64,000 nucleotides of DNA from Desulfurococcaceae archaeon AG1 (GCA_003116855.1 BEWT01000002.1:1-64000); one strand, 5' to 3'; positions 1 through 64,000 are shown, numbered from the stretch's first letter. A program made the numbers and translations. The notes: generated by a model from the sequence alone, not told the origin.

Positions 1-240
1 TTTATGGACTATACGTTATGGTTAGTCATAATCGTAAATTATATTTAATATATTATAAGCTTATCTATAAAACAATTAAGATCTAACATGAGAATCGATA
101 TGATCATTATAAACCCTCATGAAACCAAAACAGCTATTATGTCATTAACTATTGTCTGTTGATAGCTATTCTAGATCTCGCTGGTAAGTTTTCAATATAT
201 ATATGAGCTTCGTGGAAGATTACCCAAAAGGTGTCATTCT

Positions 241-250
241 AGTTTTTAAC
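241..250 (+). promoter_or_regulatory. Likely TATA box of the OADH operon
   Basis: An A/T-rich box (AGTTTTTAAC) is centred about 21 bases before the ATG at 267 and 33 before the ATG at 279. In Thermoproteota transcription usually starts about 25 bases after the TATA centre, which would give a leaderless or nearly leaderless mRNA and leaves both ATGs possible. Nothing else is recognisable in 1-240 apart from a second A/T run near 195-205. Confidence 0.5.
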
Positions 251-266
251 CTCGTAAGGAATAGGT

Positions 267-1445
267 ATGGGGACTAAAATGTCCCAAAATCCTTTCGAAA
301 CCTTTTATAATTTAAATGATATAATGGAAGGTTTAGATATAGAGAGGGCCCTCAGCATCTATAGAGTCATTGACACCGACGGCAGAGTTGTTGCCGATAA
401 AGAGCCAGATCTGCCGAGAGAACTGCTTCTCAACATGTATATCTATATGATTAGAACCAGGATCCTTGATGGATGGCTCCTAAAGCTCCAGAGGATGGGG
501 AAAGTAGCGCTCCACGCACCAAACATCGGCGAGGAAGCCGTCTCAGTTGGATCAGCGCTTTCTCTCAGCAAAGAGGACTGGGTATTCCCATACTATAGAA
601 ACATAGGCGTGTTCATAGCCAGAGGGGTTTCTGAAGAGGAGATAATAGATAGAAATATGGCTAACATAGACGATCCTTTTAAGGGAAAAGAATTCACGAT
701 CCTCGGCTCAAAGAGGCATAGAATAGGGCCTGTCACAGTACCTGTAGGAAACCAGATCCCTCACGCAGTAGGCTTCGCACTAGGTGCACGAATAGCTGGG
801 GAGAATATAGTTGTTATGACAATATTTGGGGATGGAGCAACATCTAGAGGAGGCTTCCACGCCGGGCTTAACTTCGCTGGGATTCATAGGCTCCCTGTGG
901 TTTTCGTTATAGAGAACAACCAATGGGCAATATCTGTCCCAGTTAAGAAGCAGACGGGCTCCCCTACATTCGCTATCAAGGGTGTTGCTTACAACATACC
1001 AGGCATAAGGATTGATGGCAACGATGTAATCGCGGTATATATAACTGCTAAGGAGGCTGTTGATAGGGCTAGAGAGGGGAAGGGCCCCACACTCATAGAG
1101 GCTGTTACTTATAGAATGGGGCCTCACACCACAGCTGATGATCCTAGTAGATATAGACCGCCTGAGGAGGTTAAGAGGATCGAGAGATACGATCCGATAC
1201 AGAGGTTCCGGAGATACTTGATAGATAGAGGCTATATATCGGAAAAAGAGGACAAAGAGATCTATGAGGAGTGGAGCAGAAAGATAGAAGATATTGTTAG
1301 AAAGTGTCTCTCAAAACCACAACTACCTGAGGAAGTTATATTTGATGATGTCTACTCAAAGAGGTTCTGGAACCTTGAGGAGCAGGTTTCAGAGTTCAGA
1401 GAATCCCTCGAGATTATGAAGAAACTCGGAGTCAGGGTGGAGTAG
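267..1445 (+). CDS. 2-oxoacid dehydrogenase E1 component, alpha subunit
   Basis: E1alpha of a pyruvate or branched-chain 2-oxoacid dehydrogenase complex; with E1beta it performs the thiamine-diphosphate-dependent decarboxylation that transfers the acyl group to the lipoyl arm of E2. The 392-residue length is normal. The ThDP/Mg motif is complete: GDG at about residues 188-190 and the closing ENN at about 216-218. A second in-frame ATG at 279 (MSQNPF) is an equally good start. The E1beta gene begins at the base after the stop, so the two subunits are surely cotranslated. Substrate preference (pyruvate versus branched-chain acids) cannot be read from the sequence; characterised archaeal homologues in Thermoplasma act on branched-chain 2-oxoacids. 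Confidence 0.93.
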   Translation: MGTKMSQNPFETFYNLNDIMEGLDIERALSIYRVIDTDGRVVADKEPDLPRELLLNMYIYMIRTRILDGWLLKLQRMGKVALHAPNIGEEAVSVGSALSLSKEDWVFPYYRNIGVFIARGVSEEEIIDRNMANIDDPFKGKEFTILGSKRHRIGPVTVPVGNQIPHAVGFALGARIAGENIVVMTIFGDGATSRGGFHAGLNFAGIHRLPVVFVIENNQWAISVPVKKQTGSPTFAIKGVAYNIPGIRIDGNDVIAVYITAKEAVDRAREGKGPTLIEAVTYRMGPHTTADDPSRYRPPEEVKRIERYDPIQRFRRYLIDRGYISEKEDKEIYEEWSRKIEDIVRKCLSKPQLPEEVIFDDVYSKRFWNLEEQVSEFRESLEIMKKLGVRVE

Positions 1446-2423
1446 ATGCCTGTAATGAACATGGTACAGGCTCTCAACACAGCTCTTAGAGAGGAGATGA
1501 AGAGAGACCCCAGAGTAATCGTGCTAGGCGAGGATGTTGGTAGAAGGGGAGGAGTGTTCCTAGTAACAGAGGGTCTTATAGACGAGTTCGGCGAGATGAG
1601 GGTGATAGATACGCCTTTAACCGAAATGGGGATTGTAGGGATCGCTGTTGGTCTCGCATTATATGGCTTCAAACCAGTTGCCGAAATACAGTTCATAGAC
1701 TTCGTTTACGAGGCGTTCGACCAGATAGTCTCAGAAGCAGCTAAGATGAGGTCAAAGACAGGAGGCATGTTCACAGCCCCCATAGTTGTGAGAGCCCCTT
1801 GCTGTGGCGGTGTCAAGGGAGCTATGCATCATAGCCAGAGCCCTGAGAGCTACTTCATACACACAGCAGGATTGATAACCATGATGCCCTCTAGTCCTTA
1901 CGATGCTAAAGGCATGCTCAAGGCTGCGATAAGGGCCGAGGATCCCGTGATCTTCCTCGAACCAAAATCGATCTATAGAACTATAAAGGAAGAGGTGCCT
2001 GAAGATGACTACGTAATCCCAATAGGAAAGGGTAAGATAGTTAGGGAGGGGTCTGACATAACGATCGTAACCTATGGTGCTATGGTTTACACAGCCCTTG
2101 AGGCCGCTAAACTTGCTGAAGAGAAGCATGGGTGGAGCGCCGAGATCATAGATCTTAGAACGCTCTTCCCATTCGACAAAGATCTCATTATAAAGAGTGT
2201 AGAGAAAACAGGAAGGCTTATAATAGTCCACGAGGCTCCAAAAACCCTAGGACTCGGTGCAGAAATAGCTGCCTATATCTCAGAGAACGCTATAGATCTT
2301 CTGAGGGGGCCCATAATAAGGGTCACAGGCTACGATACACCCTTCCCGCTGGTTCACGAGAAGCTCTATATGCCCAACATAGCTAGGATATATCTCGCTA
2401 TGCAGAAAATAATGATGTACTGA
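1446..2423 (+). CDS. 2-oxoacid dehydrogenase E1 component, beta subunit
   Basis: E1beta partner, 325 residues, the usual length. It begins immediately after the alpha stop codon. The N-terminal pyrimidine-binding domain has the family signature with the ThDP-activating glutamate (TEMGIVGIAVGLA) followed by the IQFIDF and FDQI segments; the C-terminal transketolase-type domain contains VTYGAMVYTALEA and VHEAPKTLGLGAEI. It acts in the cytoplasm as part of an alpha2beta2 E1. Ten bases separate it from the E2 gene, consistent with a four-gene operon. Confidence 0.94.
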   Translation: MPVMNMVQALNTALREEMKRDPRVIVLGEDVGRRGGVFLVTEGLIDEFGEMRVIDTPLTEMGIVGIAVGLALYGFKPVAEIQFIDFVYEAFDQIVSEAAKMRSKTGGMFTAPIVVRAPCCGGVKGAMHHSQSPESYFIHTAGLITMMPSSPYDAKGMLKAAIRAEDPVIFLEPKSIYRTIKEEVPEDDYVIPIGKGKIVREGSDITIVTYGAMVYTALEAAKLAEEKHGWSAEIIDLRTLFPFDKDLIIKSVEKTGRLIIVHEAPKTLGLGAEIAAYISENAIDLLRGPIIRVTGYDTPFPLVHEKLYMPNIARIYLAMQKIMMY

Positions 2424-2433
2424 GGCGAGGCGA

Positions 2434-3687
2434 ATGCCCAGGGTTGAGAAGGTAAAGCTCCCAGACATAGGCGAGGGCATAGCTGAGGGAGAGATTGTTA
2501 GATGGCTTGTTAAAGAGGGAGACCAGATCAAGCAGTTCCAATCAATGGTAGAGGTCCTCACAGATAAGGCTAGCGTTGAAATACCATCTCCCTATACCGG
2601 GAGGGTTGCAAAGCTTCTTGCAAAAGAGGGAGAGAGGGTAAGAGTTGGTACTGTGATAGCAGAGATAGAGGTGGAGGATGCACAGCCCCAGGCAGCTATC
2701 CAGGAGGCTGTGAAGGAAGCACCTCCAAAGACTGCCGAGGTACAGACCAAACCCCAGGAACAGGTTGCTAGGCAGGTTGTGAGGGCTCCTCCATCTGTTA
2801 GGAGGCTTGCACAGGAGCTGGGCGTGGATCTAAGCCTTGTTGTTGGCACAGGCCCTGGGGGTGTTATAACGAGAGAAGATGTTATGAAATTCTATGAGGA
2901 ACACGTCAAGCCAAAACTAGCTGCACAGCAAGCCGCACCCGCAGCTCCTGTCACACCTCCAGCCCAGGTTGTTACACCTGTTGAGAGGATCCCGCTTAGA
3001 GGTATAAAGAGGAGAATGGCCGAGAAGATGGCCGAGGCTAAGAGCAAGATACCTCATGTCTACTTAGCAGAGGAGGTTGACGTCACAGAGCTTGTCAGGC
3101 TTAGAGAGAATCTCAAAAAGCTTGCAGAGAGCAAGGGTGTTAAGCTAACCTACCTACCATTCATAATAAAGGCTGTTACCAAGGCTCTCAAGGAGTTCCC
3201 GCTCCTCAACTCATCTCTCGACGAGGCTAGGGGCGAGATCGTTGTTAAGAAGTACTATAACATAGGAATAGCTGTTGACACAGAGCAAGGGTTGGTGGTA
3301 CCAAATATAAAGAACGCTGATAAGAAGGGTCTCTTCCAGATAGCCAGAGAGATAGAGGAGCTTGCCGAGAAGGCTCGCCAGGGTAAACTAACCCTCGAGG
3401 ATATAAGGGACGGGACCTTCACGATAACGAATGTAGGGGCTATAGGATCCACTGTTGGGTTCCCAATAATAAACTACCCAGAATCAGCGATCCTCGGGAT
3501 CCACAGGATAGTTAAGAAGCCAGGCTATTATGAGGATAGGTTAGAGCCTAGGTATTATCTAAACATATCACTCAGCTTTGACCATAGATTCATAGAAGGC
3601 GGCTACGCAGCAAGATTCCTATCAACCCTTAAGAACTATCTCGAAAACCCATTGCTATTCCTAGCACAAGAGGATGAGTTCAAATAG
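2434..3687 (+). CDS. 2-oxoacid dehydrogenase E2, dihydrolipoamide acyltransferase
   Basis: The core of the complex, 417 residues with the full E2 architecture. A single lipoyl domain at about 1-80 carries the lipoylated lysine in the DKAS motif (about residue 45). A proline/alanine/glutamine-rich linker follows, then a peripheral-subunit-binding domain (about 120-155, VRRLAQELGVDL ... GPGGVITREDV), a second linker, and the acyltransferase domain (about 185-417). The catalytic histidine is in DHRFIEGG at about residue 384; the usual aspartate of DHRxxDG is a glutamate here. The function depends on a lipoylation enzyme, which is not recognisable in this window. The 3' end overlaps the E3 gene by 14 bases. 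Confidence 0.94.
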   Translation: MPRVEKVKLPDIGEGIAEGEIVRWLVKEGDQIKQFQSMVEVLTDKASVEIPSPYTGRVAKLLAKEGERVRVGTVIAEIEVEDAQPQAAIQEAVKEAPPKTAEVQTKPQEQVARQVVRAPPSVRRLAQELGVDLSLVVGTGPGGVITREDVMKFYEEHVKPKLAAQQAAPAAPVTPPAQVVTPVERIPLRGIKRRMAEKMAEAKSKIPHVYLAEEVDVTELVRLRENLKKLAESKGVKLTYLPFIIKAVTKALKEFPLLNSSLDEARGEIVVKKYYNIGIAVDTEQGLVVPNIKNADKKGLFQIAREIEELAEKARQGKLTLEDIRDGTFTITNVGAIGSTVGFPIINYPESAILGIHRIVKKPGYYEDRLEPRYYLNISLSFDHRFIEGGYAARFLSTLKNYLENPLLFLAQEDEFK

Positions 3688-5083
3688 GTGTGGATCTGTG
3701 GATTCGAAATACGATTTGGTAGTTATAGGAGGAGGTCCTGGGGGATACCCAGGCGCTATAAGGGCATCACAGCTAGGATTAAGAGTGGCGTTGGTTGAAG
3801 CCGATAGGCTTGGCGGTGAGTGCACAAACTATGGATGCATACCAACCAAGGCTTTGCTAAAACCCGCTAACACGATCTGGAGTATTAGGTCTATGAAGTT
3901 CGTTAAAGGGGAACTGGATCTTGATTTCAACGAATACATCTCGTGGGTCTCATCGATCGTTGAGAGGATCTCTGGGGGTGTTGAAATGCTTCTCAAAGGC
4001 TACGGAGTTGATCTCTATAGAGGTGAGGCAAAGCTTCTTGACAGAAACACCCTATATGTTGAGAACATAGGCGAGATCAAAGCAGAAAAGATCCTCATTG
4101 CTACCGGAACCAACCCCTCAGAGCTCCCTCTTCTTAAAGTCGACGGAGAGGTGATCCATAATAATAGAACCATACTTAGAATTAGGAGGAAACCATCATC
4201 GATCCTAATAGTTGGCGGAGGATACATAGGCGTTGAGTTCGCAAGCCTATACGCAAAGATAGGCGTTGAGGTGCACCTAGCAGAGATCATGCCGAACCTT
4301 TTGCCAGGAATGGATCAGGATCTCTCAAGAGCAGCGGAAAGGATGCTCAAAAACCTAGGGGTAAAGATTCGCACGAACACAACTGTTAAATCTATCGAGA
4401 AGAGACAGAACGAGGCACATGTGGAATTATCAAGCGGAGAGAAGCTGTCTGTCGAGAAGATCCTGGTGGCTGTTGGTAGAAAGCCAAGGTCAGAGAACCT
4501 AGGCCTAAGAGAAGTGGGAGTCGAGCTCGACGAAAAGGGGTATATAAGGGTTGATGGTAGCATGAGGACCTCGGTTGAAAATATATATGCCTCAGGCGAT
4601 ATAACAGGCCCTCCGCTATTAGCCCATAGGGCTTTCATGCAGTCATTAGTTGCTGCAGAAAATGCTGCTGGTAAGAAGGTCTTATACGATCCAAGAGCAG
4701 TACCTTCGGTAATATTTACAGAACCGGAGATGGCTTTTGTCGGAATGAGCGAGGAAGAGGCGAGGAAGAATGGCTATAAGCCTAAAAGCCTCAAAATGCC
4801 CTTAGGAGGAGTTGCTAGAGCCGTGATAGAGGGGGGCGAAGAAGGGTTTGCAAAGATCATATATGACGAGGATACAAAACAACTTCTAGGCTTTGTGGCT
4901 ATGGCTCCACACGCCTCAGAGATCGTATCCGAGGCAACGCTAGCTATAGAGATGGGGGCATCTATAGAGGATCTATCCCTCACCATACACCCACACCCCA
5001 CAATCTCGGAAATATTTGGAGAGATCTCGGAACTCGCTTTAGGAAGGCCTAAGCATTTCCTTATAAGGAAAAGGCAGAAGTAA
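3674..5083 (+). CDS. Dihydrolipoamide dehydrogenase (E3)
   Basis: FAD- and NAD-dependent E3 that reoxidises the lipoyl group, 469 residues. The N-terminal dinucleotide fold GGGPGGYPGAI is followed by the redox-active disulfide C-x4-C at residues 50 and 55 (GGECTNYGCIPTK), the NAD-binding fold GGGYIGVEFAS, the second FAD motif (IYASGDI), and the C-terminal dimer-interface histidine in HPHPTISEIF. All catalytic positions are present. The ATG at 3674 lies inside the E2 gene; a GTG at 3698 would trim eight residues. This E3 may also serve the glycine cleavage system whose T and H genes lie at 40.5-42 kb. Confidence 0.94.
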   Translation: MSSNRCGSVDSKYDLVVIGGGPGGYPGAIRASQLGLRVALVEADRLGGECTNYGCIPTKALLKPANTIWSIRSMKFVKGELDLDFNEYISWVSSIVERISGGVEMLLKGYGVDLYRGEAKLLDRNTLYVENIGEIKAEKILIATGTNPSELPLLKVDGEVIHNNRTILRIRRKPSSILIVGGGYIGVEFASLYAKIGVEVHLAEIMPNLLPGMDQDLSRAAERMLKNLGVKIRTNTTVKSIEKRQNEAHVELSSGEKLSVEKILVAVGRKPRSENLGLREVGVELDEKGYIRVDGSMRTSVENIYASGDITGPPLLAHRAFMQSLVAAENAAGKKVLYDPRAVPSVIFTEPEMAFVGMSEEEARKNGYKPKSLKMPLGGVARAVIEGGEEGFAKIIYDEDTKQLLGFVAMAPHASEIVSEATLAIEMGASIEDLSLTIHPHPTISEIFGEISELALGRPKHFLIRKRQK

Positions 5084-5261
5084 AGCAAAGCCTTGTTTTG
5101 ATCCCTATATAGCCTTTATACCGCGGTCGAGTAGGTTTACAAGAACCACTCCACGCCGAAACCATCAGATAGGGCTATGCAAACCTATCACAGCAACTGG
5201 GTTCCCGGTTGGGTGGGAATGCTTATAGGCTCCACTAGGCTCTTATAATGAGGTACTGGCC

Positions 5262-5594
5262 TTGGTTCAGGAGGAGAAGCAGTATATAGAGCTAAGCCTA
5301 AGCGAGATCCCAAATAAAACCCCCATTAGAAAGGAGATCGGAGGGCTCAGAGGGGTTCTCATAGTAAGGATAGGGGATGATATATATGCAGCCGACGATG
5401 AATGCCCCCACGAGGGGTGCTTCCTAAGCGATGGCTACCTTAACGATGAGGATAGAACTATCACATGTACATGCCACTGGTCAACCTTCAGGCTTACAGA
5501 TGGCGCCTCACTAACACCTGAGGTCACCACAAAACCGATGAGACTCTATAGAGTTGAGAGGAGAGGAGATAGGATAGTTATACTGATAACATGA
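5262..5594 (+). CDS. Small Rieske-type [2Fe-2S] protein
   Basis: A 110-residue soluble ferredoxin of the Rieske type. The two ligand motifs are C-P-H at about residues 50-52 and C-T-C-H at about 70-73 (C-x-H and C-x2-H), spaced as in biphenyl-dioxygenase-type Rieske ferredoxins. It has no membrane segment or signal peptide, so it is not a bc1-type Rieske protein. The start is TTG; no better in-frame codon is seen. It stands alone, so its redox partner is unknown; the closest genes are a Clp1-type kinase and an UbiD decarboxylase. Confidence 0.85.
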   Translation: MVQEEKQYIELSLSEIPNKTPIRKEIGGLRGVLIVRIGDDIYAADDECPHEGCFLSDGYLNDEDRTITCTCHWSTFRLTDGASLTPEVTTKPMRLYRVERRGDRIVILIT

Positions 5595-5655
5595 TCCCCA
5601 CGGGCTATTGTTTTTAACATAGAGTTAAGGATATAGCTCCTGCGTCTATACTTTC

Positions 5656-6927
5656 ATGGTGGCTGGTCTGAGGATCTCTGTTGAGATCTCTGAGAACAAA
5701 TCCATAAGGATCCGCGGGCCCGCTAGAATCAGCATCATAGACGGTGAATGCTATATCTCAGGTGCAAAGCTCTCGAAAGGGTCGCAGGTTGTTATTAGCG
5801 CCTATAAGTCGCAAGCCATATATTCGAGATCAAGAGCCAGGGTTGAAATAGAGCTTGGAGAAGGAGCTGGGGTTGACGTTGCTAAACCCGAGGAAGAACC
5901 TCTCTTCGAATGGCTCGAAACCGCCTATAAACTTGCCACTAAGGGATCTAGGGTTGTTGTTATAGGCCCCACAGAATCTGGGAAAACCTCGTTCTCGGTA
6001 TTGCTAGCCAACATAGCTATCGAGCAGGGGTTAAGACCATGTATAGTAGATGGAGATGTAGGTCAGGAGGATATAGGACCGCCGGGCTTTGTAGCCCTCT
6101 CATGCCCGTCAAAACAGTTCGTATGGCTAAGAGATCTAGAGCCCCAGGCTATGAGGTTTATCGGGCATAATAACCCATTGATGGGCTCTTATAGACTAAT
6201 AGCATCTATAGCAGATCTCGTATCCAAAGCATCAACCCAGAGCGATCTAATAGTGATAAACACAGACGGCTGGGTCTCATCGCCCCAGGCTATCGAGATG
6301 AAGCTAGATATAGCTAGATATGTCGGGGCAAGCCATATCGTAGCCCTAGCCGGAGGATCTTTCATGGGGCATCTCCCCAGAAAAGGTTTTGCAGAGATCG
6401 TGGTTCTGAGATCCCCTCAAGGCGTTAGGGTCAGATCGAGGGAGGAGCGGAGGGCTCTGAGGAGCCAGGCTTATAAGAAGGCTTTCGAAGGCTCTGTAAT
6501 GAGATCGTTCTCGATAAGCGAGGTCATTATCACAGGCTCGTGTCTCTTCTCAGGAAGCCCTGTTTCGGGGGAAGAGCTCTCACAGCTCTCTGAGGCTCTC
6601 TCGACAAAAGTGCTCTATGCATCAATCCTTGAGAACACGATCTATGCATTCACTGAGGGTGGGAGGGAGAGTGATAAGCCTCTCAGGCTTAGGGATGGTA
6701 GGGAGGTGGTTGTGATCCCCAAGGGAAGCGAGAAGGGGCTCCTATGCTCCCTCGTATCAAGAGCAAGAGAAGAATATCCATGTATAGTTGATAGCGTAGA
6801 CCCCGAAAACCTTAGGATCAATGTAGTGACCAGATACCAAGGAGATGTGAGCGCGATAATCATAGGACGAATAAAGCTAGACGAGAGTTACGAGGATAGC
6901 TGGAGGGGTTCAAGATGCCAGATATAA
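5656..6927 (+). CDS. Clp1/Grc3-type polynucleotide 5'-kinase
   Basis: Predicted RNA 5'-hydroxyl kinase related to the Pyrococcus Clp1 homologue, 423 residues. An N-terminal beta-rich region (about 1-90) precedes the P-loop GPTESGKTS at about 103-111; the following DGDVGQEDIGPPG and VINTDGWV segments match the Walker B/clasp region of the family, and a C-terminal domain completes the protein. Such enzymes phosphorylate 5'-OH ends of RNA or DNA, with likely roles in RNA repair or tRNA splicing; the intron-containing tRNA-Pro in this window shows that splicing occurs here. Its stop overlaps the UbiD start by 13 bases. Confidence 0.85.
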   Translation: MVAGLRISVEISENKSIRIRGPARISIIDGECYISGAKLSKGSQVVISAYKSQAIYSRSRARVEIELGEGAGVDVAKPEEEPLFEWLETAYKLATKGSRVVVIGPTESGKTSFSVLLANIAIEQGLRPCIVDGDVGQEDIGPPGFVALSCPSKQFVWLRDLEPQAMRFIGHNNPLMGSYRLIASIADLVSKASTQSDLIVINTDGWVSSPQAIEMKLDIARYVGASHIVALAGGSFMGHLPRKGFAEIVVLRSPQGVRVRSREERRALRSQAYKKAFEGSVMRSFSISEVIITGSCLFSGSPVSGEELSQLSEALSTKVLYASILENTIYAFTEGGRESDKPLRLRDGREVVVIPKGSEKGLLCSLVSRAREEYPCIVDSVDPENLRINVVTRYQGDVSAIIIGRIKLDESYEDSWRGSRCQI

Positions 6928-8216
6928 TCAGCGCGATAAAGCTTCTCGAGGATATGGGGTTACTTATAAGAGAACCCAGGATCCTTTCCTGGAGGTTCGA
7001 GGCTGCCAAGGCTATAGAGAAAGCCGACTCTCTCGGAAAAGCAATTATTTTTAGAAGTAACTGTTGCGATGGAATCGACATAGTATCTAACCTTATACCA
7101 TCAAGAGAGATCCTGAAGAACTACCTAGGAGTGAAAAGCGATGAAGAGCTGTATTTAAAACTAACCAACGCTATGGATAACCCTGCTAGGTGTTCCGAAG
7201 AAAGCTTCGGGGATCACTATATAGAGGATAACAGATCTCTAGAGGAGCTCCCAGCACTACATTTCTATGAAGGCGATGCCGGTAGGTATTTCACCTCATC
7301 CATATTTATAGCACGAGACCCTGATCAGGAGATCTATAACGCATCGATACACAGGATCCTTATTAAAGGTAGAATGACCGGCGCGGCTAGGATTGTACCA
7401 AGACATCTAAGAAAGATCATAGATGCCTATAGATCTAGGAATAAAGAAACCCCCATAGCAGTGTGCTTCTCACCCCACCCCGTAGTATTCCTCGGAGCAG
7501 CCCTTCAGCCAAGATATGGCGTGTTTGAAATGGAGGTTGCTAACAAACTACTCAGCGGTAGTCTGAGGCTCTGCAGAACACCTATCCATAACCTCCCAGT
7601 ACCCTGTGAATGCTCCCACGTCCTCGAGGGCCGGGTTACGCTTGAGGATGTCGAGGAAGGACCTTTCGCTGACGCTCTCCTAACATATGATTCTATCAGG
7701 ATGGAGCCCCTCATAGTGTTCGACAAGATCTATAGATCTAAGGTTGATAGACCCTTCCACACAGTCCTCGCGGGGAGAACAGAGCACGTATTGCTCATGG
7801 GGATCGGTAAGGAGGCCGATATATATTACTCAGTATCGAGGGTTGTTAGAAGAGTCTATAAAGTGAGGCTAACAAGGGCTAGCGGTGGATGGCTCCACGC
7901 ATTGATATCTATAGAGAAGAGCGTTGATGGAGACTCAAAAAACGCAATACTAGCTGCATTCGCAGCCCACCCATCACTGAAAATCGTAACCGTTGTCGAT
8001 GGAGATATAGATATCGATAACCCAGAGGAGGTTGAATGGGCAATAGCTACAAGACTCCAAGCATCGAGAGGAATAGTGATCATAAAGGAGGCTAGGCTCA
8101 GCAGCCTCGACCCATCAGCCCGCAACGGTATCGGGGATAAGCTGGGGATAGATGCTACAGTACCGATCGGTGAGAGGCATAGGTATAGAAGAGCCAGGAT
8201 ACCTGACACTAAGTAG
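6915..8216 (+). CDS. UbiD-family decarboxylase, probable anhydromevalonate phosphate decarboxylase
   Basis: A 433-residue prenylated-FMN decarboxylase of the UbiD superfamily. Recognisable blocks are HYIEDNRSL, the central RMTGAARIVPRHL, HPVVFLGAA, and the family core VLEGRV ... EGPFADALLTYDS with the conserved acidic residue. In Aeropyrum the archaeal UbiD homologue decarboxylates trans-anhydromevalonate 5-phosphate to isopentenyl phosphate in the modified mevalonate pathway, and that is the most likely role for a single archaeal UbiD of this type. Its aconitase-X partner (phosphomevalonate dehydratase) is not in this window, so the assignment rests on family and lineage. It overlaps the upstream kinase gene. 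Confidence 0.8.
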   Translation: MPDIISAIKLLEDMGLLIREPRILSWRFEAAKAIEKADSLGKAIIFRSNCCDGIDIVSNLIPSREILKNYLGVKSDEELYLKLTNAMDNPARCSEESFGDHYIEDNRSLEELPALHFYEGDAGRYFTSSIFIARDPDQEIYNASIHRILIKGRMTGAARIVPRHLRKIIDAYRSRNKETPIAVCFSPHPVVFLGAALQPRYGVFEMEVANKLLSGSLRLCRTPIHNLPVPCECSHVLEGRVTLEDVEEGPFADALLTYDSIRMEPLIVFDKIYRSKVDRPFHTVLAGRTEHVLLMGIGKEADIYYSVSRVVRRVYKVRLTRASGGWLHALISIEKSVDGDSKNAILAAFAAHPSLKIVTVVDGDIDIDNPEEVEWAIATRLQASRGIVIIKEARLSSLDPSARNGIGDKLGIDATVPIGERHRYRRARIPDTK

Positions 8217-8227
8217 GTTATTCAGCA

Positions 8228-8611
8228 TCAATTTAGATTATAGGCTTCCGGCACTAGAACCATTAGTAACAGCTCAAGCGGTTTAAGCTCGCCACTCACA
8301 GGATCTACCTGGAGACCTAGTTCCTTAAGCGTTACCACTCCCAAGAGATATATTCCCTCATCGCCAAAAACCGTGATCGTATGCACAGCTTGACCCCCAA
8401 TCTCGATCCCGATCAGCCCGATCTCCCTCTCAACAACCCTACCATCTGCTAGCCTAAATCTCCTTTTACCAATAGGTTTGACACCAAGCTCCTCAAGGAG
8501 ACTCCTCGGGAGAACAGTATATATAGCTCCAGTATCTGCCAGCAGAGTTACTTCTCTAGCAATACCACTCTCTATACACCACACTCTCGCATTGACTTTA
8601 ACATACCCCAA
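8228..8611 (-). CDS. Clan AA (retropepsin-like) aspartic protease
   Basis: A 127-residue single-domain aspartic-protease-like protein. The catalytic signature LLADTGAIYTVLP is at about residues 23-35 and the second half contains the conserved hydrophobic-hydrophobic-Gly turn (IYLLGVVTLKELGL). As with retropepsins, one such domain gives half an active site, so the active form would be a dimer. No signal peptide is seen. It is convergent with the UbiD gene (11 bases apart) and its physiological substrate is unknown. Confidence 0.8.
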   Translation of the reverse strand: MGYVKVNARVWCIESGIAREVTLLADTGAIYTVLPRSLLEELGVKPIGKRRFRLADGRVVEREIGLIGIEIGGQAVHTITVFGDEGIYLLGVVTLKELGLQVDPVSGELKPLELLLMVLVPEAYNLN

Positions 8612-8761
8612 TTAGCACTCCACCACTGAATTTCATACTCTCATTCTCTATATATACTCCCCTAAAGCCAGCAGCAGTATGAAGAGCAGAGTATCGAGCG
8701 CCATATGCTTAGCAAAGCTAATCAAACCTCGGGGTTTAGTCTGGTTTTAACACACCTCAAG

Positions 8762-8771
8762 GTATTATAAT
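8762..8771 (+). promoter_or_regulatory. Likely TATA box before the YhfC-like gene
   Basis: GTATTATAAT lies just before the GTG at 8780. Its position predicts transcription starting near 8790-8795, which argues that the real start codon of the membrane protein lies downstream of 8780. Confidence 0.35.
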
Positions 8772-8779
8772 CGATCTTT

Positions 8780-9685
8780 GTGTTTCTTGTAAGGTCTCAA
8801 CAATACTTCTCCTTTAAATTAAGATCTGTTGCGATCTATAGTGAGAGTCTTCACTTTATATTCAGCATTTATGGATTGTCATTAAATATTTATCGGGTAG
8901 CGATAGACAGTGTTGATGAGGAAAACTTGTCTGAGAATATAAATGCTATAGTGATCCTATCTCCTACAGCCTCTCTTGCTATTAGCCTCTCACTTTTGGT
9001 CTACATGGTGCGTGTGGGAAGGCTTGGGAGAGCTGTATTTGGATATGCTATGGTAGCATATTTCATAGCAATAGGAGGAAAGATCGTGCTACAGAGCTTT
9101 ACATCCCATTACACTACCCCGAGCCCGGACTTCTCAAACACTCTCCTCGGGCTCTACTATGGGTTGCAGACTTCTTTCTTCGAGATCGGTTTTGCGTATC
9201 TGTTCGCTATGATTATAACCAGGAGAGGCTATAATGTTAGGTATGCTGGAGGGTATGGGATCTCGCTCTCATTTGCAGAGAACGGGCTGCTCCTGGGCTT
9301 ATTTTCCCTTATTCAGCTAGTCTCTATCTATATGATCATATTCCTTGGGATAGATCCTCTGAGTAATATGTTGTCTGAGGAGCTTAGGAAGAGAAATCCG
9401 GAGCTCTTCCTAAGCACCACCGAGATCCTCCCACTAGTAGGACTTTCAATAGTGGAGCGTATCTCCTCAATCCTAGCCCACTATTCATGGGGAGTATTGG
9501 TTTTCTTAGCAGCAGTGATGAGGAGACCTAGATACTTCGCAATAGCCTTCCCAATGGGGTTTATCGATTCTCTCGTGCCGTTCTCGAGGATAGCCGGGCT
9601 CTACTTGGTTGAGCTCATAGTATTTATTCTAGCCCTATCCTTTTTATTGATAGCCAAGACTATCTATAAGAGTGTTGGAGGGTAA
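8780..9685 (+). CDS. YhfC-like multi-pass membrane protein
   Basis: An integral membrane protein with roughly seven or eight predicted helices in 301 residues. The segments SFAENGLLLGLFSL and VERISSILAHYSWGVLV, with paired polar E and H residues inside helices, resemble YhfC-family intramembrane proteins, which belong with the CPBP/abortive-infection-like putative metalloproteases. The first 55 residues look untidy for this family, and a TATA box at 8762-8771 predicts transcription starting after 8780, so a start near TTG 8926 or GTG 8953 is likely. Its end overlaps the methyltransferase gene. Confidence 0.6.
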   Translation: MFLVRSQQYFSFKLRSVAIYSESLHFIFSIYGLSLNIYRVAIDSVDEENLSENINAIVILSPTASLAISLSLLVYMVRVGRLGRAVFGYAMVAYFIAIGGKIVLQSFTSHYTTPSPDFSNTLLGLYYGLQTSFFEIGFAYLFAMIITRRGYNVRYAGGYGISLSFAENGLLLGLFSLIQLVSIYMIIFLGIDPLSNMLSEELRKRNPELFLSTTEILPLVGLSIVERISSILAHYSWGVLVFLAAVMRRPRYFAIAFPMGFIDSLVPFSRIAGLYLVELIVFILALSFLLIAKTIYKSVGG

Positions 9686-10271
9686 ATGCTTGTTAAGAGT
9701 CCTTTGGTATGTCTTGTCAAGGGCTTTAAACACGATAGTGGATGTTAGGGCTATATATAGGAAGCATATAGCTAGTAGGACGCCAAGAGTGCTTGAGGTT
9801 GCTACAGGGTTTGGGATAAACACTTGGGCTCTTCTAGAGTTTCTTAGGAGCATTGGTGGTGTGCTCACAAGCATAGATATAGATCCTAAGGCTATTAGGA
9901 GGGCTAGAAAGATCTTTGGGAGATATGTTGAAGAAGGAATTCTCTCGTTAGATGTAGTAGATGCTAGATCTCTTCCTTATAATAGTGGGTCTTTCGATTA
10001 TGTGGTTAGCCATATGACGATGCACCATATAAACGATATAGAAGCTGCTCTAGATGAGATGCTGAGGGTTCTAAAACCGGGCGGGAGGATCATTATAGTG
10101 GATCTAAACCCAACCATTATTATGAGCATGATCCCAGAGCACGGGAAGAAGAAACTAGATAGTGTAAGGTCTAGGGTTATAAAATATGTTTGGGAAAAGC
10201 TCTCCGTAATCGATCATGGGGATCTGAGGTTCTCATACTACATAGTTGCACAGAAACAGGGAACAAGCTAG
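9672..10271 (+). CDS. Class I SAM-dependent methyltransferase (Methyltransf_11 type)
   Basis: A 199-residue SAM methyltransferase. Motif I is VLEVATGFGINTW, followed by an acidic end of strand 2 (SIDIDPKAI), then VDARSLPYNSGSFDYVVSHMTMHHI and the LRVLKPGGRIIIVDLNP block typical of the UbiE/Methyltransf_11 group. The GTG at 9672 lies within the preceding gene; a TTG at 9690 is better placed, with GGAGGG eight bases upstream. The substrate is unknown; overlap with a membrane protein suggests a lipid or quinone, but that is inference. Confidence 0.8.
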   Translation: MLEGKCLLRVLWYVLSRALNTIVDVRAIYRKHIASRTPRVLEVATGFGINTWALLEFLRSIGGVLTSIDIDPKAIRRARKIFGRYVEEGILSLDVVDARSLPYNSGSFDYVVSHMTMHHINDIEAALDEMLRVLKPGGRIIIVDLNPTIIMSMIPEHGKKKLDSVRSRVIKYVWEKLSVIDHGDLRFSYYIVAQKQGTS

Positions 10272-10432
10272 ACCTAACAACAGACCCCTGATCCCTGTGT
10301 TAAACGCGATCTAGATAATATGGTGAGGTTTGTAAAACCGATCCAAGGCTTCAACAATGATCACAAGATCTAGTTTGATATCTTTATATTACCTCTAGCT
10401 AATGCTCACTTAGGCTGGGCTGGAGGGTCACC

Positions 10433-11284
10433 TTGTTTAGCGGAGATGAATATATAGAGAACCTAACAGATCTTGTGGATCCTTTTGTTCCAGCTGCTAG
10501 CGCAACAACCAAAGTATGGGAGACCGCTATAAAGATGAACAGGCTGAGAAGGCCCTGTGCTGTGGTGTTTAACAAAGACCCCTCAGGAGATCTGGGTCTC
10601 TATGTTACAGCAAGGCGAGTTGCTAGAGAGCTTTTCGAACTCTCTGAGGAGGGTTTGGTTGTGGTTGAGAGGGGGAGGATCTCGTGGATCCTTGATAGAA
10701 ACGTTATAGAGATCTCCGACAAGATCAGGAACATACCGATCTCATCGAAACTCTACGAAGTAGTTAACGGCATATATAGCGATGAGTGCTTATCACTCAC
10801 AGACGACTCGGGAAACCCTGTGGGGTGCATCACAGAAGATAGCTTGATAAGAGTCCTGGTCAGAACCATACCCTCAGAGCTGAGAGCGGGAGATGTAGCC
10901 TCAAGCCCCATAGAGACTATAGATCTCGAAGCCCCATTATTAGAAGCAATAGGGGTTATGGTTCAGAGAGGATTTAGAAGACTTGTTGTGAGCGATAAAG
11001 GCATCGTTATTGGGGTTGTTGTGATGCTCGACATAATATCAAAAGTCTCCGAAGCCCATATAAAGGGCAACCCCGACGAGGTTCTTATTGGGAAAAGCAT
11101 CTCTGGAATAGGGTATGAGGAGCCGCTATTCGTACCAGAGGATACAAGCCTGGTCTCACTTGCTAAAAAGCTGCTCAACACCAGATCCAAGTGCGTCTTG
11201 GTAGGATCCCCCGAGTCCCCTGCAGGAATAATCACCGAGAAAGATATAATCAGAGTTATCATGGATTCCCTTAAGGATCAGTAG
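10433..11284 (+). CDS. CBS-domain protein
   Basis: A 283-residue protein whose C-terminal half carries two CBS motifs: about 150-205 (DVASSPIETIDLEAPLLEAI ... GVVVMLDII) and about 220-280 (PLFVPEDTSLVSLAKKL ... GIITEKDIIRVI). Such pairs bind adenine nucleotides or SAM and usually act as sensors. The N-terminal half is less clear and may hold a degenerate pair. The TTG start at 10433 has GGAGGG about five bases upstream. It is monocistronic; the effector and target are unknown. Confidence 0.75.
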   Translation: MFSGDEYIENLTDLVDPFVPAASATTKVWETAIKMNRLRRPCAVVFNKDPSGDLGLYVTARRVARELFELSEEGLVVVERGRISWILDRNVIEISDKIRNIPISSKLYEVVNGIYSDECLSLTDDSGNPVGCITEDSLIRVLVRTIPSELRAGDVASSPIETIDLEAPLLEAIGVMVQRGFRRLVVSDKGIVIGVVVMLDIISKVSEAHIKGNPDEVLIGKSISGIGYEEPLFVPEDTSLVSLAKKLLNTRSKCVLVGSPESPAGIITEKDIIRVIMDSLKDQ

Positions 11285-11317
11285 TTCTACCGTAGTTCTA
11301 CCTCAATGTCGGTGTTC

Positions 11318-11791
11318 TCATTTTAGGGCTGCGAGATCCAGGATCCTGAGACCAAGCTTCTCAACCAGCTCTCTAGGTTTCAGAGCAAGGAGTGTTTTCT
11401 CATCACCGCCTCCACAGAAGATCTCGTTCTCCTCCCTTGCAAGCCTGGAATCAACTATAGTCTCCATACCCTCTATCACAGGAGGCACCCCACCAGCCTT
11501 ATAGCCCGTCAGCATCGCAACCTCTTCCTGTGATGCCAGCCTAGCGTTCTTTAACCCTAGGTTTTTCTTCAGCTTGCCCATATCAACCCTATCGATACCC
11601 TTGAGAAAAACAGCTATAGCTCCCTGGTCTGTTATTACTATAATGGTCTTTGCAATCCTATCCCTACCAACACCAAGGGATCTAGCAGCATCATCTACTG
11701 TTCTCGCATTCTCAACAAAGACAAACCTATATGTTATGCCGTGTCTATCAAGGATCTCCTTGATAGCCTCACGCCCTTTCAAGATCGCCAC
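11318..11791 (-). CDS. YbaK/ProX-type aminoacyl-tRNA deacylase
   Basis: A 157-residue stand-alone editing-domain protein of the YbaK/INS superfamily. The pattern ARTVDDAARSLGVGRDRIAKTIIV, the conserved lysine in KTII, and the GGVPPV glycine loop fit the family. These proteins hydrolyse mischarged tRNAs such as Cys-tRNA-Pro or Ala-tRNA-Pro in trans. A 21-base gap separates it from the CorA gene upstream on the same strand. Confidence 0.85.
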   Translation of the reverse strand: MAILKGREAIKEILDRHGITYRFVFVENARTVDDAARSLGVGRDRIAKTIIVITDQGAIAVFLKGIDRVDMGKLKKNLGLKNARLASQEEVAMLTGYKAGGVPPVIEGMETIVDSRLAREENEIFCGGGDEKTLLALKPRELVEKLGLRILDLAALK

Positions 11792-11812
11792 CGCAGCTGC
11801 TATATCATATTA

Positions 11813-12703
11813 TTAGAACCACCCTTTTACCTTTAGTAAAAAGTAGCCAGCCATTGATGAGGAGATCATGAGGAGCAGGGCATATATATAGCCGAAGCTC
11901 CAAGATAGTTCTGGCATGTTTAGGGGGTAGGATGTATCGAAGTTCATGCCATATATAGAGGCTATGAGGGTTGGGAGCATGAGCACAACCGTTATGGCTG
12001 TGAGCCTTTTAACTATATCATTCAGCTTAAGCCCTAGTAGAGATGCGTGCGCCTCTCTCAGCGATATTATTGTCTCTCTATATATTTCCACGATTTCGAG
12101 CCCTGCTAAAGCCTCGTCGATCAGTTCTAGGAGCATGTGGTGGCTTTTCACCATCGACGATTTTCTCTGATCGCTATTGATCTCCCTCAACATCTGGACA
12201 AGGTTTTTAAGCCCCCTCCTAGTATTTATAAGGGATCTTCTCAGCACATATGTTGCCTTAACAACATATCCAAGATCCCCGCTCTCAACCATATCCTCAA
12301 CCTTATCTATGGCATCCTGTATACTAGTAAGAATAGCGTTATAGCTCCCAACCAGGTGGTTGAGGAGCTCTTGGAGAGCCTCCCTATAATCCCCAGCCCT
12401 CTCAAGCCTCTCCATCCCAAGACCTGCTAGAAATGCCTCTCCATCCTCTGGGTAGATATACATCTTATCAACATCTGGATCCACTACTATGAATACTCTG
12501 AATAACTCAACCTGCGGAATCCCGTTGCCCAGAACCTTGGGAATGCTTATAACACATACAAGCAGGGCTTCCTCAAACTCACAATAACCATCACCAACAT
12601 ACCCGAGATACTCCCTAAATATGCCCAATATCCTGGGATCTATTCCAGGCGCTTCAAGATCCCTCACAACCTCAACCTTAACACTATGCATAATATCCAC
12701 CAA
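11813..12703 (-). CDS. corA: CorA-type divalent metal ion transporter
   Basis: A 296-residue CorA/Mg2+ channel subunit. A large soluble N-terminal domain with long helices (about 100-230) precedes two C-terminal membrane segments. The selectivity-filter motif YGMNF follows the first transmembrane helix at about residue 253, as expected. It probably assembles as a pentamer and imports Mg2+, Co2+ or Ni2+. The C-terminus (LLKVKGWF) is basic as in CorA. Regulation is not visible in the sequence. Confidence 0.92.
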   Translation of the reverse strand: MVDIMHSVKVEVVRDLEAPGIDPRILGIFREYLGYVGDGYCEFEEALLVCVISIPKVLGNGIPQVELFRVFIVVDPDVDKMYIYPEDGEAFLAGLGMERLERAGDYREALQELLNHLVGSYNAILTSIQDAIDKVEDMVESGDLGYVVKATYVLRRSLINTRRGLKNLVQMLREINSDQRKSSMVKSHHMLLELIDEALAGLEIVEIYRETIISLREAHASLLGLKLNDIVKRLTAITVVLMLPTLIASIYGMNFDTSYPLNMPELSWSFGYIYALLLMISSSMAGYFLLKVKGWF

Positions 12704-13241
12704 GAATCATGCGTCCCAAGTAGTATTAGCTCTAGGCCTAAGCAAACTGCCTCAGGTTTTATCAAAGGATTTTATTAATTAATTAACGTGATTACACCGA
12801 TCCTCAACTAGATCCTCGCGATCTTACGACATATATGCCTAGAACATAGAATAACACACCTATAGATCATATGCACACATTATAAATACCTATGCAGGTT
12901 TGGTGAGACAAATCGTGACTAAATTCTGAGGGGGAAGCCGCCCAAACACACAGAGAGCATCCTATATAACCAAAACAGCCAGCTGATGTGCATAGGCTAC
13001 TACCAAGAGGTCTTCCACATCGATGGACTAAGAATAATAGAAATAGCACTGGCTATGCACCGAGTAGACTAAACCTACAAATAGAATCCCGACTAGGTTA
13101 GAGGCAGAATGGTTAGATGCTGGCTGTTATTAAGCTTGAACCCCTTCTTCCCCCGAGATCGGTTTATAACTATGAACCATAGGAGGGTTTAGGGTCTATA
13201 GATGTGCTAAGCCAAAATAACCCTGCAGCTAACAACAAGAG
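12704..13241. other. 538-bp gene-poor interval
   Basis: No complete gene is evident. It holds an A/T stretch with TTAATTAATTAA (about 12775-12786), a 49-codon open frame without a start codon (12923-13072, listed separately) and, near 13162, a GGTTTATAAC box that may be the TATA element of the downstream permease gene. Its composition is similar to the flanks. It may be a scar of a lost gene. Confidence 0.5.
12923..13072 (+). pseudogene. Possible remnant of a lost gene (C-terminal fragment)
   Basis: An open frame of 49 codons begins after a TAA at 12920 and ends at TAA 13070-13072. It has no ATG, GTG or TTG near its beginning; the first is an internal ATG. The translation has an ordinary mixed composition (for example SQLMCIGYYQEVFHIDGLRI) and ends in an amphipathic helix-like segment, which reads like the tail of a protein. 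I do not recognise the family. Confidence 0.25.
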
Positions 13242-14156
13242 GTGGCTGTCGTGGATAGAAGGATCCAGGCTGTGCTGTTTTTAATCCTCTGCCATTTTCT
13301 ATGGAGCACCAACAATATAATTGGTAGAAGTCTTAGCGAGTATTTGAGCCCACTAGCGATAACAACACTCAGATGGCTCCTAGCCTCTTTGGTATATCCA
13401 TTGGTGATGGGTCTCGGTGTGGTTAAAGGTTTATCTATCTATGCAAATGTTAAAACCCTCATCTTAGGTCTAGTTGGCTTCGCTATATTTAACATAGCTC
13501 TTTACCAGGCGCTAGCCCTCGCTCCATCCTCTATAGTGGGGCTAGCCTATGGGTTCACACCTATATCGATCATTATTGTGGGGGTTGTTATGAAAGTCTC
13601 TAAGCCTGACACACTTCAAATCCTGGGTTCCGTTCTCTCATCGATAGGCGTTACCCTGCTATTCACAGCCAGAGGAATAGATATAGAGGCTTATAGGGAT
13701 TCCATAGGGATCCTCCTAGGAATCCTGACAGGCTTCATATGGGCTATATATACGGTGATGCAGAAAAAACTATTCCCCGAAGGGGATCAGAGGCTCATAA
13801 CATACGCCTCACTAGTCCTATCAACCTCTCTACTCGGTGTAGTCTCTTCACCATTCATATACAGAGAGGTTTCAGCTATATCCAGACCTGAGATCCTATT
13901 ACAGCTACTATGGATAGCCGCCCTCCCAGGGGCAGTTGCATATTATATGTGGAATAAAGCCGTATCGATAGTAGGCTCCGGAACTGCTGCACCGTATTCA
14001 AACCTATTACCAGTATTCACAGCACTTCTAGGGTATGTTATACTTGGTGAAAAGCTAGGATTTGGTGATATAATCGGCGGTCTCCTCATAGTAGGAGGGT
14101 CAGCTATATCAACCATCCCTAGAAAGCCGGGTAACAGGATTAGTAGTAACACATAG
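13242..14156 (+). CDS. EamA/DMT-superfamily permease
   Basis: A 304-residue integral membrane protein with about ten transmembrane helices arranged as two EamA repeats (about 15-145 and 155-295). The N-terminus FLWSTNNIIGRSL, the repeat ends (LGSVLSSIGVTLLF and GGLLIVGGSAI) and the PGAVAYYMWNKAV segment are typical of drug/metabolite transporters. The substrate is not predictable. The start may be GTG 13242 or GTG 13251. Confidence 0.88.
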   Translation: MAVVDRRIQAVLFLILCHFLWSTNNIIGRSLSEYLSPLAITTLRWLLASLVYPLVMGLGVVKGLSIYANVKTLILGLVGFAIFNIALYQALALAPSSIVGLAYGFTPISIIIVGVVMKVSKPDTLQILGSVLSSIGVTLLFTARGIDIEAYRDSIGILLGILTGFIWAIYTVMQKKLFPEGDQRLITYASLVLSTSLLGVVSSPFIYREVSAISRPEILLQLLWIAALPGAVAYYMWNKAVSIVGSGTAAPYSNLLPVFTALLGYVILGEKLGFGDIIGGLLIVGGSAISTIPRKPGNRISSNT

Positions 14157-14214
14157 ACAGAACCAGACCTGGAGAAAAGCTCTAGGTTAAAGCCCTATAG
14201 ATCCTCAGATCTGC

Positions 14215-15366
14215 TCACACGGCTTCGCCACTATATCCTCCGGCCTTGGTAATACGTATTGTTACCCGCATCATCATTGCACCGAGTATTGACAGACTTA
14301 GCGATAGGGCTAGGAGGATGTCTATTAATCCCTGTTGGGCTAAGAGCCCCACTATATAGCCTCCCACCGCTAGTGCTATCCCATAGACCATGTGGTAATA
14401 TCCATACGCAAGTGGCTCGTTACCCCTAGCCAGATCCCCGATCACTGCTTTCTGGATACTGTTCTCTATAGCAAATATCACTCCTATTAATAGTAGCAGG
14501 GGGTTTAGGATCAGTCCAAGCGTTGTTAGGGGAATGATCATGTAGTATATATAGATGGCCCTTATACCTATCTTATCGTATAGCTCACCAAGCACTATTG
14601 ACATAAGGATCTCTATAACTTGGATTGCGATGAAATACATAACACCGATTAAGGGATCGCTCCTACCCACCCAGTATATAGCTACGAAAAGAGAGATCGA
14701 TGAAAGAGCGGGGATCGATATGGAGAGATTATATAGTGTGAGAGGCCCCCTGAGAATCCCTATCACAGGTTTCCTAGGTGTTACTTCCACATCCCTCGGG
14801 TATATAGATCTTGTATAGATGAGGATCGAAACCGCTATAAATGAAAACACTGAAAGCACAACAAATGTAAGAGGCGAGAATCCATAGGATGCGAGCATAT
14901 AAGCAGCTATCAAAGGACCAAGGACAGCGCCAACCTGATCTATAGCACCATGAAGCCCAAACGCCCTTCCACTCCGCCCCTTGGCGGCTACTATGCTTAT
15001 GAGCGCATCCCTCGGTGGTGTTCTAAGCCCTTTAGCAATCCTCTCCATGATTGTTAACAACGCAACATAGACCCAGCTAGGCGCGATCGCGATAAGAGCC
15101 ACGGAGAGTCCTGTGAGCATATATCCAGAGATCGTTAGCGTCCAGAGAAGCCCATATTTAGATGATACTAGGCCGGACACGAACCTCAAGAGATAGCTGG
15201 CAAACTCCCCAAAACCCCCGAGAAAACCTATAACCGCTAGGTTTGCGCCTAGGTATCCTAGGTACTGGGGTAGAATAGACCTAGCACCTTCATAGGTCAT
15301 GTCGGCAAACATGCTCACAAAGCCAAAAAGCATGACTATGACTAGATATCTCTTCAAGCTATCCAC
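14215..15366 (-). CDS. Major facilitator superfamily transporter
   Basis: A 383-residue MFS permease with about twelve membrane segments. The loop between helices 2 and 3 and the RIAKGLRTPPRDALIS segment between helices 4 and 5 resemble a family of bacterial and archaeal MFS proteins often annotated as sugar or multidrug carriers. The start is GTG. The end is convergent with the EamA permease. The substrate is unknown. Confidence 0.85.
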   Translation of the reverse strand: MDSLKRYLVIVMLFGFVSMFADMTYEGARSILPQYLGYLGANLAVIGFLGGFGEFASYLLRFVSGLVSSKYGLLWTLTISGYMLTGLSVALIAIAPSWVYVALLTIMERIAKGLRTPPRDALISIVAAKGRSGRAFGLHGAIDQVGAVLGPLIAAYMLASYGFSPLTFVVLSVFSFIAVSILIYTRSIYPRDVEVTPRKPVIGILRGPLTLYNLSISIPALSSISLFVAIYWVGRSDPLIGVMYFIAIQVIEILMSIVLGELYDKIGIRAIYIYYMIIPLTTLGLILNPLLLLIGVIFAIENSIQKAVIGDLARGNEPLAYGYYHMVYGIALAVGGYIVGLLAQQGLIDILLALSLSLSILGAMMMRVTIRITKAGGYSGEAV

Positions 15367-15528
15367 ATACTAGTATAATTAGCTATTGCTTATAAGCCGT
15401 GTAAAAGCGTGTTAGAGATCCTTGTATGCTGTGTGGGGATCCTTCTTCAATATATTCATTATATCAAGGAATAGATGTTCGATATATAAACTGCTAACTA
15501 CTCCGCAAGATAGATCTTTAAACGCGCA

Positions 15529-16104
15529 CTAGGATCTCCTATGCATATGCTTCTCGATAATCTCTATGCATTTATCGCTTCCACGACACAGCTCTCTAGC
15601 CAGGATCCTGATCTCTTTCAACGATGTTTCGGCTATTTCCCTCACATCGAATCCTAGGGAGGAGTATCTCTCTGCCTGGAGATATGTCGATAGCTTATCA
15701 CATATGTGAGCTAGCATGGATGGTATTGATGATCTCTCTCTATATTCTCTGTAGAGGGGCAGTATAGCTCTAGATCCTATTTTAGCTATAGCTTTCTCCT
15801 CGATCTTCTCTTTAAGCTCTCCAATCTCTTCCGAGACAAATCTATTAAGATCCCCAACTATACCCTCACCTATATCGTGAACCAACGTAATCATGACAGC
15901 CCTAGAGACTTCTTCCTCACTAACAATACCTGTATACACAAGTTCAGAGCCTACCTCTAGACATAGCACAGAGGCTTCATAAACGTGCGACGCTACAGTC
16001 TCAGCTATTGCTGGAGGGATTCCCCTCTGAACCCACCCTGTTCTTGGTATGTTTTTAAGGGCTCCCAGCACTTCTGAGAGTGTTTTTCCCAACAAGGTTA
16101 CCAT
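15529..16104 (-). CDS. HD-domain phosphohydrolase (YfbR/HDDC2-like)
   Basis: A 191-residue HD-superfamily protein. The metal-binding residues are visible: a histidine in ASHVYEAS (about residue 39), the HD pair in LVHDIGEG (about 73-74), and a downstream aspartate in the HICDKLS segment. The family includes 5'-deoxynucleotidases (YfbR, HDDC2). An N-terminal GW-x-RGIPP sequence is shared with archaeal members. It lies 9 bases downstream of a small Cys-containing protein gene and is probably cotranscribed with it. Confidence 0.82.
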   Translation of the reverse strand: MVTLLGKTLSEVLGALKNIPRTGWVQRGIPPAIAETVASHVYEASVLCLEVGSELVYTGIVSEEEVSRAVMITLVHDIGEGIVGDLNRFVSEEIGELKEKIEEKAIAKIGSRAILPLYREYRERSSIPSMLAHICDKLSTYLQAERYSSLGFDVREIAETSLKEIRILARELCRGSDKCIEIIEKHMHRRS

Positions 16105-16113
16105 TTATCTGAA

Positions 16114-16434
16114 TCATCCATAGGTTATAAGCGGGTCTAGAAAATCCACGGGAAGAGGCTTCCCAGCCTTCGTGATCTCATCGTATTTCCTCTCAAGGAA
16201 TGCTATGAACACCGGGCATGCTTCAAACCTCCCGTCTCTATCGCATTTCTCACCAAGCCTTAGGAAACACACAACTGTCTTTTTATCATAGTATGGGCAT
16301 ATTTTGTGATACTGCTTCGCACTTCTCATCATCCTCTCAACCCATCTTTTCTTAGGATCCTTCTTAGCCTTAGCCTCGAGATCGAGGGCTTTTTTCAACT
16401 CCTCCTCAGAAACCTTGTAGCTCATACCACTCAC
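16114..16434 (-). CDS. Small conserved cysteine-containing protein, unknown function
   Basis: A 106-residue, lysine/arginine-rich protein that I cannot name. It has a helical, charged N-terminal half and four cysteines in the second half (ICPYYDKKTVVCFLRLGEKCDRDGRFEACP as separate C-x9-C-x7-C-x8-C spacing), which could bind zinc or an Fe-S cluster. There is no membrane segment. The gene precedes the HD hydrolase by 9 bases on the same strand, so a shared role in nucleotide metabolism is conceivable. Confidence 0.6.
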   Translation of the reverse strand: MSGMSYKVSEEELKKALDLEAKAKKDPKKRWVERMMRSAKQYHKICPYYDKKTVVCFLRLGEKCDRDGRFEACPVFIAFLERKYDEITKAGKPLPVDFLDPLITYG

Positions 16435-16521
16435 CCCAGCATCTCAACACCATATAAATATCTACCCAACCGTAGTATATTAGTTTTAACGCCCTAGGTC
16501 AAAATACCTTTATGGATCTGT

Positions 16522-17373
16522 CTAAAATTTCTCAGAGATCTCTTTCTTAAGAACCTCTACATCGATCTTAATTGATAGAGGTTCTGGAGCTGGGGGAAGC
16601 GATCTCTTGTGCTGTGTATCGATGAACCTTCTCACAACAGCGGCAACAATACCAGGATCTATTCTTAAAAGCTCAGCAGTCATTCTCACCCCTAGACCCT
16701 TATCAAAGACCAGGTATAGTATCTGATCCAGTATATCGTAGTCTGCTGGAAGCTCGTCAACAGCTCTGTGTCCTGGGTATAGCTGTGGCGATGATGGCTT
16801 TCCATATATCCTCTCAGGCAGCCCGAGATATCTGCCTAAAAGCCTCACCTGTGTCTTGTATAGATGTGATATTACAAGAAAATCCGAGGCTCCATCACCA
16901 TATTTTGTATAGTATCCCAACAGGATCTCGCTCTTATCAGATGTTCCAGCCACTAATAGGTTTTCGAGGTTAGCGTGTAGATATAGAAGGGACATCCTAA
17001 CCCTAGCCCTAAGATTAGCTATAGCAATCCTTGTCTTTGCGTTCTCCTCGACAGAAGCTGCTTTTTTGAACCCCTCAACAATATCGTCTATCGGGATTAC
17101 TTTATATCTTATCCCAAGCGTCTCAGCAAGCTCTATTGCATCCTCCACATCCCTTTTTGGTGTGAAGCTTGTGGGCATGACTAGACCTAAGATCCTCTTA
17201 GCCTCTATAGCCTTGGAGAGAAGAGTCACGGTTACTGAGCTATCAACACCGCCGCTTAGCCCTACCACAACGCCGGAGGCTCCTGAAGATCCTATATAGG
17301 ATCTTATAAAATCCACTATTCTAGCAACAGTACCCCCGAGATCTATGTTAAGGATCTCGTCAAGGACTGCCAT
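16522..17373 (-). CDS. nadE: NH3-dependent NAD+ synthetase
   Basis: A 283-residue NadE without a glutaminase domain, so it uses free ammonia to amidate deamido-NAD+ in the last step of NAD synthesis. The PP-loop SGGVDSS is at about residues 41-47, followed by the family segments ANLRARVRMSLLY, GTSDKSEILLGYYTKYGDGASD (substrate site) and KTQVRLLGRYLGLP. The C-terminal PPAPEP motif is present. It is monocistronic. Confidence 0.95.
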   Translation of the reverse strand: MAVLDEILNIDLGGTVARIVDFIRSYIGSSGASGVVVGLSGGVDSSVTVTLLSKAIEAKRILGLVMPTSFTPKRDVEDAIELAETLGIRYKVIPIDDIVEGFKKAASVEENAKTRIAIANLRARVRMSLLYLHANLENLLVAGTSDKSEILLGYYTKYGDGASDFLVISHLYKTQVRLLGRYLGLPERIYGKPSSPQLYPGHRAVDELPADYDILDQILYLVFDKGLGVRMTAELLRIDPGIVAAVVRRFIDTQHKRSLPPAPEPLSIKIDVEVLKKEISEKF

Positions 17374-17511
17374 ATCCCATTACCATCGATTTAAAGTGCG
17401 AGTATCTATATATAAACATATGTTAAAAACATGTAAAAGTTACATTGCTACAAGGATCAACTTGGTCTGACTAGATAAACAATAATGATTAAAAAAGACA
17501 AGCGTGACTAT

Positions 17512-18789
17512 CTATATCCATCCCCTTAGTTTCATTGCATTATATACTCTCTCCACCGCTACGGCTTGTGCTGCTGTTCTAGGATCTATATCGCTCCTCC
17601 TATTCATATAGCTATAGAGCGTTCTGAACGCTGTGATCATCTTCTCCTCAAGCTTCCTCATAGCCTCGTCATCTGTTATCCACCCTCCTGTCCTGTTATT
17701 AACCCATTCTATCCAGCTCGCTGTAACACCGCCAGCATTGGCCAGAATATCGGGAACAACGAAGATCCCTCTCTTGAATAATATATCGTCGGCCTCAGGG
17801 GTTGTAGGGCCATTAGCACCCTCAACAATAAGCTTAGCCTTTATCTTTGGAGCATTATCGATGGTTATAACATTCTCCAACGCCGCTGGGATGAGTATAT
17901 CTACATCTAATGTTAGAAGCTCCTCATTAGATATTCTCTTAGCATCCGGATACTCGATCACCTTCCCCTTCTCGCTCTTAACCCTCATAACCTCATCAAT
18001 CCTCAAACCCTTGGGATCATAGATCCCACCGCTCGAGTCGCTTACAGCAACAACCTTTGCTCCCCAGTTGCTCAGATAATAGGCAGCATAGGAGCCAACA
18101 TTACCAAAACCCTGGACAGCAACCCTCTTACCCTCTATGCCTCCGAGCATCTTGTTAGCAGCCTCTCTAGCGATTGCTGCCACACCGAAACCTGTGGCAA
18201 CTATTCTGGTTCCTAGACCTCCCAGCTGCTGGGGCTTTCCAGTAACCACGCCGAATATGTTATGCCCAATTATTCTATAATACTCATCTATATACCAAGC
18301 CATGGTTTGCGGGTTTGTATAGACATCTGGTGCCGGTATATCCAGATCTTCACCAACAAATCTTGAGATCGCTGCAAAGTATCCTCTGCTCAGAGCCTCG
18401 ATTTCCCTGAAACTCAGCCTTCTAGGATCAACTCTAACGCCTCCCTTCCCACCACCAAATGGTAGCTGTAACAACGAGCATTTCCATGTCATCCACATGG
18501 ATAGAGCCATAACCTCGCTCATATCTGTCTCGGGATGATACCTAACGCCTCCCTTATAGGGGCCAAGAGCGCTGTTATGCTGAGCCCTCCACCCAATAAA
18601 GATCCTTGTTTTACCGTCATCCATCCTCACCGGGATCTTTACCTGGATAACTCTCTCGTGGGTTTTTAAAGCTTCAAAAGCTTCATCGTCAAGCCCTAGA
18701 ACATTAACAGCTTTTTTTAACTGCATAACAGCGTTCTCATACGGATCTAAGGCTTTTTCTCCCAGTTTTCTCACCATATTAAAAATCAC
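17512..18789 (-). CDS. gdhA: Glutamate dehydrogenase
   Basis: A 425-residue Glu/Leu/Phe/Val dehydrogenase. The catalytic lysine sits in PFGGGKGGVRVDP (about 105-117) and the second conserved lysine in HNSALGPYKGGVRYHP. A Rossmann domain starts near residue 212 (VAVQGFGNVGSYAAYYL), and the C-terminal ANAGGVTASWIEWVNNRTG block is complete. It interconverts glutamate with 2-oxoglutarate and ammonia; cofactor specificity is not certain from sequence. It sits beside NadE, but with its own upstream region. Confidence 0.95.
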   Translation of the reverse strand: MIFNMVRKLGEKALDPYENAVMQLKKAVNVLGLDDEAFEALKTHERVIQVKIPVRMDDGKTRIFIGWRAQHNSALGPYKGGVRYHPETDMSEVMALSMWMTWKCSLLQLPFGGGKGGVRVDPRRLSFREIEALSRGYFAAISRFVGEDLDIPAPDVYTNPQTMAWYIDEYYRIIGHNIFGVVTGKPQQLGGLGTRIVATGFGVAAIAREAANKMLGGIEGKRVAVQGFGNVGSYAAYYLSNWGAKVVAVSDSSGGIYDPKGLRIDEVMRVKSEKGKVIEYPDAKRISNEELLTLDVDILIPAALENVITIDNAPKIKAKLIVEGANGPTTPEADDILFKRGIFVVPDILANAGGVTASWIEWVNNRTGGWITDDEAMRKLEEKMITAFRTLYSYMNRRSDIDPRTAAQAVAVERVYNAMKLRGWI

Positions 18790-18890
18790 AAGAGGAAATT
18801 AAGCTTACAAACCCAGGATCCATCGTGCCATGGTGAGTAGGCTTTTACCCTTATTAGGTCTAAGAATGTTTTTGATTTGGACGTTAGCCT

Positions 18891-20042
18891 TTGAAGAACC
18901 TGAAGATCTACTCGATTCTAAATAACCTCGCTAACGGGCTTGGCAACCCCTTCGTAGGCTTCTTCGCAGTGTCCTCAGGGCTTTCTGTATACTTCGTATC
19001 ACTAATATCGTCCGCATCAACAGCACTCCCAGGAGTCTCTCAAATAGCTATCCTGAAGCTCAAGTCAAATCCAAAGGCTCTTGCTATTATGGGCACGTTA
19101 TTCTCAGGCATCCTCTGGATCCTTGCGGGAATAGCAGCAACCCTCGGCCCTCTTTTCGTGGGCTTATACCTCACAACACAGTTGGCAGCCGGGATAGCTT
19201 CCCTCGGATGGACCCTTATTCTCGAGAGGATCAGTCGTGGTAAGAGAGGTATGGAGCTTGCAAGATATTCTTTCTATGCAAACATAGGCTCGCTCACGGC
19301 CACATTACTAACCGGGTATGTGGTTGGTAGGAATCTAAACAATATGGGTTATTTCTTCATAGCATCCGGGGCCCTCATGATCCTGAGCTCTCTATCCCTA
19401 CTAAGTTATAAACATGAGGAGGAATACAGAGGGACAGAGACAACGAGCACAAGCACCACTAGGATCGCACCAAGTATAAATGCCCTTAGAGCCTTCTATC
19501 TAGTCAATGCATCATACATGGTGGTTATGTCCCTAGCATGGCCACTCTTCCCCCTCGCCCAGGTTTATAAGTTTGAAATGGGGGCTGCTGAGGTTGGGCT
19601 CTTAACAGTTATAGCGGGTGTCTCAACACTAATACTCCAAAGGATCGTTGGCGTGCTTGTGGATTTTAATAGGAAGATAGTGATGTTCTCTGGACGGTTA
19701 CTCTTAGCAGTATTTCCCCTAGGCTATGCTCTCTCAAGCAATGTATATGAACTCTACCTAATCCAGCTCGTGGCTGGCTATACGAACTCTGCTGTGATAG
19801 CATATACAGCGTATGTCATGGATCACTCGATTGATAAGAGGAAAGCGCTCTCCCTCTATAGCTTTTTCAACGGTGTTGCAACCGTCATAGGCTCTGTGAT
19901 AGGAGGCGCTCTCTACACCTATATATCAACACTTGAGGATCCTGTGAGCTCTATAGATACCCTTATGCTTGCAATCGGCATTATTAGGATATTGCTATCA
20001 ATACCATATCTATATATAAAGGATATTGCGAGATATAGGTAG
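18891..20042 (+). CDS. Major facilitator superfamily transporter
   Basis: A 383-residue MFS permease with about twelve helices. Its N-terminus (NNLANGLGNPFVGFFAVSSG) and the middle loop rich in T/S between the two halves (about 180-195) are typical of archaeal MFS proteins annotated only at superfamily level. TTG is the only plausible start codon near the N-terminus. Its end overlaps the following hypothetical gene by 17 bases. Confidence 0.83.
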   Translation: MKNLKIYSILNNLANGLGNPFVGFFAVSSGLSVYFVSLISSASTALPGVSQIAILKLKSNPKALAIMGTLFSGILWILAGIAATLGPLFVGLYLTTQLAAGIASLGWTLILERISRGKRGMELARYSFYANIGSLTATLLTGYVVGRNLNNMGYFFIASGALMILSSLSLLSYKHEEEYRGTETTSTSTTRIAPSINALRAFYLVNASYMVVMSLAWPLFPLAQVYKFEMGAAEVGLLTVIAGVSTLILQRIVGVLVDFNRKIVMFSGRLLLAVFPLGYALSSNVYELYLIQLVAGYTNSAVIAYTAYVMDHSIDKRKALSLYSFFNGVATVIGSVIGGALYTYISTLEDPVSSIDTLMLAIGIIRILLSIPYLYIKDIARYR

Positions 20043-20547
20043 AAAGCTCGATATGTGGAGCTCCAGGAGAGTAGTATCTATATCGATACCAAGCCTTATC
20101 ACAGCACTCCTAATAACTCTCAGCATTAATAGCCTAGCAATCATATTAGTAATAATACTGACGATCCATCTCTTATCAATATCGATAGGGTTTATAAGAA
20201 TAAAGCTCCATCTATGCCCTGTAAATACTATCATAACGTTCAGAGACACAGTTATAAAAGATAAATCTCTATCCGTGAAAACAGATAAAATATACACATC
20301 ATCCAGGATTACTTCGACAATATATATAGTGAGGGGCTATGTGGGTCCAAAAGCATTCTTCCTTAACCCATTACTCCTATGTATATTTACGTATTTCAAA
20401 CCACTATATATAAGCAATGGAGAGTACTTAGCACTGGGATCCGCGCCTCACTTCATATATATCTTTAAATCGAGGATCAATGCCCCTATATCGCTAACAG
20501 ACGAGGAGGAGGTTATAAAGATTATGGAAGACCTCTGCCACAAATGA
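20026..20547 (+). CDS. Small membrane-anchored protein of unknown function
   Basis: A 173-residue protein with two hydrophobic helices in the first 60 residues (ISIPSLITALLITLSINSL and IILVIILTIHLLSI) and a mostly beta-like C-terminal cytoplasmic or external region ending in a charged helix (LTDEEEVIKIMEDLCHK). The topology resembles small PH-like YdbT/DUF304-type membrane proteins, but no signature is strong. Either TTG 20026 or ATG 20053 could be the start. Overlap with the MFS gene suggests cotranscription. Confidence 0.5.
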   Translation: MRDIGRKLDMWSSRRVVSISIPSLITALLITLSINSLAIILVIILTIHLLSISIGFIRIKLHLCPVNTIITFRDTVIKDKSLSVKTDKIYTSSRITSTIYIVRGYVGPKAFFLNPLLLCIFTYFKPLYISNGEYLALGSAPHFIYIFKSRINAPISLTDEEEVIKIMEDLCHK

Positions 20548-20612
20548 TCCCGTTTTATACCTTATAAAAGGGTCTTAGCATAATATTGAGCAGCAGCTAA
20601 AAACGATCATGC

Positions 20613-20687
20613 ATATGTATACTCAAATATAAGGATTCAGACAATATCGCTGATATGTATATCCAAATATAAGGGTTCAAACAATAT
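20613..20687 (+). repeat. Two 35-bp direct repeats with a 40-bp period upstream of the OFOR gene
   Basis: The segments 20613-20647 and 20653-20687 match at 31 of 35 positions (shared core CAAATATAAGG and ACAATAT). They occupy the short intergenic region directly before a ferredoxin oxidoreductase gene. Each unit includes an AAATATAAGG box that could serve as a TATA element, so the region may hold duplicated promoters or regulator sites. Confidence 0.75.
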
Positions 20688-20700
20688 ATATTACTGAGCG

Positions 20701-22647
20701 GTGCATAGAATGCCTGAGATCGAGGTTATACTGGGGGGCCCGCAGGGGGGAGGTATAGAGACTGCCGCTCAGATCTTCATAAGATCCCTTGCAAGGATGG
20801 GGTTATATGTTTATGGAAAGAGAGAGTATTTCTCTAACATAATGGGTAGGCATAGCTATTTTCAGATAAGGGCTAGGGATAGACCCGTTAGGTCTGTTAA
20901 AAGCAAAGTAGATATAGTAGCAGGACTCGATGCAGAGTCGATAGCGACCCACTTCGACGACATAGTCCCAGGCGGTGCAATAATATTTGACCCCACCTTC
21001 AGCCAGGTTAAAATAGACGCGCTGGGAATGATGGAGAGCGATACGAAGGAACATGTAAAGGAGAAGCTCAGAAGCAATGGCTACGAGCCCAGCGTAAAAG
21101 GAGCTCTAATGTATGCTGAGGAGAAGCTGGGGGCAAAGCTCTGCCCGCTCCCATACCAGAAGATCCTGGCAGAGGCTGCTGAAAGGCTAAAGGCTGGAAG
21201 CCTCTCTGCTGTCCAGAGATTCCTCAACACAGTAGTGTTATCCGCGGTTACCGCTATGATAGGTGTATCGATAGGTGCTTTCAGAGCAGGCCTTGAGGAT
21301 GTGTTTGGTGCTAAAAGACCCCAGGTTATTGAGCAGAACCTGGTTGTGGCTGATATAGTTTATAACTATGTTAAGAATAACTTTAGCGATTTCGATAAAA
21401 AGCTCGAGGGCTTTGAACCGAGAAAAGAACCAATGGTTATACTAAACGGCAACGAGGCTGTAGCTGTGGGGAAGATCCTTGGGGGGCTGACTTTCCAGAC
21501 ATACTATCCCATAACGCCCGCTGCTGATGAGAGCTTCTTCCTAGAGAGCTACGAGGCGATCGAAATAGATCCTGAGTTTAAAGACGAGGCAGAGCTTCTT
21601 AAAGGAGCCGGGATAGTGGTGTTCCAAAGCGAAGACGAGATAGCAGCTATAAACATGGCTATAGGTGCTGCCCTAACAGGCGCTAGGAGCGCTACAGCAA
21701 CCAGCGGGCCTGGCTTCTCACTAATGGCCGAGGGTCTTGGATGGGCTGGGATGAACGAGGTCCCTGTTGTTGTAACGCTATATATGAGAGGCGGTCCGAG
21801 CACTGGTCTTCCGACAAGGGATAGCCAGGCTGATCTGCTTTTCGCGCTCTTCGCAGGTCACGGCGAGTTTCCGAGGATCGTGCTATCCTCAGGGGATCAC
21901 GAAGAAGCCGTCTACGATGCTGTAAGAGCCCTTAACTGGGCAGAGATCTATCAATGCCCCGTAATACATTTGGTGGAGAAGAACCTGGCTAACTCATGGG
22001 CCCTGGTTAAGATTGATAAGAATAAGGTAAAGATTGAGAGAGGAAAGCTTGTCAGAGATCCTGTGAAGAACTACAGGAGATTCGAGATAACAGAGGAGGG
22101 TATATCGCCCAGAGCCTTTATAGGAACCCCTGGGGTTGTTATGTGGTATACAGGCGATGAGCACGATCCTCTAGGACACATAACAGAGGATCCGGAGACT
22201 AGGTATGAGATGTATATGAAGAGGCTTAAAAAGCTAGAAACAGCTGACAAAGAAATACCAGAAGAGGAGAGGGTAGCCATATATGGGGAAGAGAACCCAG
22301 ACATAACGATAGTCAGCTGGGGAACAACCAAAGGGGCTATTCTAGACGCGCTGGATCTTCTTAGAGAGAAGGGCTATAAAGTAGGGTTCCTCCAAATAAG
22401 GGTCTTCAGCCCCTTCCCCAAGAGGCTTGTTAAAAAAGTCCTTGAATCCTCTAGATTGGTGATCGATATAGAGAACAACTACTTAGGACAAGCTGCCAGA
22501 GTCATAGCTATGGAGACAGGCTATATTATAAGGCACAAGGCTCTGAAATGGACCGGAAGACCCATAACAGAGACAGAGGTTATAAAAGCTGTTGAGAAGG
22601 TTGTTAACGAAGGTGTCGAGACAATATACCTCAAGGATGGTAAATAA
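20701..22647 (+). CDS. 2-oxoacid:ferredoxin oxidoreductase, fused gamma-alpha subunit
   Basis: The large subunit of a two-subunit 2-oxoacid:ferredoxin oxidoreductase, 648 residues. The N-terminal gamma domain (about 1-215, GGPQGGGIETAAQIF) is fused to the alpha domain, which carries the family motif YPITPAADE at about residues 266-274, then the GPGFSLMAEGLG segment and a C-terminal domain. In Sulfolobus-type enzymes this subunit pairs with a beta subunit of about 300 residues holding thiamine diphosphate and a 4Fe-4S cluster. No beta gene follows; an unrelated gene on the other strand starts 17 bases later. ATG 20710 is the likely start. Confidence 0.9.
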   Translation: MHRMPEIEVILGGPQGGGIETAAQIFIRSLARMGLYVYGKREYFSNIMGRHSYFQIRARDRPVRSVKSKVDIVAGLDAESIATHFDDIVPGGAIIFDPTFSQVKIDALGMMESDTKEHVKEKLRSNGYEPSVKGALMYAEEKLGAKLCPLPYQKILAEAAERLKAGSLSAVQRFLNTVVLSAVTAMIGVSIGAFRAGLEDVFGAKRPQVIEQNLVVADIVYNYVKNNFSDFDKKLEGFEPRKEPMVILNGNEAVAVGKILGGLTFQTYYPITPAADESFFLESYEAIEIDPEFKDEAELLKGAGIVVFQSEDEIAAINMAIGAALTGARSATATSGPGFSLMAEGLGWAGMNEVPVVVTLYMRGGPSTGLPTRDSQADLLFALFAGHGEFPRIVLSSGDHEEAVYDAVRALNWAEIYQCPVIHLVEKNLANSWALVKIDKNKVKIERGKLVRDPVKNYRRFEITEEGISPRAFIGTPGVVMWYTGDEHDPLGHITEDPETRYEMYMKRLKKLETADKEIPEEERVAIYGEENPDITIVSWGTTKGAILDALDLLREKGYKVGFLQIRVFSPFPKRLVKKVLESSRLVIDIENNYLGQAARVIAMETGYIIRHKALKWTGRPITETEVIKAVEKVVNEGVETIYLKDGK

Positions 22648-22663
22648 CGCAGTAACGTTATCA

Positions 22664-24115
22664 TCACGGTTTAGGAGAGCCCAGTTTTTTCAGTATATCC
22701 AACAGTGGCTTGATCCTCGTAGGCCCTACGATCGACATGCTTATTAGGAATATAGATGTGACCCTCGGATCCGACAGGCTCTTCAAAATCCTCGCCTTAG
22801 CTTCATCTCCAAGTTTAAGGCTATCGAGATAGACCTTTATCTTATCCTCAATTATAAGTGGTATTCTGCTAGCCACATTGCTGGGAGCGATGAGCAACAG
22901 GAAGTAGGGAAAGACGATCAAATCCCACGCCATATGGCTATACCTTCTACACTCACCAGCTTGCTCGAGATCTATGCAGTAAGCAGTATCGCTCCCCTCT
23001 ATGGTTATAAAGTTATCCGGCTTCGTGTCTATCAAGCAAACCCCGCTGCTATGTATTTTGGCAATTGTTCTCATAAAAATCTCGATGGCCTCGCCTATCA
23101 AGCCCTTATATATGGCATAGCTGCTCAGGGGCTCGCCCTCTATGTATTCTTTGAGCATTGTGAGAGACCACGGATCTATGTAGAGGATCCTCTGGGTAGC
23201 TATACCACGCTTCCTAAGCTCTATTGTATATCTATATTCATTCCAGAACCTCGTTTGGGGAAGAGCCTTGGGCCTTATACCCACGAGGGTCATTAGATCC
23301 ACTGTAGGGCTTATTAGAAGCCATTTAGCGGAGGCATAGTCGGAGAAGCTTTTCATAACCATCTTAATACCGCTTTCTCTATCCCTTACAATCTTCGAGG
23401 TGGAGAGCGCACTGAGGATCTTAGGTAGGTTTTTGTTACTTTGGATCATCTCGGAATCATCGATCTTATCCTTTATAGATCTATAATCTATAACCTTACC
23501 CTCTACACATTCTATAAGATCCTCTGGTGGAGGAGGATCTTCTAGCTGAGGGGTTTTAACACTCTTCAGAATCTTTATCAACGGGTTTAGGTACTCGTCA
23601 AAAGATCTCCTAAGGCTCTCTATAGCTGGAATTGCCTTGAGCCAGTCGGCCCTTATATTTACTAGGTATCTTCTTCTTCTATCCATGGAGAGCCAGCTGC
23701 CATCGACCCTGAATCCAGCATTCTTAGCAGTGATCCCTATGGCGAGATCCAGATCCGGGGATCCGCTTTCTAGATATCTAACCGCTAGGTATTTGTAGAT
23801 CTCTGCTCTGCTCGTAAGCCTGTAGAGGTTTTTGTATAGAGGGTATTTGATGTTAACTCTGAAAAGGCCATATGCTCCTGAGAATGCTGAGAGATCGTTT
23901 GATAGATCACTTACAAGTCTTCTAGCAGCTGCATTCACTATATCATCATCCCTAGGCTCTCCTGACACGAGATATGCTGCACACAGCGAATAGCCCATTG
24001 TTTTGAGCATACAGTCGAGCAGGGCTATCTGTTTTGGAACATGGATCTCTGTTAATCGATCTCTTGTAACAACCCCTAGATCTGTTATCCTGCTCTTAAC
24101 AACAATCCTGATCAT
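22664..24115 (-). CDS. Protein-kinase-like fold protein
   Basis: A 483-residue protein in which the second half resembles an aminoglycoside-phosphotransferase/RIO-type kinase. A glutamate-containing helix (RFWNEYRYTIELRKRGI) is followed by a hinge-like LKEYIEGEPL, a catalytic loop LIDTKPDNF at about 362-370 and a metal-binding IDLEQAG at about 381-387. These are diverged forms of the HxDxxxxN and DFG elements. The N-terminal 200 residues are helical and unknown. The winged-helix regulator gene lies 16 bases upstream on the same strand, so the two probably form an operon. The substrate could be protein, lipid or a small molecule. Confidence 0.6.
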   Translation of the reverse strand: MIRIVVKSRITDLGVVTRDRLTEIHVPKQIALLDCMLKTMGYSLCAAYLVSGEPRDDDIVNAAARRLVSDLSNDLSAFSGAYGLFRVNIKYPLYKNLYRLTSRAEIYKYLAVRYLESGSPDLDLAIGITAKNAGFRVDGSWLSMDRRRRYLVNIRADWLKAIPAIESLRRSFDEYLNPLIKILKSVKTPQLEDPPPPEDLIECVEGKVIDYRSIKDKIDDSEMIQSNKNLPKILSALSTSKIVRDRESGIKMVMKSFSDYASAKWLLISPTVDLMTLVGIRPKALPQTRFWNEYRYTIELRKRGIATQRILYIDPWSLTMLKEYIEGEPLSSYAIYKGLIGEAIEIFMRTIAKIHSSGVCLIDTKPDNFITIEGSDTAYCIDLEQAGECRRYSHMAWDLIVFPYFLLLIAPSNVASRIPLIIEDKIKVYLDSLKLGDEAKARILKSLSDPRVTSIFLISMSIVGPTRIKPLLDILKKLGSPKP

Positions 24116-24130
24116 TATACCATGCCGTAA

Positions 24131-24817
24131 TCACTTCTTAAGAACCACAAATCCCTTTCTAAGCATGCTTTCTATATTCATCTTAACAAGCTTTGATAGC
24201 GATGATATGATCCTTATAGAAGGGATTTCACTCTCACTCACATCAAACCTCCTGCTTATAGCATTCACACTACTTCTACACAGGTCTATTAACAAGCAGT
24301 TGGTACATCTCTTGCTAGCATCGACACCGCTGACTATCACTAGAAGACCATAGCTATCATCTATAAAGGCACCCTTATTCTCAAGCACCTCTAGAGAAGC
24401 CCCTGCTGGTGAGCTATATACCCTGTAAACGAGATAGATCTTTGATGTTAATAGGTAGTCCTCACCATGCTTAACGATCCAGCCGTGGTTCTCTAGGAAG
24501 TGTAGATGCCTATAAACAGCTGTCCTTACAACCCCTATGTTCTCAGCAAGCTGTGATGCTCTCGTAACACCTTTAGCAAGCAGCGATAATATTGCTAGTC
24601 TCTGATCGTTAGAGATCGTCGCATTGAAGTTCTCCTCATGGATCAATACTATGCTATCGATCAAGCTTCCCTTCTCAAGAATATATGGAACCCCCCTAAA
24701 CCCCTCAGCATATTCGAAATAACCATGTTTCCTATCCAATATTGCTCCATATAGATATGTTTCTAGAGAAGATAATAAAGACCGAGATCTTAGCTTATTA
24801 GCTATAGACAGGATCAT
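24131..24817 (-). CDS. Winged-helix transcriptional regulator with a Cys cluster
   Basis: A 228-residue predicted DNA-binding protein. A winged helix-turn-helix occupies about residues 60-115 (RLAILSLLAKGVTRASQLAENIGVVRTAVYRHLHFLENHGWI), in ArsR/TrmB style. The C-terminal part contains a compact C-x2-C-x5-C group (KRCTNCLLIDLCRSS), which could bind a metal or Fe-S cluster and act as a sensor. It is the first gene of a two-gene unit with the kinase-like protein. Confidence 0.7.
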   Translation of the reverse strand: MILSIANKLRSRSLLSSLETYLYGAILDRKHGYFEYAEGFRGVPYILEKGSLIDSIVLIHEENFNATISNDQRLAILSLLAKGVTRASQLAENIGVVRTAVYRHLHFLENHGWIVKHGEDYLLTSKIYLVYRVYSSPAGASLEVLENKGAFIDDSYGLLVIVSGVDASKRCTNCLLIDLCRSSVNAISRRFDVSESEIPSIRIISSLSKLVKMNIESMLRKGFVVLKK

Positions 24818-24827
24818 AAGAACGTGA

Positions 24828-24930
24828 GGGGCCGTAGTCTAGCTTGGGAGGATGCCAGCCTGGGGTGAGCACCCCGTAGCAAGGGATCCCAGAGCGCTGG
24901 TGGTCCCGGGTTCAAATCCCGGCGGCCCCA
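24828..24930 (+). tRNA. tRNA-Pro(GGG) with a 29-nt intron
   Basis: Acceptor stem GGGGCCG pairs with CGGCCCC, followed by discriminator A at 24930; CCA is not encoded. The T arm is CCGGG/TTCAAAT/CCCGG, and the anticodon stem is CCAGC/GCTGG. The intron is 24866-24894, between positions 37 and 38. The bulge-helix-bulge fits: exon CTGG (32-35) pairs with intron CCAG, with three-base bulges GGT and AGC at the two cut sites. After splicing the loop is CUGGGGC: anticodon GGG, and G37 as usual for proline tRNA. It is on the plus strand between two minus-strand genes, ending one base before the end of the next. Confidence 0.92.
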
Positions 24931-24931
24931 C

Positions 24932-26236
24932 CTATCCAGAACCATTCTTCAAATCACTTAGAAGCTTGTGAGCGGCATTCCATCCCGGAATGCAGGTAAG
25001 CTGACCGCCAGGCCATGTACCCGCACCGCCTAGGTAGAGCCCTTCAATGGGTGTTCTATAGCCCCAGCCACATACTGGTCTACAGTCAAATAGATAATCC
25101 TGGGTCATTATAATATGGTTCACATTACCCCCTCTCACCCTAAACACGTTCTCTAGATCCCTGGCATCCATGATCTCTAGGGCTTTCGCGTCTCTTCTCA
25201 CATTTAGGATCAGTTCTTCGAGATCCTCTATTCCGAAACCTCCTGTTGCGATCACACTATTACCCATAACCACAATCTCTCCTTTAGGGGTCTGTATGAT
25301 CGACTCCCTATACTGCTCTAGATAGCCCGCTAGTTTGGGTTTTTCCTTAAGAATCACAGCTATTCTCCTCACACCAATCATAGGGCTCCCCTTCTCAAGC
25401 CTCTTTATAATATCCTCATCAATGAACCCTGGATCCAGCATGTCGATAAGAGTGTTAGCAGGGCTTGCAGTCGAGAGCACATACCTAGCTTCAACCCTAC
25501 TTCCATCCTCCAGAATCACACCTCTAGCTTTTCCACCCTCAACCAGGATTCTAGAAACACCGATCCCAAGGTAGATCTTAACCCCCTCCTCAACCGCTCT
25601 TCTAAAAAGCTCATCAACAAGAACCCATGCACCCTTCTCCCTACCATTCTCTGGAAAGAACCAGCCTTCGGGAGGATTATAGTAACCGACGAGAAAAGCA
25701 GGTTGATCCAGGTAGAAATCCAGTATAAACATGCCCCACAGCCATGGTGGGAGATATTTTGCAAGGAAATCCCTCGAGCTCTTCTTAATAAACCATCCCA
25801 GCACTGGGTCAGAGAGGAGTTCCTGCATAGATGGGGGATCTATTGTTAATAGGTATCTCTCAAGAGATCTGTGAAAATCTACAATAGATCCCCACATCTC
25901 TCTAACATTACCCACACCCATAGATTCTAGCTCACGAAATCTCCTATCGAGATCAAACCACCACCTAACAATAGTATCGCCATGCAAATATACTGCTATA
26001 GGGTCTGGATAGAACTTCTTGAGCCTGACTCCAACATCCCTTAAGATCCTCTCGGGGACTAGCCCAACCACATAGGCCCCAACAGGGATCTTGGAGCCGG
26101 CTAGCCATTTTGAGCCTGACATGCCGCCATACCATGGCAGATGATCTATTACAGCAACATTAAGCCCCCTCATAGCAAGCACGATAGCAGCGGTTAAACC
26201 ATTATGGCCAGCACCTATCACTACAACATCAAACAT
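24932..26236 (-). CDS. Phytoene-desaturase-like FAD-dependent oxidoreductase
   Basis: A 434-residue FAD enzyme of the phytoene dehydrogenase/amine oxidase group (similar to PYROXD2). The N-terminal dinucleotide fold VVIGAGHNGLTAAIVLAMRGLNVAVID is followed by YGGMSGSKW, and the C-terminal FAD segment GLYLGGAGTWPGGQLTCIPGWNAA is well conserved. No carotenoid synthesis gene is nearby, so a role in polyprenoid or quinone metabolism is only possible. The end of the gene nearly touches the tRNA-Pro. Confidence 0.82.
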   Translation of the reverse strand: MFDVVVIGAGHNGLTAAIVLAMRGLNVAVIDHLPWYGGMSGSKWLAGSKIPVGAYVVGLVPERILRDVGVRLKKFYPDPIAVYLHGDTIVRWWFDLDRRFRELESMGVGNVREMWGSIVDFHRSLERYLLTIDPPSMQELLSDPVLGWFIKKSSRDFLAKYLPPWLWGMFILDFYLDQPAFLVGYYNPPEGWFFPENGREKGAWVLVDELFRRAVEEGVKIYLGIGVSRILVEGGKARGVILEDGSRVEARYVLSTASPANTLIDMLDPGFIDEDIIKRLEKGSPMIGVRRIAVILKEKPKLAGYLEQYRESIIQTPKGEIVVMGNSVIATGGFGIEDLEELILNVRRDAKALEIMDARDLENVFRVRGGNVNHIIMTQDYLFDCRPVCGWGYRTPIEGLYLGGAGTWPGGQLTCIPGWNAAHKLLSDLKNGSG

Positions 26237-26371
26237 ACAGGAACCTCATATCTATTATAGCACTACAGGCGATAAGGATTTAGAAAACAGAACCCTCAAT
26301 GATTGCTATAAAAACCCTACTCAGAAGAATCCCCTCTACTACTGCCTAATAATCTTCCCAGGAATATTGTT

Positions 26372-28051
26372 TTGGAGCCTGATTTGATTAGATGTTTAGA
26401 AGTGGTGGAGAAAAAGATCGTTAGTGCTTGGGAGGCGTTGTCATGCATAGACGATGGAACTGTCATCGCGATCTCCGGCTTCAACATGGCTACCACGCCA
26501 GAGCACTTGATACTAGAACTCTATAACCTCTATAAAAAGACAGGGCATCCGAGGAATCTCTTCATAATATCAGACGCGCTTCCAGCAGTTCCTGGAAGAG
26601 CCCTAGATAAGGTTGCAGAGGAGCTGTATAGAGAGAATGATAGGAACTTTATAAGAGGCATATTGATGCCCTTCCTAGGCTTCTCACCATGGTTACAGAA
26701 AATGGTTATGGATAATATGATTGAAGCGTACTCATGGCCCCTAGGGATAACAGCATATTGGTTCAGAGAGGTAGCTTCAGGAAGACCAGGGCTGATAACA
26801 AAGATCGGCCTGGATACATTGCTAGACCCTAGGTTTGACGGCGGGGCAATGAACGAAAAAGCCAAGGCTTCTATGACCTGTAAGGTTGAGCTTATCAATA
26901 TCGGTGGAGAGGAATACCTCTTCTATAAGGCCCCGAAACCCAGGGTGGCTTTGATAAGGGGTACAAGTGCAGATGTTATGGGTAATCTAAGCCTCGAGGA
27001 TGAGGGGATAAGGGGGTCTGTGCTAAGCATAGCCCAGGCTGTTAAGGCTAGACCGGATCCGGGGGTTGTTATAGCCCAGGTTAGATGGATCACCGAGATG
27101 GGTACTCTGAGTCCGAGATCTGTTGAGATCCCCGGCCCCCTGATAGACTATATAGTGAGAGCCCCGAGGGAGAGGCACTGGCAATCAGGATCTTTCGAAT
27201 ACGATCCCAGAGCTAGCCACAGAGTAATACCTCCTCTAAAGCCAGAGATCTTTGAAGATATACCACACCAGTCGTGGAAGGAGCACGAGATCGTTATAGC
27301 TAGGAGAGCCCTTATGGAGCTGGTAAGGATCTTGAATGAAAAGAGATCCCCAGTCCTGGTCAACATAGGCGTGGGAATACCAGCCCTTGTAACGAGGATC
27401 GCTATCGAGGAGGGGATAACGCATCTAATAATACCTGTAGTAGAATCAGGCGCCTGGGGAGGACTAGCCCTTCCAGGACAGGATTTCGGCATAGTATATG
27501 GACCCTTTGCATTAACAACAATCCCAGACACATTCTCCCTATTCGAGGGCGGTGTCATAGATGCTGCAATACTAGGCTTTCTCCAGATCGACTCTGAAGG
27601 CAATGTTAATCCATCAGCCCTCCCCGGAAGAATACCAGGTCCGGGAGGCTTCCCAGTAATAGCTGGGGGAGCTCCTAGGATTATATTCGCAGGCTCCTTC
27701 ACAGCCGGTCCGAGCGATATAAGAGTGACCGAGAACGGCTTGAAGATCGTGAAAGACGGAGATATCATCAAATTCGTATCAAGAGTATACAAAGTGTTCT
27801 TCAGCGGGAGACTAGCCCAAAAGTACGGGAAAGAGGTTGTATATATAACCGAAAGGGCTGTTTTCAGGCTTACCAGCAGAGGCCTTGAGCTTGTCGAGAT
27901 CGCGCCAGGCGTTGATCTTGAGAAAGACATATTATCCAAAATGGAGTTTAAACCAATAATATCTAGGAAGCTCGATACAATGGATCCAAGGATCTTTAGA
28001 ATGAGGAGAATAGGGATCCTTGAGGATGTTGTAAAAACAATGCATAAATAA
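26372..28051 (+). CDS. Family I CoA-transferase (acetate/propionate CoA-transferase type)
   Basis: A 559-residue protein with both halves (alpha and beta) of a family I CoA-transferase fused, as in propionate CoA-transferase and YdiF. The alpha-like half occupies about 1-260 and the beta-like half about 300-525. The catalytic glutamate is expected in VVESGAWGGLALPGQD, near residue 360, preceded by NIGVGIPALVTRIA. It transfers CoA between acyl-CoAs and carboxylic acids. The TTG start at 26372 has no strong rival. It stands alone between the desaturase-like and nucleotidyltransferase genes. Confidence 0.85.
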   Translation: MEPDLIRCLEVVEKKIVSAWEALSCIDDGTVIAISGFNMATTPEHLILELYNLYKKTGHPRNLFIISDALPAVPGRALDKVAEELYRENDRNFIRGILMPFLGFSPWLQKMVMDNMIEAYSWPLGITAYWFREVASGRPGLITKIGLDTLLDPRFDGGAMNEKAKASMTCKVELINIGGEEYLFYKAPKPRVALIRGTSADVMGNLSLEDEGIRGSVLSIAQAVKARPDPGVVIAQVRWITEMGTLSPRSVEIPGPLIDYIVRAPRERHWQSGSFEYDPRASHRVIPPLKPEIFEDIPHQSWKEHEIVIARRALMELVRILNEKRSPVLVNIGVGIPALVTRIAIEEGITHLIIPVVESGAWGGLALPGQDFGIVYGPFALTTIPDTFSLFEGGVIDAAILGFLQIDSEGNVNPSALPGRIPGPGGFPVIAGGAPRIIFAGSFTAGPSDIRVTENGLKIVKDGDIIKFVSRVYKVFFSGRLAQKYGKEVVYITERAVFRLTSRGLELVEIAPGVDLEKDILSKMEFKPIISRKLDTMDPRIFRMRRIGILEDVVKTMHK

Positions 28052-28214
28052 GCCTAAGATCTTTCTATTACTACTATTAATAACTACCCTATACCACAGA
28101 TCTACCAGAATAGTGGAGCCTTATGTATATTCAGGGCAACTTTGCTGTTAGCTATAACTGATAATATATTATTATATTCTATCATCCGTATTATTATTTG
28201 GAAGAGGAGAGATT

Positions 28215-29453
28215 GTGATTAAGAAGGCCATAATACCACTTGGTGGTCTGGGCACCAGGCTATACCCATTAACAGTCGATACCTCTAAGGCTATGGTTAG
28301 GTTTCTTAACAGACCGCTGATAGAGCACATATTATCAATGCTAGCTTCCCAAGGGGTTAAGGAATTCTACATAGGTGTTAGTGGGTATTATAACTATACA
28401 CAGGTGGTTGACTACCTAGGCGGTGGTGAGAGACTCGCAGCAATGCTTGGTCTCTCGCCCGACTCCATTAGGGTTAGATACCAGCCTAACTTCTCTACAA
28501 GCGGGAATGCTGAGTCTGTGAAGATACTTATGGATTACTATGATATAGATGAAGCAGTGCTTGTCGTGCAGGGTGATATTATTTTCAATATAGATCTCTA
28601 TGATCTCTGGAAAATCCATAGAGAGTCGGAGGCAGATATGACCATAGTACTCAAGGAACTAGATCAGGGAGAAGATATAACAAGATTCGGTGTAGCTGAT
28701 ATAGATAGTGATATGAATATAAAGGGTTTTGTTGAAAAGCCCAAGAGCCCTGCCCATGCTCCATCGAGGCTGATCAATACTGGGATCTATGTTATAGAAC
28801 CGTGGATCAGGAGATTCTTCGACGATGAGGTGGGGAGAAAAATGAGGATCAATGGCTTGACGGACTTCGGGAGCCACGTAATACCAGAAGTAATATCCAG
28901 AGGAATGAAGGTTAAGGGCTATATATTGAAAAGCTATTGGTTCGATATAGGGACGCCTGAAAGCTATATGAAGGCCTCTTTCTATCTCTTGAGAAACCTC
29001 AGTCCACAGGATCTCAGAGTTACCAGAGTATATGGGGGTGTGAGGATGATGGGTAGAAGCTCCTTATCTAGGAAACTTCACGAGAGATTAGTAGGGATGA
29101 TCGAGAAGGGTCTTTTGAGAGTTAGCGGAGATATATTGATCGGTAGACATGTGGATCTGAGCGAGGGTGTAGATCTATGGGATACTATCATAGATAACTA
29201 TACAGTTATCATGAGCGGCTCAAGGATCTCCAGGTCTATAGTGATGGATAGATGTGTGATCGGTGAGAAAACGGTAATCGAGGGAAGCATTATTGGGAGA
29301 CACACATATATTGGCAAGGGCTCTAAGATAGTGAACAGTGTTATTGGTAACAATACACATATAGGCGAAGGATCCCTGATCATTAACTCAAAGATATGGC
29401 CCGGCAAGAATGTAGAACAGAGATCTGTTGTGGAGAATAGGTATCTAACCTAA
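28215..29453 (+). CDS. Sugar-1-phosphate nucleotidyltransferase with left-handed beta-helix
   Basis: A 412-residue NDP-sugar pyrophosphorylase. The N-terminal Rossmann-like domain has the signature PLGGLGTRLYPLT at about 8-20, VEKPKSP, and the metal-binding acidic residue of QGDIIF. The C-terminal region (about 300-405) shows hexapeptide repeats (SIVMDRCVIGEKTVIEGSII, and further units) typical of a left-handed beta-helix. It could be a mannose-1-phosphate guanylyltransferase or a glucose/N-acetylglucosamine enzyme; the sequence alone does not decide. GTG start. Confidence 0.87.
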   Translation: MIKKAIIPLGGLGTRLYPLTVDTSKAMVRFLNRPLIEHILSMLASQGVKEFYIGVSGYYNYTQVVDYLGGGERLAAMLGLSPDSIRVRYQPNFSTSGNAESVKILMDYYDIDEAVLVVQGDIIFNIDLYDLWKIHRESEADMTIVLKELDQGEDITRFGVADIDSDMNIKGFVEKPKSPAHAPSRLINTGIYVIEPWIRRFFDDEVGRKMRINGLTDFGSHVIPEVISRGMKVKGYILKSYWFDIGTPESYMKASFYLLRNLSPQDLRVTRVYGGVRMMGRSSLSRKLHERLVGMIEKGLLRVSGDILIGRHVDLSEGVDLWDTIIDNYTVIMSGSRISRSIVMDRCVIGEKTVIEGSIIGRHTYIGKGSKIVNSVIGNNTHIGEGSLIINSKIWPGKNVEQRSVVENRYLT

Positions 29454-29476
29454 AGCTATTTTTCCCCACGCTTCAA

Positions 29477-30514
29477 GTGATTCAGGGTTCTATGAAGGTT
29501 CTAGCAATAGACCCTGGAACACTATCCACAGGCATAATAGTAGCATCTGAGAAAGGGCTGGAAGACTATATCGAGGTGGTTTCTGAAGAGCTTGGCAGAG
29601 AGCCCGAAAAGCTTCTAGATATCATAGAATCCCACACACCCAACCTCGTGGTTGCACCATCAGGCTACGGGTTACCACCAATAGATCTTAGAAGTCTAGA
29701 CCAAACAGAGCTTGCAACAGCAACCCTGGTTAGAGAAGATGATCCCGGTGTGGGTGGGCTGAGATACATATCCTATTTCCTAAAGAGGATGAAAACCATG
29801 AGAATGCCTGTAATAGGGATACCTGGTGTTGCTAACCTTGCTAGCGTTCCAAACAGCAGGAAGATAAACAGAATAGACCTTGGGACGGCCGATAAAGTAG
29901 CACTAACGGTGCTTGCCGCAATGATACATAGCAATGAGGATCGAGAGGTTCTTAGAAGGAGCAGCTTTATAGTAGTAGAGCTCGGAGCATTCACAGCAGC
30001 AGTCGCTGTCAAGGATGGCAGGATAATCGATGGGATCGGGGGGACGCTCTTTCCAATAGGGATCATATCTAGCGGTGGGTGGGATGGTGAGATGGCTGTA
30101 GCGATTGGGAGGAGGATCTATAAAAGGGATCTCTTCTCAGGTGGGTTAAGAGATATATGTGGATCCATAGATATAGAGATAATCAGGAGTAAATGCCCAG
30201 AAGGGTATGAGAGATATCTAGACGACATAGCAAAAACTATCTCAATGCTCCAGACATCTATCAAAAAAGACCGTTGGCGCGGATCAATAAAGATCTATAT
30301 GTCGGGGAGGGGAGCTGTGAAGGCTGTAATAGAGGATCTGTGGAAATACTACGAGATAGACGCCGAGATCCTTAGAAACTACTATAGAAATGGGATAAAA
30401 AAGCCTGCAGAAGGGGCAGCATTATATGGCCTCGCATGGATCGGTGTGAAGGATAGAGGGATTCTCGAGACCCTAGGGATTTTCGATTGGAAACCCCTCA
30501 AACTACCATTATAA
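29477..30514 (+). CDS. DUF1464 family protein (ASKHA-fold, predicted kinase)
   Basis: A 345-residue archaeal protein of the DUF1464/COG2441 family. The N-terminus VLAIDPGTLSTGIIV is a phosphate-binding loop of the actin/hexokinase fold, and FIVVELGAFTAAVAVKDGRI resembles the second one. The family has been described as a predicted butyrate kinase, but the activity is not established to my knowledge. ATG 29492 (MKVLAIDPG) is a better start than GTG 29477. It follows the nucleotidyltransferase by 23 bases. Confidence 0.8.
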   Translation: MIQGSMKVLAIDPGTLSTGIIVASEKGLEDYIEVVSEELGREPEKLLDIIESHTPNLVVAPSGYGLPPIDLRSLDQTELATATLVREDDPGVGGLRYISYFLKRMKTMRMPVIGIPGVANLASVPNSRKINRIDLGTADKVALTVLAAMIHSNEDREVLRRSSFIVVELGAFTAAVAVKDGRIIDGIGGTLFPIGIISSGGWDGEMAVAIGRRIYKRDLFSGGLRDICGSIDIEIIRSKCPEGYERYLDDIAKTISMLQTSIKKDRWRGSIKIYMSGRGAVKAVIEDLWKYYEIDAEILRNYYRNGIKKPAEGAALYGLAWIGVKDRGILETLGIFDWKPLKLPL

Positions 30515-30620
30515 GGATTATTAAACCATTCACAGCTACTAATGCTCCACATATTAGCCAGATCTGTCTATACGTTCTTGGTTGAAGCTAAGCTATATAG
30601 CCTTTCCTTTCGCCAGCTTC

Positions 30621-31832
30621 TCAATGGTTATGGAAACCAGGCCTGTTATATTCCGTTACAGCATATCTAGACGCTATATAGATCACAGGCATTGTGAGCA
30701 GATTTATAAAGGCTATCACAGCATAGCCAGTATCAAGGGATGAGTGGGATGCTATTAGCCCAACTATCACGGGACCCATAGAGCCCCCCGCAGAGATCCC
30801 GATGCCCCACACTATGCTGTTAGCAGTGTTTATATATCTCTGGGGAACAGTGTCTGAGACAAACGCTAGGAGCAGTGTGAATGCCTCGAAAGCAAATACT
30901 CCGAATAAGAAGAGGGATAGGTATAACGCTATTTGGTATCTATAGAACTCTATAAATCCATATAGGGATAGCGAGGCCATTACCGTGGTGAGGAACATAG
31001 TGTTTCTCCTACCAAGCCTATCAGAGATCACTCCCAAAAGCGGTTGCGACACTATAGAGCCAACCATGGCTAGTGATGTTAAAAGCCCCACCTCAACTCC
31101 GTAGGCTATACCGAGTTTCTGGGTTACCATTATTGCTAGATAGGTTAGAGCCCCTTGGGCTACGATCCCTCTGGCCATGGCTATGATCGTTAAGAGCGCT
31201 ATGGGCATATAAACCTCACGCGGTATAGACCCGGTGGAGCTCTTCATATCAACGATCTTTGTAGCTATTCTTGCGAGAGCGATCATCGGTATTGATGCTA
31301 GAAGAGGGATTAGCGCTAACGGGAAGAGCCCTATATGTGTTGTGGTGAGGAGCAGCGTTATGATCACTGGATAGCTACTCCTCCCAAAAGCGCCCATAGC
31401 CCCGTTTATACCGAGAGCTAGTCCTCGATCTTCGGTGAAGTGGTGGGAGAGAATACCAGCACCTATTGGGTGATATATGGAGCTGGCAATACCACCAACG
31501 ATCGTTGAGGCAATGAGCAGGGGATAAGCGATACTACTTCCTATAAGCGATATAGATATTCCTAGGATCGCTATCGCCAGAGACCATAGAATCATACCGA
31601 TCGCTAGGATGATGAAGGGCCTCTCAACCCTATCCCCTATCCTCCCTATAAATAGACTTGAGATCGAAGAAGTTCCTAGATAGAGAGCCGATGCTATAGA
31701 TATATCAGTATAGCTATAACCCATATACACATAGAGCGGATACACAGTCGCATAAGCTATAGCAGCACCGTCATTTATATAGTGCGCTATTGAAGTAAGC
31801 ACCAAGATCCTGGACTTCAAGAAACGCGCCAT
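30621..31832 (-). CDS. Major facilitator superfamily transporter
   Basis: A 403-residue MFS permease with about twelve helices. The GRIGDRVERPFII loop between helices 2 and 3 and SDRLGRRNTMF between helices 8 and 9 are the paired MFS signatures. HYINDGAAIAYATVYP near the N-terminus is common in archaeal transporters related to fosmidomycin/organic-acid carriers. It diverges from the structured element at 31862-32101. The substrate is unknown. Confidence 0.86.
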   Translation of the reverse strand: MARFLKSRILVLTSIAHYINDGAAIAYATVYPLYVYMGYSYTDISIASALYLGTSSISSLFIGRIGDRVERPFIILAIGMILWSLAIAILGISISLIGSSIAYPLLIASTIVGGIASSIYHPIGAGILSHHFTEDRGLALGINGAMGAFGRSSYPVIITLLLTTTHIGLFPLALIPLLASIPMIALARIATKIVDMKSSTGSIPREVYMPIALLTIIAMARGIVAQGALTYLAIMVTQKLGIAYGVEVGLLTSLAMVGSIVSQPLLGVISDRLGRRNTMFLTTVMASLSLYGFIEFYRYQIALYLSLFLFGVFAFEAFTLLLAFVSDTVPQRYINTANSIVWGIGISAGGSMGPVIVGLIASHSSLDTGYAVIAFINLLTMPVIYIASRYAVTEYNRPGFHNH

Positions 31833-31861
31833 GTAATTTAGAATTCATCGAATATTTATAA

Positions 31862-32101
31862 GCTTTGATCAATGTTGTTTTGGCAATGATATGGTCTCCA
31901 TATCGACCCTAGATGGCGATGGGAGCAACGCTCCAAGCCATCCAGGGTTTAACCTAGATGGGAGCCCCGTACCGTTTGGCTTGACAGCCACCCACGACCC
32001 GCAGAGATCCCAAGATTCTTGCAGGTCGAGGTGGAAGTCCCTGGATTCCCTGGATAAGACCATGAATAAAATGAGTGGAATGAACATCCAGGGACAAACG
32101 G
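31862..32101 (+). ncRNA. Putative structured RNA, copy A
   Basis: Three hairpins are visible. H1 31907-31947 has stems CCCT/AGGG, GATGGC/GCCATC and GGAGC/GCTCC. H2 31988-32034 has CCACC/GGTGG and GACC/GGTC. H3 32038-32094 has TCCCTGGAT/ATCCAGGGA. It shares ordered short blocks with copy B at 35965-36185: GCTTTGATC, GTTTTG, GTCTC, CTTGAC, GACAGCC, GAGATC (in the H2 loop), AAGTCCCT and GGGACAAACGG. The stems differ in sequence but pair in both. A TTTATAA box (about 31854) lies just upstream. It may be a stand-alone RNA, a leader of the nucleoside phosphorylase gene, or a decayed mobile element; strand is inferred from copy B and gene direction. Confidence 0.5.
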
Positions 32102-32241
32102 AAGATTTTGGGATATGCTTCTCAATTAATTATACTACTAAATTGCTGTTTTTCTCTCTTCTGAGCATGCTCTTTGCCTTCGTACGGTTGTTTGGTGCTA
32201 AGTGGTTTTAAGAGTATATTCCAGGATGGTGCGAACTACAG

Positions 32242-32255
32242 CTATATAATTATAA
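32242..32255 (+). promoter_or_regulatory. Likely TATA box of the nucleoside phosphorylase gene
   Basis: The A/T run around 32242-32255 (TATATAATTATAA) sits about 30 bases before the ATG at 32281, the right distance for leaderless transcription starting at or near that ATG. It therefore argues against the in-frame TTG at 32257 as the start. Confidence 0.5.
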
Positions 32256-32256
32256 A

Positions 32257-33120
32257 TTGGTTTATCATCCCCCTAGCGTGATGTTTCTGGGAGGCGCGTT
32301 GCTTTCCGAGAAACCAACGGTCTCAGGCAAGCAATACCACTTAATGGTTGGCGAGGGGGATGTGGCACGCTATGTCCTCCTTCCAGGTGATCCTGAAAGG
32401 GTTCCTAGGATAGCGAAGACCTGGGATAAGTATTGGCATGTTGCAACTCATAGGGAGTATGTTACATATACTGGTGAGTATAGGGGTGTGAGGATCTCTG
32501 CAACGTCGACAGGTATAGGGGGTCCTTCGACTGCAATAGCTATAGAGGAGCTCTTAAGAGTCGGTGCTGACACTTTCATAAGAGTAGGGACTACAGGTTC
32601 TCTTAGAAGGGAGATAGGGATCGGTGATCTTGTGATCTCGGCTGCTGCTGTAAGGCTTGATGGTGCTAGTAAAGCCTATATCTTCCCAGAATATCCAGCC
32701 GTGGCTAGCTATGAGGTAATCCTAGCCCTCATAGAGGCTGCAGAATCCCTTGGCACTAGGTACCACGTGGGCATAACAGCGAGCACCGATAGCTTCTATG
32801 TTGGTCAGGGCAGGCCTGGTTATAAAGACTATATGCCTCCATGGTCAAAAGATCTTGTGAAGATGCTTAGGGACGCCAATGTTGTTAACTTCGAGATGGA
32901 GGCTGCCACCATATTCACGCTAAGCAATATATATGGTGCGAGGGCTGGGGCCGTGTGTGCTGTTATAGCTAATAGAGAGACGGGAGAGTTCATCCCAGAC
33001 GCTGGGGTCGATACAATGATAAGGGTTGCGAACGAAGCTGTGAGGATCCTGAGTGAGTGGGATTCTATGAAGCAGAGGTTTGGTAAGAACTACTTCTACC
33101 CAGGGATCTTGAGGAGGTAG
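32257..33120 (+). CDS. Nucleoside phosphorylase (PNP/UDP family, uridine-phosphorylase-like)
   Basis: A 287-residue (279 from ATG 32281) member of the PNP/UDP family, which splits nucleosides with phosphate into base and ribose 1-phosphate. The phosphate site (LLPGDPERV), the family signature FIRVGTTGSLR, and the ribose/base site NFEMEAATIFTLS are intact. The sequence is closest in style to uridine phosphorylase and broad-specificity archaeal enzymes; use of methylthioadenosine cannot be excluded. The amidohydrolase-like gene starts three bases after the stop. Confidence 0.9.
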   Translation: MVYHPPSVMFLGGALLSEKPTVSGKQYHLMVGEGDVARYVLLPGDPERVPRIAKTWDKYWHVATHREYVTYTGEYRGVRISATSTGIGGPSTAIAIEELLRVGADTFIRVGTTGSLRREIGIGDLVISAAAVRLDGASKAYIFPEYPAVASYEVILALIEAAESLGTRYHVGITASTDSFYVGQGRPGYKDYMPPWSKDLVKMLRDANVVNFEMEAATIFTLSNIYGARAGAVCAVIANRETGEFIPDAGVDTMIRVANEAVRILSEWDSMKQRFGKNYFYPGILRR

Positions 33121-33122
33121 AG

Positions 33123-34238
33123 ATGGGTGTAAAGATCCTTGTCGAGAACGCATCCATACTCACAATGTCAACCAAAGAAGATCTATTCATAGATAGGGGT
33201 TACATCTTCATAAACAACGGAGTCATAGAAAGCGTTGGGCGGGGAGAAACCCCCATAGATCTAGAACCCCCAGACCTAGTAATCAACGGTAAGGGGAAGC
33301 TTGTAATCCCCGGTATGATAGCCCTCTACTCAAGACTATCCCTCCTACCTCTAAGGGGTATTGCTAAGAGAGGGGTTGAAGAACCCTCTATCTATAGCAC
33401 ACTCACAAACAACGATCTATACCTCTTATCAGCACTATCCCTCGCCGGGCTTGCAATGAGAGGCATAACAACCATCCTCTCAACCGACAGGATTGTCGAG
33501 CCTGTTGTAAGGGCTTCGGAGAGTGTTGGTGTTAGGGTTATAGCCGCGCCATGCCTCGAAGATCCAGGGGATCTTGATAGCTGGGCTAGAGAGATCTCAT
33601 CCTCTGCTAAAAAGTGGCATAGACGTGGGGAATCGCTAGCCCTCATAACAGGATCTATATGCTCTAGACGTGCTGTTAGGGAGGGTTTAGAAAACCTTGT
33701 TCCAAGCGATATGCCTTTAGTGGTATATAGAGATGCATGCATGGATCTCAAGATCCCGAGGATCCTTGCCATAGACCCTCCACCAGAGTGTAATATACCG
33801 CGAGATTCATCGGTATACACAGAGCTTAGCATGGATAGATGGGAGCCAGGGGCTGGGTATGGTATAGGGGCTAACCCCTCCTGGTCCCTCTATCCTCACT
33901 TCATCATAGCCAGGGCTAGGGGTTATAGTCCTCTAGATATACTGGGAAGCGCAACAATATGGGCTGCTGCTAAAGTCTCAATGGAATCAGGTGTTATAGG
34001 GCCTGGAAGGCCTGGCGATATAGTGATCCTGGATCTAACCCAACCTCCATGGTGGGTCCCGGAGAAGATTCTCAATGAAAATCTAGCAGCCGATATAGCT
34101 ATATCAAGCATACCCAGGATCGAGGCTGTAATCGTGGGGGGAGAGATTATTGTTGATGATGGCGGGCTCCTCACAGTCGGAATGGATCTTTTCTCCAAGG
34201 CTTATAACAAGATCTCAGAGATCCTGGGGAGGATCTGA
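33123..34238 (+). CDS. Amidohydrolase-like protein lacking metal ligands (probable pseudoenzyme)
   Basis: A 371-residue protein with the frame of the ATZ/TRZ/cytosine-deaminase-like amidohydrolases: an N-terminal beta-sandwich (LVENASILTMSTKE), the strand leading to the barrel (GKLVIPGMIALYSRL), and the C-terminal ATIWAAAKVSMESGVIGPGRPGDIVILDL block. At the place of the HxH metal motif it has ALYS, and I see no H-x-x-E or SHD/E motif in the middle, so it should not bind the catalytic metal in the normal way. It is cotranslated with the nucleoside phosphorylase and overlaps the CDP-alcohol transferase by one base. A regulatory or scaffolding role is possible. Confidence 0.7.
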   Translation: MGVKILVENASILTMSTKEDLFIDRGYIFINNGVIESVGRGETPIDLEPPDLVINGKGKLVIPGMIALYSRLSLLPLRGIAKRGVEEPSIYSTLTNNDLYLLSALSLAGLAMRGITTILSTDRIVEPVVRASESVGVRVIAAPCLEDPGDLDSWAREISSSAKKWHRRGESLALITGSICSRRAVREGLENLVPSDMPLVVYRDACMDLKIPRILAIDPPPECNIPRDSSVYTELSMDRWEPGAGYGIGANPSWSLYPHFIIARARGYSPLDILGSATIWAAAKVSMESGVIGPGRPGDIVILDLTQPPWWVPEKILNENLAADIAISSIPRIEAVIVGGEIIVDDGGLLTVGMDLFSKAYNKISEILGRI

Positions 34239-34813
34239 TGCTCAACAGGATTAAGAACAGGATCTCATCTCTGATCAAGCCTGTAGCAGCATTTATAGCG
34301 AGTAAGAATATAGATCCTAATATCGTTACACTCACCGGCTTAGTATTAGCCCTCATAACACCTATCTCAGCCTTGCTATACGGAATCCCCGGAGCGATCG
34401 TTATGATCGTATTATCATCGATCCTCGATTTCCTCGATGGAGAGATAGCAAGGGTCTCTGGCAGGGTTAGTGCTAGGGGTGCTTTCCTCGACTCTCTATG
34501 CGATAGAGTCTCGGATCTATCATACCTCTCCACATTCATAATACTCGGGCTCAGCCCTGTAGCCGTATATATAGCTGCTGGTGCTAGCCTGTTGATAAGC
34601 TATGCTAGGGCTAGGGCTGAGTCCCTCGGGGTCAGGGTCTCTGGGGTTGGGCTTATGGAGAGGGGTGAGAGGATCTTAACCATAATACTGATCCTATTGC
34701 TCGGACTCTTCAGCCAGAGTGCCATGGAGATAGCGTTATTTGTATTCATAGCTCTATCAATATACACAGCTATAGAGAGAACCGTGTTTGTTGTTAGATC
34801 TCTTGGGAGATGA
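34238..34813 (+). CDS. CDP-alcohol phosphatidyltransferase family enzyme
   Basis: A 191-residue membrane enzyme of phospholipid synthesis. The complete signature D-x2-D-G-x2-A-R-x8-G-x3-D-x3-D is at about residues 66-93 (LDFLDGEIARVSG ... FLDSLCDRVSD), with about six membrane helices. In archaea such enzymes add myo-inositol phosphate, serine or glycerol phosphate to CDP-archaeol; archaetidylinositol-phosphate synthase is the best guess for a crenarchaeon. The ATG overlaps the preceding stop (TGATG), so it is translationally coupled to the amidohydrolase-like gene. Its 3' end overlaps that of PriL by 20 bases. Confidence 0.85.
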   Translation: MLNRIKNRISSLIKPVAAFIASKNIDPNIVTLTGLVLALITPISALLYGIPGAIVMIVLSSILDFLDGEIARVSGRVSARGAFLDSLCDRVSDLSYLSTFIILGLSPVAVYIAAGASLLISYARARAESLGVRVSGVGLMERGERILTIILILLLGLFSQSAMEIALFVFIALSIYTAIERTVFVVRSLGR

Positions 34814-35858
34814 TCTCTGTTATGTATTTTCTAAGCTCCTCATCCAGCTTCTCAATCCTAGCCGGCTTTATCCCTTTCTGCCTAGCCCCTCTTAAACAAG
34901 ATCTTATCCATGAATCGTAGACCTTCTCACACTTGCCATAATTCCTGCAACTATTATCTATAAACTCCCTCACCACCTTCATAGCATCCTCATCCTCTAG
35001 CTTGAGTATTGTTGCTAGATATGGTGTTAATACATATAATATGAACCTCTTCCTACCATCTGGAAGTCCTTTCGAGACCACCTTCTCTATCCACGAATAC
35101 CTCTCTCTACTATACTGCTCACCTCCACCTTTTGTCTCTACCACCGCTTCGCCCAGCTTCTCCCTCGCAATGTTCAATATATCCTCCAAATACTTCTTAA
35201 CAGCCTCTATAGGTGGTATTGGTTTCACCATACTCTCGATCCTATGTTTCACAATATCAACACAGAGCTTTACCAGGGTTTCTCTCTCTACATATACATA
35301 CCCACCGCTAACGGGTCTATTAACAAGCCTATACTCCTCATCTATAGCTACCTGTGCAGCTATTCTGAGATAATCTGCTAGGGGGATCTTGTATGCATAG
35401 CATTTGAGATTCAGCCCAAGGGTAGATCGATCAATACCGATCGCTAAACAAAGCTCTTTCTCAGAGGCTCTCTCAACACGATAGCCCAGCCCTTCCATTA
35501 CGTCGATGATCTCCTCTGGATCCGAGTTGATAAGAATCCTCCGAACCCTCTCAGCCTCAGCCTCAGCGAAAGCCCTATAGATCCTTCTATCACCAGTCAT
35601 GGAAACCAGGGCTAACGCTATATAGAAGCTAAGGATCCTCTCCCTATAATCATGAAAACCAGGGCTTCCCATAAATGCACGGGGATCTAGATCCTCAACA
35701 ACCCTCCTATACCCAGCCTCAGCATACGTGGAGAGGAAAAGATCCTCAAGACTCTTTGGAAGACCCTCCCTCTCCAAGAAATTCTCCAGCTTTTCTAGAA
35801 ACGGGTAATTACTCAGATCAGAGATAGCCACAACCATGCCCGAGAATCTATTGCTCAA
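34794..35858 (-). CDS. priL: DNA primase large subunit
   Basis: PriL, 354 residues, the Fe-S-containing regulatory subunit of the archaeal primase. The conserved C-terminal domain begins near residue 250 (YSWIEKVVSKGLPDGRKRFILYVLTPYL). Cysteines suited to a 4Fe-4S cluster are at the NSCRNYGKCEKVYDSWIRSCL segment plus an earlier cysteine in LKCYAYKIP or LCLAIG. It partners with PriS, which is not in this window. It diverges from the structured element at 35965-36185. Confidence 0.9.
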   Translation of the reverse strand: MSNRFSGMVVAISDLSNYPFLEKLENFLEREGLPKSLEDLFLSTYAEAGYRRVVEDLDPRAFMGSPGFHDYRERILSFYIALALVSMTGDRRIYRAFAEAEAERVRRILINSDPEEIIDVMEGLGYRVERASEKELCLAIGIDRSTLGLNLKCYAYKIPLADYLRIAAQVAIDEEYRLVNRPVSGGYVYVERETLVKLCVDIVKHRIESMVKPIPPIEAVKKYLEDILNIAREKLGEAVVETKGGGEQYSRERYSWIEKVVSKGLPDGRKRFILYVLTPYLATILKLEDEDAMKVVREFIDNSCRNYGKCEKVYDSWIRSCLRGARQKGIKPARIEKLDEELRKYITEIISQEI

Positions 35859-35964
35859 AAGGTATTTTTATAAAGCACACCTCAAACCTAAGCCGAGCCT
35901 CTATGTATTTTTATTCCCTAGGAGCTGTTAGCTCGTTTATAATCGATAGGAGGGATATCTACAG

Positions 35965-36185
35965 GCTTTGATCGATATAGTTTTGTTGATGAGCAGTCTC
36001 ACTCTTGATAGCATCGAGATTAACGTTCCAGGCCATAGATAATGATCTCCGATGGATAGGGATATCATTACGCTTGACGCTTGACCAGCGACAGCCGTAC
36101 ACCCCCACATGGGCGGAGATCTCTGTGGGTTATGCTAAAGTCCCTAGATATTTTATGGTGTTCTTTTATATCTAGGGACAAACGG
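35965..36185 (+). ncRNA. Putative structured RNA, copy B
   Basis: This is homologous to copy A at 31862-32101. Hairpins: H1 36040-36070 (TAATGAT/ATCATTA), H2 36104-36129 (CCCACA/TGTGGG, loop with GAGATC), and H3 36141-36178 (11-bp stem, TCCCTAGATAT/ATATCTAGGGA). H2 and H3 lie at the same places as in copy A but use other base pairs; in H3 the G-C pair after TCCCT of copy A is A-T here, followed by further paired changes. A GTTTATAAT box near 35934-35942 is about 27 bases before the element, matching a transcription start at GCTTTGATC. The tail GGGACAAACGG is identical in both copies. Pcm starts 135 bases further on. Confidence 0.55.
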
Positions 36186-36319
36186 TTTAGTTATTTGGGG
36201 GATATGATTATGCTCTCCTTACAGTTAGGTTTTGCTCCCAGCCATCGTATCTCTAGAGGTATTGATATTGATTCTCTTGATGTTAGCCATACCTGTTGTT
36301 CTAGTTATTTAGATCTAGG

Positions 36320-37003
36320 GTGCGGATCCGGGTTATGAGGGAGCTGATAGAATCTCTAATAGCTAGTGGATATATAAGGAGTGAGAGGGTTGCAAGGGCT
36401 TTTGAGAAGGTTCCTAGAGAGCTCTTTGTGCCCAGAGATCTGGTTAAATATGCCTATATAGACAGACCCCTCCCAATAGGCTATGGACAGACGATCTCAG
36501 CCCCACATATGGTGGCTATAATGACAGAGGCCCTTGACCCTCCTGAGTGTAGCTTAGTGCTTGAGATCGGTACTGGTTCTGGCTATCAGGCTGCCATCTT
36601 GGCAGAGCTTGTCGATCCACAGTCAAAGGGTTGCGGGCATGTGGTTAGCGTGGAGCTTATACCAGGCTTGGCTATGTTTGCGAGGGAGAATCTCAGGAGA
36701 TCGGGGCATATAGATAGGGTATCGGTAATAGTTGGGGACGGAAGCCTTGGCACAGGGATCGAGAGAGAGGCTTATGAGAGAATAATAGTTACAGCAGCAT
36801 CGCCAAAGATCCCAGAACCCCTTATATTGCAACTGAAAAAAGGAGGAAGGCTTGTAATACCCGTGGGATCGCCTGAGCTCCAAATACTCACAATAGTTGA
36901 TAAGAAAAAAGACGGGAGACTAGAGATAACCAGAGACATACCATGCGTCTTTGTACCCCTTAGAGGGATACATGGCTATAGGGATTACTACATTAATAGC
37001 TAG
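36320..37003 (+). CDS. pcm: Protein-L-isoaspartate O-methyltransferase
   Basis: A 227-residue SAM-dependent repair enzyme that methylates L-isoaspartyl residues of damaged proteins. The family signatures are clear: VPRELFVPRDLVKYAYIDRPLPIGYGQTISAPHMVA, motif I LVLEIGTGSGYQAAILAEL, and the ERIIVTAASPKIP segment. GTG 36320 or ATG 36335 may be the start. High temperature makes protein repair important, and most thermophilic archaea have this enzyme. Confidence 0.94.
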   Translation: MRIRVMRELIESLIASGYIRSERVARAFEKVPRELFVPRDLVKYAYIDRPLPIGYGQTISAPHMVAIMTEALDPPECSLVLEIGTGSGYQAAILAELVDPQSKGCGHVVSVELIPGLAMFARENLRRSGHIDRVSVIVGDGSLGTGIEREAYERIIVTAASPKIPEPLILQLKKGGRLVIPVGSPELQILTIVDKKKDGRLEITRDIPCVFVPLRGIHGYRDYYINS

Positions 37004-37024
37004 AAGGCTAAAGCCTAAACATAC

Positions 37025-37891
37025 TTATTCGAAGATAACCCGGTTCTTCAGAACCCCTATACCCTCTACACCGGCTTCCATAAAGCCCTCTCTACTTGGT
37101 AATAAATACTCGCTATGATCCCTGTCAGCCTCGAGATACCCTATACTCCCCATACTAATTATCGTTCCAGCTTCTATTGTCATGAAGCTTGATAGATATT
37201 CTAGCACCTCTTTATCGTCGAATAAGAGCTCATCGCTAGACCCCTTCTGAACCATCTCACCCTCGAAGGAGGAATACATATCCTTTCCCCTGAATTCGCC
37301 GAACTCGTCTGGAGTAACGATCCAAGGGCCTATGGGGCCAAAGGTATCCCAATTCTTCCTTATAAACGGGGCTCCTCTGACATACTCCCTCTTAACCTCA
37401 CCAGTAGTAGGATCCCTTCTATAGGCGTAATAAGCATCCTCCTTAGTTAGTGCAGATGCTGTTACATCATTAAAAACAGTATATCCGAGGATCCCTTCTT
37501 TAACGCGCCCCCCACGCTCTATTCTTTTAGCAGTTATAAGGGCTATCTCAACCTCGGGTCTTATCCCACTCCTAGGGGCTCTCACAACCCCCATATGGCC
37601 GACAAGCGTGTTAGGGGTTTTGATAGTGAATCTCGGATGACTAAGCTCTTTCTTAGCCCTCTCAGGATCATCTAGCCCTAGCATTTTAGCCGAGTTCACG
37701 ACCACGCATATTACATAGTTGATCATAGGTGGTTGGAGCTCTACCTCATCTATCCTTACAGACTCTCCCTTAGGCTCACCTCTATATTCTATATATCTTC
37801 TCAGATCACCTTCTCCAATTATATATAGATATCCACCCCTAACCTCGCCGAAGACCTTCTTACCGTTATATATGGCTACTGCTAGCCTCAA
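37025..37891 (-). CDS. Fumarylacetoacetate hydrolase family protein
   Basis: A 288-residue FAH-superfamily protein. The metal-binding core is visible: PNTLVGHMGVV, the E-x-E pair in RPEVEIALIT (about residues 112-114), YTVFNDVTA, and FGPIGPWIVTPDEF; a C-terminal IEAGTIISMGSIG segment completes the fold. Members hydrolyse or decarboxylate C-C bonds of oxo acids (acylpyruvates, oxaloacetate, catechol-pathway intermediates). Its start overlaps by four bases the end of an acetoacetate-decarboxylase-like gene, so the two probably act on successive or related keto acids. Confidence 0.87.
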   Translation of the reverse strand: MRLAVAIYNGKKVFGEVRGGYLYIIGEGDLRRYIEYRGEPKGESVRIDEVELQPPMINYVICVVVNSAKMLGLDDPERAKKELSHPRFTIKTPNTLVGHMGVVRAPRSGIRPEVEIALITAKRIERGGRVKEGILGYTVFNDVTASALTKEDAYYAYRRDPTTGEVKREYVRGAPFIRKNWDTFGPIGPWIVTPDEFGEFRGKDMYSSFEGEMVQKGSSDELLFDDKEVLEYLSSFMTIEAGTIISMGSIGYLEADRDHSEYLLPSREGFMEAGVEGIGVLKNRVIFE

Positions 37892-38688
37892 TATCTACCC
37901 ACCACCCTACCCCCCTCTATTGTGAAGCCGGCTGTGTAATAGTAACCACCAAGGATCTCTCTAACCTCTATGAGTTCTACCTCATCGTTCTCACCATAGC
38001 CTATCTCAACCTCCCCCTTACCCTTCCAAGCCTTTCCAAGCCTATAGTTGCTCCTAATAACCTCAAGGACCTCTGAGAGGCTCTGCTGCCCCTCATATGT
38101 GGGTGGGAAGTGCCTATAGGTTAGTGTTGGTCCGAAACCCCTTAGAGGGATCTCTCTAGTCTCTTCCTCAAGCTCTACTACGAGTGTGAATAGCCTTCTC
38201 CCAAGCCTGCTACAATAACCCCCTAGTTTAGCACCTCTCCCCACTTCTCCTAGGGCTGGGTTTAGCGGGTTGATCTTTGTCATCGAGATCTCGGCTATCT
38301 TTTTTGGATACCCATTCAGCCACCCCCTTATGAGGGCCCAGTCCTTATCAACCCACATGAATGGGAAGTAGTTATAGTTCTTTCCGTTATAGATAACCTT
38401 GAGGGCTATAGCAGCCTCCTTATACTGGGTCATCTCAGGCATCCTATAGATCCAATCCGTATTATTACCATGAACAGTAACAAAATCAGAGACATAGATC
38501 CAAGCCTCATCGGTGCTTTTGAGAAATTCTGGCAAAAGCCTCTGCGCCTTATCCCTATCCACTCTTAAATGCACAGCTATGTATTCAACACCATAGTGAT
38601 AAGGCCCTGGAGGCACTATCGAAGATCTACCGCTCTCTGTTAATGGATGCGTATATGCCTTCAAACCACCACCAGGATCTAGGTGCAT
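37888..38688 (-). CDS. Acetoacetate decarboxylase-like protein
   Basis: A 266-residue member of the acetoacetate decarboxylase superfamily. The region around the Schiff-base lysine is recognisable as RGWLNGYPKKIAEI (about residues 116-129), and the fold-typical DFVTVHGNN, NYFPFMWVDKD and EVREILGGYYYTAGF blocks are present. The superfamily includes true acetoacetate decarboxylases and aldolase-dehydratases, so the exact reaction is open. It is the first gene of a two-gene operon with the FAH protein. Confidence 0.78.
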   Translation of the reverse strand: MHLDPGGGLKAYTHPLTESGRSSIVPPGPYHYGVEYIAVHLRVDRDKAQRLLPEFLKSTDEAWIYVSDFVTVHGNNTDWIYRMPEMTQYKEAAIALKVIYNGKNYNYFPFMWVDKDWALIRGWLNGYPKKIAEISMTKINPLNPALGEVGRGAKLGGYCSRLGRRLFTLVVELEEETREIPLRGFGPTLTYRHFPPTYEGQQSLSEVLEVIRSNYRLGKAWKGKGEVEIGYGENDEVELIEVREILGGYYYTAGFTIEGGRVVGRY

Positions 38689-38776
38689 CTGGCAGCATTA
38701 TAAATAGTAAATCTAATAGAATGGATGATCTTCAAGGCCTGTTAGCCTTGAAAAGCTATTAATAAGCATTAGAAAC

Positions 38777-39838
38777 CTACTTGATCCTTGTAGCAGCATC
38801 TCTTAAGAGATCCATGATCCCTGGTATTGCGCTAACCACGCCTGGAGAGGGCTCCTCCTCACCTATCACAGGCTGCTCCCTGATCCCTAGCATGGCTTCT
38901 ACATATGCTACAAAGCTCGTAATAGCCCCCTCACCATAACCCCCACCAAGGATCGAGAGGCTGCCAGCTATCTCTCCCCTCTCAAGAAGCCTACCCACAT
39001 AGCTTCCGAACATTGCATAGGTATCCTCGGTAACCTCAAGACCTGTGAGAGGATCCTCCATATGTGCATCAAAACCAGCGAACACTATGAGGAAATCAGG
39101 CTCATAGATCTTTCTGGCAGGCTCTATGACGTGACTCAAGATCCATGAGTAAACACTATCCCCAGAGCCTCTTTCGAGCGGTATATTGATCTTTGTACCT
39201 CTAGCCACACCTCCCCCAATACTCCAAATACCACCAGTACCCGGGTATATGCCTGTCTGGTGTATATCTATATGCAGCGCTCTTGGCTCCAGCCACAGGA
39301 TCTCCTGGGATCCGTTGCCATGGTGGGCATCTATATCAAGGATCATAACCCTATACCCATTATCGAACAGAGCCTTCGCAGCAATCGATGTATAGTCAAA
39401 TATACAGAACCCGAGGGTAGGAGCACCCATAGCCCTACCCCTCCTCCCAGCATGATGCCCTCCGGGTCTAGACATTATAAAGTAGGGCTCTCCACTAGCG
39501 ATCGAGCTTAGAGCCGCTTCTCTCGCTGCTGTCGCGAAAATCGATGCTATCTCGAACGTATATTCATTCACATACGTATCCGGGTCTATGTAGTGGAAAC
39601 CGAGCGAGGATTCCCGTTTAATCCGATCCACATACTCCTCATCATGTACCATGAGAGCAGCACTATAATCAGGCTCGGGAGGGTTTACCAGATCTATATA
39701 CCCCCATGCCTCGGAGGCTCTGAGAGCTGCTAAGCCCTCCTCAACCCTTCTAGGATCTTCTGGATGCCTCCCATAAGGATCTCTGTGTAGCGAATGCCTC
39801 TGATCATATATTATTTTTAGCCTCAAACCCCAAACCAT
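38777..39838 (-). CDS. Histone-deacetylase-family protein (AcuC-like)
   Basis: A 353-residue zinc deacetylase of the HDAC/AcuC/acetylpolyamine group. Catalytic features are complete: RPGGHHAG (the two active-site histidines at about 126-127), the zinc ligands DIDAHHGNG and FAGFDAHMEDPL, and the glycine-rich end GGYGEGAI. Substrates may be acetylated lysines (for example on Alba) or acetylated polyamines, which are abundant in thermophiles. It is monocistronic; a later start codon than 39838 is possible because the first residues MVWGL are not family-like. Confidence 0.88.
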   Translation of the reverse strand: MVWGLRLKIIYDQRHSLHRDPYGRHPEDPRRVEEGLAALRASEAWGYIDLVNPPEPDYSAALMVHDEEYVDRIKRESSLGFHYIDPDTYVNEYTFEIASIFATAAREAALSSIASGEPYFIMSRPGGHHAGRRGRAMGAPTLGFCIFDYTSIAAKALFDNGYRVMILDIDAHHGNGSQEILWLEPRALHIDIHQTGIYPGTGGIWSIGGGVARGTKINIPLERGSGDSVYSWILSHVIEPARKIYEPDFLIVFAGFDAHMEDPLTGLEVTEDTYAMFGSYVGRLLERGEIAGSLSILGGGYGEGAITSFVAYVEAMLGIREQPVIGEEEPSPGVVSAIPGIMDLLRDAATRIK

Positions 39839-40053
39839 TGTATGTTGATACTTAGAGCATTAAATTATTGAAACCAGCTTGAGAGATCGCTATATTCTTT
39901 CTTAGAAAAGCCCGGATCCACTAGCCGACTAGCATTGTTTCCTGCTATAGGCTTGTTTCCATCCTAACTGTGAGAAAAATACTCCAAGCCAAGTAGAAAA
40001 GATCTCTTGAATATGGATAGGAGCTACTCTCATTAAACCAATAGTCAGCGATC

Positions 40054-40497
40054 CTAGGTTTTTCTCCTCAAACCAAGCCTGGCTAGAGCTGACATTGTGC
40101 TTGAGACATAGTTTTTCACATACTCAGGATCTATGGATCTTGTTTTTAGTTCTCTGAGTAAGAGATCCTCGACTATAGCGTAACTTTTATACTTCTCGTT
40201 AAGCTGTCTCCACTTGACACCCTTCAGTGCTTCAGCGATCTTTGAGTCAAAGGGTAAAACGCCTTTTATCATTAGAACCGCTACTATTGGGTAGCCGACA
40301 TATCCTCTAAACTTGGTTCCATTGTCATCGCTATAGGCTGCTTTCTCCTCGAGATCTATGTAGACCTTATAACTCCTATCACCTTCTGAGCTTACTACTA
40401 TAGCTTCGCGGTCTGATACGATCTTAACCCTGTTATCCGCTATAGCCCCCAAAGCCTCAAGAATCTTTATCCTTGGGGGTAGTCTGAGCATCTCCAA
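40054..40497 (-). CDS. Conserved protein of unknown function linked to GcvH
   Basis: A 147-residue protein that I do not recognise. The N-terminal segment LPPRIKILEALGAIADNRVKI is followed by a beta-rich stretch (AIVVSSEGDRSYKVYIDLEEKAAYSDDN) and a helical C-terminal half. It has no cysteine, no membrane helix, and no known motif. It begins two bases after the end of gcvH, so it is almost certainly cotranslated with it. A role in lipoylation or delivery of H protein is a reasonable guess from context only; split lipoate ligases with a small accessory subunit are known in archaea. Confidence 0.6.
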   Translation of the reverse strand: MEMLRLPPRIKILEALGAIADNRVKIVSDREAIVVSSEGDRSYKVYIDLEEKAAYSDDNGTKFRGYVGYPIVAVLMIKGVLPFDSKIAEALKGVKWRQLNEKYKSYAIVEDLLLRELKTRSIDPEYVKNYVSSTMSALARLGLRRKT

Positions 40498-40499
40498 AA

Positions 40500-40907
40500 C
40501 TAGTCCCTCGAGATCTTCTCAGCATATTTCTCGGGAGATAGTAGTTTTCCAAGCTCATCCTTAGAAGCGATTTTGATCTTAACCATCCATCCACCCTCAT
40601 AGGGTTCGTGGTTAATTAATTCCGGCTCGTTTGAGAGCCTTTCATTAACCTCGATAACCTCGCCGCTCACAGGAGCATAGATATCTGAGACTGCCTTTAT
40701 GCTCTCGATAGTACCTATAGTGTCGCCAGCTCTAACCCTAGTCCCTCTAGATGGGAGCTCTATCCCTATTATGTTCTTTAACTTTTTCTGAGCATAATCA
40801 GTTATCCCGATAACCGCTATATCGCCCTCGATCTTTACCCACTCGTCTGTTTCTGTGTATAGCCTGTCCCTCTTAACAATATATCCCTTAACCTCTATAT
40901 CGCTCAA
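40500..40907 (-). CDS. gcvH: Glycine cleavage system H protein
   Basis: The lipoyl carrier protein of the glycine cleavage system, 135 residues. The lipoylated lysine lies in ESIKAVSDIYAPVSGEV (near residue 70), with the upstream IGITDYAQKKLKNIIGIELP segment characteristic of GcvH rather than of E2 lipoyl domains. It shuttles the methylamine between the P, T and L proteins. gcvT lies 4 bases upstream in the same direction. P protein genes are absent from this window. Confidence 0.93.
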   Translation of the reverse strand: MSDIEVKGYIVKRDRLYTETDEWVKIEGDIAVIGITDYAQKKLKNIIGIELPSRGTRVRAGDTIGTIESIKAVSDIYAPVSGEVIEVNERLSNEPELINHEPYEGGWMVKIKIASKDELGKLLSPEKYAEKISRD

Positions 40908-40911
40908 GCTA

Positions 40912-42054
40912 TCACCTCTTGATCAAGGGGTAGTCGAGGATTTTCGCTTCATAAAGCTTTCCCCTAACCTCTATATCAACACTAAGTCCTGGCAGTGCAT
41001 GGCTGCTTTTAATATAACCCATAGCTATTGGTCTCTCTAGATAGGGTGAGTATGAACCGCTGGTTATATAGCCTATCTCCTCACCCTCATATAGCACTTT
41101 ATAACCCCTCCTTGGTATTACCCTCAGTCCTTTCTTAAGTCTAAACATATACCTAGCCTTAGTAACGCCCCTCCTCCCAATCTCTCTCAAGGCATCGCAG
41201 CCTATACAGCCCTCCTTACCCCTGGTGAAGACCCAGTATCTAGCCTCGTATGGGTTTATATTCTCATCTATATCCTCACCGTATAATACGTAGCCCATCT
41301 CCATCCTCAGACTATCCCTAGCAATCAAACCTGCCAGTGCTACACCCATGCTCCTAAGCCTAGCAATGATCTCGGCAGCGATGCTTGGACTCGAAACTAT
41401 CTCAAAACCATCCTCCCCAGTCCAGCCACTCCTGCTAATAATATCAACCCTACCCAGAGAGGTATCTAGGTTTTCGAGAAACTCGAGAGGCTTGAGTGAA
41501 GAGGCTCCGGAGAACCCGGGGATCTTTGATATATAATCGATCGCCCTAGGCCCCTGTATAGCTAGCATAGCCGTCTCGAGGGTCTGATCAACTATAGATG
41601 CCTTGTAACCTTTCCTAGAAACCCACTCTCTAAGCCATCCAAGGATCTTCTCCCTATTGATAGCGTTACACACAACAAGCCATCTCTCGTTTGAAAACCT
41701 ATATAGCATAACATCATCCTTAAAGCCTCCTGAGTCGTTGAGAAAAGCCGTAGGTCCTACCATGACGCTATCCTTCGAATCGCTGAGATCTCTTGGTAGG
41801 AGTAGGTCTAGGAGTTCTTGCGAGTCAGGCCCTTCAACAAGGATCCTCCCCATATGGCTTATATCGAATACAGCAGCATCCCTCCTAACGGCTAAATGCT
41901 CAGAGAAGGGATCGCCATAACTCATTATAGTCTCAAAGCCTGCGAAAACCCCAACATCGCCGCCATAACTCTTAAGAAGATCTAGAAGAGGTATCCTTGG
42001 CAAAAACTCCCTAGAGTAGTGGCGGTAGGGAGAATATATTTGACCGGCTACCAT
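40912..42054 (-). CDS. gcvT: Aminomethyltransferase (glycine cleavage system T protein)
   Basis: T protein, 380 residues, transferring the one-carbon unit from the aminomethyl-lipoyl H protein to tetrahydrofolate or the archaeal pterin analogue. Family blocks: AVFDISHMGRILVEGPDS (about 65-82), AMLAIQGPRAIDYI, SRSGWTGEDGFEI (about 210-222) with the substrate-binding residues, and the C-terminal GYITSGSYSPYLERPIAMGYI. It heads a gcvT-gcvH-unknown operon. GlyA at 51 kb supplies glycine and the same C1 pool. Confidence 0.93.
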   Translation of the reverse strand: MVAGQIYSPYRHYSREFLPRIPLLDLLKSYGGDVGVFAGFETIMSYGDPFSEHLAVRRDAAVFDISHMGRILVEGPDSQELLDLLLPRDLSDSKDSVMVGPTAFLNDSGGFKDDVMLYRFSNERWLVVCNAINREKILGWLREWVSRKGYKASIVDQTLETAMLAIQGPRAIDYISKIPGFSGASSLKPLEFLENLDTSLGRVDIISRSGWTGEDGFEIVSSPSIAAEIIARLRSMGVALAGLIARDSLRMEMGYVLYGEDIDENINPYEARYWVFTRGKEGCIGCDALREIGRRGVTKARYMFRLKKGLRVIPRRGYKVLYEGEEIGYITSGSYSPYLERPIAMGYIKSSHALPGLSVDIEVRGKLYEAKILDYPLIKR

Positions 42055-42086
42055 ATCACATAGATCTTACCATAAACCAATAGGGA

Positions 42087-43139
42087 TCATTGATCAGGAA
42101 CTCTATATCCTGGCATAACTGCTGTGATTCCTGTGATAGAGTTTTTAGAGAGGATCTTTCTGATCTCTTCGATAGGGCTTTTCCACACTCTATTCTTAAG
42201 AACATAACACTCATAAGGCTCCCATGCAATATGGATCCATTTTAATCCATGCTTCTCAGCCGTGTATCTAATCGTGAGCCCGATATCGGTTTCACCAGAC
42301 TCTATGGATCTGCATACCTCCTCATGTGTTGGATACTCTATTTCCAAGCCTTTGATATCTTTTACCTGTATTCCAAGTTTCTCTGAGTATCTCTTTAAGA
42401 GGTAGTCAAAATAAGCCCTCGTCCCTGAACCCCTGTTTCTCAAAGCCACTCTATACCTGCCCTCAAGGATACCTTTAAACGCATCCTCAGCATTATCTAT
42501 ATTAATATCACCTCTATATGCTAGAACAACCTGCCTCTGAAAACCCCCTATATACTCAACCCTATCTAGAAGACCGAACCTTTCTAAATAGGGCTTGTTA
42601 TACTCACCAAGCCCTGGATCGTATATATGTATGCATGAAACATCAGCCTCACCAAGCACCAGCATAGCTAGCGAGAGCCCCGAGCCTGAACAAACACCCC
42701 TGATCTTGAAGCCCCTGGCTGAGAGGCTTTTTAAGATAAGCTCTATAACCGGGTCATGGCTATACGATACCACAACAACAGGGTCTCCACTCTCTATGGG
42801 CATATAGAGAGGCCTAGCCAACCCTGCCTCCTCTAGTCTTGTCTTTGCTGCACCATAGATCTTCAGGATTGTTTCTCCAAACTCTGTCAACACAGATCCC
42901 CCGCCCCTCCTACCTCCGCGTCTGTGGAGTAAGAGCTTTCTTCCCAAGAGCCTCTCGATCTTTGAGATCCTCTCCCACAACCTTGAATAAGGCATACCGA
43001 TAGATTTGGAGGCTGCTAGTAGGGAGCCTCTCTCTTTAACGATTCTCAGCACATTTATTATCTGCTCGTCTATAACCTCAACACCATCGACATCTATAAC
43101 CACCTGATAACGAATCCTAATACCGCTTTGACCAGACAC
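42087..43139 (-). CDS. ModE/TupR-type regulator: HTH plus periplasmic-binding-like domain
   Basis: A 350-residue one-component regulator. The N-terminal LysR/ModE-like winged helix (about 20-105) reads EQIINVLRIVKERGSLLAASKSIGMPYSRLWERISKIERLLGRKLL ending in a basic RRGGRRGGG wing. The C-terminal domain (about 115-350) is a substrate-binding-protein-like PBP fold related to COG1910. It is divergent from tupABC and presumably senses tungstate or molybdate and represses that operon. Palindromes in the shared intergenic region are candidate operators. Confidence 0.82.
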   Translation of the reverse strand: MSGQSGIRIRYQVVIDVDGVEVIDEQIINVLRIVKERGSLLAASKSIGMPYSRLWERISKIERLLGRKLLLHRRGGRRGGGSVLTEFGETILKIYGAAKTRLEEAGLARPLYMPIESGDPVVVVSYSHDPVIELILKSLSARGFKIRGVCSGSGLSLAMLVLGEADVSCIHIYDPGLGEYNKPYLERFGLLDRVEYIGGFQRQVVLAYRGDINIDNAEDAFKGILEGRYRVALRNRGSGTRAYFDYLLKRYSEKLGIQVKDIKGLEIEYPTHEEVCRSIESGETDIGLTIRYTAEKHGLKWIHIAWEPYECYVLKNRVWKSPIEEIRKILSKNSITGITAVMPGYRVPDQ

Positions 43140-43157
43140 TGGCTACTCCGAGGATTT

Positions 43158-43191
43158 TTCCCTAAGGGAATTTTTATCTATTATCGGATAA
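43158..43191. promoter_or_regulatory. Two palindromes between the regulator and tupA: candidate operators
   Basis: TTCCCTAAGGGAA at 43158-43170 and TTATCGGATAA at 43181-43191 are both perfect palindromes around one central base. The first overlaps the probable TATA box of the leftward regulator gene; the second directly abuts the rightward TATA box (GATATATTTTTA, about 43193-43204) of tupA. This arrangement is what autoregulation and tungstate-dependent control would need. The binding protein is inferred. Confidence 0.5.
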
Positions 43192-43239
43192 CGATATATT
43201 TTTATTGCCTCCGAGAACAAGGGATCTCGGTACTTAGCC

Positions 43240-44160
43240 ATGGTGCGGTATATAAGAGTAATAGCTTTTGCAGTGGTCACCATAATAACGGTCTCGGCAT
43301 TGTCTCTCTATCTATATTATCAAGGATCCGTTGGGCAAGAGATAAGGATCAGGATCTCCACCACAACATCGCTATACTCTACAGGACTTCTTAGCTATTT
43401 AGCAGAGGAGTTTAGCAAGATCCATAGTAATGTTAGGCTTGACTTCATAGCAGTAGGGACAGGCGCGGCTCTCAAACTAGCTGAGCATGGTGACGCTTGC
43501 GCCGTGTTTGTCCACGCTCCAAGCATAGAGAGACGATACATAGATAGAGGTATCATAACAGGGGGGAGAATTATTGCCTATAATTATTTCATAATAGTAG
43601 GGCCTGTTGAGGATCCTGCTGGGGTTAATAAATCTAGAGATGTTTTAGCAGCTTTTAGGAGTATATATGCTACCGGAGATCTTGGCAAAGCCTTCTTCAT
43701 AACAAGGGGAGATAACTCGGGCACTAATGTTAGAGAGCTATCACTGTGGAGTAGAAGCGGTCTGGATCCATCTAGGAAGGGTTGGTATAAGAACTGCGGC
43801 TGCAGCATGGATCAAGCCTTAGTTATGGCTAACGAGTTTAGAGCATACACCTTGAGTGATGCGGGGACTTATATGCAGTTTAAAAGAGCAGGCAGACTAC
43901 CTAACCTCGAGATCCTCTATGCAAATGCAACAGATCCCAATATGATCAATATCTATAGTATCTATATAGTCAGCAGTTGCAAAGGCGATGTGAGAAAATA
44001 TGCTGAAGAGTTTAGAGACTTCGTATATAGTAACCAAGAGAAACTGATCGGGAACTACGGGGTGAGCAGATACGGAGCACCGCTTTTCTACCCAGCAAGA
44101 GATAAAGCACAAGAGAACCAGGTTCTGTGGAGAGAGCTAGCATCGGAGGAAAAGGAGTGA
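43240..44160 (+). CDS. Tungstate/molybdate ABC transporter, substrate-binding protein (TupA-like)
   Basis: A 306-residue solute-binding protein. One N-terminal hydrophobic segment (about 6-25, VIAFAVVTIITVSALSLYLYY) acts as signal or membrane anchor. The TupA signature follows: STTTSLYSTGLL, FIAVGTGAALKLAEHGDA, FVHAPS, FIIVGPVEDPAGV, ITRGDNSGT, and AYTLSDAGTY. These serine, threonine and arginine positions contact the oxyanion in tungstate-specific TupA. It is the first gene of tupABC. The promoter region contains a palindrome and TATA box. Confidence 0.9.
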   Translation: MVRYIRVIAFAVVTIITVSALSLYLYYQGSVGQEIRIRISTTTSLYSTGLLSYLAEEFSKIHSNVRLDFIAVGTGAALKLAEHGDACAVFVHAPSIERRYIDRGIITGGRIIAYNYFIIVGPVEDPAGVNKSRDVLAAFRSIYATGDLGKAFFITRGDNSGTNVRELSLWSRSGLDPSRKGWYKNCGCSMDQALVMANEFRAYTLSDAGTYMQFKRAGRLPNLEILYANATDPNMINIYSIYIVSSCKGDVRKYAEEFRDFVYSNQEKLIGNYGVSRYGAPLFYPARDKAQENQVLWRELASEEKE

Positions 44161-44822
44161 TATTAGGGGAGAGTATGTATCTAGATAGCGAGGTTATAGA
44201 CATAGCTCTAAGAACAATATATATCTCGGGATCAGCAACCCTTCTCGCATCGCTATGGAGTATCCCTATATCATACACCATGGCTATGAGAAAACCCCGC
44301 AGCTCTGTCGAAGCGATATTCGAAGCCCTGGTTGGTCTGCCAACAGTCCTCCTAGGGCTTCTCCTCTACTACCTCTTCAACTCCTCAGGCCCTCTGGGCT
44401 TCTTACAACTGCTATATACACCAACAGCCATGATCATTGGAGAGGCCATACTGATCACACCAATACTTATCTCGGTTAGCTATAGATATACTAAAACCTA
44501 TTCAAAACAGATCTCAGAGCTAGCCATATCACTGGGAGCTACAAGAATACAGACCCAGGTTTTAATTATAAGAGAAACATCGGCAGGGCTTACCGCATCA
44601 ATCATAATGGGCTTTTCAAGAGCTATGGGAGAGCTGGGCATAGCCTTAATGGTTGGTGGCAATCTAAAGGACTATACAAGGGTTATGACAACAGCAATAG
44701 CCTTCGACGTCTCTAGAGGAGAGTTCGAGAGAGGGCTCGTGTTAGGGCTATTACTCCTATTAATAATGATCCTGATAGCCATTGCTATAAAAAGCCTGGG
44801 GGTTGTAGGGGCTCGTGGGTGA
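44127..44822 (+). CDS. Tungstate ABC transporter, permease (TupB-like)
   Basis: The membrane subunit, about 221-231 residues with five or six helices. The cytoplasmic EAA-type coupling loop is clear: ELAISLGATRIQTQVLIIRETSAGLTASIIMGFSRAMGELG. GTG 44157 is the likely true start: it overlaps the tupA stop codon (GTGA) and has GGAGG about eight bases upstream, while the GTG at 44127 lies deep within tupA. It works with TupA and TupC. Confidence 0.9.
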   Translation: MERASIGGKGVILGESMYLDSEVIDIALRTIYISGSATLLASLWSIPISYTMAMRKPRSSVEAIFEALVGLPTVLLGLLLYYLFNSSGPLGFLQLLYTPTAMIIGEAILITPILISVSYRYTKTYSKQISELAISLGATRIQTQVLIIRETSAGLTASIIMGFSRAMGELGIALMVGGNLKDYTRVMTTAIAFDVSRGEFERGLVLGLLLLLIMILIAIAIKSLGVVGARG

Positions 44823-45501
44823 CGGACTAAGGATCTATCTGAGGGATATTTGGTTTAAATACGATGCTAAGGGAGAGTGGGCTCTGAGAGGGATCACGAT
44901 CTATTTTAACAGTGGTGAAGCAACGATAATCAAGGGCCATAATGGGAGTGGAAAGACAACATTGATGAAGATCTCATCCCTTATATACAGACCAACAAGT
45001 GGGAGTGTGATTATCAATGATCACGATTTCTGGAACCTTAGCGATAGAGATAAGATCTCCTTTAGGAGGAGGGTAGCGTTTGTCCACGATAAGCCGATAA
45101 TGCTGAGGGGGAGTGTGAGGCGTAATATAGAATATAGCCTATTAATAAGAGGGATCGAGGAGGAAGAGGTTAGGAAGAGATGTGATGAAGTTATAGAGGA
45201 GCTGGGGTTGAAGACCATAGAGAATAGATCCTCAAATAGGCTTTCAGCAGGCCAGGCGCAACTAGTGGCAATAGCCAGGGCTTTAGTAACCGAGCCAGAG
45301 ATCATATTCCTTGACGAGCCCTTTGCCTACTTGGATAATGAGAAGAGAAAGATCCTGGTAAGAGCTCTTCGTGGGAGGAGAGAGGAGGGTGTTGGTATCG
45401 TAATAGTTTCACACGAACCGGAGATCGCTTTACAGATCGGTATAGATAGAGTAATAACCATGGAAAACGGAGAGATTAGCAATATATCGTTCCTCAGATA
45501 G
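44815..45501 (+). CDS. Tungstate ABC transporter, ATP-binding protein (TupC-like)
   Basis: A 228-residue ABC ATPase. Walker A GHNGSGKTT is at about residues 40-48, the signature is a slightly diverged LSAGQAQLVAIARAL (near 142), and Walker B is IIFLDEPFAYLD; the H-loop is VIVSHEPEIA. The usual LSGGQ is LSAGQ, which is tolerated in many ABC ATPases. It overlaps the permease gene by 8 bases and energises oxyanion import. Confidence 0.92.
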   Translation: MGDGLRIYLRDIWFKYDAKGEWALRGITIYFNSGEATIIKGHNGSGKTTLMKISSLIYRPTSGSVIINDHDFWNLSDRDKISFRRRVAFVHDKPIMLRGSVRRNIEYSLLIRGIEEEEVRKRCDEVIEELGLKTIENRSSNRLSAGQAQLVAIARALVTEPEIIFLDEPFAYLDNEKRKILVRALRGRREEGVGIVIVSHEPEIALQIGIDRVITMENGEISNISFLR

Positions 45502-45550
45502 CTGAGAACCATAGATCTTTAACTATATTTGGCTCTCTTTCAGCTATACC

Positions 45551-46630
45551 TTATATAATCTTTATAGCATATTTGGCAAGGATCATAGCCAGCTCCGGGA
45601 TCTTTGCCAATCTTAGTAGATCAAAGGTGCCTGCTCTTCCAAGAGATAGATCCAGCATTAGATCCTCTGGCACGTTTTTGATAAAGAGATCCCTCTCACT
45701 CGGCTTCATCTTAAGCATTATATCAAGGATCTTTCTCTGGATCCCTATGAACCTAGTCAGCTTGAGTTTTCTAAGCTCCTCCTCATAGCTATTGCCATTC
45801 TCAATGGCGTTGAAAAGGGCTATTGAACTCCATATGGCTGGCCTGATCCCCTCACCGGTCACAGGCATTGTGTATCCGAGAGCCTCTCCTACATAAAACG
45901 GATCCCTAGATCTAGCTAGATCCCAATCAACTCCTGAGACAGTAACCTCGGCACCCTCTTTCTTTATAACCTCGCCTTTTGCTAAATCTTGTCTCTTCTT
46001 AATAACCATGCTCAGGATCTTCTCTAGGGTTTCTCTATCAGCATAACCCCCAACACCTACTCTTGCTGTTTTCTCACCTTCTGGAAATACCCATGCATAT
46101 CCCACCAAGTCTGAGTAGAACCTGAGCTCAGGGATCTCGGCATCCTCGATCCTCGGGGACTTTATTATAGCTTGTACCGCAAGTATCCTATCAAGTCTTC
46201 TGGGCTGGGCTGGAAAGCCCCCAGCTATGATTACTATATCGAATCTCTTCACACCACTCCTACCCCTTATAAGACCTCCCCCGAGATACCTGGCCGGAGA
46301 TCCTCTCTCAACCTCAATGCCTTGGGAAAGATTCTCGAGGAACTGCTTCTTATCTATTATATAGCCAAGGATCTGTTTATCACTGTGGAATAGAAGATCG
46401 TCGTTTAGATATACATCATAACCCTTAAAAACCCATAGAGACGCCTTGACCGCCTCTGAGAAAACCCCATATTTTTTCTCATCACTATCAGGAGTAGGGT
46501 ATCCCCACCCACACGGTTTTACAGCAAAGCTTCTGTGAGCTTCATAAACATACACCTCATAACCCTTATCAGAGAGCATACGCGCTATGGTAAGCCCCGA
46601 AGGTCCGCCCCCTATAACCCCAACCTTCAT
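45551..46630 (-). CDS. Geranylgeranyl reductase family FAD enzyme
   Basis: A 359-residue flavoprotein of the geranylgeranyl reductase/digeranylgeranylglycerophospholipid reductase family. The FAD fold VGVIGGGPSGLTIARMLSDKGYEVYVYE begins at residue 3, the conserved KPCGWGYP motif (about 37-44) follows, and the second FAD motif is VGEALGYTMPVTGEGIRPAIWSS. In archaea these enzymes saturate the isoprenoid chains of membrane lipids; a role on menaquinone side chains is an alternative. GGGP synthase lies 0.6 kb away on the other strand. Confidence 0.85.
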   Translation of the reverse strand: MKVGVIGGGPSGLTIARMLSDKGYEVYVYEAHRSFAVKPCGWGYPTPDSDEKKYGVFSEAVKASLWVFKGYDVYLNDDLLFHSDKQILGYIIDKKQFLENLSQGIEVERGSPARYLGGGLIRGRSGVKRFDIVIIAGGFPAQPRRLDRILAVQAIIKSPRIEDAEIPELRFYSDLVGYAWVFPEGEKTARVGVGGYADRETLEKILSMVIKKRQDLAKGEVIKKEGAEVTVSGVDWDLARSRDPFYVGEALGYTMPVTGEGIRPAIWSSIALFNAIENGNSYEEELRKLKLTRFIGIQRKILDIMLKMKPSERDLFIKNVPEDLMLDLSLGRAGTFDLLRLAKIPELAMILAKYAIKII

Positions 46631-46944
46631 TGAGACTCAGATAAAAATTACTAAGAGTTATTTATCAGTTTATCTCCGAATATCTACCGATACTCTGTTT
46701 TCCTTATGAAAACGCGAACCGTGATAAAAGTCCGGGATGCTGTTTTACCGAGAATAAGTAACTATAGATAGATGCTACTCTAAACGAGTGGAACCAACAA
46801 TGGATTCCGGGAAAGTAATTCTAAGATCTATGGAGCTTAGAGCTCGTGTGATTCCCGCACAAAACCGTCTCGATCATCTATATAGCGATCTTTCAACATG
46901 TTCAATATATTTTTGAGAGAGCACATTATAGGTTGGTGCAATAA
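46631..46944. other. 314-bp intergenic region without a gene
   Basis: This separates the divergent reductase and Elf1 genes. I see no gene. An A/T-rich box ATATATTTTT at about 46905-46915 is a plausible promoter element for the Elf1-like gene, and GAGCTTAGAGCTC near 46837-46849 is a small palindrome of unknown meaning. Confidence 0.5.
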
Positions 46945-47256
46945 ATGGGGAGGAGGAAGAAGAGGAAGACTTTTAAGACTATCCACTGGACTAAAAGGAG
47001 ACCTCCTAGAACGTTCCAGTGTCCTGAGTGTGGTGCTGTCTCGATCTCTGTCAAGATAGAGGAGAAAGACGGAGAGAGGATAGCCCATATAGCGTGCTCT
47101 AACCCCAGGTGTAGGCTTAGATCTGTGGTGAAGGGTATCCCAGCGCTTGCACAGCCTGTCGATGTATATGGAAAGTTTGTCGACGGATATTTCTCGGGAA
47201 CCATAGAGGTATGGTTTGAGGAGGGTCTTGGGGAGGAGAGAGAAGGTGAGAGCTAG
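46945..47256 (+). CDS. Elf1-like transcription elongation factor (zinc ribbon)
   Basis: A 103-residue archaeal Elf1 homologue. The very basic N-terminus (MGRRKKRKTFK) is followed by a zinc ribbon with C-x2-C at about 26-29 (CPECG) and a second pair C-x4-C at about 51-56 (CSNPRC), slightly longer than the usual C-x2-C. The end VDVYGKFVDGYFSG resembles the family tail (DVY-x2-FID). In eukaryotes Elf1 sits on RNA polymerase II during elongation. It lies nine bases before the GGGP synthase frame and is likely cotranscribed with it. Confidence 0.82.
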   Translation: MGRRKKRKTFKTIHWTKRRPPRTFQCPECGAVSISVKIEEKDGERIAHIACSNPRCRLRSVVKGIPALAQPVDVYGKFVDGYFSGTIEVWFEEGLGEEREGES

Positions 47257-47264
47257 GATCAGCG

Positions 47265-48050
47265 GTGGGGAAGGACAGTAGCTCTGGTGGATCTAATATG
47301 TGGAGAGGTAAAGTCGAGGAGACCCTTAGATCCAAGGCCAGGGCTGGTGAAAAGGCAGCTCTAATTCTTATAGATCCTGATCCCTCTAAGTACCGCGACG
47401 AGATGCGCGAGATCCTGAGATCCTATTCAAGCGAGGGTCTGATCGACGCGATACTTGTTGGCGGGAGCATAGGGGTCTCTGAGATCGAGATCAGCAGGAC
47501 TATAGACATGCTCCGAGAAACAGGCTTGCCCATAATACTCTTCCCAGGAAATGTTAACGGTATCTCGCCAAATGCTGATGCAATCCTCTTCATGTCCCTC
47601 TTAAACAGCGCGGATCCCTACTACATAATAGGAGCCCAGGTGCTGGGTGCGCCGATAGTTAAGAGATACGGCCTTGAGGTACTCCCAACAGCATATATAG
47701 TCACAGGAGATGGAACAGCTGTAAGCCACATAGGATGGGCTAGACCCATACCAAGCGAGCTATACGAGGTTATCGCAGCCTATGCTATGGCATCAGAGTT
47801 TCTTGGAATGAGGTTTATATACCTAGAAGGCGGCTCAGGAGCTCTAAAACCTATAAGCCCCGAGGCTGTGAAGGCTGTTAGGAAAAGCACCAACCAATAC
47901 ATAATAGTGGGCGGTGGTATCAGGAGTCCTGAAACAGCGTTAGAGATGGTCAAGGCTGGAGCTGATGCAATAGTCCTTGGAACGGTTTTTGAGAGGGATC
48001 CGCTAAAGACCCTTGAAATCATAAGGGCTATTAAATCCTATAAGGGCTAG
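47265..48050 (+). CDS. Geranylgeranylglyceryl phosphate synthase
   Basis: GGGP synthase, 261 residues (250 from ATG 47298), which joins geranylgeranyl diphosphate to sn-glycerol-1-phosphate in the first committed step of archaeal membrane lipids. The TIM-barrel motifs are clear: ALILIDPDPSKY, LVGGSIGVS, LFPGNVNGISPNADAILFMSLLNSADPYYIIGAQ, EVLPTAYIV, FIYLEGGSGA, VGGGIRSPETA and DAIVLGTVFE. ATG 47298 (MWRGKVEETL) is a better start than GTG 47265. Confidence 0.95.
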   Translation: MGKDSSSGGSNMWRGKVEETLRSKARAGEKAALILIDPDPSKYRDEMREILRSYSSEGLIDAILVGGSIGVSEIEISRTIDMLRETGLPIILFPGNVNGISPNADAILFMSLLNSADPYYIIGAQVLGAPIVKRYGLEVLPTAYIVTGDGTAVSHIGWARPIPSELYEVIAAYAMASEFLGMRFIYLEGGSGALKPISPEAVKAVRKSTNQYIIVGGGIRSPETALEMVKAGADAIVLGTVFERDPLKTLEIIRAIKSYKG

Positions 48051-49654
48051 GGTGTAACAGCTCTATAATAAGCCATCTGTCTAGCCTTCTCATAACATGC
48101 TACCAGCTCTCCCAATATCGATTCCTCTCTAAACCTCGTATCTACCAACGCTATAGTATTTACCCTCGTAAGGTCTGGTTTTTTCAACACTGCCTCCGCA
48201 ACCTCAGGGATCTCGATGTTGGCTACAAGCCCGAGATCCCCTGTATCCGCTACTTCTGATGCCCAGGCAAGAGATCTTATTGCTCTAGCAAGCCCCACAG
48301 GATCTTCTGGGTTTACAAGCAACCCTGTCCCAGAGCCTTCCCTCCTTATCTCTTGCATAGTCTCTGGCAAGCCTCCCGTTCTTGATACAACAACCGGTGT
48401 TCCCAGAGCCTGTGCCTCTATAGATACTATGCCGAACGGCTCGTATCTAGATGGAACCGCATATACATTTGATAGATAGGTTATCGTCTTCCTGATATTA
48501 CCGTCGATCTCGTCCCAGAGTATTAAGACCTTTCCCCACCTTTCCAGAGCCATTTTCGAGATGGTCTCCTCGAAGCCCTTATCACCAACACCAACAGCCA
48601 TTATGATTATCCCGAACCTATCGTCTAGATAGTCTGCTGCTCTGATGAGAACGTCGAAGCCTTTCTGCCATGTAGCCCTACCGCTTGAAGAAATTATTAT
48701 CTCTTTCTGGGAGAGATACCCTGTCTTTGGATTGCTTATACTCCCCACTATATCGCCGATCCTCTTTCTAAGAAGTTTCCTCGATGATGTTCCAAACCTC
48801 TCCTTTGCATACCTAGACACGCTTCCAACCTCCCAGTCCGTTGAGTTGTGAACCACACATGCCTTAGGATGCATCCATCTACCAAACCTATCGAGGATCT
48901 CCTCCATATAGCCCCAGCTCACAGAGGCTATCGCATCGGCCTCGACGAGAGAGAACATATCGACATTACCCCCCAGAGAGTCCCAGACCTCCCTTGTAGA
49001 TCTCTTAACATGGGAATAACCATTCCACACCCTATGGAGCGTATCGGGGAGACCGCACCACTGGTCAGAAGGATAGTGCCATGGGAATGAGGGTGATGAT
49101 ATGAGGTGCACCATATATAGCAGGGGGATAGAGTACCCCATAAGCTCGAAGATGTTTTTAGCCGCAACCCCTGCTAGGGCTGTTGGCCAGTCATTCGCAT
49201 GGATCATGTCGGGCTTTTCGCCGAACCAATAGATCCAGTGGATAAGGGCTCTGGTATATAGGCATGCCTTCTCAGGTAGCTCCTCATAGACGCCCCATCT
49301 ATCTATAAACCTCCCGGTCTCGTAGTCAAGACCCTTGAATATAATAACCCTAGCACCGCCCATCCATATCTCCTCAGCACCTAGGCAATATCTTCTAGAA
49401 ACACCATCAACCCCAACCCTATAGCCACACGGTGTGAAGCCTTGAACAGGCCTCATACCGAGCCTCTCAACATAGTCTTTAGAGAGATGTCTGCCGTGGG
49501 ATGGGAGGAACACTGTTACATCAAAACCCCTCCTAACAAGACCCGAAACATGCCTAGCAACAGCCCTTCCAAGACCACCGAGACTCACATACCCCTCTAG
49601 CTCGAAACTCAAAACCCAGATCTTCTTAATACTGGTTGGAGCAATGATCACCAA
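48047..49654 (-). CDS. Glycogen/starch synthase-like glycosyltransferase (GT5/GT4)
   Basis: A 535-residue GT-B-fold enzyme. The N-terminal glycogen-synthase catalytic domain (about 1-270) has the signature LEGYVSLGGLGRAVARHVSGL, the equivalent of the KxGGL motif, and HANDWPTALAGV. The C-terminal GT1 domain begins near 320 (SSGRATWQKGFDVLIRAADYL) and contains PSRYEPFGIVSIEAQALGTPVVVSRTGGLPETM with the E-x7-E pair. It probably elongates alpha-1,4-glucan from an NDP-glucose. The last bases overlap the convergent GGGP synthase gene by four bases. Confidence 0.87.
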   Translation of the reverse strand: MVIIAPTSIKKIWVLSFELEGYVSLGGLGRAVARHVSGLVRRGFDVTVFLPSHGRHLSKDYVERLGMRPVQGFTPCGYRVGVDGVSRRYCLGAEEIWMGGARVIIFKGLDYETGRFIDRWGVYEELPEKACLYTRALIHWIYWFGEKPDMIHANDWPTALAGVAAKNIFELMGYSIPLLYMVHLISSPSFPWHYPSDQWCGLPDTLHRVWNGYSHVKRSTREVWDSLGGNVDMFSLVEADAIASVSWGYMEEILDRFGRWMHPKACVVHNSTDWEVGSVSRYAKERFGTSSRKLLRKRIGDIVGSISNPKTGYLSQKEIIISSSGRATWQKGFDVLIRAADYLDDRFGIIIMAVGVGDKGFEETISKMALERWGKVLILWDEIDGNIRKTITYLSNVYAVPSRYEPFGIVSIEAQALGTPVVVSRTGGLPETMQEIRREGSGTGLLVNPEDPVGLARAIRSLAWASEVADTGDLGLVANIEIPEVAEAVLKKPDLTRVNTIALVDTRFREESILGELVACYEKARQMAYYRAVTP

Positions 49655-50066
49655 TCACACCGCCCAGGGCATCACATAAAAAGTGTTGTAAATAGCATTA
49701 TATCGGCTATCATTTATGTAAAGCCATGCTCTTAAGAGCTTGTACTCCTGTACTCTACCCTGTACTCTACATTAAACACACGCTCTTTTTTAGCAGCCGA
49801 CGCGTTTCTCCAAAGATCCCATCGCGCGGTATGGAACTATGGATAGGTCTTTCTAAAGGTGTGAAAACGGCGATAAGGACTTCAGCGAATAAGAGCCCGG
49901 ATCCAAGGAAGTCGTAGATTGAGGGGTTGGTGCTGAACAAAGCCAGTCACCATTAAAACTAACCCCCAGCTTGGTGCATAATATTTAAAGCATTTTTAAG
50001 CTTAGTAGTATGGAAGAATATGGCTCGGGTTTTTAGTGTTGATGGTTGGTCTCTTCTTGCTAGGGG
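49655..50066. other. 412-bp intergenic region with a palindrome, short repeats and RNA-like copy C
   Basis: This lies between the divergent glycosyltransferase and rpo7 genes. It contains a perfect 12-base palindrome GCTCTTAAGAGC (49728-49739), three copies of TGTACTC (49741, 49749, 49761) and, at 49841-49967, an element related to one at 56824-56934 (listed separately). No convincing gene is seen, although a 63-codon frame ends at 49917. Confidence 0.5.
49841..49967 (+). ncRNA. Putative structured element, copy C
   Basis: Homologous to 56824-56934. Both start with GGATAGGTC, have ACGG about 18 bases later, and end in a 63-base block (49908-49970) that matches 56875-56937 at about 47 positions without gaps, beginning GAAGTCGT[A/T]GATTGAG. 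Here a stem GGGGTT/AACCCC (49923-49928 with 49961-49966) encloses a small helix TGGT/GTCA that corresponds to TAGC/GCTA in the other copy, a compensatory change. Strand is uncertain. It could be an RNA gene or the 3' end of a decayed IS605-type element. Confidence 0.4.
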
Positions 50067-50612
50067 GTGATCACAACGTATAGGATCTATGAGGTTACCG
50101 ACTACGTGAGGATCCCTCCAAGCAGGTTTGGAGAGCCTCTCGAGGTTGTTGCCGAAGAGCATTTGAGAGAGAAATACGAGGCTAAGTTTGATAAAGATCT
50201 GGGGATAATAATCCTCGTTTATGATGTGAAAGTCAGCGACCTGGGTATAGTGTTACCCGGTGATGGTTCCACGTATCACGAAGCCAGATTCAAGATCCTA
50301 AGCTACATACCAGTTATGCATGAGGTTGTCGAAGGGGTTGTTAAGGATGCCAGGAACATAGGCCTCTTCGTAAACATAGGCCCCCTCGATGCATTTGTCC
50401 ACATATCCCAGGTTATGGATTCCGATGATATAGAGTATAACGATGCATTAAAAGCCATTGTTGGTGATAGGAATAGGAGGCAGGTAGCCGTGGGGGATAA
50501 GGTTAGGGGTAGGATAACAAATATATCTTACCAAGCAGCAGGACCCCCAAGAATAGCCATGACGATGAGACAGCCAAACCTAGGCAAACTAGAATGGATC
50601 GGTGGTGAGTAG
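50067..50612 (+). CDS. rpo7: DNA-directed RNA polymerase subunit Rpo7 (E')
   Basis: The archaeal homologue of Rpb7, 181 residues. The N-terminal tip domain (about 1-80, YEVTDYVRIPPSRFG) is followed by an S1 RNA-binding domain (about 82-170, VVEGVVKDARNIGLFVNIGPLDAFVHISQVMDSD). It forms the polymerase stalk with Rpo4 and helps promoter opening and RNA binding. GTG start. The spt4 start codon overlaps the last base of its stop, as is usual in archaea. Confidence 0.95.
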   Translation: MITTYRIYEVTDYVRIPPSRFGEPLEVVAEEHLREKYEAKFDKDLGIIILVYDVKVSDLGIVLPGDGSTYHEARFKILSYIPVMHEVVEGVVKDARNIGLFVNIGPLDAFVHISQVMDSDDIEYNDALKAIVGDRNRRQVAVGDKVRGRITNISYQAAGPPRIAMTMRQPNLGKLEWIGGE

Positions 50613-50827
50613 TGAGTAAACAGCGGAAAAAAGGGGTATTTAAGGCATGTAAGAAGTGTAAGGCGCTGGCACCTCTCGAAGCCACTGTATGCAGCATCTG
50701 TGGCTCCTCGGAGTTTAGCGAAGAATGGAGCGGTATGGTGATAATAATAGACCCCGAAGGGTCGCAGATAGCAAAAAGCCTTGGCATAACAAAGCCTGGG
50801 AGATACGCTATAAAAATAGGCTCTTAA
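50612..50827 (+). CDS. spt4: Transcription elongation factor Spt4 (RpoE'')
   Basis: A 71-residue zinc-binding protein. Four cysteines in C-x2-C and C-x2-C pairs (CKKCKALAPLEATVCSICG) bind zinc, and the end GSQIAKSLGITKPGRYAIKI is characteristic of archaeal Spt4. It pairs with Spt5 to promote processive elongation. It is translationally coupled to rpo7 (overlapping GTGAGTAG context). Confidence 0.94.
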   Translation: MSKQRKKGVFKACKKCKALAPLEATVCSICGSSEFSEEWSGMVIIIDPEGSQIAKSLGITKPGRYAIKIGS

Positions 50828-51186
50828 ACCACTATCGCTTGAACTTGTTATAAAGATTTAGCGATCCTCAGACCTATAACACGTAACACTATAGGAAAAC
50901 ATCTGTAAAGGCGATCTGGAATAAAAACAAAAATACTATAAAATACTCTCTAGAAAGCTTTGCATAAACGATCCTCAATCTCGTCTTTAGGGTTGCTTCG
51001 GTAAAACCTTACTAGATTGTGCAATATATACCTCCTCAAACCCTATGTGTATTGATAATTAAACAGCTTTAATGATGGCTTAGCTAGACGGCGAGGATCT
51101 AACTGATCTAGTTAAGGCCTTGGTTTGTGGTGTGCGTGTTATCGAAAGATATATTTTTCGCCTGAATCTCTATCTAGGGTTTCTAT
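50828..51186. other. 359-bp intergenic region without a recognisable gene
   Basis: No protein or RNA gene is evident. The segment is A/T-rich. Near 51099-51115 TAACTGATCTAGTTA is nearly self-complementary and could fold into a short hairpin. GATATATTTTT at about 51150 is a probable TATA element for glyA, 30-37 bases upstream of its ATGs. Confidence 0.45.
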
Positions 51187-52494
51187 ATGGGTATGTCTAT
51201 CCCCAACGAGCTTGGCAGGATTATTGATCTAACTGTTGAGCATAATACGTGGAGAAGGAGTTCTCTCAACATGATCCCTAGCGAGAATGTTATGAGCCCT
51301 CTAGCCGAGGCTGTGTATATGTGTGATATGATGCATAGATACGCTGAGGGAAGACCTAGGAGGAGACTTTATCAAGGTTTGAAATACGTTGATGAGGTTG
51401 AAGAGCTTGTAATGGATCTTATGTCGAGGCTCTTTAGAGTCAAGCATGTCGAGCCGAGACCCATAAGCGGGACAATAGCTAATGCAGCCACATTCAGAGC
51501 TCTCTCACAGCCAGGCGGTAAAGCTGTAGTAGCCCCTGTCCAGGCTGGGGCGCATGTCAGCCACACCAAGTTCGGCACCTTAGGAGCGCTCGGGATAGAG
51601 CATATAGAGATGCCCTTCGATATGGAGAACCTTAACATAGATGTCGATAAGGCTAGAAGGGTTATAGAGGAGGTTAAGCCTAACTTTGTCGTCATGGGGG
51701 GTAGTATGTATCTATTCCCCCACCCGTTAAAGGAGATAGCTGAGACTGCTCATAGCGTTGGTTCCCTCGTGATCTATGATGCAGCCCATGTGCTCGGACT
51801 AATAGCTGGGAGGAGGTGGAGAGACCCGTTCGAAGCCGGTGCTGACGTGGTTACAGCATCAACCCACAAGACATTCCCAGGCCCTCAGGGTGGGGTTATA
51901 CTAACCAATAACGAGACGATCTATAAATCTATTGCGAGAACAATATTCCCATGGTTTGTGAGCAACCACCATCTACACAGACTCCCAGCAACAGCGGTCA
52001 CCGCTCTCGAGATGATCTATTTCGGGGAGAGCTATGCTGACCAGATTGTTAGGAACGCGAAAGCCTTTGCAGAAGCCTTAGCATCAGAAGGCTTCAAGGT
52101 GCTTGGAGAGCACCTCGGCTACACCAGATCACACCAGGTGGTGGTTGATGTGAGAAACAATGGAGGAGGTGCTAAGGCTGCACAGCTTCTCGAGGAAGCC
52201 AATATTATTGTTAACAAGAACCTATTACCATACGACCCGCCTGAGGCTGTCAAGGATCCCAGCGGTATAAGGACAGGTGTTCAGGAGATGACAAGGCTTG
52301 GGATGAAAGAGGATGATTTCAGAGAAGTTGCCAGGCTCTTTAGAATGGTTCTGATAGACCGCAGGGATCCTGGCGAGGTTAGGAAACAGGTGATCGAGCT
52401 AAGATCTAGGTTCACCAGGGTTCACTTCACTTTCGATATAGATCTCTCATCGGTACCCAGCTCCTACAGGATCCCGTTCTTGTCAAAAATATAG
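51187..52494 (+). CDS. glyA: Serine hydroxymethyltransferase
   Basis: A 435-residue PLP enzyme interconverting serine and glycine with a folate-like C1 carrier. The PLP lysine is in [14 protein letters not shown] (near residue 231); other family blocks are [27 protein letters not shown] and [11 protein letters not shown]. Crenarchaeal enzymes use a modified pterin. It feeds the glycine cleavage proteins at 40.5-42 kb. ATG at 51187 or 51193 is the start. The CinA-like gene starts one base after its stop. Confidence 0.95.
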
Positions 52495-52495
52495 G

Positions 52496-53194
52496 GTGTC
52501 TCAAATGATGCCCAGAGCATCTGTTCTTGCGATAGGTAATGAGGTGGTTCAGGGGAGGGTTCTTAACACAAACGCACAGTATCTCGGAAGGAGGCTAACA
52601 CTGCTTGGATACGATGTGGTGCTCTCAGCCTCAGTGCCTGATAGGATGGAGCTCATAGTAGAGATCCTGAGGATAGCTACTGATAGATTCTCATCAGACC
52701 TGATCGTCACTACAGGAGGACTCGGACCTACATATGATGATATAACATCAGAAGCCCTCTCAAAATACCTAGGCGAGGAGCATGTGGTTAACGAGGAGGC
52801 TCTAGAGATGGTGAGGCAGAAATACGTTGCCAGGGGGCTTGGATTAACTCCCGAGAGGATCAAGATGGCTATGATGCCTAAAAGCGCTAAACCCATACCA
52901 AACCCCATAGGAACAGCCCCCGGGATCCTTGTTAAAAAAGGCAACAAGCTTTTCGTCTCACTACCAGGCGTTCCAAGCGAGATGCAGGCTATATGGGAGC
53001 AGAGTATAGAGCCTATGCTTAGAAACGCCAGCCAGGTAAGGATCTCAGAGGTAACTATAACTGTCAAAGGTGTTATGGAGTCGGTGGCTGCAAGAATAGT
53101 TAATAAGATTGTCAAGGAGAAACCAAAAATCTATGTAAAGACACAGCCCAAGGGTATCGAGCTCGGTAGCCCAGTGCTCGATATATATATATAA
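52496..53194 (+). pseudogene. CinA/MoaB-like protein, frameshifted near its 3' end
   Basis: This encodes the first 232 residues of a molybdopterin-binding-domain protein of the CinA N-terminal type (archaeal nicotinamide-nucleotide-amidase-related family): AIGNEVVQGRVLNTNAQYLGRRL, IVTTGGLGPTYDDITSEAL and SLPGVPSEMQAIWE are all intact. The frame stops at TAA 53192-53194 within an AT microsatellite (53181-53193). Removing one AT unit joins it to an open frame that continues to 53311-53313 with a good C-terminal end (see next entry). It could be a sequencing artefact, a phase-variable gene, or a true recent mutation. glyA lies immediately upstream. Confidence 0.8.
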
Positions 53195-53313
53195 TGGCTT
53201 CCTCCAATAATATCGAGGATGCGAGAAACGAGTGCGCCCATGTGTGTGAGGAGATTATAAGGGATCTCAGATCCCTTGGAGGAAGGATCTGGGATAGCTG
53301 TTCATGTTCATAA
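53194..53313 (+). pseudogene. Out-of-frame C-terminal segment of the CinA/MoaB-like protein
   Basis: From 53194 a 39-codon frame runs to TAA 53311-53313. Its translation begins with ASSNNIEDARNECAHVCEEI and continues as a helix ending in LRSLGG, exactly the kind of end expected after the LDIYI strand at the end of the previous segment. Together they would give about 271 residues, normal for the family. It has its own ATG at 53194, but as a separate 39-residue protein it would make little sense. Confidence 0.75.
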
Positions 53314-53348
53314 CGTAGAATATATTCCCCTTAGTGTCTTAAAAAACG

Positions 53349-53741
53349 GTGGGGATTTTGGCTAAGTTTGACGAGAACAAGAAGAAAGAGATCGTGCAGA
53401 GGGCTATAGAGACTCTAAAGAAGATCTACGATCCCGAGATACCTATAAACATATACGACCTAGGGTTGATCTATGGTATAAATGTCGATGACGAAGGAGT
53501 AGTGACAGTGACGATGACGTTAACAGCCATGGGATGCCCCGTAGCAACCGAGCTCCCATACTTTGTTTACGAAAACCTGGTAAGCGCCCTCCCAGAGGCT
53601 AAGGAGGTCTATGTCGATGTTGTATACGACCCCCCATGGAATCCTACTAAAATGACCGAGGATGGGAGGAGAATGTTCATAGAGATCTATGGATACGATA
53701 TTGTCGAACAGTGGAAGAGGAGAATGGGGCAGAATCAATAG
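53349..53741 (+). CDS. MIP18/DUF59-type Fe-S cluster assembly factor
   Basis: A 130-residue DUF59 protein. The family core DPEIPINIYDLGLIYGI is near residues 28-44, and the conserved cysteine is in TAMGCPVATELP near residue 63. The end NPTKMTEDGRRMF is typical of the SufT/MIP18/PaaD group. These factors help mature Fe-S proteins, of which the window has several (PriL, OFOR, Rieske). GTG 53349 or TTG 53358 is the start. Confidence 0.9.
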   Translation: MGILAKFDENKKKEIVQRAIETLKKIYDPEIPINIYDLGLIYGINVDDEGVVTVTMTLTAMGCPVATELPYFVYENLVSALPEAKEVYVDVVYDPPWNPTKMTEDGRRMFIEIYGYDIVEQWKRRMGQNQ

Positions 53742-53812
53742 ATAACCTGGGCTATAATCCTAAGACAAGATAGCACCAGGGATCGCGGTCAACTGCCACG
53801 CTGTCTCTGATA

Positions 53813-54526
53813 TCAAGAACTCCTCTTACCCCTAATAGCTATAGCTATGTTTCTATAGATCTCGTTCAAAGCCCCCTGGATCCCCTTGGACTCATACTCC
53901 CTAACAACACCTGCCCAATCTATCCTCAGGATCAGAATCATGATTGTTATCGATATAGCTAGTAATAGGGGTAGCTGTATATATAGAGGAACCCCAGCAC
54001 TCTCGGCAATCTGTGTTAACCCTCTTCCAAAGAATACTATCAAGAGAGACACTATGCTCTTACCAATAAGGGTTGCAATGAAATAAAGCGATACGCTATA
54101 ACCGGCGAAAGCTATTGGTATGAGTATAACATCATCAGGTATAGGAGTTGACGTCACAGCCAGCACGAATAGAAAACCCCATTTCTTTATAAGCCTGCCA
54201 AATAGCTCGACATTCTTCCTATCACGCTCGGGAATCACTCTAGAAACACCCCTACCTATCGCATAGATAACAAGCTTCCCCACAGTAGCCCCTACCCCAG
54301 ATACGAGTGCCAAGGCAGCTAGCTCTAGAGGATCTCTAGCTCGATAGGTATACACTAGTAGAACTAAATAGTAGGGGACAGAGGCGTAGGGTATCGAGTT
54401 GCCTATCATTGATAATAGGAGTATAAGGGCATATGGGTTACCCTCTAGTGTATTAATCAGCACCTCGAGACCCTCTGTAAATGCCTCTGTGAAGCTCCCA
54501 GCCATGTTCTTCACCTCTATATACAC
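53813..54526 (-). CDS. VTT/DedA-like membrane protein
   Basis: A 237-residue protein with five or six membrane segments. The region ALALVSGVGATVGKLVIYAIGRGVSR with a following FGRLIKKWGFLFVLAVTSTPIPDDVILIPIAFAGYSV resembles the glycine- and proline-containing re-entrant motifs of the SNARE-associated/VTT (DedA) family, recently tied to lipid scrambling or transport. The normal R-x3-P motif is only loosely kept. The first residues MYIEVKN may belong to the leader; an ATG at 54505 (MAGSF) is also possible. Confidence 0.68.
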   Translation of the reverse strand: MYIEVKNMAGSFTEAFTEGLEVLINTLEGNPYALILLLSMIGNSIPYASVPYYLVLLVYTYRARDPLELAALALVSGVGATVGKLVIYAIGRGVSRVIPERDRKNVELFGRLIKKWGFLFVLAVTSTPIPDDVILIPIAFAGYSVSLYFIATLIGKSIVSLLIVFFGRGLTQIAESAGVPLYIQLPLLLAISITIMILILRIDWAGVVREYESKGIQGALNEIYRNIAIAIRGKRSS

Positions 54527-54722
54527 AGGCAGATATAAAAGCTGGTAGTTCTGAAGAAGATAATAATTTTAAAATACAGGTTATAGGACAACTAAGAGCT
54601 GCAAAAGAGTTGATAATAATCGCTATAGATTTTTATGAAAGCCGAAACCACACGCCACGATAGTTTTTAATGTTAAAGCGGATCTCTGTTTCTTTATTGC
54701 ATGAATATAAAGGATAAAGGAT

Positions 54723-56456
54723 CTAGAATCTTAGATACTCGGGCCTCTCTTTCTGGGCCTTTTCTCTAGCCTCTGCAATGATCTTTTCTATTCTTTCTAT
54801 GAAGTCTTGGGGGAGTTTTTTGAAGAGGGGTTCTACTTTTCCTATTTTTCTCCCCGGTGGGATTATGAAGCTCTTTTGCGATGGGTATCTGGATCTCTCC
54901 AAAGGCTCTTCGTACCCCAGCATTCTCCATATTCTTCTAGCAGCATTAGGTGTTAATGGGTATAGTGTTAGGGCTAGGAGTGCCACTGTGTTTGCAGCGA
55001 TATACATGGTGGTTCCCGCTCTCTCTCTATCGATTCTAACCTCATCCCATGGGGCTCTTTTGTTGAGATACTGGTTCCCTGCTCTAGCTATCTCTAGTAT
55101 CTGTTCTGATGCGTGTTTGATCTTTGTTTTGAGCATACTATCTATATATTCTGAGTAGTGGAGCCACACACGATCTATGAACTCCTGGTCCGTGTTGTCT
55201 AGCTCTCGGGGCTTTGGTATTGTTGAGTCGAAGTGCTTCTCGATAAATGTTAGAACCCTGTTGATATAGTTACCAATATCGTCGTTGAGCTCTGAGTTAA
55301 CGATCTTAACGAACTCCCTCCAGCTAAAGTTAGTATCCCTCTCTTCAGGCCTTATTCTCGCTAGTGCGAACCTCCAGTAATCAGGATCATTTATTATATA
55401 TAGAGCCTCGTCAGCCCACAAACCGATCCTTCTACTCTTGCTGAACTTCTCCCCTTCGTAGAGGAGATACTCTGTAGCCGATATTATGCTGGGTAGCCTG
55501 TATCTCTCATCGCTTGCCATCAGCATTGCAGGCAGGATTACCGCGTGGAATGGTATATTATCCTTCCCAATAAAATAGATTGTCTTGGTGTTCTCATCGT
55601 ACCAGAACTCCTCAAAACTCCTACCACTCCTCTCAAGAACCTCCTTCGAGGCTGATAGATAGCCTAGAAGAGCTTCGAACCACACATATATAGTCTTACC
55701 CTCAGCCCCCTTGAAAGGAGCCTCTATACCCCAAGCATTATCCCTGGTAATCGATCTTGGTTTGAGACCCTCTTTAATCCATCTAAGCGAGTAGTTCTTC
55801 ACATTATCCCAGAGCTCTCCGTGGTTTTCGAGCCATCTCCTCACCTTATCCTCAAGCGCCCTTAGGTCGAAGAACCAGTGGGTGGTCTCTCTAAGAACAG
55901 GTTTGGATCCGCATATAGCACATCTAGGCGATATAAGATCTAGAGGATCTAGAAGGGCTCCGCAGCTATCACACTGATCACCCCTAGCGTTGGGATACCC
56001 ACACCTAGGGCATTTTCCCTCGATAAACCTGTCGGGAAGAAAGATCTTATCCCTCTCGCAGTATGGTAGAACCATCTTCTGCGTGAATATATAGCCCTTC
56101 TCCTCAAGCCCTAGCATGAATTCCTTGACAAACTTCTTATGAACAGGCGATTCTGTTCTAGAATAGTTATCCAGCTCTATACCCCATCTCCTCAGGATCT
56201 CTGTAACATATGCGTGCGCCTCATCAGTAAGTTTCCTAGGATCTATATTCTTCCTCCTAGCCTCAACCTCTATCGGCGTCCCATGCTCATCAGAACCCGA
56301 CACAGAAACCACATCCTCGCCAAGGAGCCTGAGAAACCTAGTCATCATATCCGCACCAAGCAAGTGCAGTATGGTGCCTAGGTGGAGCACGCTATTTATA
56401 TATGGCCAAGCAGCTGTAACAATCCACTTACCCAGTATCTTCCACCCAAACCTCAT
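54723..56456 (-). CDS. metG: Methionyl-tRNA synthetase
   Basis: Class I MetRS, 577 residues, charging tRNA-Met. The HIGH-type motif is LHLGTILH (about residues 24-31) and the KMSKS-type is KFSKS (near 330). The zinc-binding insertion has four C-x2-C pairs at about 134-180 (CERDK, CPRCGYPNARGDQCDSCG, CAICG). Catalytic SGSDEHGTPIE is present. No C-terminal EMAP-II/Trbp111 domain is attached. An N-terminal start later than 56456 is possible because the first eight residues precede the usual beginning (GKWIVTAAWPY). Confidence 0.95.
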   Translation of the reverse strand: MRFGWKILGKWIVTAAWPYINSVLHLGTILHLLGADMMTRFLRLLGEDVVSVSGSDEHGTPIEVEARRKNIDPRKLTDEAHAYVTEILRRWGIELDNYSRTESPVHKKFVKEFMLGLEEKGYIFTQKMVLPYCERDKIFLPDRFIEGKCPRCGYPNARGDQCDSCGALLDPLDLISPRCAICGSKPVLRETTHWFFDLRALEDKVRRWLENHGELWDNVKNYSLRWIKEGLKPRSITRDNAWGIEAPFKGAEGKTIYVWFEALLGYLSASKEVLERSGRSFEEFWYDENTKTIYFIGKDNIPFHAVILPAMLMASDERYRLPSIISATEYLLYEGEKFSKSRRIGLWADEALYIINDPDYWRFALARIRPEERDTNFSWREFVKIVNSELNDDIGNYINRVLTFIEKHFDSTIPKPRELDNTDQEFIDRVWLHYSEYIDSMLKTKIKHASEQILEIARAGNQYLNKRAPWDEVRIDRERAGTTMYIAANTVALLALTLYPLTPNAARRIWRMLGYEEPLERSRYPSQKSFIIPPGRKIGKVEPLFKKLPQDFIERIEKIIAEAREKAQKERPEYLRF

Positions 56457-57026
56457 ATACGAGGAAGCCTATATATCGGGCTATCGGGGATAAATAAAGA
56501 CTCCATGAAGCCCCTAGAGTCCTAAACTTACTAACCATAAAACATGTCTTTCAGATCTTATGGCAGTCTCTGTAACATTACACATAACCAACCATGCCAA
56601 CAGCCTCGGAATTATAAAGGGTTTGTAAGGGTTGGTATTAAACTCCATAGTTTTTACGAGAATCAAACCTAAGGCCAGGAGTACCTGTATGAATAAGCCT
56701 ACTCACACTATGGGTATAGATAAAGACCCAAGTGAGGGTTAAAAGGAAAAGTCGAGATGAGGGATCCTTGTAACACTAACCCAGATATGGATCTATTAAT
56801 GGGGCTAGGGCGAGGATCACTCAGGATAGGTCGATATCAAGGATACGGATTCCGATAAAAAACCTTATGTCCGTGAAGTCGTTGATTGAGTAGTTAGCGC
56901 CAAATAAGACCAGCTACCATTAAACCGAACCTCTAGCGTTTACCCACTAGCCGGCATATTTATCGTAATTTTATTATATGAAACCATCGTTATGTGTAAA
57001 CTCTATCTTTGTAACATGTGTTCTTC
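56457..57026. other. 570-bp intergenic region containing RNA-like copy D
   Basis: Between metG and the DUF998 gene there is no recognisable protein gene. The element at 56824-56934 (listed separately) is the only structured feature that I could support. The stretch 56620-56760 contains two similar GGGTT-rich phrases (GGGTTTGTAAGGGTTGG near 56630, and GAGGGTTAAAAGG near 56733). Confidence 0.5.
56824..56934 (+). ncRNA. Putative structured element, copy D
   Basis: The partner of 49841-49967. The tail 56875-56937 matches 49908-49970 in about 47 of 63 positions with no gap. Within it TAGC/GCTA (56895-56898 with 56913-56916) forms a small hairpin at the position where the other copy pairs TGGT/GTCA. 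The outer stem of copy C is weaker here (GTT/AAC and GAG/CTC with a bulge). Strand and boundaries are provisional. Confidence 0.4.
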
Positions 57027-57701
57027 TTATTGGAACCTATGTTTAATAACATATATCAGAGATGCCACAGTTAATAAAATGATCTCGTAGGCCTCGATAG
57101 TAGCTGCAGAGGGCCACCTGATTATAATCGCCCCTGAGAGAGCTGTAATAAATATTATTATAATAGTCGCTAGATAACCTGGGTATTTTCTAAACTCGCC
57201 TAAGCCGTATATGAGAAAACCTATGAAGGCTTGGATAAAGAACCATGTAGAGACAAACGTATGGGGCCTTGTCCCTGCCGGGAAGATCCCTATCAAGGCT
57301 AGAAAGATCCCGGCAATCGATATGTAGGATCCGCCTACAACACCGATCTTTGTTCTCGAGATCATTATCATATCAAGAGAAAGGAGGATTACAAAGATCG
57401 ACGCTACTATAAGCCCGTAATTATAGATCCATGGATCGTTGGCGCGAGATCCTCCCAAATCGCTGAAGGCGTCTCTATAGAAGTCAAACCATGTATTGCG
57501 GCTTATAGATATGAATGTGAAGATCCAGAACACTGCTGAAGCTATGATCCCTGAAACCCTCATTACTCCACGAATAACCCTGTAGATCGTGATCCCCCAA
57601 TAGATGTTCCCAACAGCTATATAAACAGGATGCCCACGATCCATAGGATCCCGTGTGGTGTTATTACCACCATATTTCCTTGATCTGTTTCCCCGCACCA
57701 C
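57027..57701 (-). CDS. DUF998-family membrane protein
   Basis: A 224-residue integral membrane protein with about six helices from residue 45 on. The sequence FYRDAFSDLGGSRANDPWIYNYGLIVASI, with conserved D-x2-SDLG in the first loop, and GIFPAGTRPHTFVSTWFF are hallmarks of DUF998 proteins. The function is unknown. The first 30 residues (MVRGNRSRKYGGNNTTRDPMD) are charged and not family-like, so a start within the next 40 codons (for example the methionine of RGVMRVSG) is more likely. Confidence 0.75.
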   Translation of the reverse strand: MVRGNRSRKYGGNNTTRDPMDRGHPVYIAVGNIYWGITIYRVIRGVMRVSGIIASAVFWIFTFISISRNTWFDFYRDAFSDLGGSRANDPWIYNYGLIVASIFVILLSLDMIMISRTKIGVVGGSYISIAGIFLALIGIFPAGTRPHTFVSTWFFIQAFIGFLIYGLGEFRKYPGYLATIIIIFITALSGAIIIRWPSAATIEAYEIILLTVASLIYVIKHRFQ

Positions 57702-57878
57702 TAATCCTTAAGTCGCTTAGAAATCCTGCAGGCAGATCTGCATTGTTTAGCTATACCATGATCCGTGAACCAGGGATAAAAGAGATCCCTGCGAGTCAGC
57801 AAAAGTTCTTTGATAAAGAAACAAACAACAAGCACAAGAGTATTGAGGATAGATGGAAGCGTATTAAGGATCTAGAGA

Positions 57879-57985
57879 TGATAAGTGCCACATCTATCAA
57901 GGTATCGTTGGAGGTCTATGAAGCTTATCATCGCCTGGCTTTATTATACCTATACATGCTAGATCGCCTATCAACTCTATCTTGA
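57879..57985 (+). pseudogene. Possible remnant of a VapB-like antitoxin
   Basis: A 35-codon frame from ATG 57879 to TGA 57985 begins MISATSIKVSLEVYEAYHRLALLY, which resembles the N-terminus of DUF217/VapB-type antitoxins (short strand followed by an EVYE-x-L helix). No VapC gene follows, and the frame runs into the THUMP gene on the other strand. Either it is a decayed antitoxin or a chance similarity. Confidence 0.25.
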
Positions 57986-58427
57986 TCACTCTGGAGGGGT
58001 TCTTAGGATCTGCTATTGCTAGCCCAGCCTTCTCCATCGAGATCCCCACAGCTATTTCAACAGCCCTACAGCTCTCGATCGCTGACCCTCTTTTTACACA
58101 CTCAACCCTCAACCTCTCCTTCCTAGAGAGTAGTTTTCTCCCAAGCTCTAGGCATGTTCTCACAATATCATCTATATCAGCCCTGCAACACCTATCTATC
58201 CTAACAGCCCTTGCTACAGAATAAGGGGGTCTTCTCCTAACCTCTTCGAAGATCTTGACGCTATCTTCTTTCGAGAATACTAGGAGAACGTCTCTATACT
58301 CCGTAGGGGTAACCCTTACATTGGGGTCAACCCTATATAGAAGATCTTCAAGCTCTCTTTTAGCCCTCTCCTCCTTACCAACCCTTGCCGTAACAATCAG
58401 TCTTGGATATTCTGCTACAGACTCATT
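57897..58427 (-). CDS. THUMP-domain RNA-binding protein with no ordinary start codon
   Basis: The minus-strand frame from about 58427 to 57897 encodes some 176 residues of an archaeal THUMP protein (COG1818-like, related to Tan1/THUMPD1, which aids tRNA N4-acetylcytidine formation). Readable features are PRLIVTARVGKEERAKRELE, RPPYSVARAVRIDR and the THUMP end GLAIADPKNPSRVIKIELIGD. There is no in-frame ATG, GTG or TTG before GTG 58163, which would delete half of the protein. An ATG at 58426 overlaps the rfcL stop but is in the wrong frame by one base. Either a rare start (ATT, CTG) is used or one base is missing. It follows rfcL directly. Confidence 0.72.
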   Translation of the reverse strand, partial: NESVAEYPRLIVTARVGKEERAKRELEDLLYRVDPNVRVTPTEYRDVLLVFSKEDSVKIFEEVRRRPPYSVARAVRIDRCCRADIDDIVRTCLELGRKLLSRKERLRVECVKRGSAIESCRAVEIAVGISMEKAGLAIADPKNPSRVIKIELIGDLACIGIIKPGDDKLHRPPTIP

Positions 58428-59832
58428 TGATAAACCTATCCAGCCCTACCCCCTTGCCGGGCTTCTCCTCCTTACGTGTCTTTGGCTGTTGCTCTGGCTT
58501 CTTAGCCTCGGTTTTTGCCTCGACTTGTTTTTTCTCCACAGACTCTCTAGATGGGATCTTTTTCTCAAGCTCCTTCACGATCGATATTACCTCCTTAGCC
58601 CTTGGCCCGGCTAGGTATTCGATCATCGTGTCACTCATCTTCATCCCAAGAGCTATTTTAGCAGCCTCTGTGGGGTTGTTTCTAAATATTATCATTAGGT
58701 ATGGTATAACATGGTTCTTAGCCGTGGACGTGGAGATCTTGTCATGAGAGGCGATCAGTCTTGCAATATCATCCCTAACTCCTCTAGCCTCTTTAGTCCT
58801 CATCATAAGCCTTATCTTCTCTGGAAACCTATAGCTAACCCATCTCCTCTCAGTACTCTTCTTAGCCATGGCAACACCAGCGCTCATCAGATCTATAGCG
58901 TATGACAATAGATCCCAGTTGCCCGTCTTCACAATCCTACCCATATAGACATCTGCTCTTGAGAGCGCTTCGTAGGCTCTCCATAGATCCTCAGGGTCTT
59001 GCATCTGGGCTGGTATGTTCTCATTAATCCATTGCATAAGCATCTCGTTATCAAGCTGGCTACTCCCAGCAGCTGCTTTAGCCGCTCTCGCACTCCTAGC
59101 ACTAAAGATCCTTCCCAGAGTCTCGAATGGGTTCCTCTCCCTATCCCTGTAGCCGAGGATCTCCCTCACATAGTCCAGGCTGATCTTCTTTACGCCTCTA
59201 GCAACAGACTCGAGATCGTTTATAGCTGATCTAAGATCCCCCTCAGATCTCCTGGCAATCTCTTTGAGAGCCTCATCATCACACTCGATCTTCTCTGAGA
59301 GACAGATCTTCTTCAAAAGCTTAACAACATTACCTTCGGAGAGTTTCTTAACCTCTATGGCTAGCGATACGTTCCTCAAAGGCCTTAGATTAGGCGACCA
59401 GGGATCATTGGCTGTCATTATAACAGGAACCCTCGTGATCTCTATAAGCCTGAGCACGGCTTCCAACCCACCAAGATCTGCTTTCGCATTTATCCCATCA
59501 ACCTCGTCTAGAAGTATAAGCCTTCTCCTCCCAAAGAGACCGGCCTTGTCGGCAGATGCTATGGCTATCCTCTCTATATCCTGCATCCTCCTAAAATCAC
59601 TTGCATTCATCTCGACAACCTCGTATCCAAGATCCCTTGCTAGGCACTCAACAAGGGTTGTCTTCCCAGTCCCTGGGGGGCCGTAGAGAAGAGCTGCTTT
59701 ATACTCTGTATTGGGGAATCTCTTGATCCACTCTATGAGTTTGTTCTTAGCCTCCTCTTGATCTATATAGTCTGAGAGGGTTCTAGGCCTGTACTTAAAT
59801 ATCCAGGGGATATTGCTACTTCCCAGTGCCAA
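58423..59832 (-). CDS. rfcL: Replication factor C large subunit
   Basis: The large clamp-loader subunit, 469 residues. The AAA+ ATPase module has Walker A LYGPPGTGKTTLVE (about 48-61), Walker B LILLDEVDGI (about 105-114) and sensor 1 MTANDPW. The C-terminal tail is Lys/Glu/Gln-rich and ends GLDRFIK, a plausible PCNA-interacting peptide. With four RfcS subunits it loads PCNA on primed DNA. It overlaps the end of rfcS by 17 bases and is followed by the THUMP gene. Confidence 0.95.
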   Translation of the reverse strand: MALGSSNIPWIFKYRPRTLSDYIDQEEAKNKLIEWIKRFPNTEYKAALLYGPPGTGKTTLVECLARDLGYEVVEMNASDFRRMQDIERIAIASADKAGLFGRRRLILLDEVDGINAKADLGGLEAVLRLIEITRVPVIMTANDPWSPNLRPLRNVSLAIEVKKLSEGNVVKLLKKICLSEKIECDDEALKEIARRSEGDLRSAINDLESVARGVKKISLDYVREILGYRDRERNPFETLGRIFSARSARAAKAAAGSSQLDNEMLMQWINENIPAQMQDPEDLWRAYEALSRADVYMGRIVKTGNWDLLSYAIDLMSAGVAMAKKSTERRWVSYRFPEKIRLMMRTKEARGVRDDIARLIASHDKISTSTAKNHVIPYLMIIFRNNPTEAAKIALGMKMSDTMIEYLAGPRAKEVISIVKELEKKIPSRESVEKKQVEAKTEAKKPEQQPKTRKEEKPGKGVGLDRFIK

Positions 59833-60835
59833 GCTTCCTCCCCAATAGCACGAGCCTTGCTAGAAAGGCGCTGAGCTGGATCTCGTCATCCGAACCCTCT
59901 ATGAGTCTATAGTTTATCTCACCAGCATAGTCAGCTATATATACTCTAAGATCCTCGTCTATCTTCACCTCGGGGTCGAAGATCTCCCTGTGGATCTGTT
60001 TTATAACATCGATCCCTGATAAACCGTATTCTATCATAACCTTCCTTAGCCTCTCCCTAGCCTCTGTAAAGTTACCCTCAAGAGCCAGCCGGATCATCTC
60101 CCTGATCTCTTTGGGATGGGCTAGACCCACAACCTTATAGACAGAAGATACTGTAACCTTACCCAGCGCGGCAGCTGCTTGCAATATATTTATAGCCCTT
60201 CTCATATCGCCCTCGGTTATATCATATATAGCATCCAGCGATTCTGGTTCATAGTTCACACCCTCTTTCTCAGCAATCTCCTTAAGCCTTTTAACGACAT
60301 CCTCCCTTGATAAGGGGCTGAACCTAAAGACAGCACACCTACTCTGGATAGGCTCTATAATCTTTGAGGAGTAGTTGGCCATCAATATAAACCTTGTTGT
60401 CGATACATACATCTCCATAAGCCTCCTAAGGGCTTGCTGAGCATCTGCAGTCATATTATCAGCCTCATCGAGTATTATCACTTTGAAAGGAACATCGCCA
60501 ACAACGGCAGATCTGGCGAACTCCTTAACCTTGGTTCTAATAACATCTATACCCCTCTCGTCAGAAGCATTCATCTCGAGAACATATCTCCTATAACCCT
60601 CGCCATAGAGGTCGTGGACAAGCGCTAAAGCCACGGTAGTCTTGCCAACACCGGGAGGTCCTGTGAAGAGTAGGTGGGGCATGTTCTTCTCCTTAACAAA
60701 CACCTTGAGCCTTGCTACAACATCGCTCTGGTTAACAACTTCATCGAGGGTTCTGGGTCTATACTTCTCAGTCCATAGTAGCTGCACAAGCTCCCCTGCC
60801 ATCAACCTTCCCAAAAGAATCTTGATAACAACCAT
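59816..60835 (-). CDS. rfcS: Replication factor C small subunit
   Basis: The small clamp-loader subunit, 339 residues (328 from the better ATG at 60802, MAGELVQLLWTEKYRP). RFC boxes are all present: WTEKYRPRTLDEV, Walker A FTGPPGVGKTTVALAL, Walker B VIILDEADNMTADAQQALRR, and the arginine finger in the SRC motif (PIQSRCAVFRFSPL). No intein interrupts it, unlike many archaeal rfcS genes. It heads the rfcS-rfcL-THUMP unit. Confidence 0.96.
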   Translation of the reverse strand: MVVIKILLGRLMAGELVQLLWTEKYRPRTLDEVVNQSDVVARLKVFVKEKNMPHLLFTGPPGVGKTTVALALVHDLYGEGYRRYVLEMNASDERGIDVIRTKVKEFARSAVVGDVPFKVIILDEADNMTADAQQALRRLMEMYVSTTRFILMANYSSKIIEPIQSRCAVFRFSPLSREDVVKRLKEIAEKEGVNYEPESLDAIYDITEGDMRRAINILQAAAALGKVTVSSVYKVVGLAHPKEIREMIRLALEGNFTEARERLRKVMIEYGLSGIDVIKQIHREIFDPEVKIDEDLRVYIADYAGEINYRLIEGSDDEIQLSAFLARLVLLGRKLGTGK

Positions 60836-61192
60836 TTATAGATAAGGACCCAGGCTCTACAGATTCTCAACCTGTTAGGCATAGTCCGGGCTAGCATTTA
60901 GTTCGTCTTATTATTGCATTAGTGATAGCATCGGGAGATTTTACTGAAACTTGTATAGCCAGCAAGAAAAACGAAGCATAGAAAGTCTCAAATTAGTTAT
61001 GACGTGCTCAGCAGGCTTGATAAAGCGATATCAAGCGCTTCTATAAGACCTTAACTATAAGCAAACACTATAAGCAAACCAGGTTATAGGGCATTATAAG
61101 GTTAGCTACACTAGGATTTTATTTCAATACGGTGGTCTGCAAGCTTCATCTTTATTATTAGCCCTGCTAATAATATATAGGGGTGTATACTG
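60836..61192. other. 357-bp intergenic region without a recognisable gene
   Basis: This lies between the divergent rfcS and a hypothetical gene. It contains a short direct repeat CTATAAGCAAAC at about 61055 and 61068. CTAATAATATATAGG at about 61165-61180 looks like a promoter element for the following gene. Nothing else is supported. Confidence 0.45.
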
Positions 61193-61795
61193 TTGCCTAG
61201 AACCACTGTTGCTGTTGATGATTCCATAGCGAAGAGAATCTCTACACTTGCTAAGAGGTTTAACCTCGTTATATCGAGCTTTTCGTCTGAAGCCCTGAGT
61301 GTTGCTGGTGATCTTCTTGAGATGGGCATGATGCCAAGGGATCTGAAGAAGCTCATGGTTGCTATGAAGATAGCCTCATTTGTAGATCCTGTAATACTTC
61401 CTATGGATCTCTTCGAGAGCCTCGTCACAAAAGCCTGCATGTGTGGCGAGCCCTGTATAGAGAAGCTTGACGAAGAGGTAGCGCTTTGGGGTAAGAGGGT
61501 TGGATCGATAATTAAGGGGTATTACGAAGGGGATATAGAGTCCTTAATAGAAACAGTCTCGAAGGCCTCTAAGGTTTTCGCACTAAAGGAGGTCTCTGTA
61601 GATAAGATAGCCCCCAACACCATGGAGATAAAGCTTGTTGGTGCAGGTAGAAGCGAGATAACAACAAGGATCACATATACGTTTATAAAAAACCTGTTTG
61701 AAGAGCTAGGCTATAACGTGAGCCTAAATAGCATGGGTGTTGGTGTAATAAAATTCACGGTTGAGGGAAAGAGAACCAACAGGCAAAACATCTAA
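61193..61795 (+). CDS. Hypothetical protein, possible ribbon-helix-helix N-terminus
   Basis: A 200-residue protein with no family that I can name. Residues 1-45 (RTTVAVDDSIAKRISTLAKRFN) resemble a ribbon-helix-helix-type DNA-binding segment. A cysteine group (KACMCGEPCIEK) is near residue 83. The C-terminal 60 residues look alpha/beta (MEIKLVGAGRSEITTRITYTFIKNLFEELGYNVS). A TATA-like box ends 15 bases upstream of the TTG start, which may mean a leaderless message and a slightly later start. Confidence 0.55.
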   Translation: MPRTTVAVDDSIAKRISTLAKRFNLVISSFSSEALSVAGDLLEMGMMPRDLKKLMVAMKIASFVDPVILPMDLFESLVTKACMCGEPCIEKLDEEVALWGKRVGSIIKGYYEGDIESLIETVSKASKVFALKEVSVDKIAPNTMEIKLVGAGRSEITTRITYTFIKNLFEELGYNVSLNSMGVGVIKFTVEGKRTNRQNI

Positions 61796-62179
61796 ACACG
61801 ATACACAATACTAGATTCCATCGAGCTTTATAATCGATCTATAACAGATACCCTCAATTTTAGCATGTGGCATGAGATCTGAGATATCATCGCTGTGCTT
61901 TAGTATATTTGCCCACAATATTGATCAGAGATCTTACGGGAAAATGCAAGATAGAGAGAAAATCCCAGTAAAGCAGGAGTATGAGTTAGAATCTGAAATC
62001 TAGAGGGCTAACGATGTAAGCCAACTAAAACTCCAACATAATACACCAAAACCTCAACATATACAGGTATAAAAATTTTTCTCTATGATCTTAATAATCC
62101 ATGGACTAGAGGAGTTGAGGATAAAGTAAAGGCCCTAGAGTATATAATAGTTATAAACAAATATATATCGGGGCTTTCG
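61796..62179. other. 384-bp intergenic region without a recognisable gene
   Basis: An A/T-rich stretch between two rightward genes. TATAAAAATTTTTC at about 62068-62081 and TATATAATAGTTATAAAC near 62140-62157 are promoter-like; the latter is about 25-30 bases before GTG 62180 and suits that gene. No RNA or protein gene is visible. Confidence 0.45.
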
Positions 62180-63223
62180 GTGAGATTTTCGCGCTGTAAA
62201 TCTCTCCCCACACAGAAGAGCGGTAAGAGGGTTGCAATAATAGGTGCAGGCCCTGCAGGGCTTGCTGCCGCTGGATTCCTTATATGCAGGGGGCATGAGG
62301 TTCATGTCTATGATATGATGGAGGAGCCGGGAGGACTTTTGATCTACGGGATCCCTGACTTCAGGATCCCTAAAAAGAATGTTAGGGAGGGTACGCATGA
62401 ACTAGCTATGCTTGGGGTTAGGTTTCATATGAGGACAAAGGTGGTTCCTGGCGAGGGTGTTAGGGAGGGTGAGATTGGTTTTAACGAGATCCTCAGGGGA
62501 TACGATGCTGTGATAATAGCTACAGGTACTTGGGCTGAGAGAAGGCTTAATGTGGAGGGAGAGGATCTCCCGAGGGTATATCCTGCTTTCCACTATCTAT
62601 TCCACTACTGCAGAGTCGAGGCTGGTTATGAGAGGCTAGAAGATCTCCCACCCCTTGGTAGGAGGGTTGCTGTGATAGGTGCTGGTCTAACAGCCGTTGA
62701 TGCCGCGGCTGTGTCAAAGAGGCTTGGTGCTGAGACTGTCTATATGATCTATAGGAGGACTATTAATGAGGCTCCTGCAAGGAGGCACGAGATCGAGAAC
62801 CTCATAAAGGCAGGGATCAAGTGGATCGAGCTTGCAGCTCCAAAGAGATTCATAGGCGATAGAGAGAAAGGGGTAACAGGGGTAGAGCTAATAAGAATGA
62901 GACTGGGAGAGCCTGATAAAAGCGGGAGACCGAGACCAGTACCCATAGAAGGCTCGGAGTTCGTGCTAGATATAGATGCAGCCCTCATAGCTATTGGCGA
63001 GATCCCAACCCCGCCTATAATGAATAAGGAGCTGAAGATAAACCCCGATAACACGATATGGGTTGATAAGAAGATGAGAACAACTATGAAAGGAGTATTT
63101 GCCGCAGGAGATGTGGTTACAGGCCCCAGCCTTATAGGGAATGCCATAGCATCAGGCCTAAAAGCCGCCCAGGCTGTTGATGAATACCTCAGCGGAAAGA
63201 TCTCATGGGATCTCACACCTTAA
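62180..63223 (+). CDS. GltD-like FAD/NAD(P)H oxidoreductase
   Basis: A 347-residue flavoprotein of the glutamate-synthase-small-subunit family (also including NADH:ferredoxin and sulfide dehydrogenase subunits). The FAD fold is VAIIGAGPAGLAAAGFLICRGHEVHVYDMMEEPGGLLIYGIPDFRIPK, the NADPH fold is VAVIGAGLTAVDAAAVSKRLGA with YRRT-x-EAPAR, and GVFAAGDVVTGPSL is the second FAD motif. The usual N-terminal double 4Fe-4S domain is missing (only one cysteine in the first 20 residues), so it is shorter than GltD. No large subunit is adjacent. Confidence 0.85.
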   Translation: MRFSRCKSLPTQKSGKRVAIIGAGPAGLAAAGFLICRGHEVHVYDMMEEPGGLLIYGIPDFRIPKKNVREGTHELAMLGVRFHMRTKVVPGEGVREGEIGFNEILRGYDAVIIATGTWAERRLNVEGEDLPRVYPAFHYLFHYCRVEAGYERLEDLPPLGRRVAVIGAGLTAVDAAAVSKRLGAETVYMIYRRTINEAPARRHEIENLIKAGIKWIELAAPKRFIGDREKGVTGVELIRMRLGEPDKSGRPRPVPIEGSEFVLDIDAALIAIGEIPTPPIMNKELKINPDNTIWVDKKMRTTMKGVFAAGDVVTGPSLIGNAIASGLKAAQAVDEYLSGKISWDLTP

Positions 63224-63245
63224 GTCATAGCAACCCATCACCAGG

Positions 63246-63911
63246 CTATTGAGAGAGGAATTTTGAGACAGCTCTAACTAGATCCCCGGGATCTCTTGCT
63301 ATATATACCCTCGGGTCGAGCTGCTCAGGATCATCACCGCTATCACTAAACAATACCGGGCTACCCACCTCATGGAATGCTGGGTAATCCCAGTGGGAGT
63401 CGCCTATAAACATGGCTCTGCTGGGCTCGATACCAAGCGATCTTAATAATTTTCTAACAACATATCCTTTCTTCAGAGGCTCCACCTGGGGTATTCCTCC
63501 CGGCTGTAGCCTTTCATCCTCATCGAAGATCAGTATGTTTGATAATACATACCTTATCCCAAGTTCCCTTGCAGCCCTAGACGCCATGAGGTTTACACCC
63601 CCACTAACTATGGCTGCCCTCGCACCCCTTCTTCTAACTAGATCTAGTATTTCGAAGGAGTGATCATAGAACTCCACCCTAGAGAAAGCATCATCAAGAT
63701 CTCTTCTATATATGGGTCTTCCAACGCTTCTCAATAGATGCTCTATATCAGCCTTCATCCACTCTAGATAGCTTATCCTCCCACTGGAGTATAGCCTTGA
63801 GTATATGTTATAGACCTCGTTTTGAGATGATCCAAAATAGCTATGCATATACTCCCACGAGCTCTTGATCTTTACTATAACACCATCAAGATCTAGGATT
63901 ACCAGCCTCAA
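63246..63911 (-). CDS. HAD-superfamily phosphatase (SerB-like)
   Basis: A 221-residue haloacid-dehalogenase-type phosphatase. Motif I LDLDGVI at residues 5-11 contains the nucleophile aspartate, motif II is IVSGGVN, and motif III is KKGYVVRKLL with MFIGDSHWDYPAF (motif IV D-x4-D). A helical cap is inserted after motif I, as in phosphoserine phosphatase-like enzymes. Substrate not determined; phosphoserine or a sugar phosphate is possible. It is convergent with the oxidoreductase gene. Confidence 0.82.
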   Translation of the reverse strand: MRLVILDLDGVIVKIKSSWEYMHSYFGSSQNEVYNIYSRLYSSGRISYLEWMKADIEHLLRSVGRPIYRRDLDDAFSRVEFYDHSFEILDLVRRRGARAAIVSGGVNLMASRAARELGIRYVLSNILIFDEDERLQPGGIPQVEPLKKGYVVRKLLRSLGIEPSRAMFIGDSHWDYPAFHEVGSPVLFSDSGDDPEQLDPRVYIARDPGDLVRAVSKFLSQ

Positions 63912-64000
63912 GCCTGACCAATTGTTATTAGGCCTGCTGGGTATAATATGTAGTGACCCAAATGATCATCAGGAGCGTCACGCTCCACATAACAGACCCA

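Follow-up and report, generated by a model that had tools for sequence, protein, structure and literature searches.

Mobile elements of the IS607 family, TnpB guide RNAs and archaeal MITEs are each already known. For the IS607 element ISXfa1, the reRNA of TnpB, the GG crossover and a GGG TAM have been demonstrated experimentally, and the guide RNA runs on from the right end of the element into the flanking DNA (PMC10711439). The elements described here resemble ISXfa1 (PMC10711439) in combining a serine recombinase, TnpB, a right-end scaffold leading into the flank, G-rich junctions and a putative pseudoknot, but they are archaeal, their scaffold overlaps the 3' end of tnpB, and most of the copies lack tnpB and carry a TATA box of their own.

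The window, meaning the whole stretch of 64,000 nucleotides that was analysed, belongs to an archaeal genome of ~2 Mb (2.0 Mb) of the Thermoproteota. In a preliminary description of this DNA, two copies of a structured, probably non-coding element had been noted, and all the sequence blocks and stems quoted for them were found in place in both elements. The two copies are real, but they are only two of ~40 strong copies in the genome, and they extend further to the left than was proposed, copy 2 starting at 35921 (coordinates are those of the window throughout).

Results

Scans against Rfam at gathering and relaxed thresholds returned one tRNA and chance matches only, and RAGATH-18 as well as every other Rfam family was rejected as a candidate, there being no covariance-model match at either threshold. 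Thus, the earlier statement that the family was unrecognised stands with respect to Rfam, and the Rfam hit that would have counted against the preliminary reading was not obtained, but in substance the RNA is recognisable from its place at the 3' end of tnpB and as the right end of an IS607 element. A matching insertion-sequence end, which would likewise have counted against that reading, was indeed found: an IS607 element in the genome has an identical right end, and there the RNA coincides with the tnpB 3' end and makes up the terminus of the element.

A genome-wide count of the right-end motif GGGACAAACGG gave 24 sites, compared to none for the reversed control, far more than chance would produce. 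Four of the 24 sites end tnpB genes, and another (L012) is located within a gene of no relation to them. One more tnpB element, the fifth (L028), ends near-identically (...ACGA). When the genome was searched with R1, a covariance model built from 16 stand-alone copies including both window copies, 61 matches at E<=0.01 were obtained, ~40-43 of them strong and five of these tnpB-linked. One complete, autonomous IS607 element is present (G000:C4, L032), encoding the serine recombinase TnpA, with Resolvase and MerR-type HTH domains, and a TnpB with a TNB zinc domain. Its left end, GGGCTGTTTTCTTTTTGATGT, is identical at 20/21 positions to the consensus of the short copies, and its right end, ATCCAGGGACAAACGG, is identical to theirs and also terminates the tnpB-only copies L029-L031. 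All four tnpB-only elements (L028-L031) have the left end in common with the short elements, as well as a matching right end. The sole TnpA found belongs to an element whose TnpB is only 42% identical to the TnpBs closest to the stand-alone RNAs. RuvC D/E/D motifs were visible by eye in the TnpBs of the genome, and C-terminal homology to 8bf8 was observed. An origin from IS200/605 was rejected, as no Y1 transposase was found in the genome, which does contain a serine recombinase in an element with these ends.

Short elements with a recognisable left end measure 265-360 bp. Aligned with the tnpB elements they show homology over their first 30-70 bp and again over their last ~190 bp; between the left end and the RNA, ~1.2 kb of tnpB is deleted, and no recognised copy has a length between 360 and 1471 bp. 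The last ~190 bp constitute the guide-RNA scaffold, which overlaps the gene end in tnpB-linked copies; it occupies the 3' end of the gene and the right end of the element, in the same orientation as tnpB, in the five tnpB-linked copies of this genome and in more copies from relatives. These sequence comparisons indicate that the window elements are very probably non-autonomous, MITE-like members of the IS607 family, which have lost tnpB and carry a complete TnpB guide RNA (omegaRNA/reRNA). The layout of a stand-alone element is a left end, a TATA box, a complete TnpB scaffold and a right end.

Copy 1 is such a stand-alone element with TATA box, scaffold and IS607 right end (31853..32101, + strand, as for all features below), and is matched by R1 with 205 bits and an E value of 9.6e-61, copy 1 itself being among the 16 training sequences of the model. 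Its minimum free energy has a z score of -5.1, with 0/200 shuffles as good. Upstream of 31853 the left end is eroded and not recognisable. The TATA-box-like sequence TATTTATAAG (31853..31862) is centred ~29 nt 5' of the first hairpin, SL1 (TGATATGG-TCT-CCATATCG, 31887..31905), which differs compensatorily from most other copies (GATATGG/CCATATC vs GTGTGGG/CCCACAC) and was not found in tnpB-linked copies. Homology to the latter restarts at SL2 (31906..31948), a long hairpin ACCCT...AGGGT with inner GGAGC/GCTCC. SL3 (31958..31995), recovered in the 16-copy and 65-copy covariation alignments described below, is an ATGG/CCAT-type stem with a GAGCC/GGCTT hairpin, and its possible pseudoknot of the GCCGTT/GACGGC type is weak in copy 1. 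It is followed by SL4 (31996..32027), the GACC...GGTC hairpin (31996-31999/32024-32027) with GAGATC, which corresponds to the first stem of the preliminary description and is supported by covariation of helix 6. The outer CCACC/GGTGG stem proposed together with it is absent from the family consensus, where the CCCA stretch at this place pairs with the upstream ATGG. The second of the stems described earlier, TCCCTGGAT/ATCCAGGGA (32038-32046/32086-32094), is SL5, which taken together with CAAACGG (32038..32101) is at once the IS607 right end, as judged from ATCCAGGGACAAACGG at the ends of tnpB elements, and the 3' end of the scaffold. A 106-aa ORF over copy 1 (31891..32211; DGSPVPFGLTATHDP...RWKSLD) was identified by comparison of its translation with TnpB C-termini as a relic of the tnpB 3' end and not a gene. 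With 88% of the model pairs retained, copy 1 is well preserved and looks competent.

Copy 2 (35921..36185) is a stand-alone element of 265 bp with the left end GGAGCTGTT...GATAGGAGG, recognised at 35921 by its match to GGGCTGTTTTCTTTTTGATATNCATAGG. R1 matches it at 35956-36185 with 112 bits (E 7.2e-32, copy 2 also being one of the 16 training sequences), and its minimum free energy has a z score of -3.2, again with 0/200 shuffles as good. The stem CCCACA/TGTGGG is located at 36104-36109/36124-36129, and 36141..36185 comprises SL5, the 11-bp stem TCCCTAGATAT/ATATCTAGGGA (36141-36151/36168-36178), and the CAAACGG right end, both sides of the stem being changed compared to copy 1 with the pairing complete. 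Just 70% of the model pairs are retained, and copy 2 looks old and partly decayed.

Covariation was assessed in two alignments and was strong. When 16 stand-alone copies were aligned with plain MAFFT, 88.2% of the pair cells were standard, a percentage that leans to one copy because the structure was derived from that copy; two-sided changes were present in 16 pairs vs 8.7 after shuffling and in 23 cells vs 11.2, and 0/500 shuffles reached either count. When 65 copies, taken from this genome and its relatives, were aligned by fitting them to the structure, 91.2% of cells were paired and 462 cells carried two-sided changes vs 160 when shuffled and 56-114 with slid partners, a contrast which the inflation caused by fitting to the structure is hardly enough to explain. 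Among these 65 copies, SL2 (helices 2-3) was paired in 93-96% of cells with two-sided changes in 12/15 pairs, and SL4 (helix 6) in 88% of cells with two-sided changes in 7/9 pairs. In the 16-copy alignment (A2), the SL3 pseudoknot was paired in 88% of cells, two pairs having two-sided change. Covarying copies thus exist in relatives, and the lack of such homologues that would have counted against the preliminary reading is itself refuted. The tnpB frame is broken by indels in 20/23 stand-alone copies with the pairing kept, and substitution rates in stand-alone copies are almost flat by codon position 1/2/3 (0.26/0.28/0.32), which together point to constraint acting on the RNA and not on the protein. 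Hence, the view of the elements as structured, probably non-coding and compensatorily changed is backed by both alignments and by the broken frames, though part of the covariation may be older than the loss of tnpB.

The RNA was present in 32/59 relatives and in 52/300 sampled genomes of the phylum, including Metallosphaera yellowstonensis, where it lies at a tnpB 3' end (E 5e-30). Among the copies inspected, the tnpB-linked fraction was 5/~43 strong copies in this genome, 3/16 in G023, 1/9 in G032, 1/9 in G027, 4/11 in G038 and 1/9 in G001, the last four counts omitting separately fetched best matches (L063, L065 and L072, tnpB-linked). Stand-alone copies therefore outnumber tnpB-linked ones in 6/6 genomes sampled, with several leader types. 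Linkage required tblastn matches of >=100-150 aa, and a lower threshold marks almost all copies as tnpB-linked owing to the overlap between the RNA and the 3' end of the gene. In viral contigs, neither a TnpB relative nor the right-end pattern was found.

In most stand-alone copies TATTTATAAG or a closely similar sequence is present, centred in most of them 25-29 nt, around 26 nt, before SL1. Archaeal TATA boxes normally lie this far from the start site, and the box is thus a putative promoter of the stand-alone copies. Leader sequences vary from genome to genome, each including a TATA-like box, which suggests that stand-alone elements had several origins. At the other end, homology between copies stops right after CAAACGG and a variable flank follows, at the place equivalent to that where the guide RNA of ISXfa1 enters flanking DNA (PMC10711439). 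By analogy with TnpB biology, the 3' flank has a putative role as guide, the would-be guides being AAGATTTTGGGATATGCTTC at 32102..32121 for copy 1 and 36186..36205 for copy 2. Neither window flank has a second genomic match at <=3 mismatches over 20 nt, so that no trans targets of the two guides were found in their own genome at this limit, and the empty site is the only target expected there.

Syntenic conservation of the two window copies was not found at orthologous loci in relatives. The orthologous uridine phosphorylase genes of G001 (same genus), G003 and G006 have no copy 1 next to them, and nothing corresponding to copy 2 adjoins the PCMT gene of G002, G004, G006 and G007. Mobility is evident from this difference in the position of copy 1 between near relatives and from insertions into genes: copy L022 interrupts an S1P-lyase-like gene inside its V-G-S-A-P-N motif, and the tnpB element L030 interrupts an MFS gene. 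GG is found at both junctions of most copies. The frames of the genes interrupted by L022 and L030 close with 4 (or 1) target bases between the flanks, compared to 2 for a simple GG crossover; GGGG as target bases would fit and would match a GGG-type TAM. A search with joined flanks for empty sites in relatives gave no clean empty site, the relatives being too diverged.

Discussion

We propose that TnpA would have moved the gene-less copies in trans, and that each stand-alone copy would be transcribed from its own TATA box, with its 3' flank then acting as the guide. A TnpB encoded at another locus of the genome would bind the stand-alone RNA, and each copy could in principle aim it at its own insertion site. 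Guided in this way, TnpB would cut sister alleles or incoming DNA without the element, and since repair would then copy the element back, the gene-less copy would be kept. We consider the chances of such a trans-guide function of the stand-alone copies to be about evenly balanced, judging from sequence. The TATA box and the RuvC motifs are suggestive of it. Several observations weigh against our reading: copy 2 has kept just 70% of its pairs, copy 1 lacks a recognisable left end, the frames of two interrupted genes ask for 4 (or 1) target bases where a simple GG crossover would leave 2, and the sole TnpA found goes with a TnpB only distantly similar (42% identity) to those closest to the stand-alone RNAs. 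The wider proposal is more tentative still, and we would not quite give it even weight: that across this archaeal order, IS607 elements have repeatedly given rise to tnpB-less elements in which a promoter is joined to a complete guide RNA, that dozens of dispersed guides per genome share a few TnpBs in trans, and that a gene-less transposon persists because its empty sites are eliminated under RNA guidance.

The main rival is that these are ordinary MITEs, in which the RNA-like region is kept only for the right end needed by the transposase and the guide RNA of stand-alone copies is functionless; the identity of the elements would be unchanged and only their function would differ. This is a serious possibility, although we lean against it. 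SL5 and the sequence of the right end vary less than most other parts, some copies (L002 and L015, for instance) have lost SL2 yet kept both ends, and copy 2 is partly decayed, all of which would be expected of such MITEs. On the other hand, the entire ~190-nt scaffold is retained, well beyond the end itself, helices distant from the end (SL2 and SL4) covary, and the deletions stop near the 5' end of SL2, leaving a TATA box ahead of it, with several leader types and repeatedly across genomes. Moreover, IS607 recombination works on duplex DNA, and therefore hairpins are not obviously needed for it.

The remnants of the TnpB C-terminal reading frame that copy 1 and some other copies retain could also have been left by full tnpB elements whose coding part eroded at random, the RNA surviving by chance. 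However, varied breakpoints would then be expected, whereas many copies share one architecture with intact ends at 265-360 bp, and lengths from there to 1471 bp are missing among the recognised copies; the copies have thus multiplied as short elements, and random erosion is very improbable. Equally hard to credit, and if anything more so, is a domestication of the RNAs as host-conserved regulators that have given up transposition and rely on TnpB, or on a nuclease-dead form of it, to target cellular genes. The intergenic positions adjoining gene starts and the preserved fold and TATA box of copy 1 would agree with it, but neither window copy is kept at the uridine phosphorylase (G001, G003, G006) or PCMT (G002, G004, G006, G007) orthologues, neither would-be guide has a second match in the genome, and RuvC D/E/D motifs can be seen by eye in the TnpBs. 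Retention of gene-less copies through guided TnpB is hence the reading that we carry forward, with the strength given above.

If it is true, a mobile element can have as its selfish cargo a guide RNA without the nuclease gene, and many dispersed guides can be served by a single TnpB. The analysis also defines an RNA family that Rfam lacks, and accounts for small ORFs that would otherwise be annotated as genes. To our knowledge, a gene-less IS607 element with a promoter and a complete guide RNA, outnumbering the nuclease genes, is apparently new. Part of this may have been described before, as stand-alone IscB omegaRNAs or as TnpB-driven retention of elements, on both of which there is earlier work. 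Stand-alone IscB omegaRNA loci were reportedly found in Ktedonobacter by Altae-Tran in 2021; these are likewise guide RNAs encoded away from the nuclease, but they belong to IscB and not TnpB, and to a bacterium.

The RAGATH-18-derived reRNA of bacterial IS607 elements, e.g., ISFba1 (PMC11061315), likewise guides TnpB, is of similar length and is located at the right end, but it lies outside the coding sequence, and the element described here has no match in Rfam. In the IS200/IS605 elements, represented by ISDra2 (PMC8612924) and SisTnpB of Sulfolobus islandicus (PMC11043419), the guide RNA shares its sequence with the 3' end of tnpB and with the right end, and the flank is the guide, as we propose here; those elements differ in their Y1 transposase, of which none was found in this genome, and in their TTGAT/TTTAA-type sites. 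Finally, the Sulfolobus MITEs SMN1 and SM3A (PMC3718332) are mobilised by ISC1733 and ISC1058, and the available part of that source reports no guide RNA for them, but like the elements of the window they are short, gene-less and multi-copy, and are moved in trans, as the window elements would have been.

Two genes of the same genome were found to be interrupted by elements related to the window copies. A sphingosine-1-phosphate-lyase-like PLP gene is broken at its V-G-S-A-P-N motif by a 338-bp stand-alone copy (around 1173-1511 of extracted locus L022; G000:C15, about 274.0 kb), and an MFS transporter gene is split by a tnpB-only element (L030; G000:C4, about 120.4-121.9 kb); this is the gene whose reading frame closes if the flanks are separated by 4 bases or by 1. 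In another tnpB-only element, the long scaffold hairpin SL2 is flipped compared to the other copies inspected (L054:1649-1692; G000:C13:25119-25162), the covariance model matching on the opposite strand with 43 bits, and tnpB is still open.

The same-genus genome G001 carries three copies of alternating orientation inside about 3.2 kb (G001:C31:12077-15229, L206). Two more TnpB-like genes of other types are present in the own genome (L026 on G000:C5 and L027 on G000:C6), and their 3' ends are without the right end of the guide-RNA copies.

Within the window, a 103-nt match to the Rfam tRNA family was observed at 24828-24930, where ARAGORN made no call in the setting used; this tRNA probably contains an intron. 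The 3' flanks of both window copies (32102-32121 and 36186-36210) have GGGATATG in common, in similar surroundings, which reflects either chance or a shared target preference.
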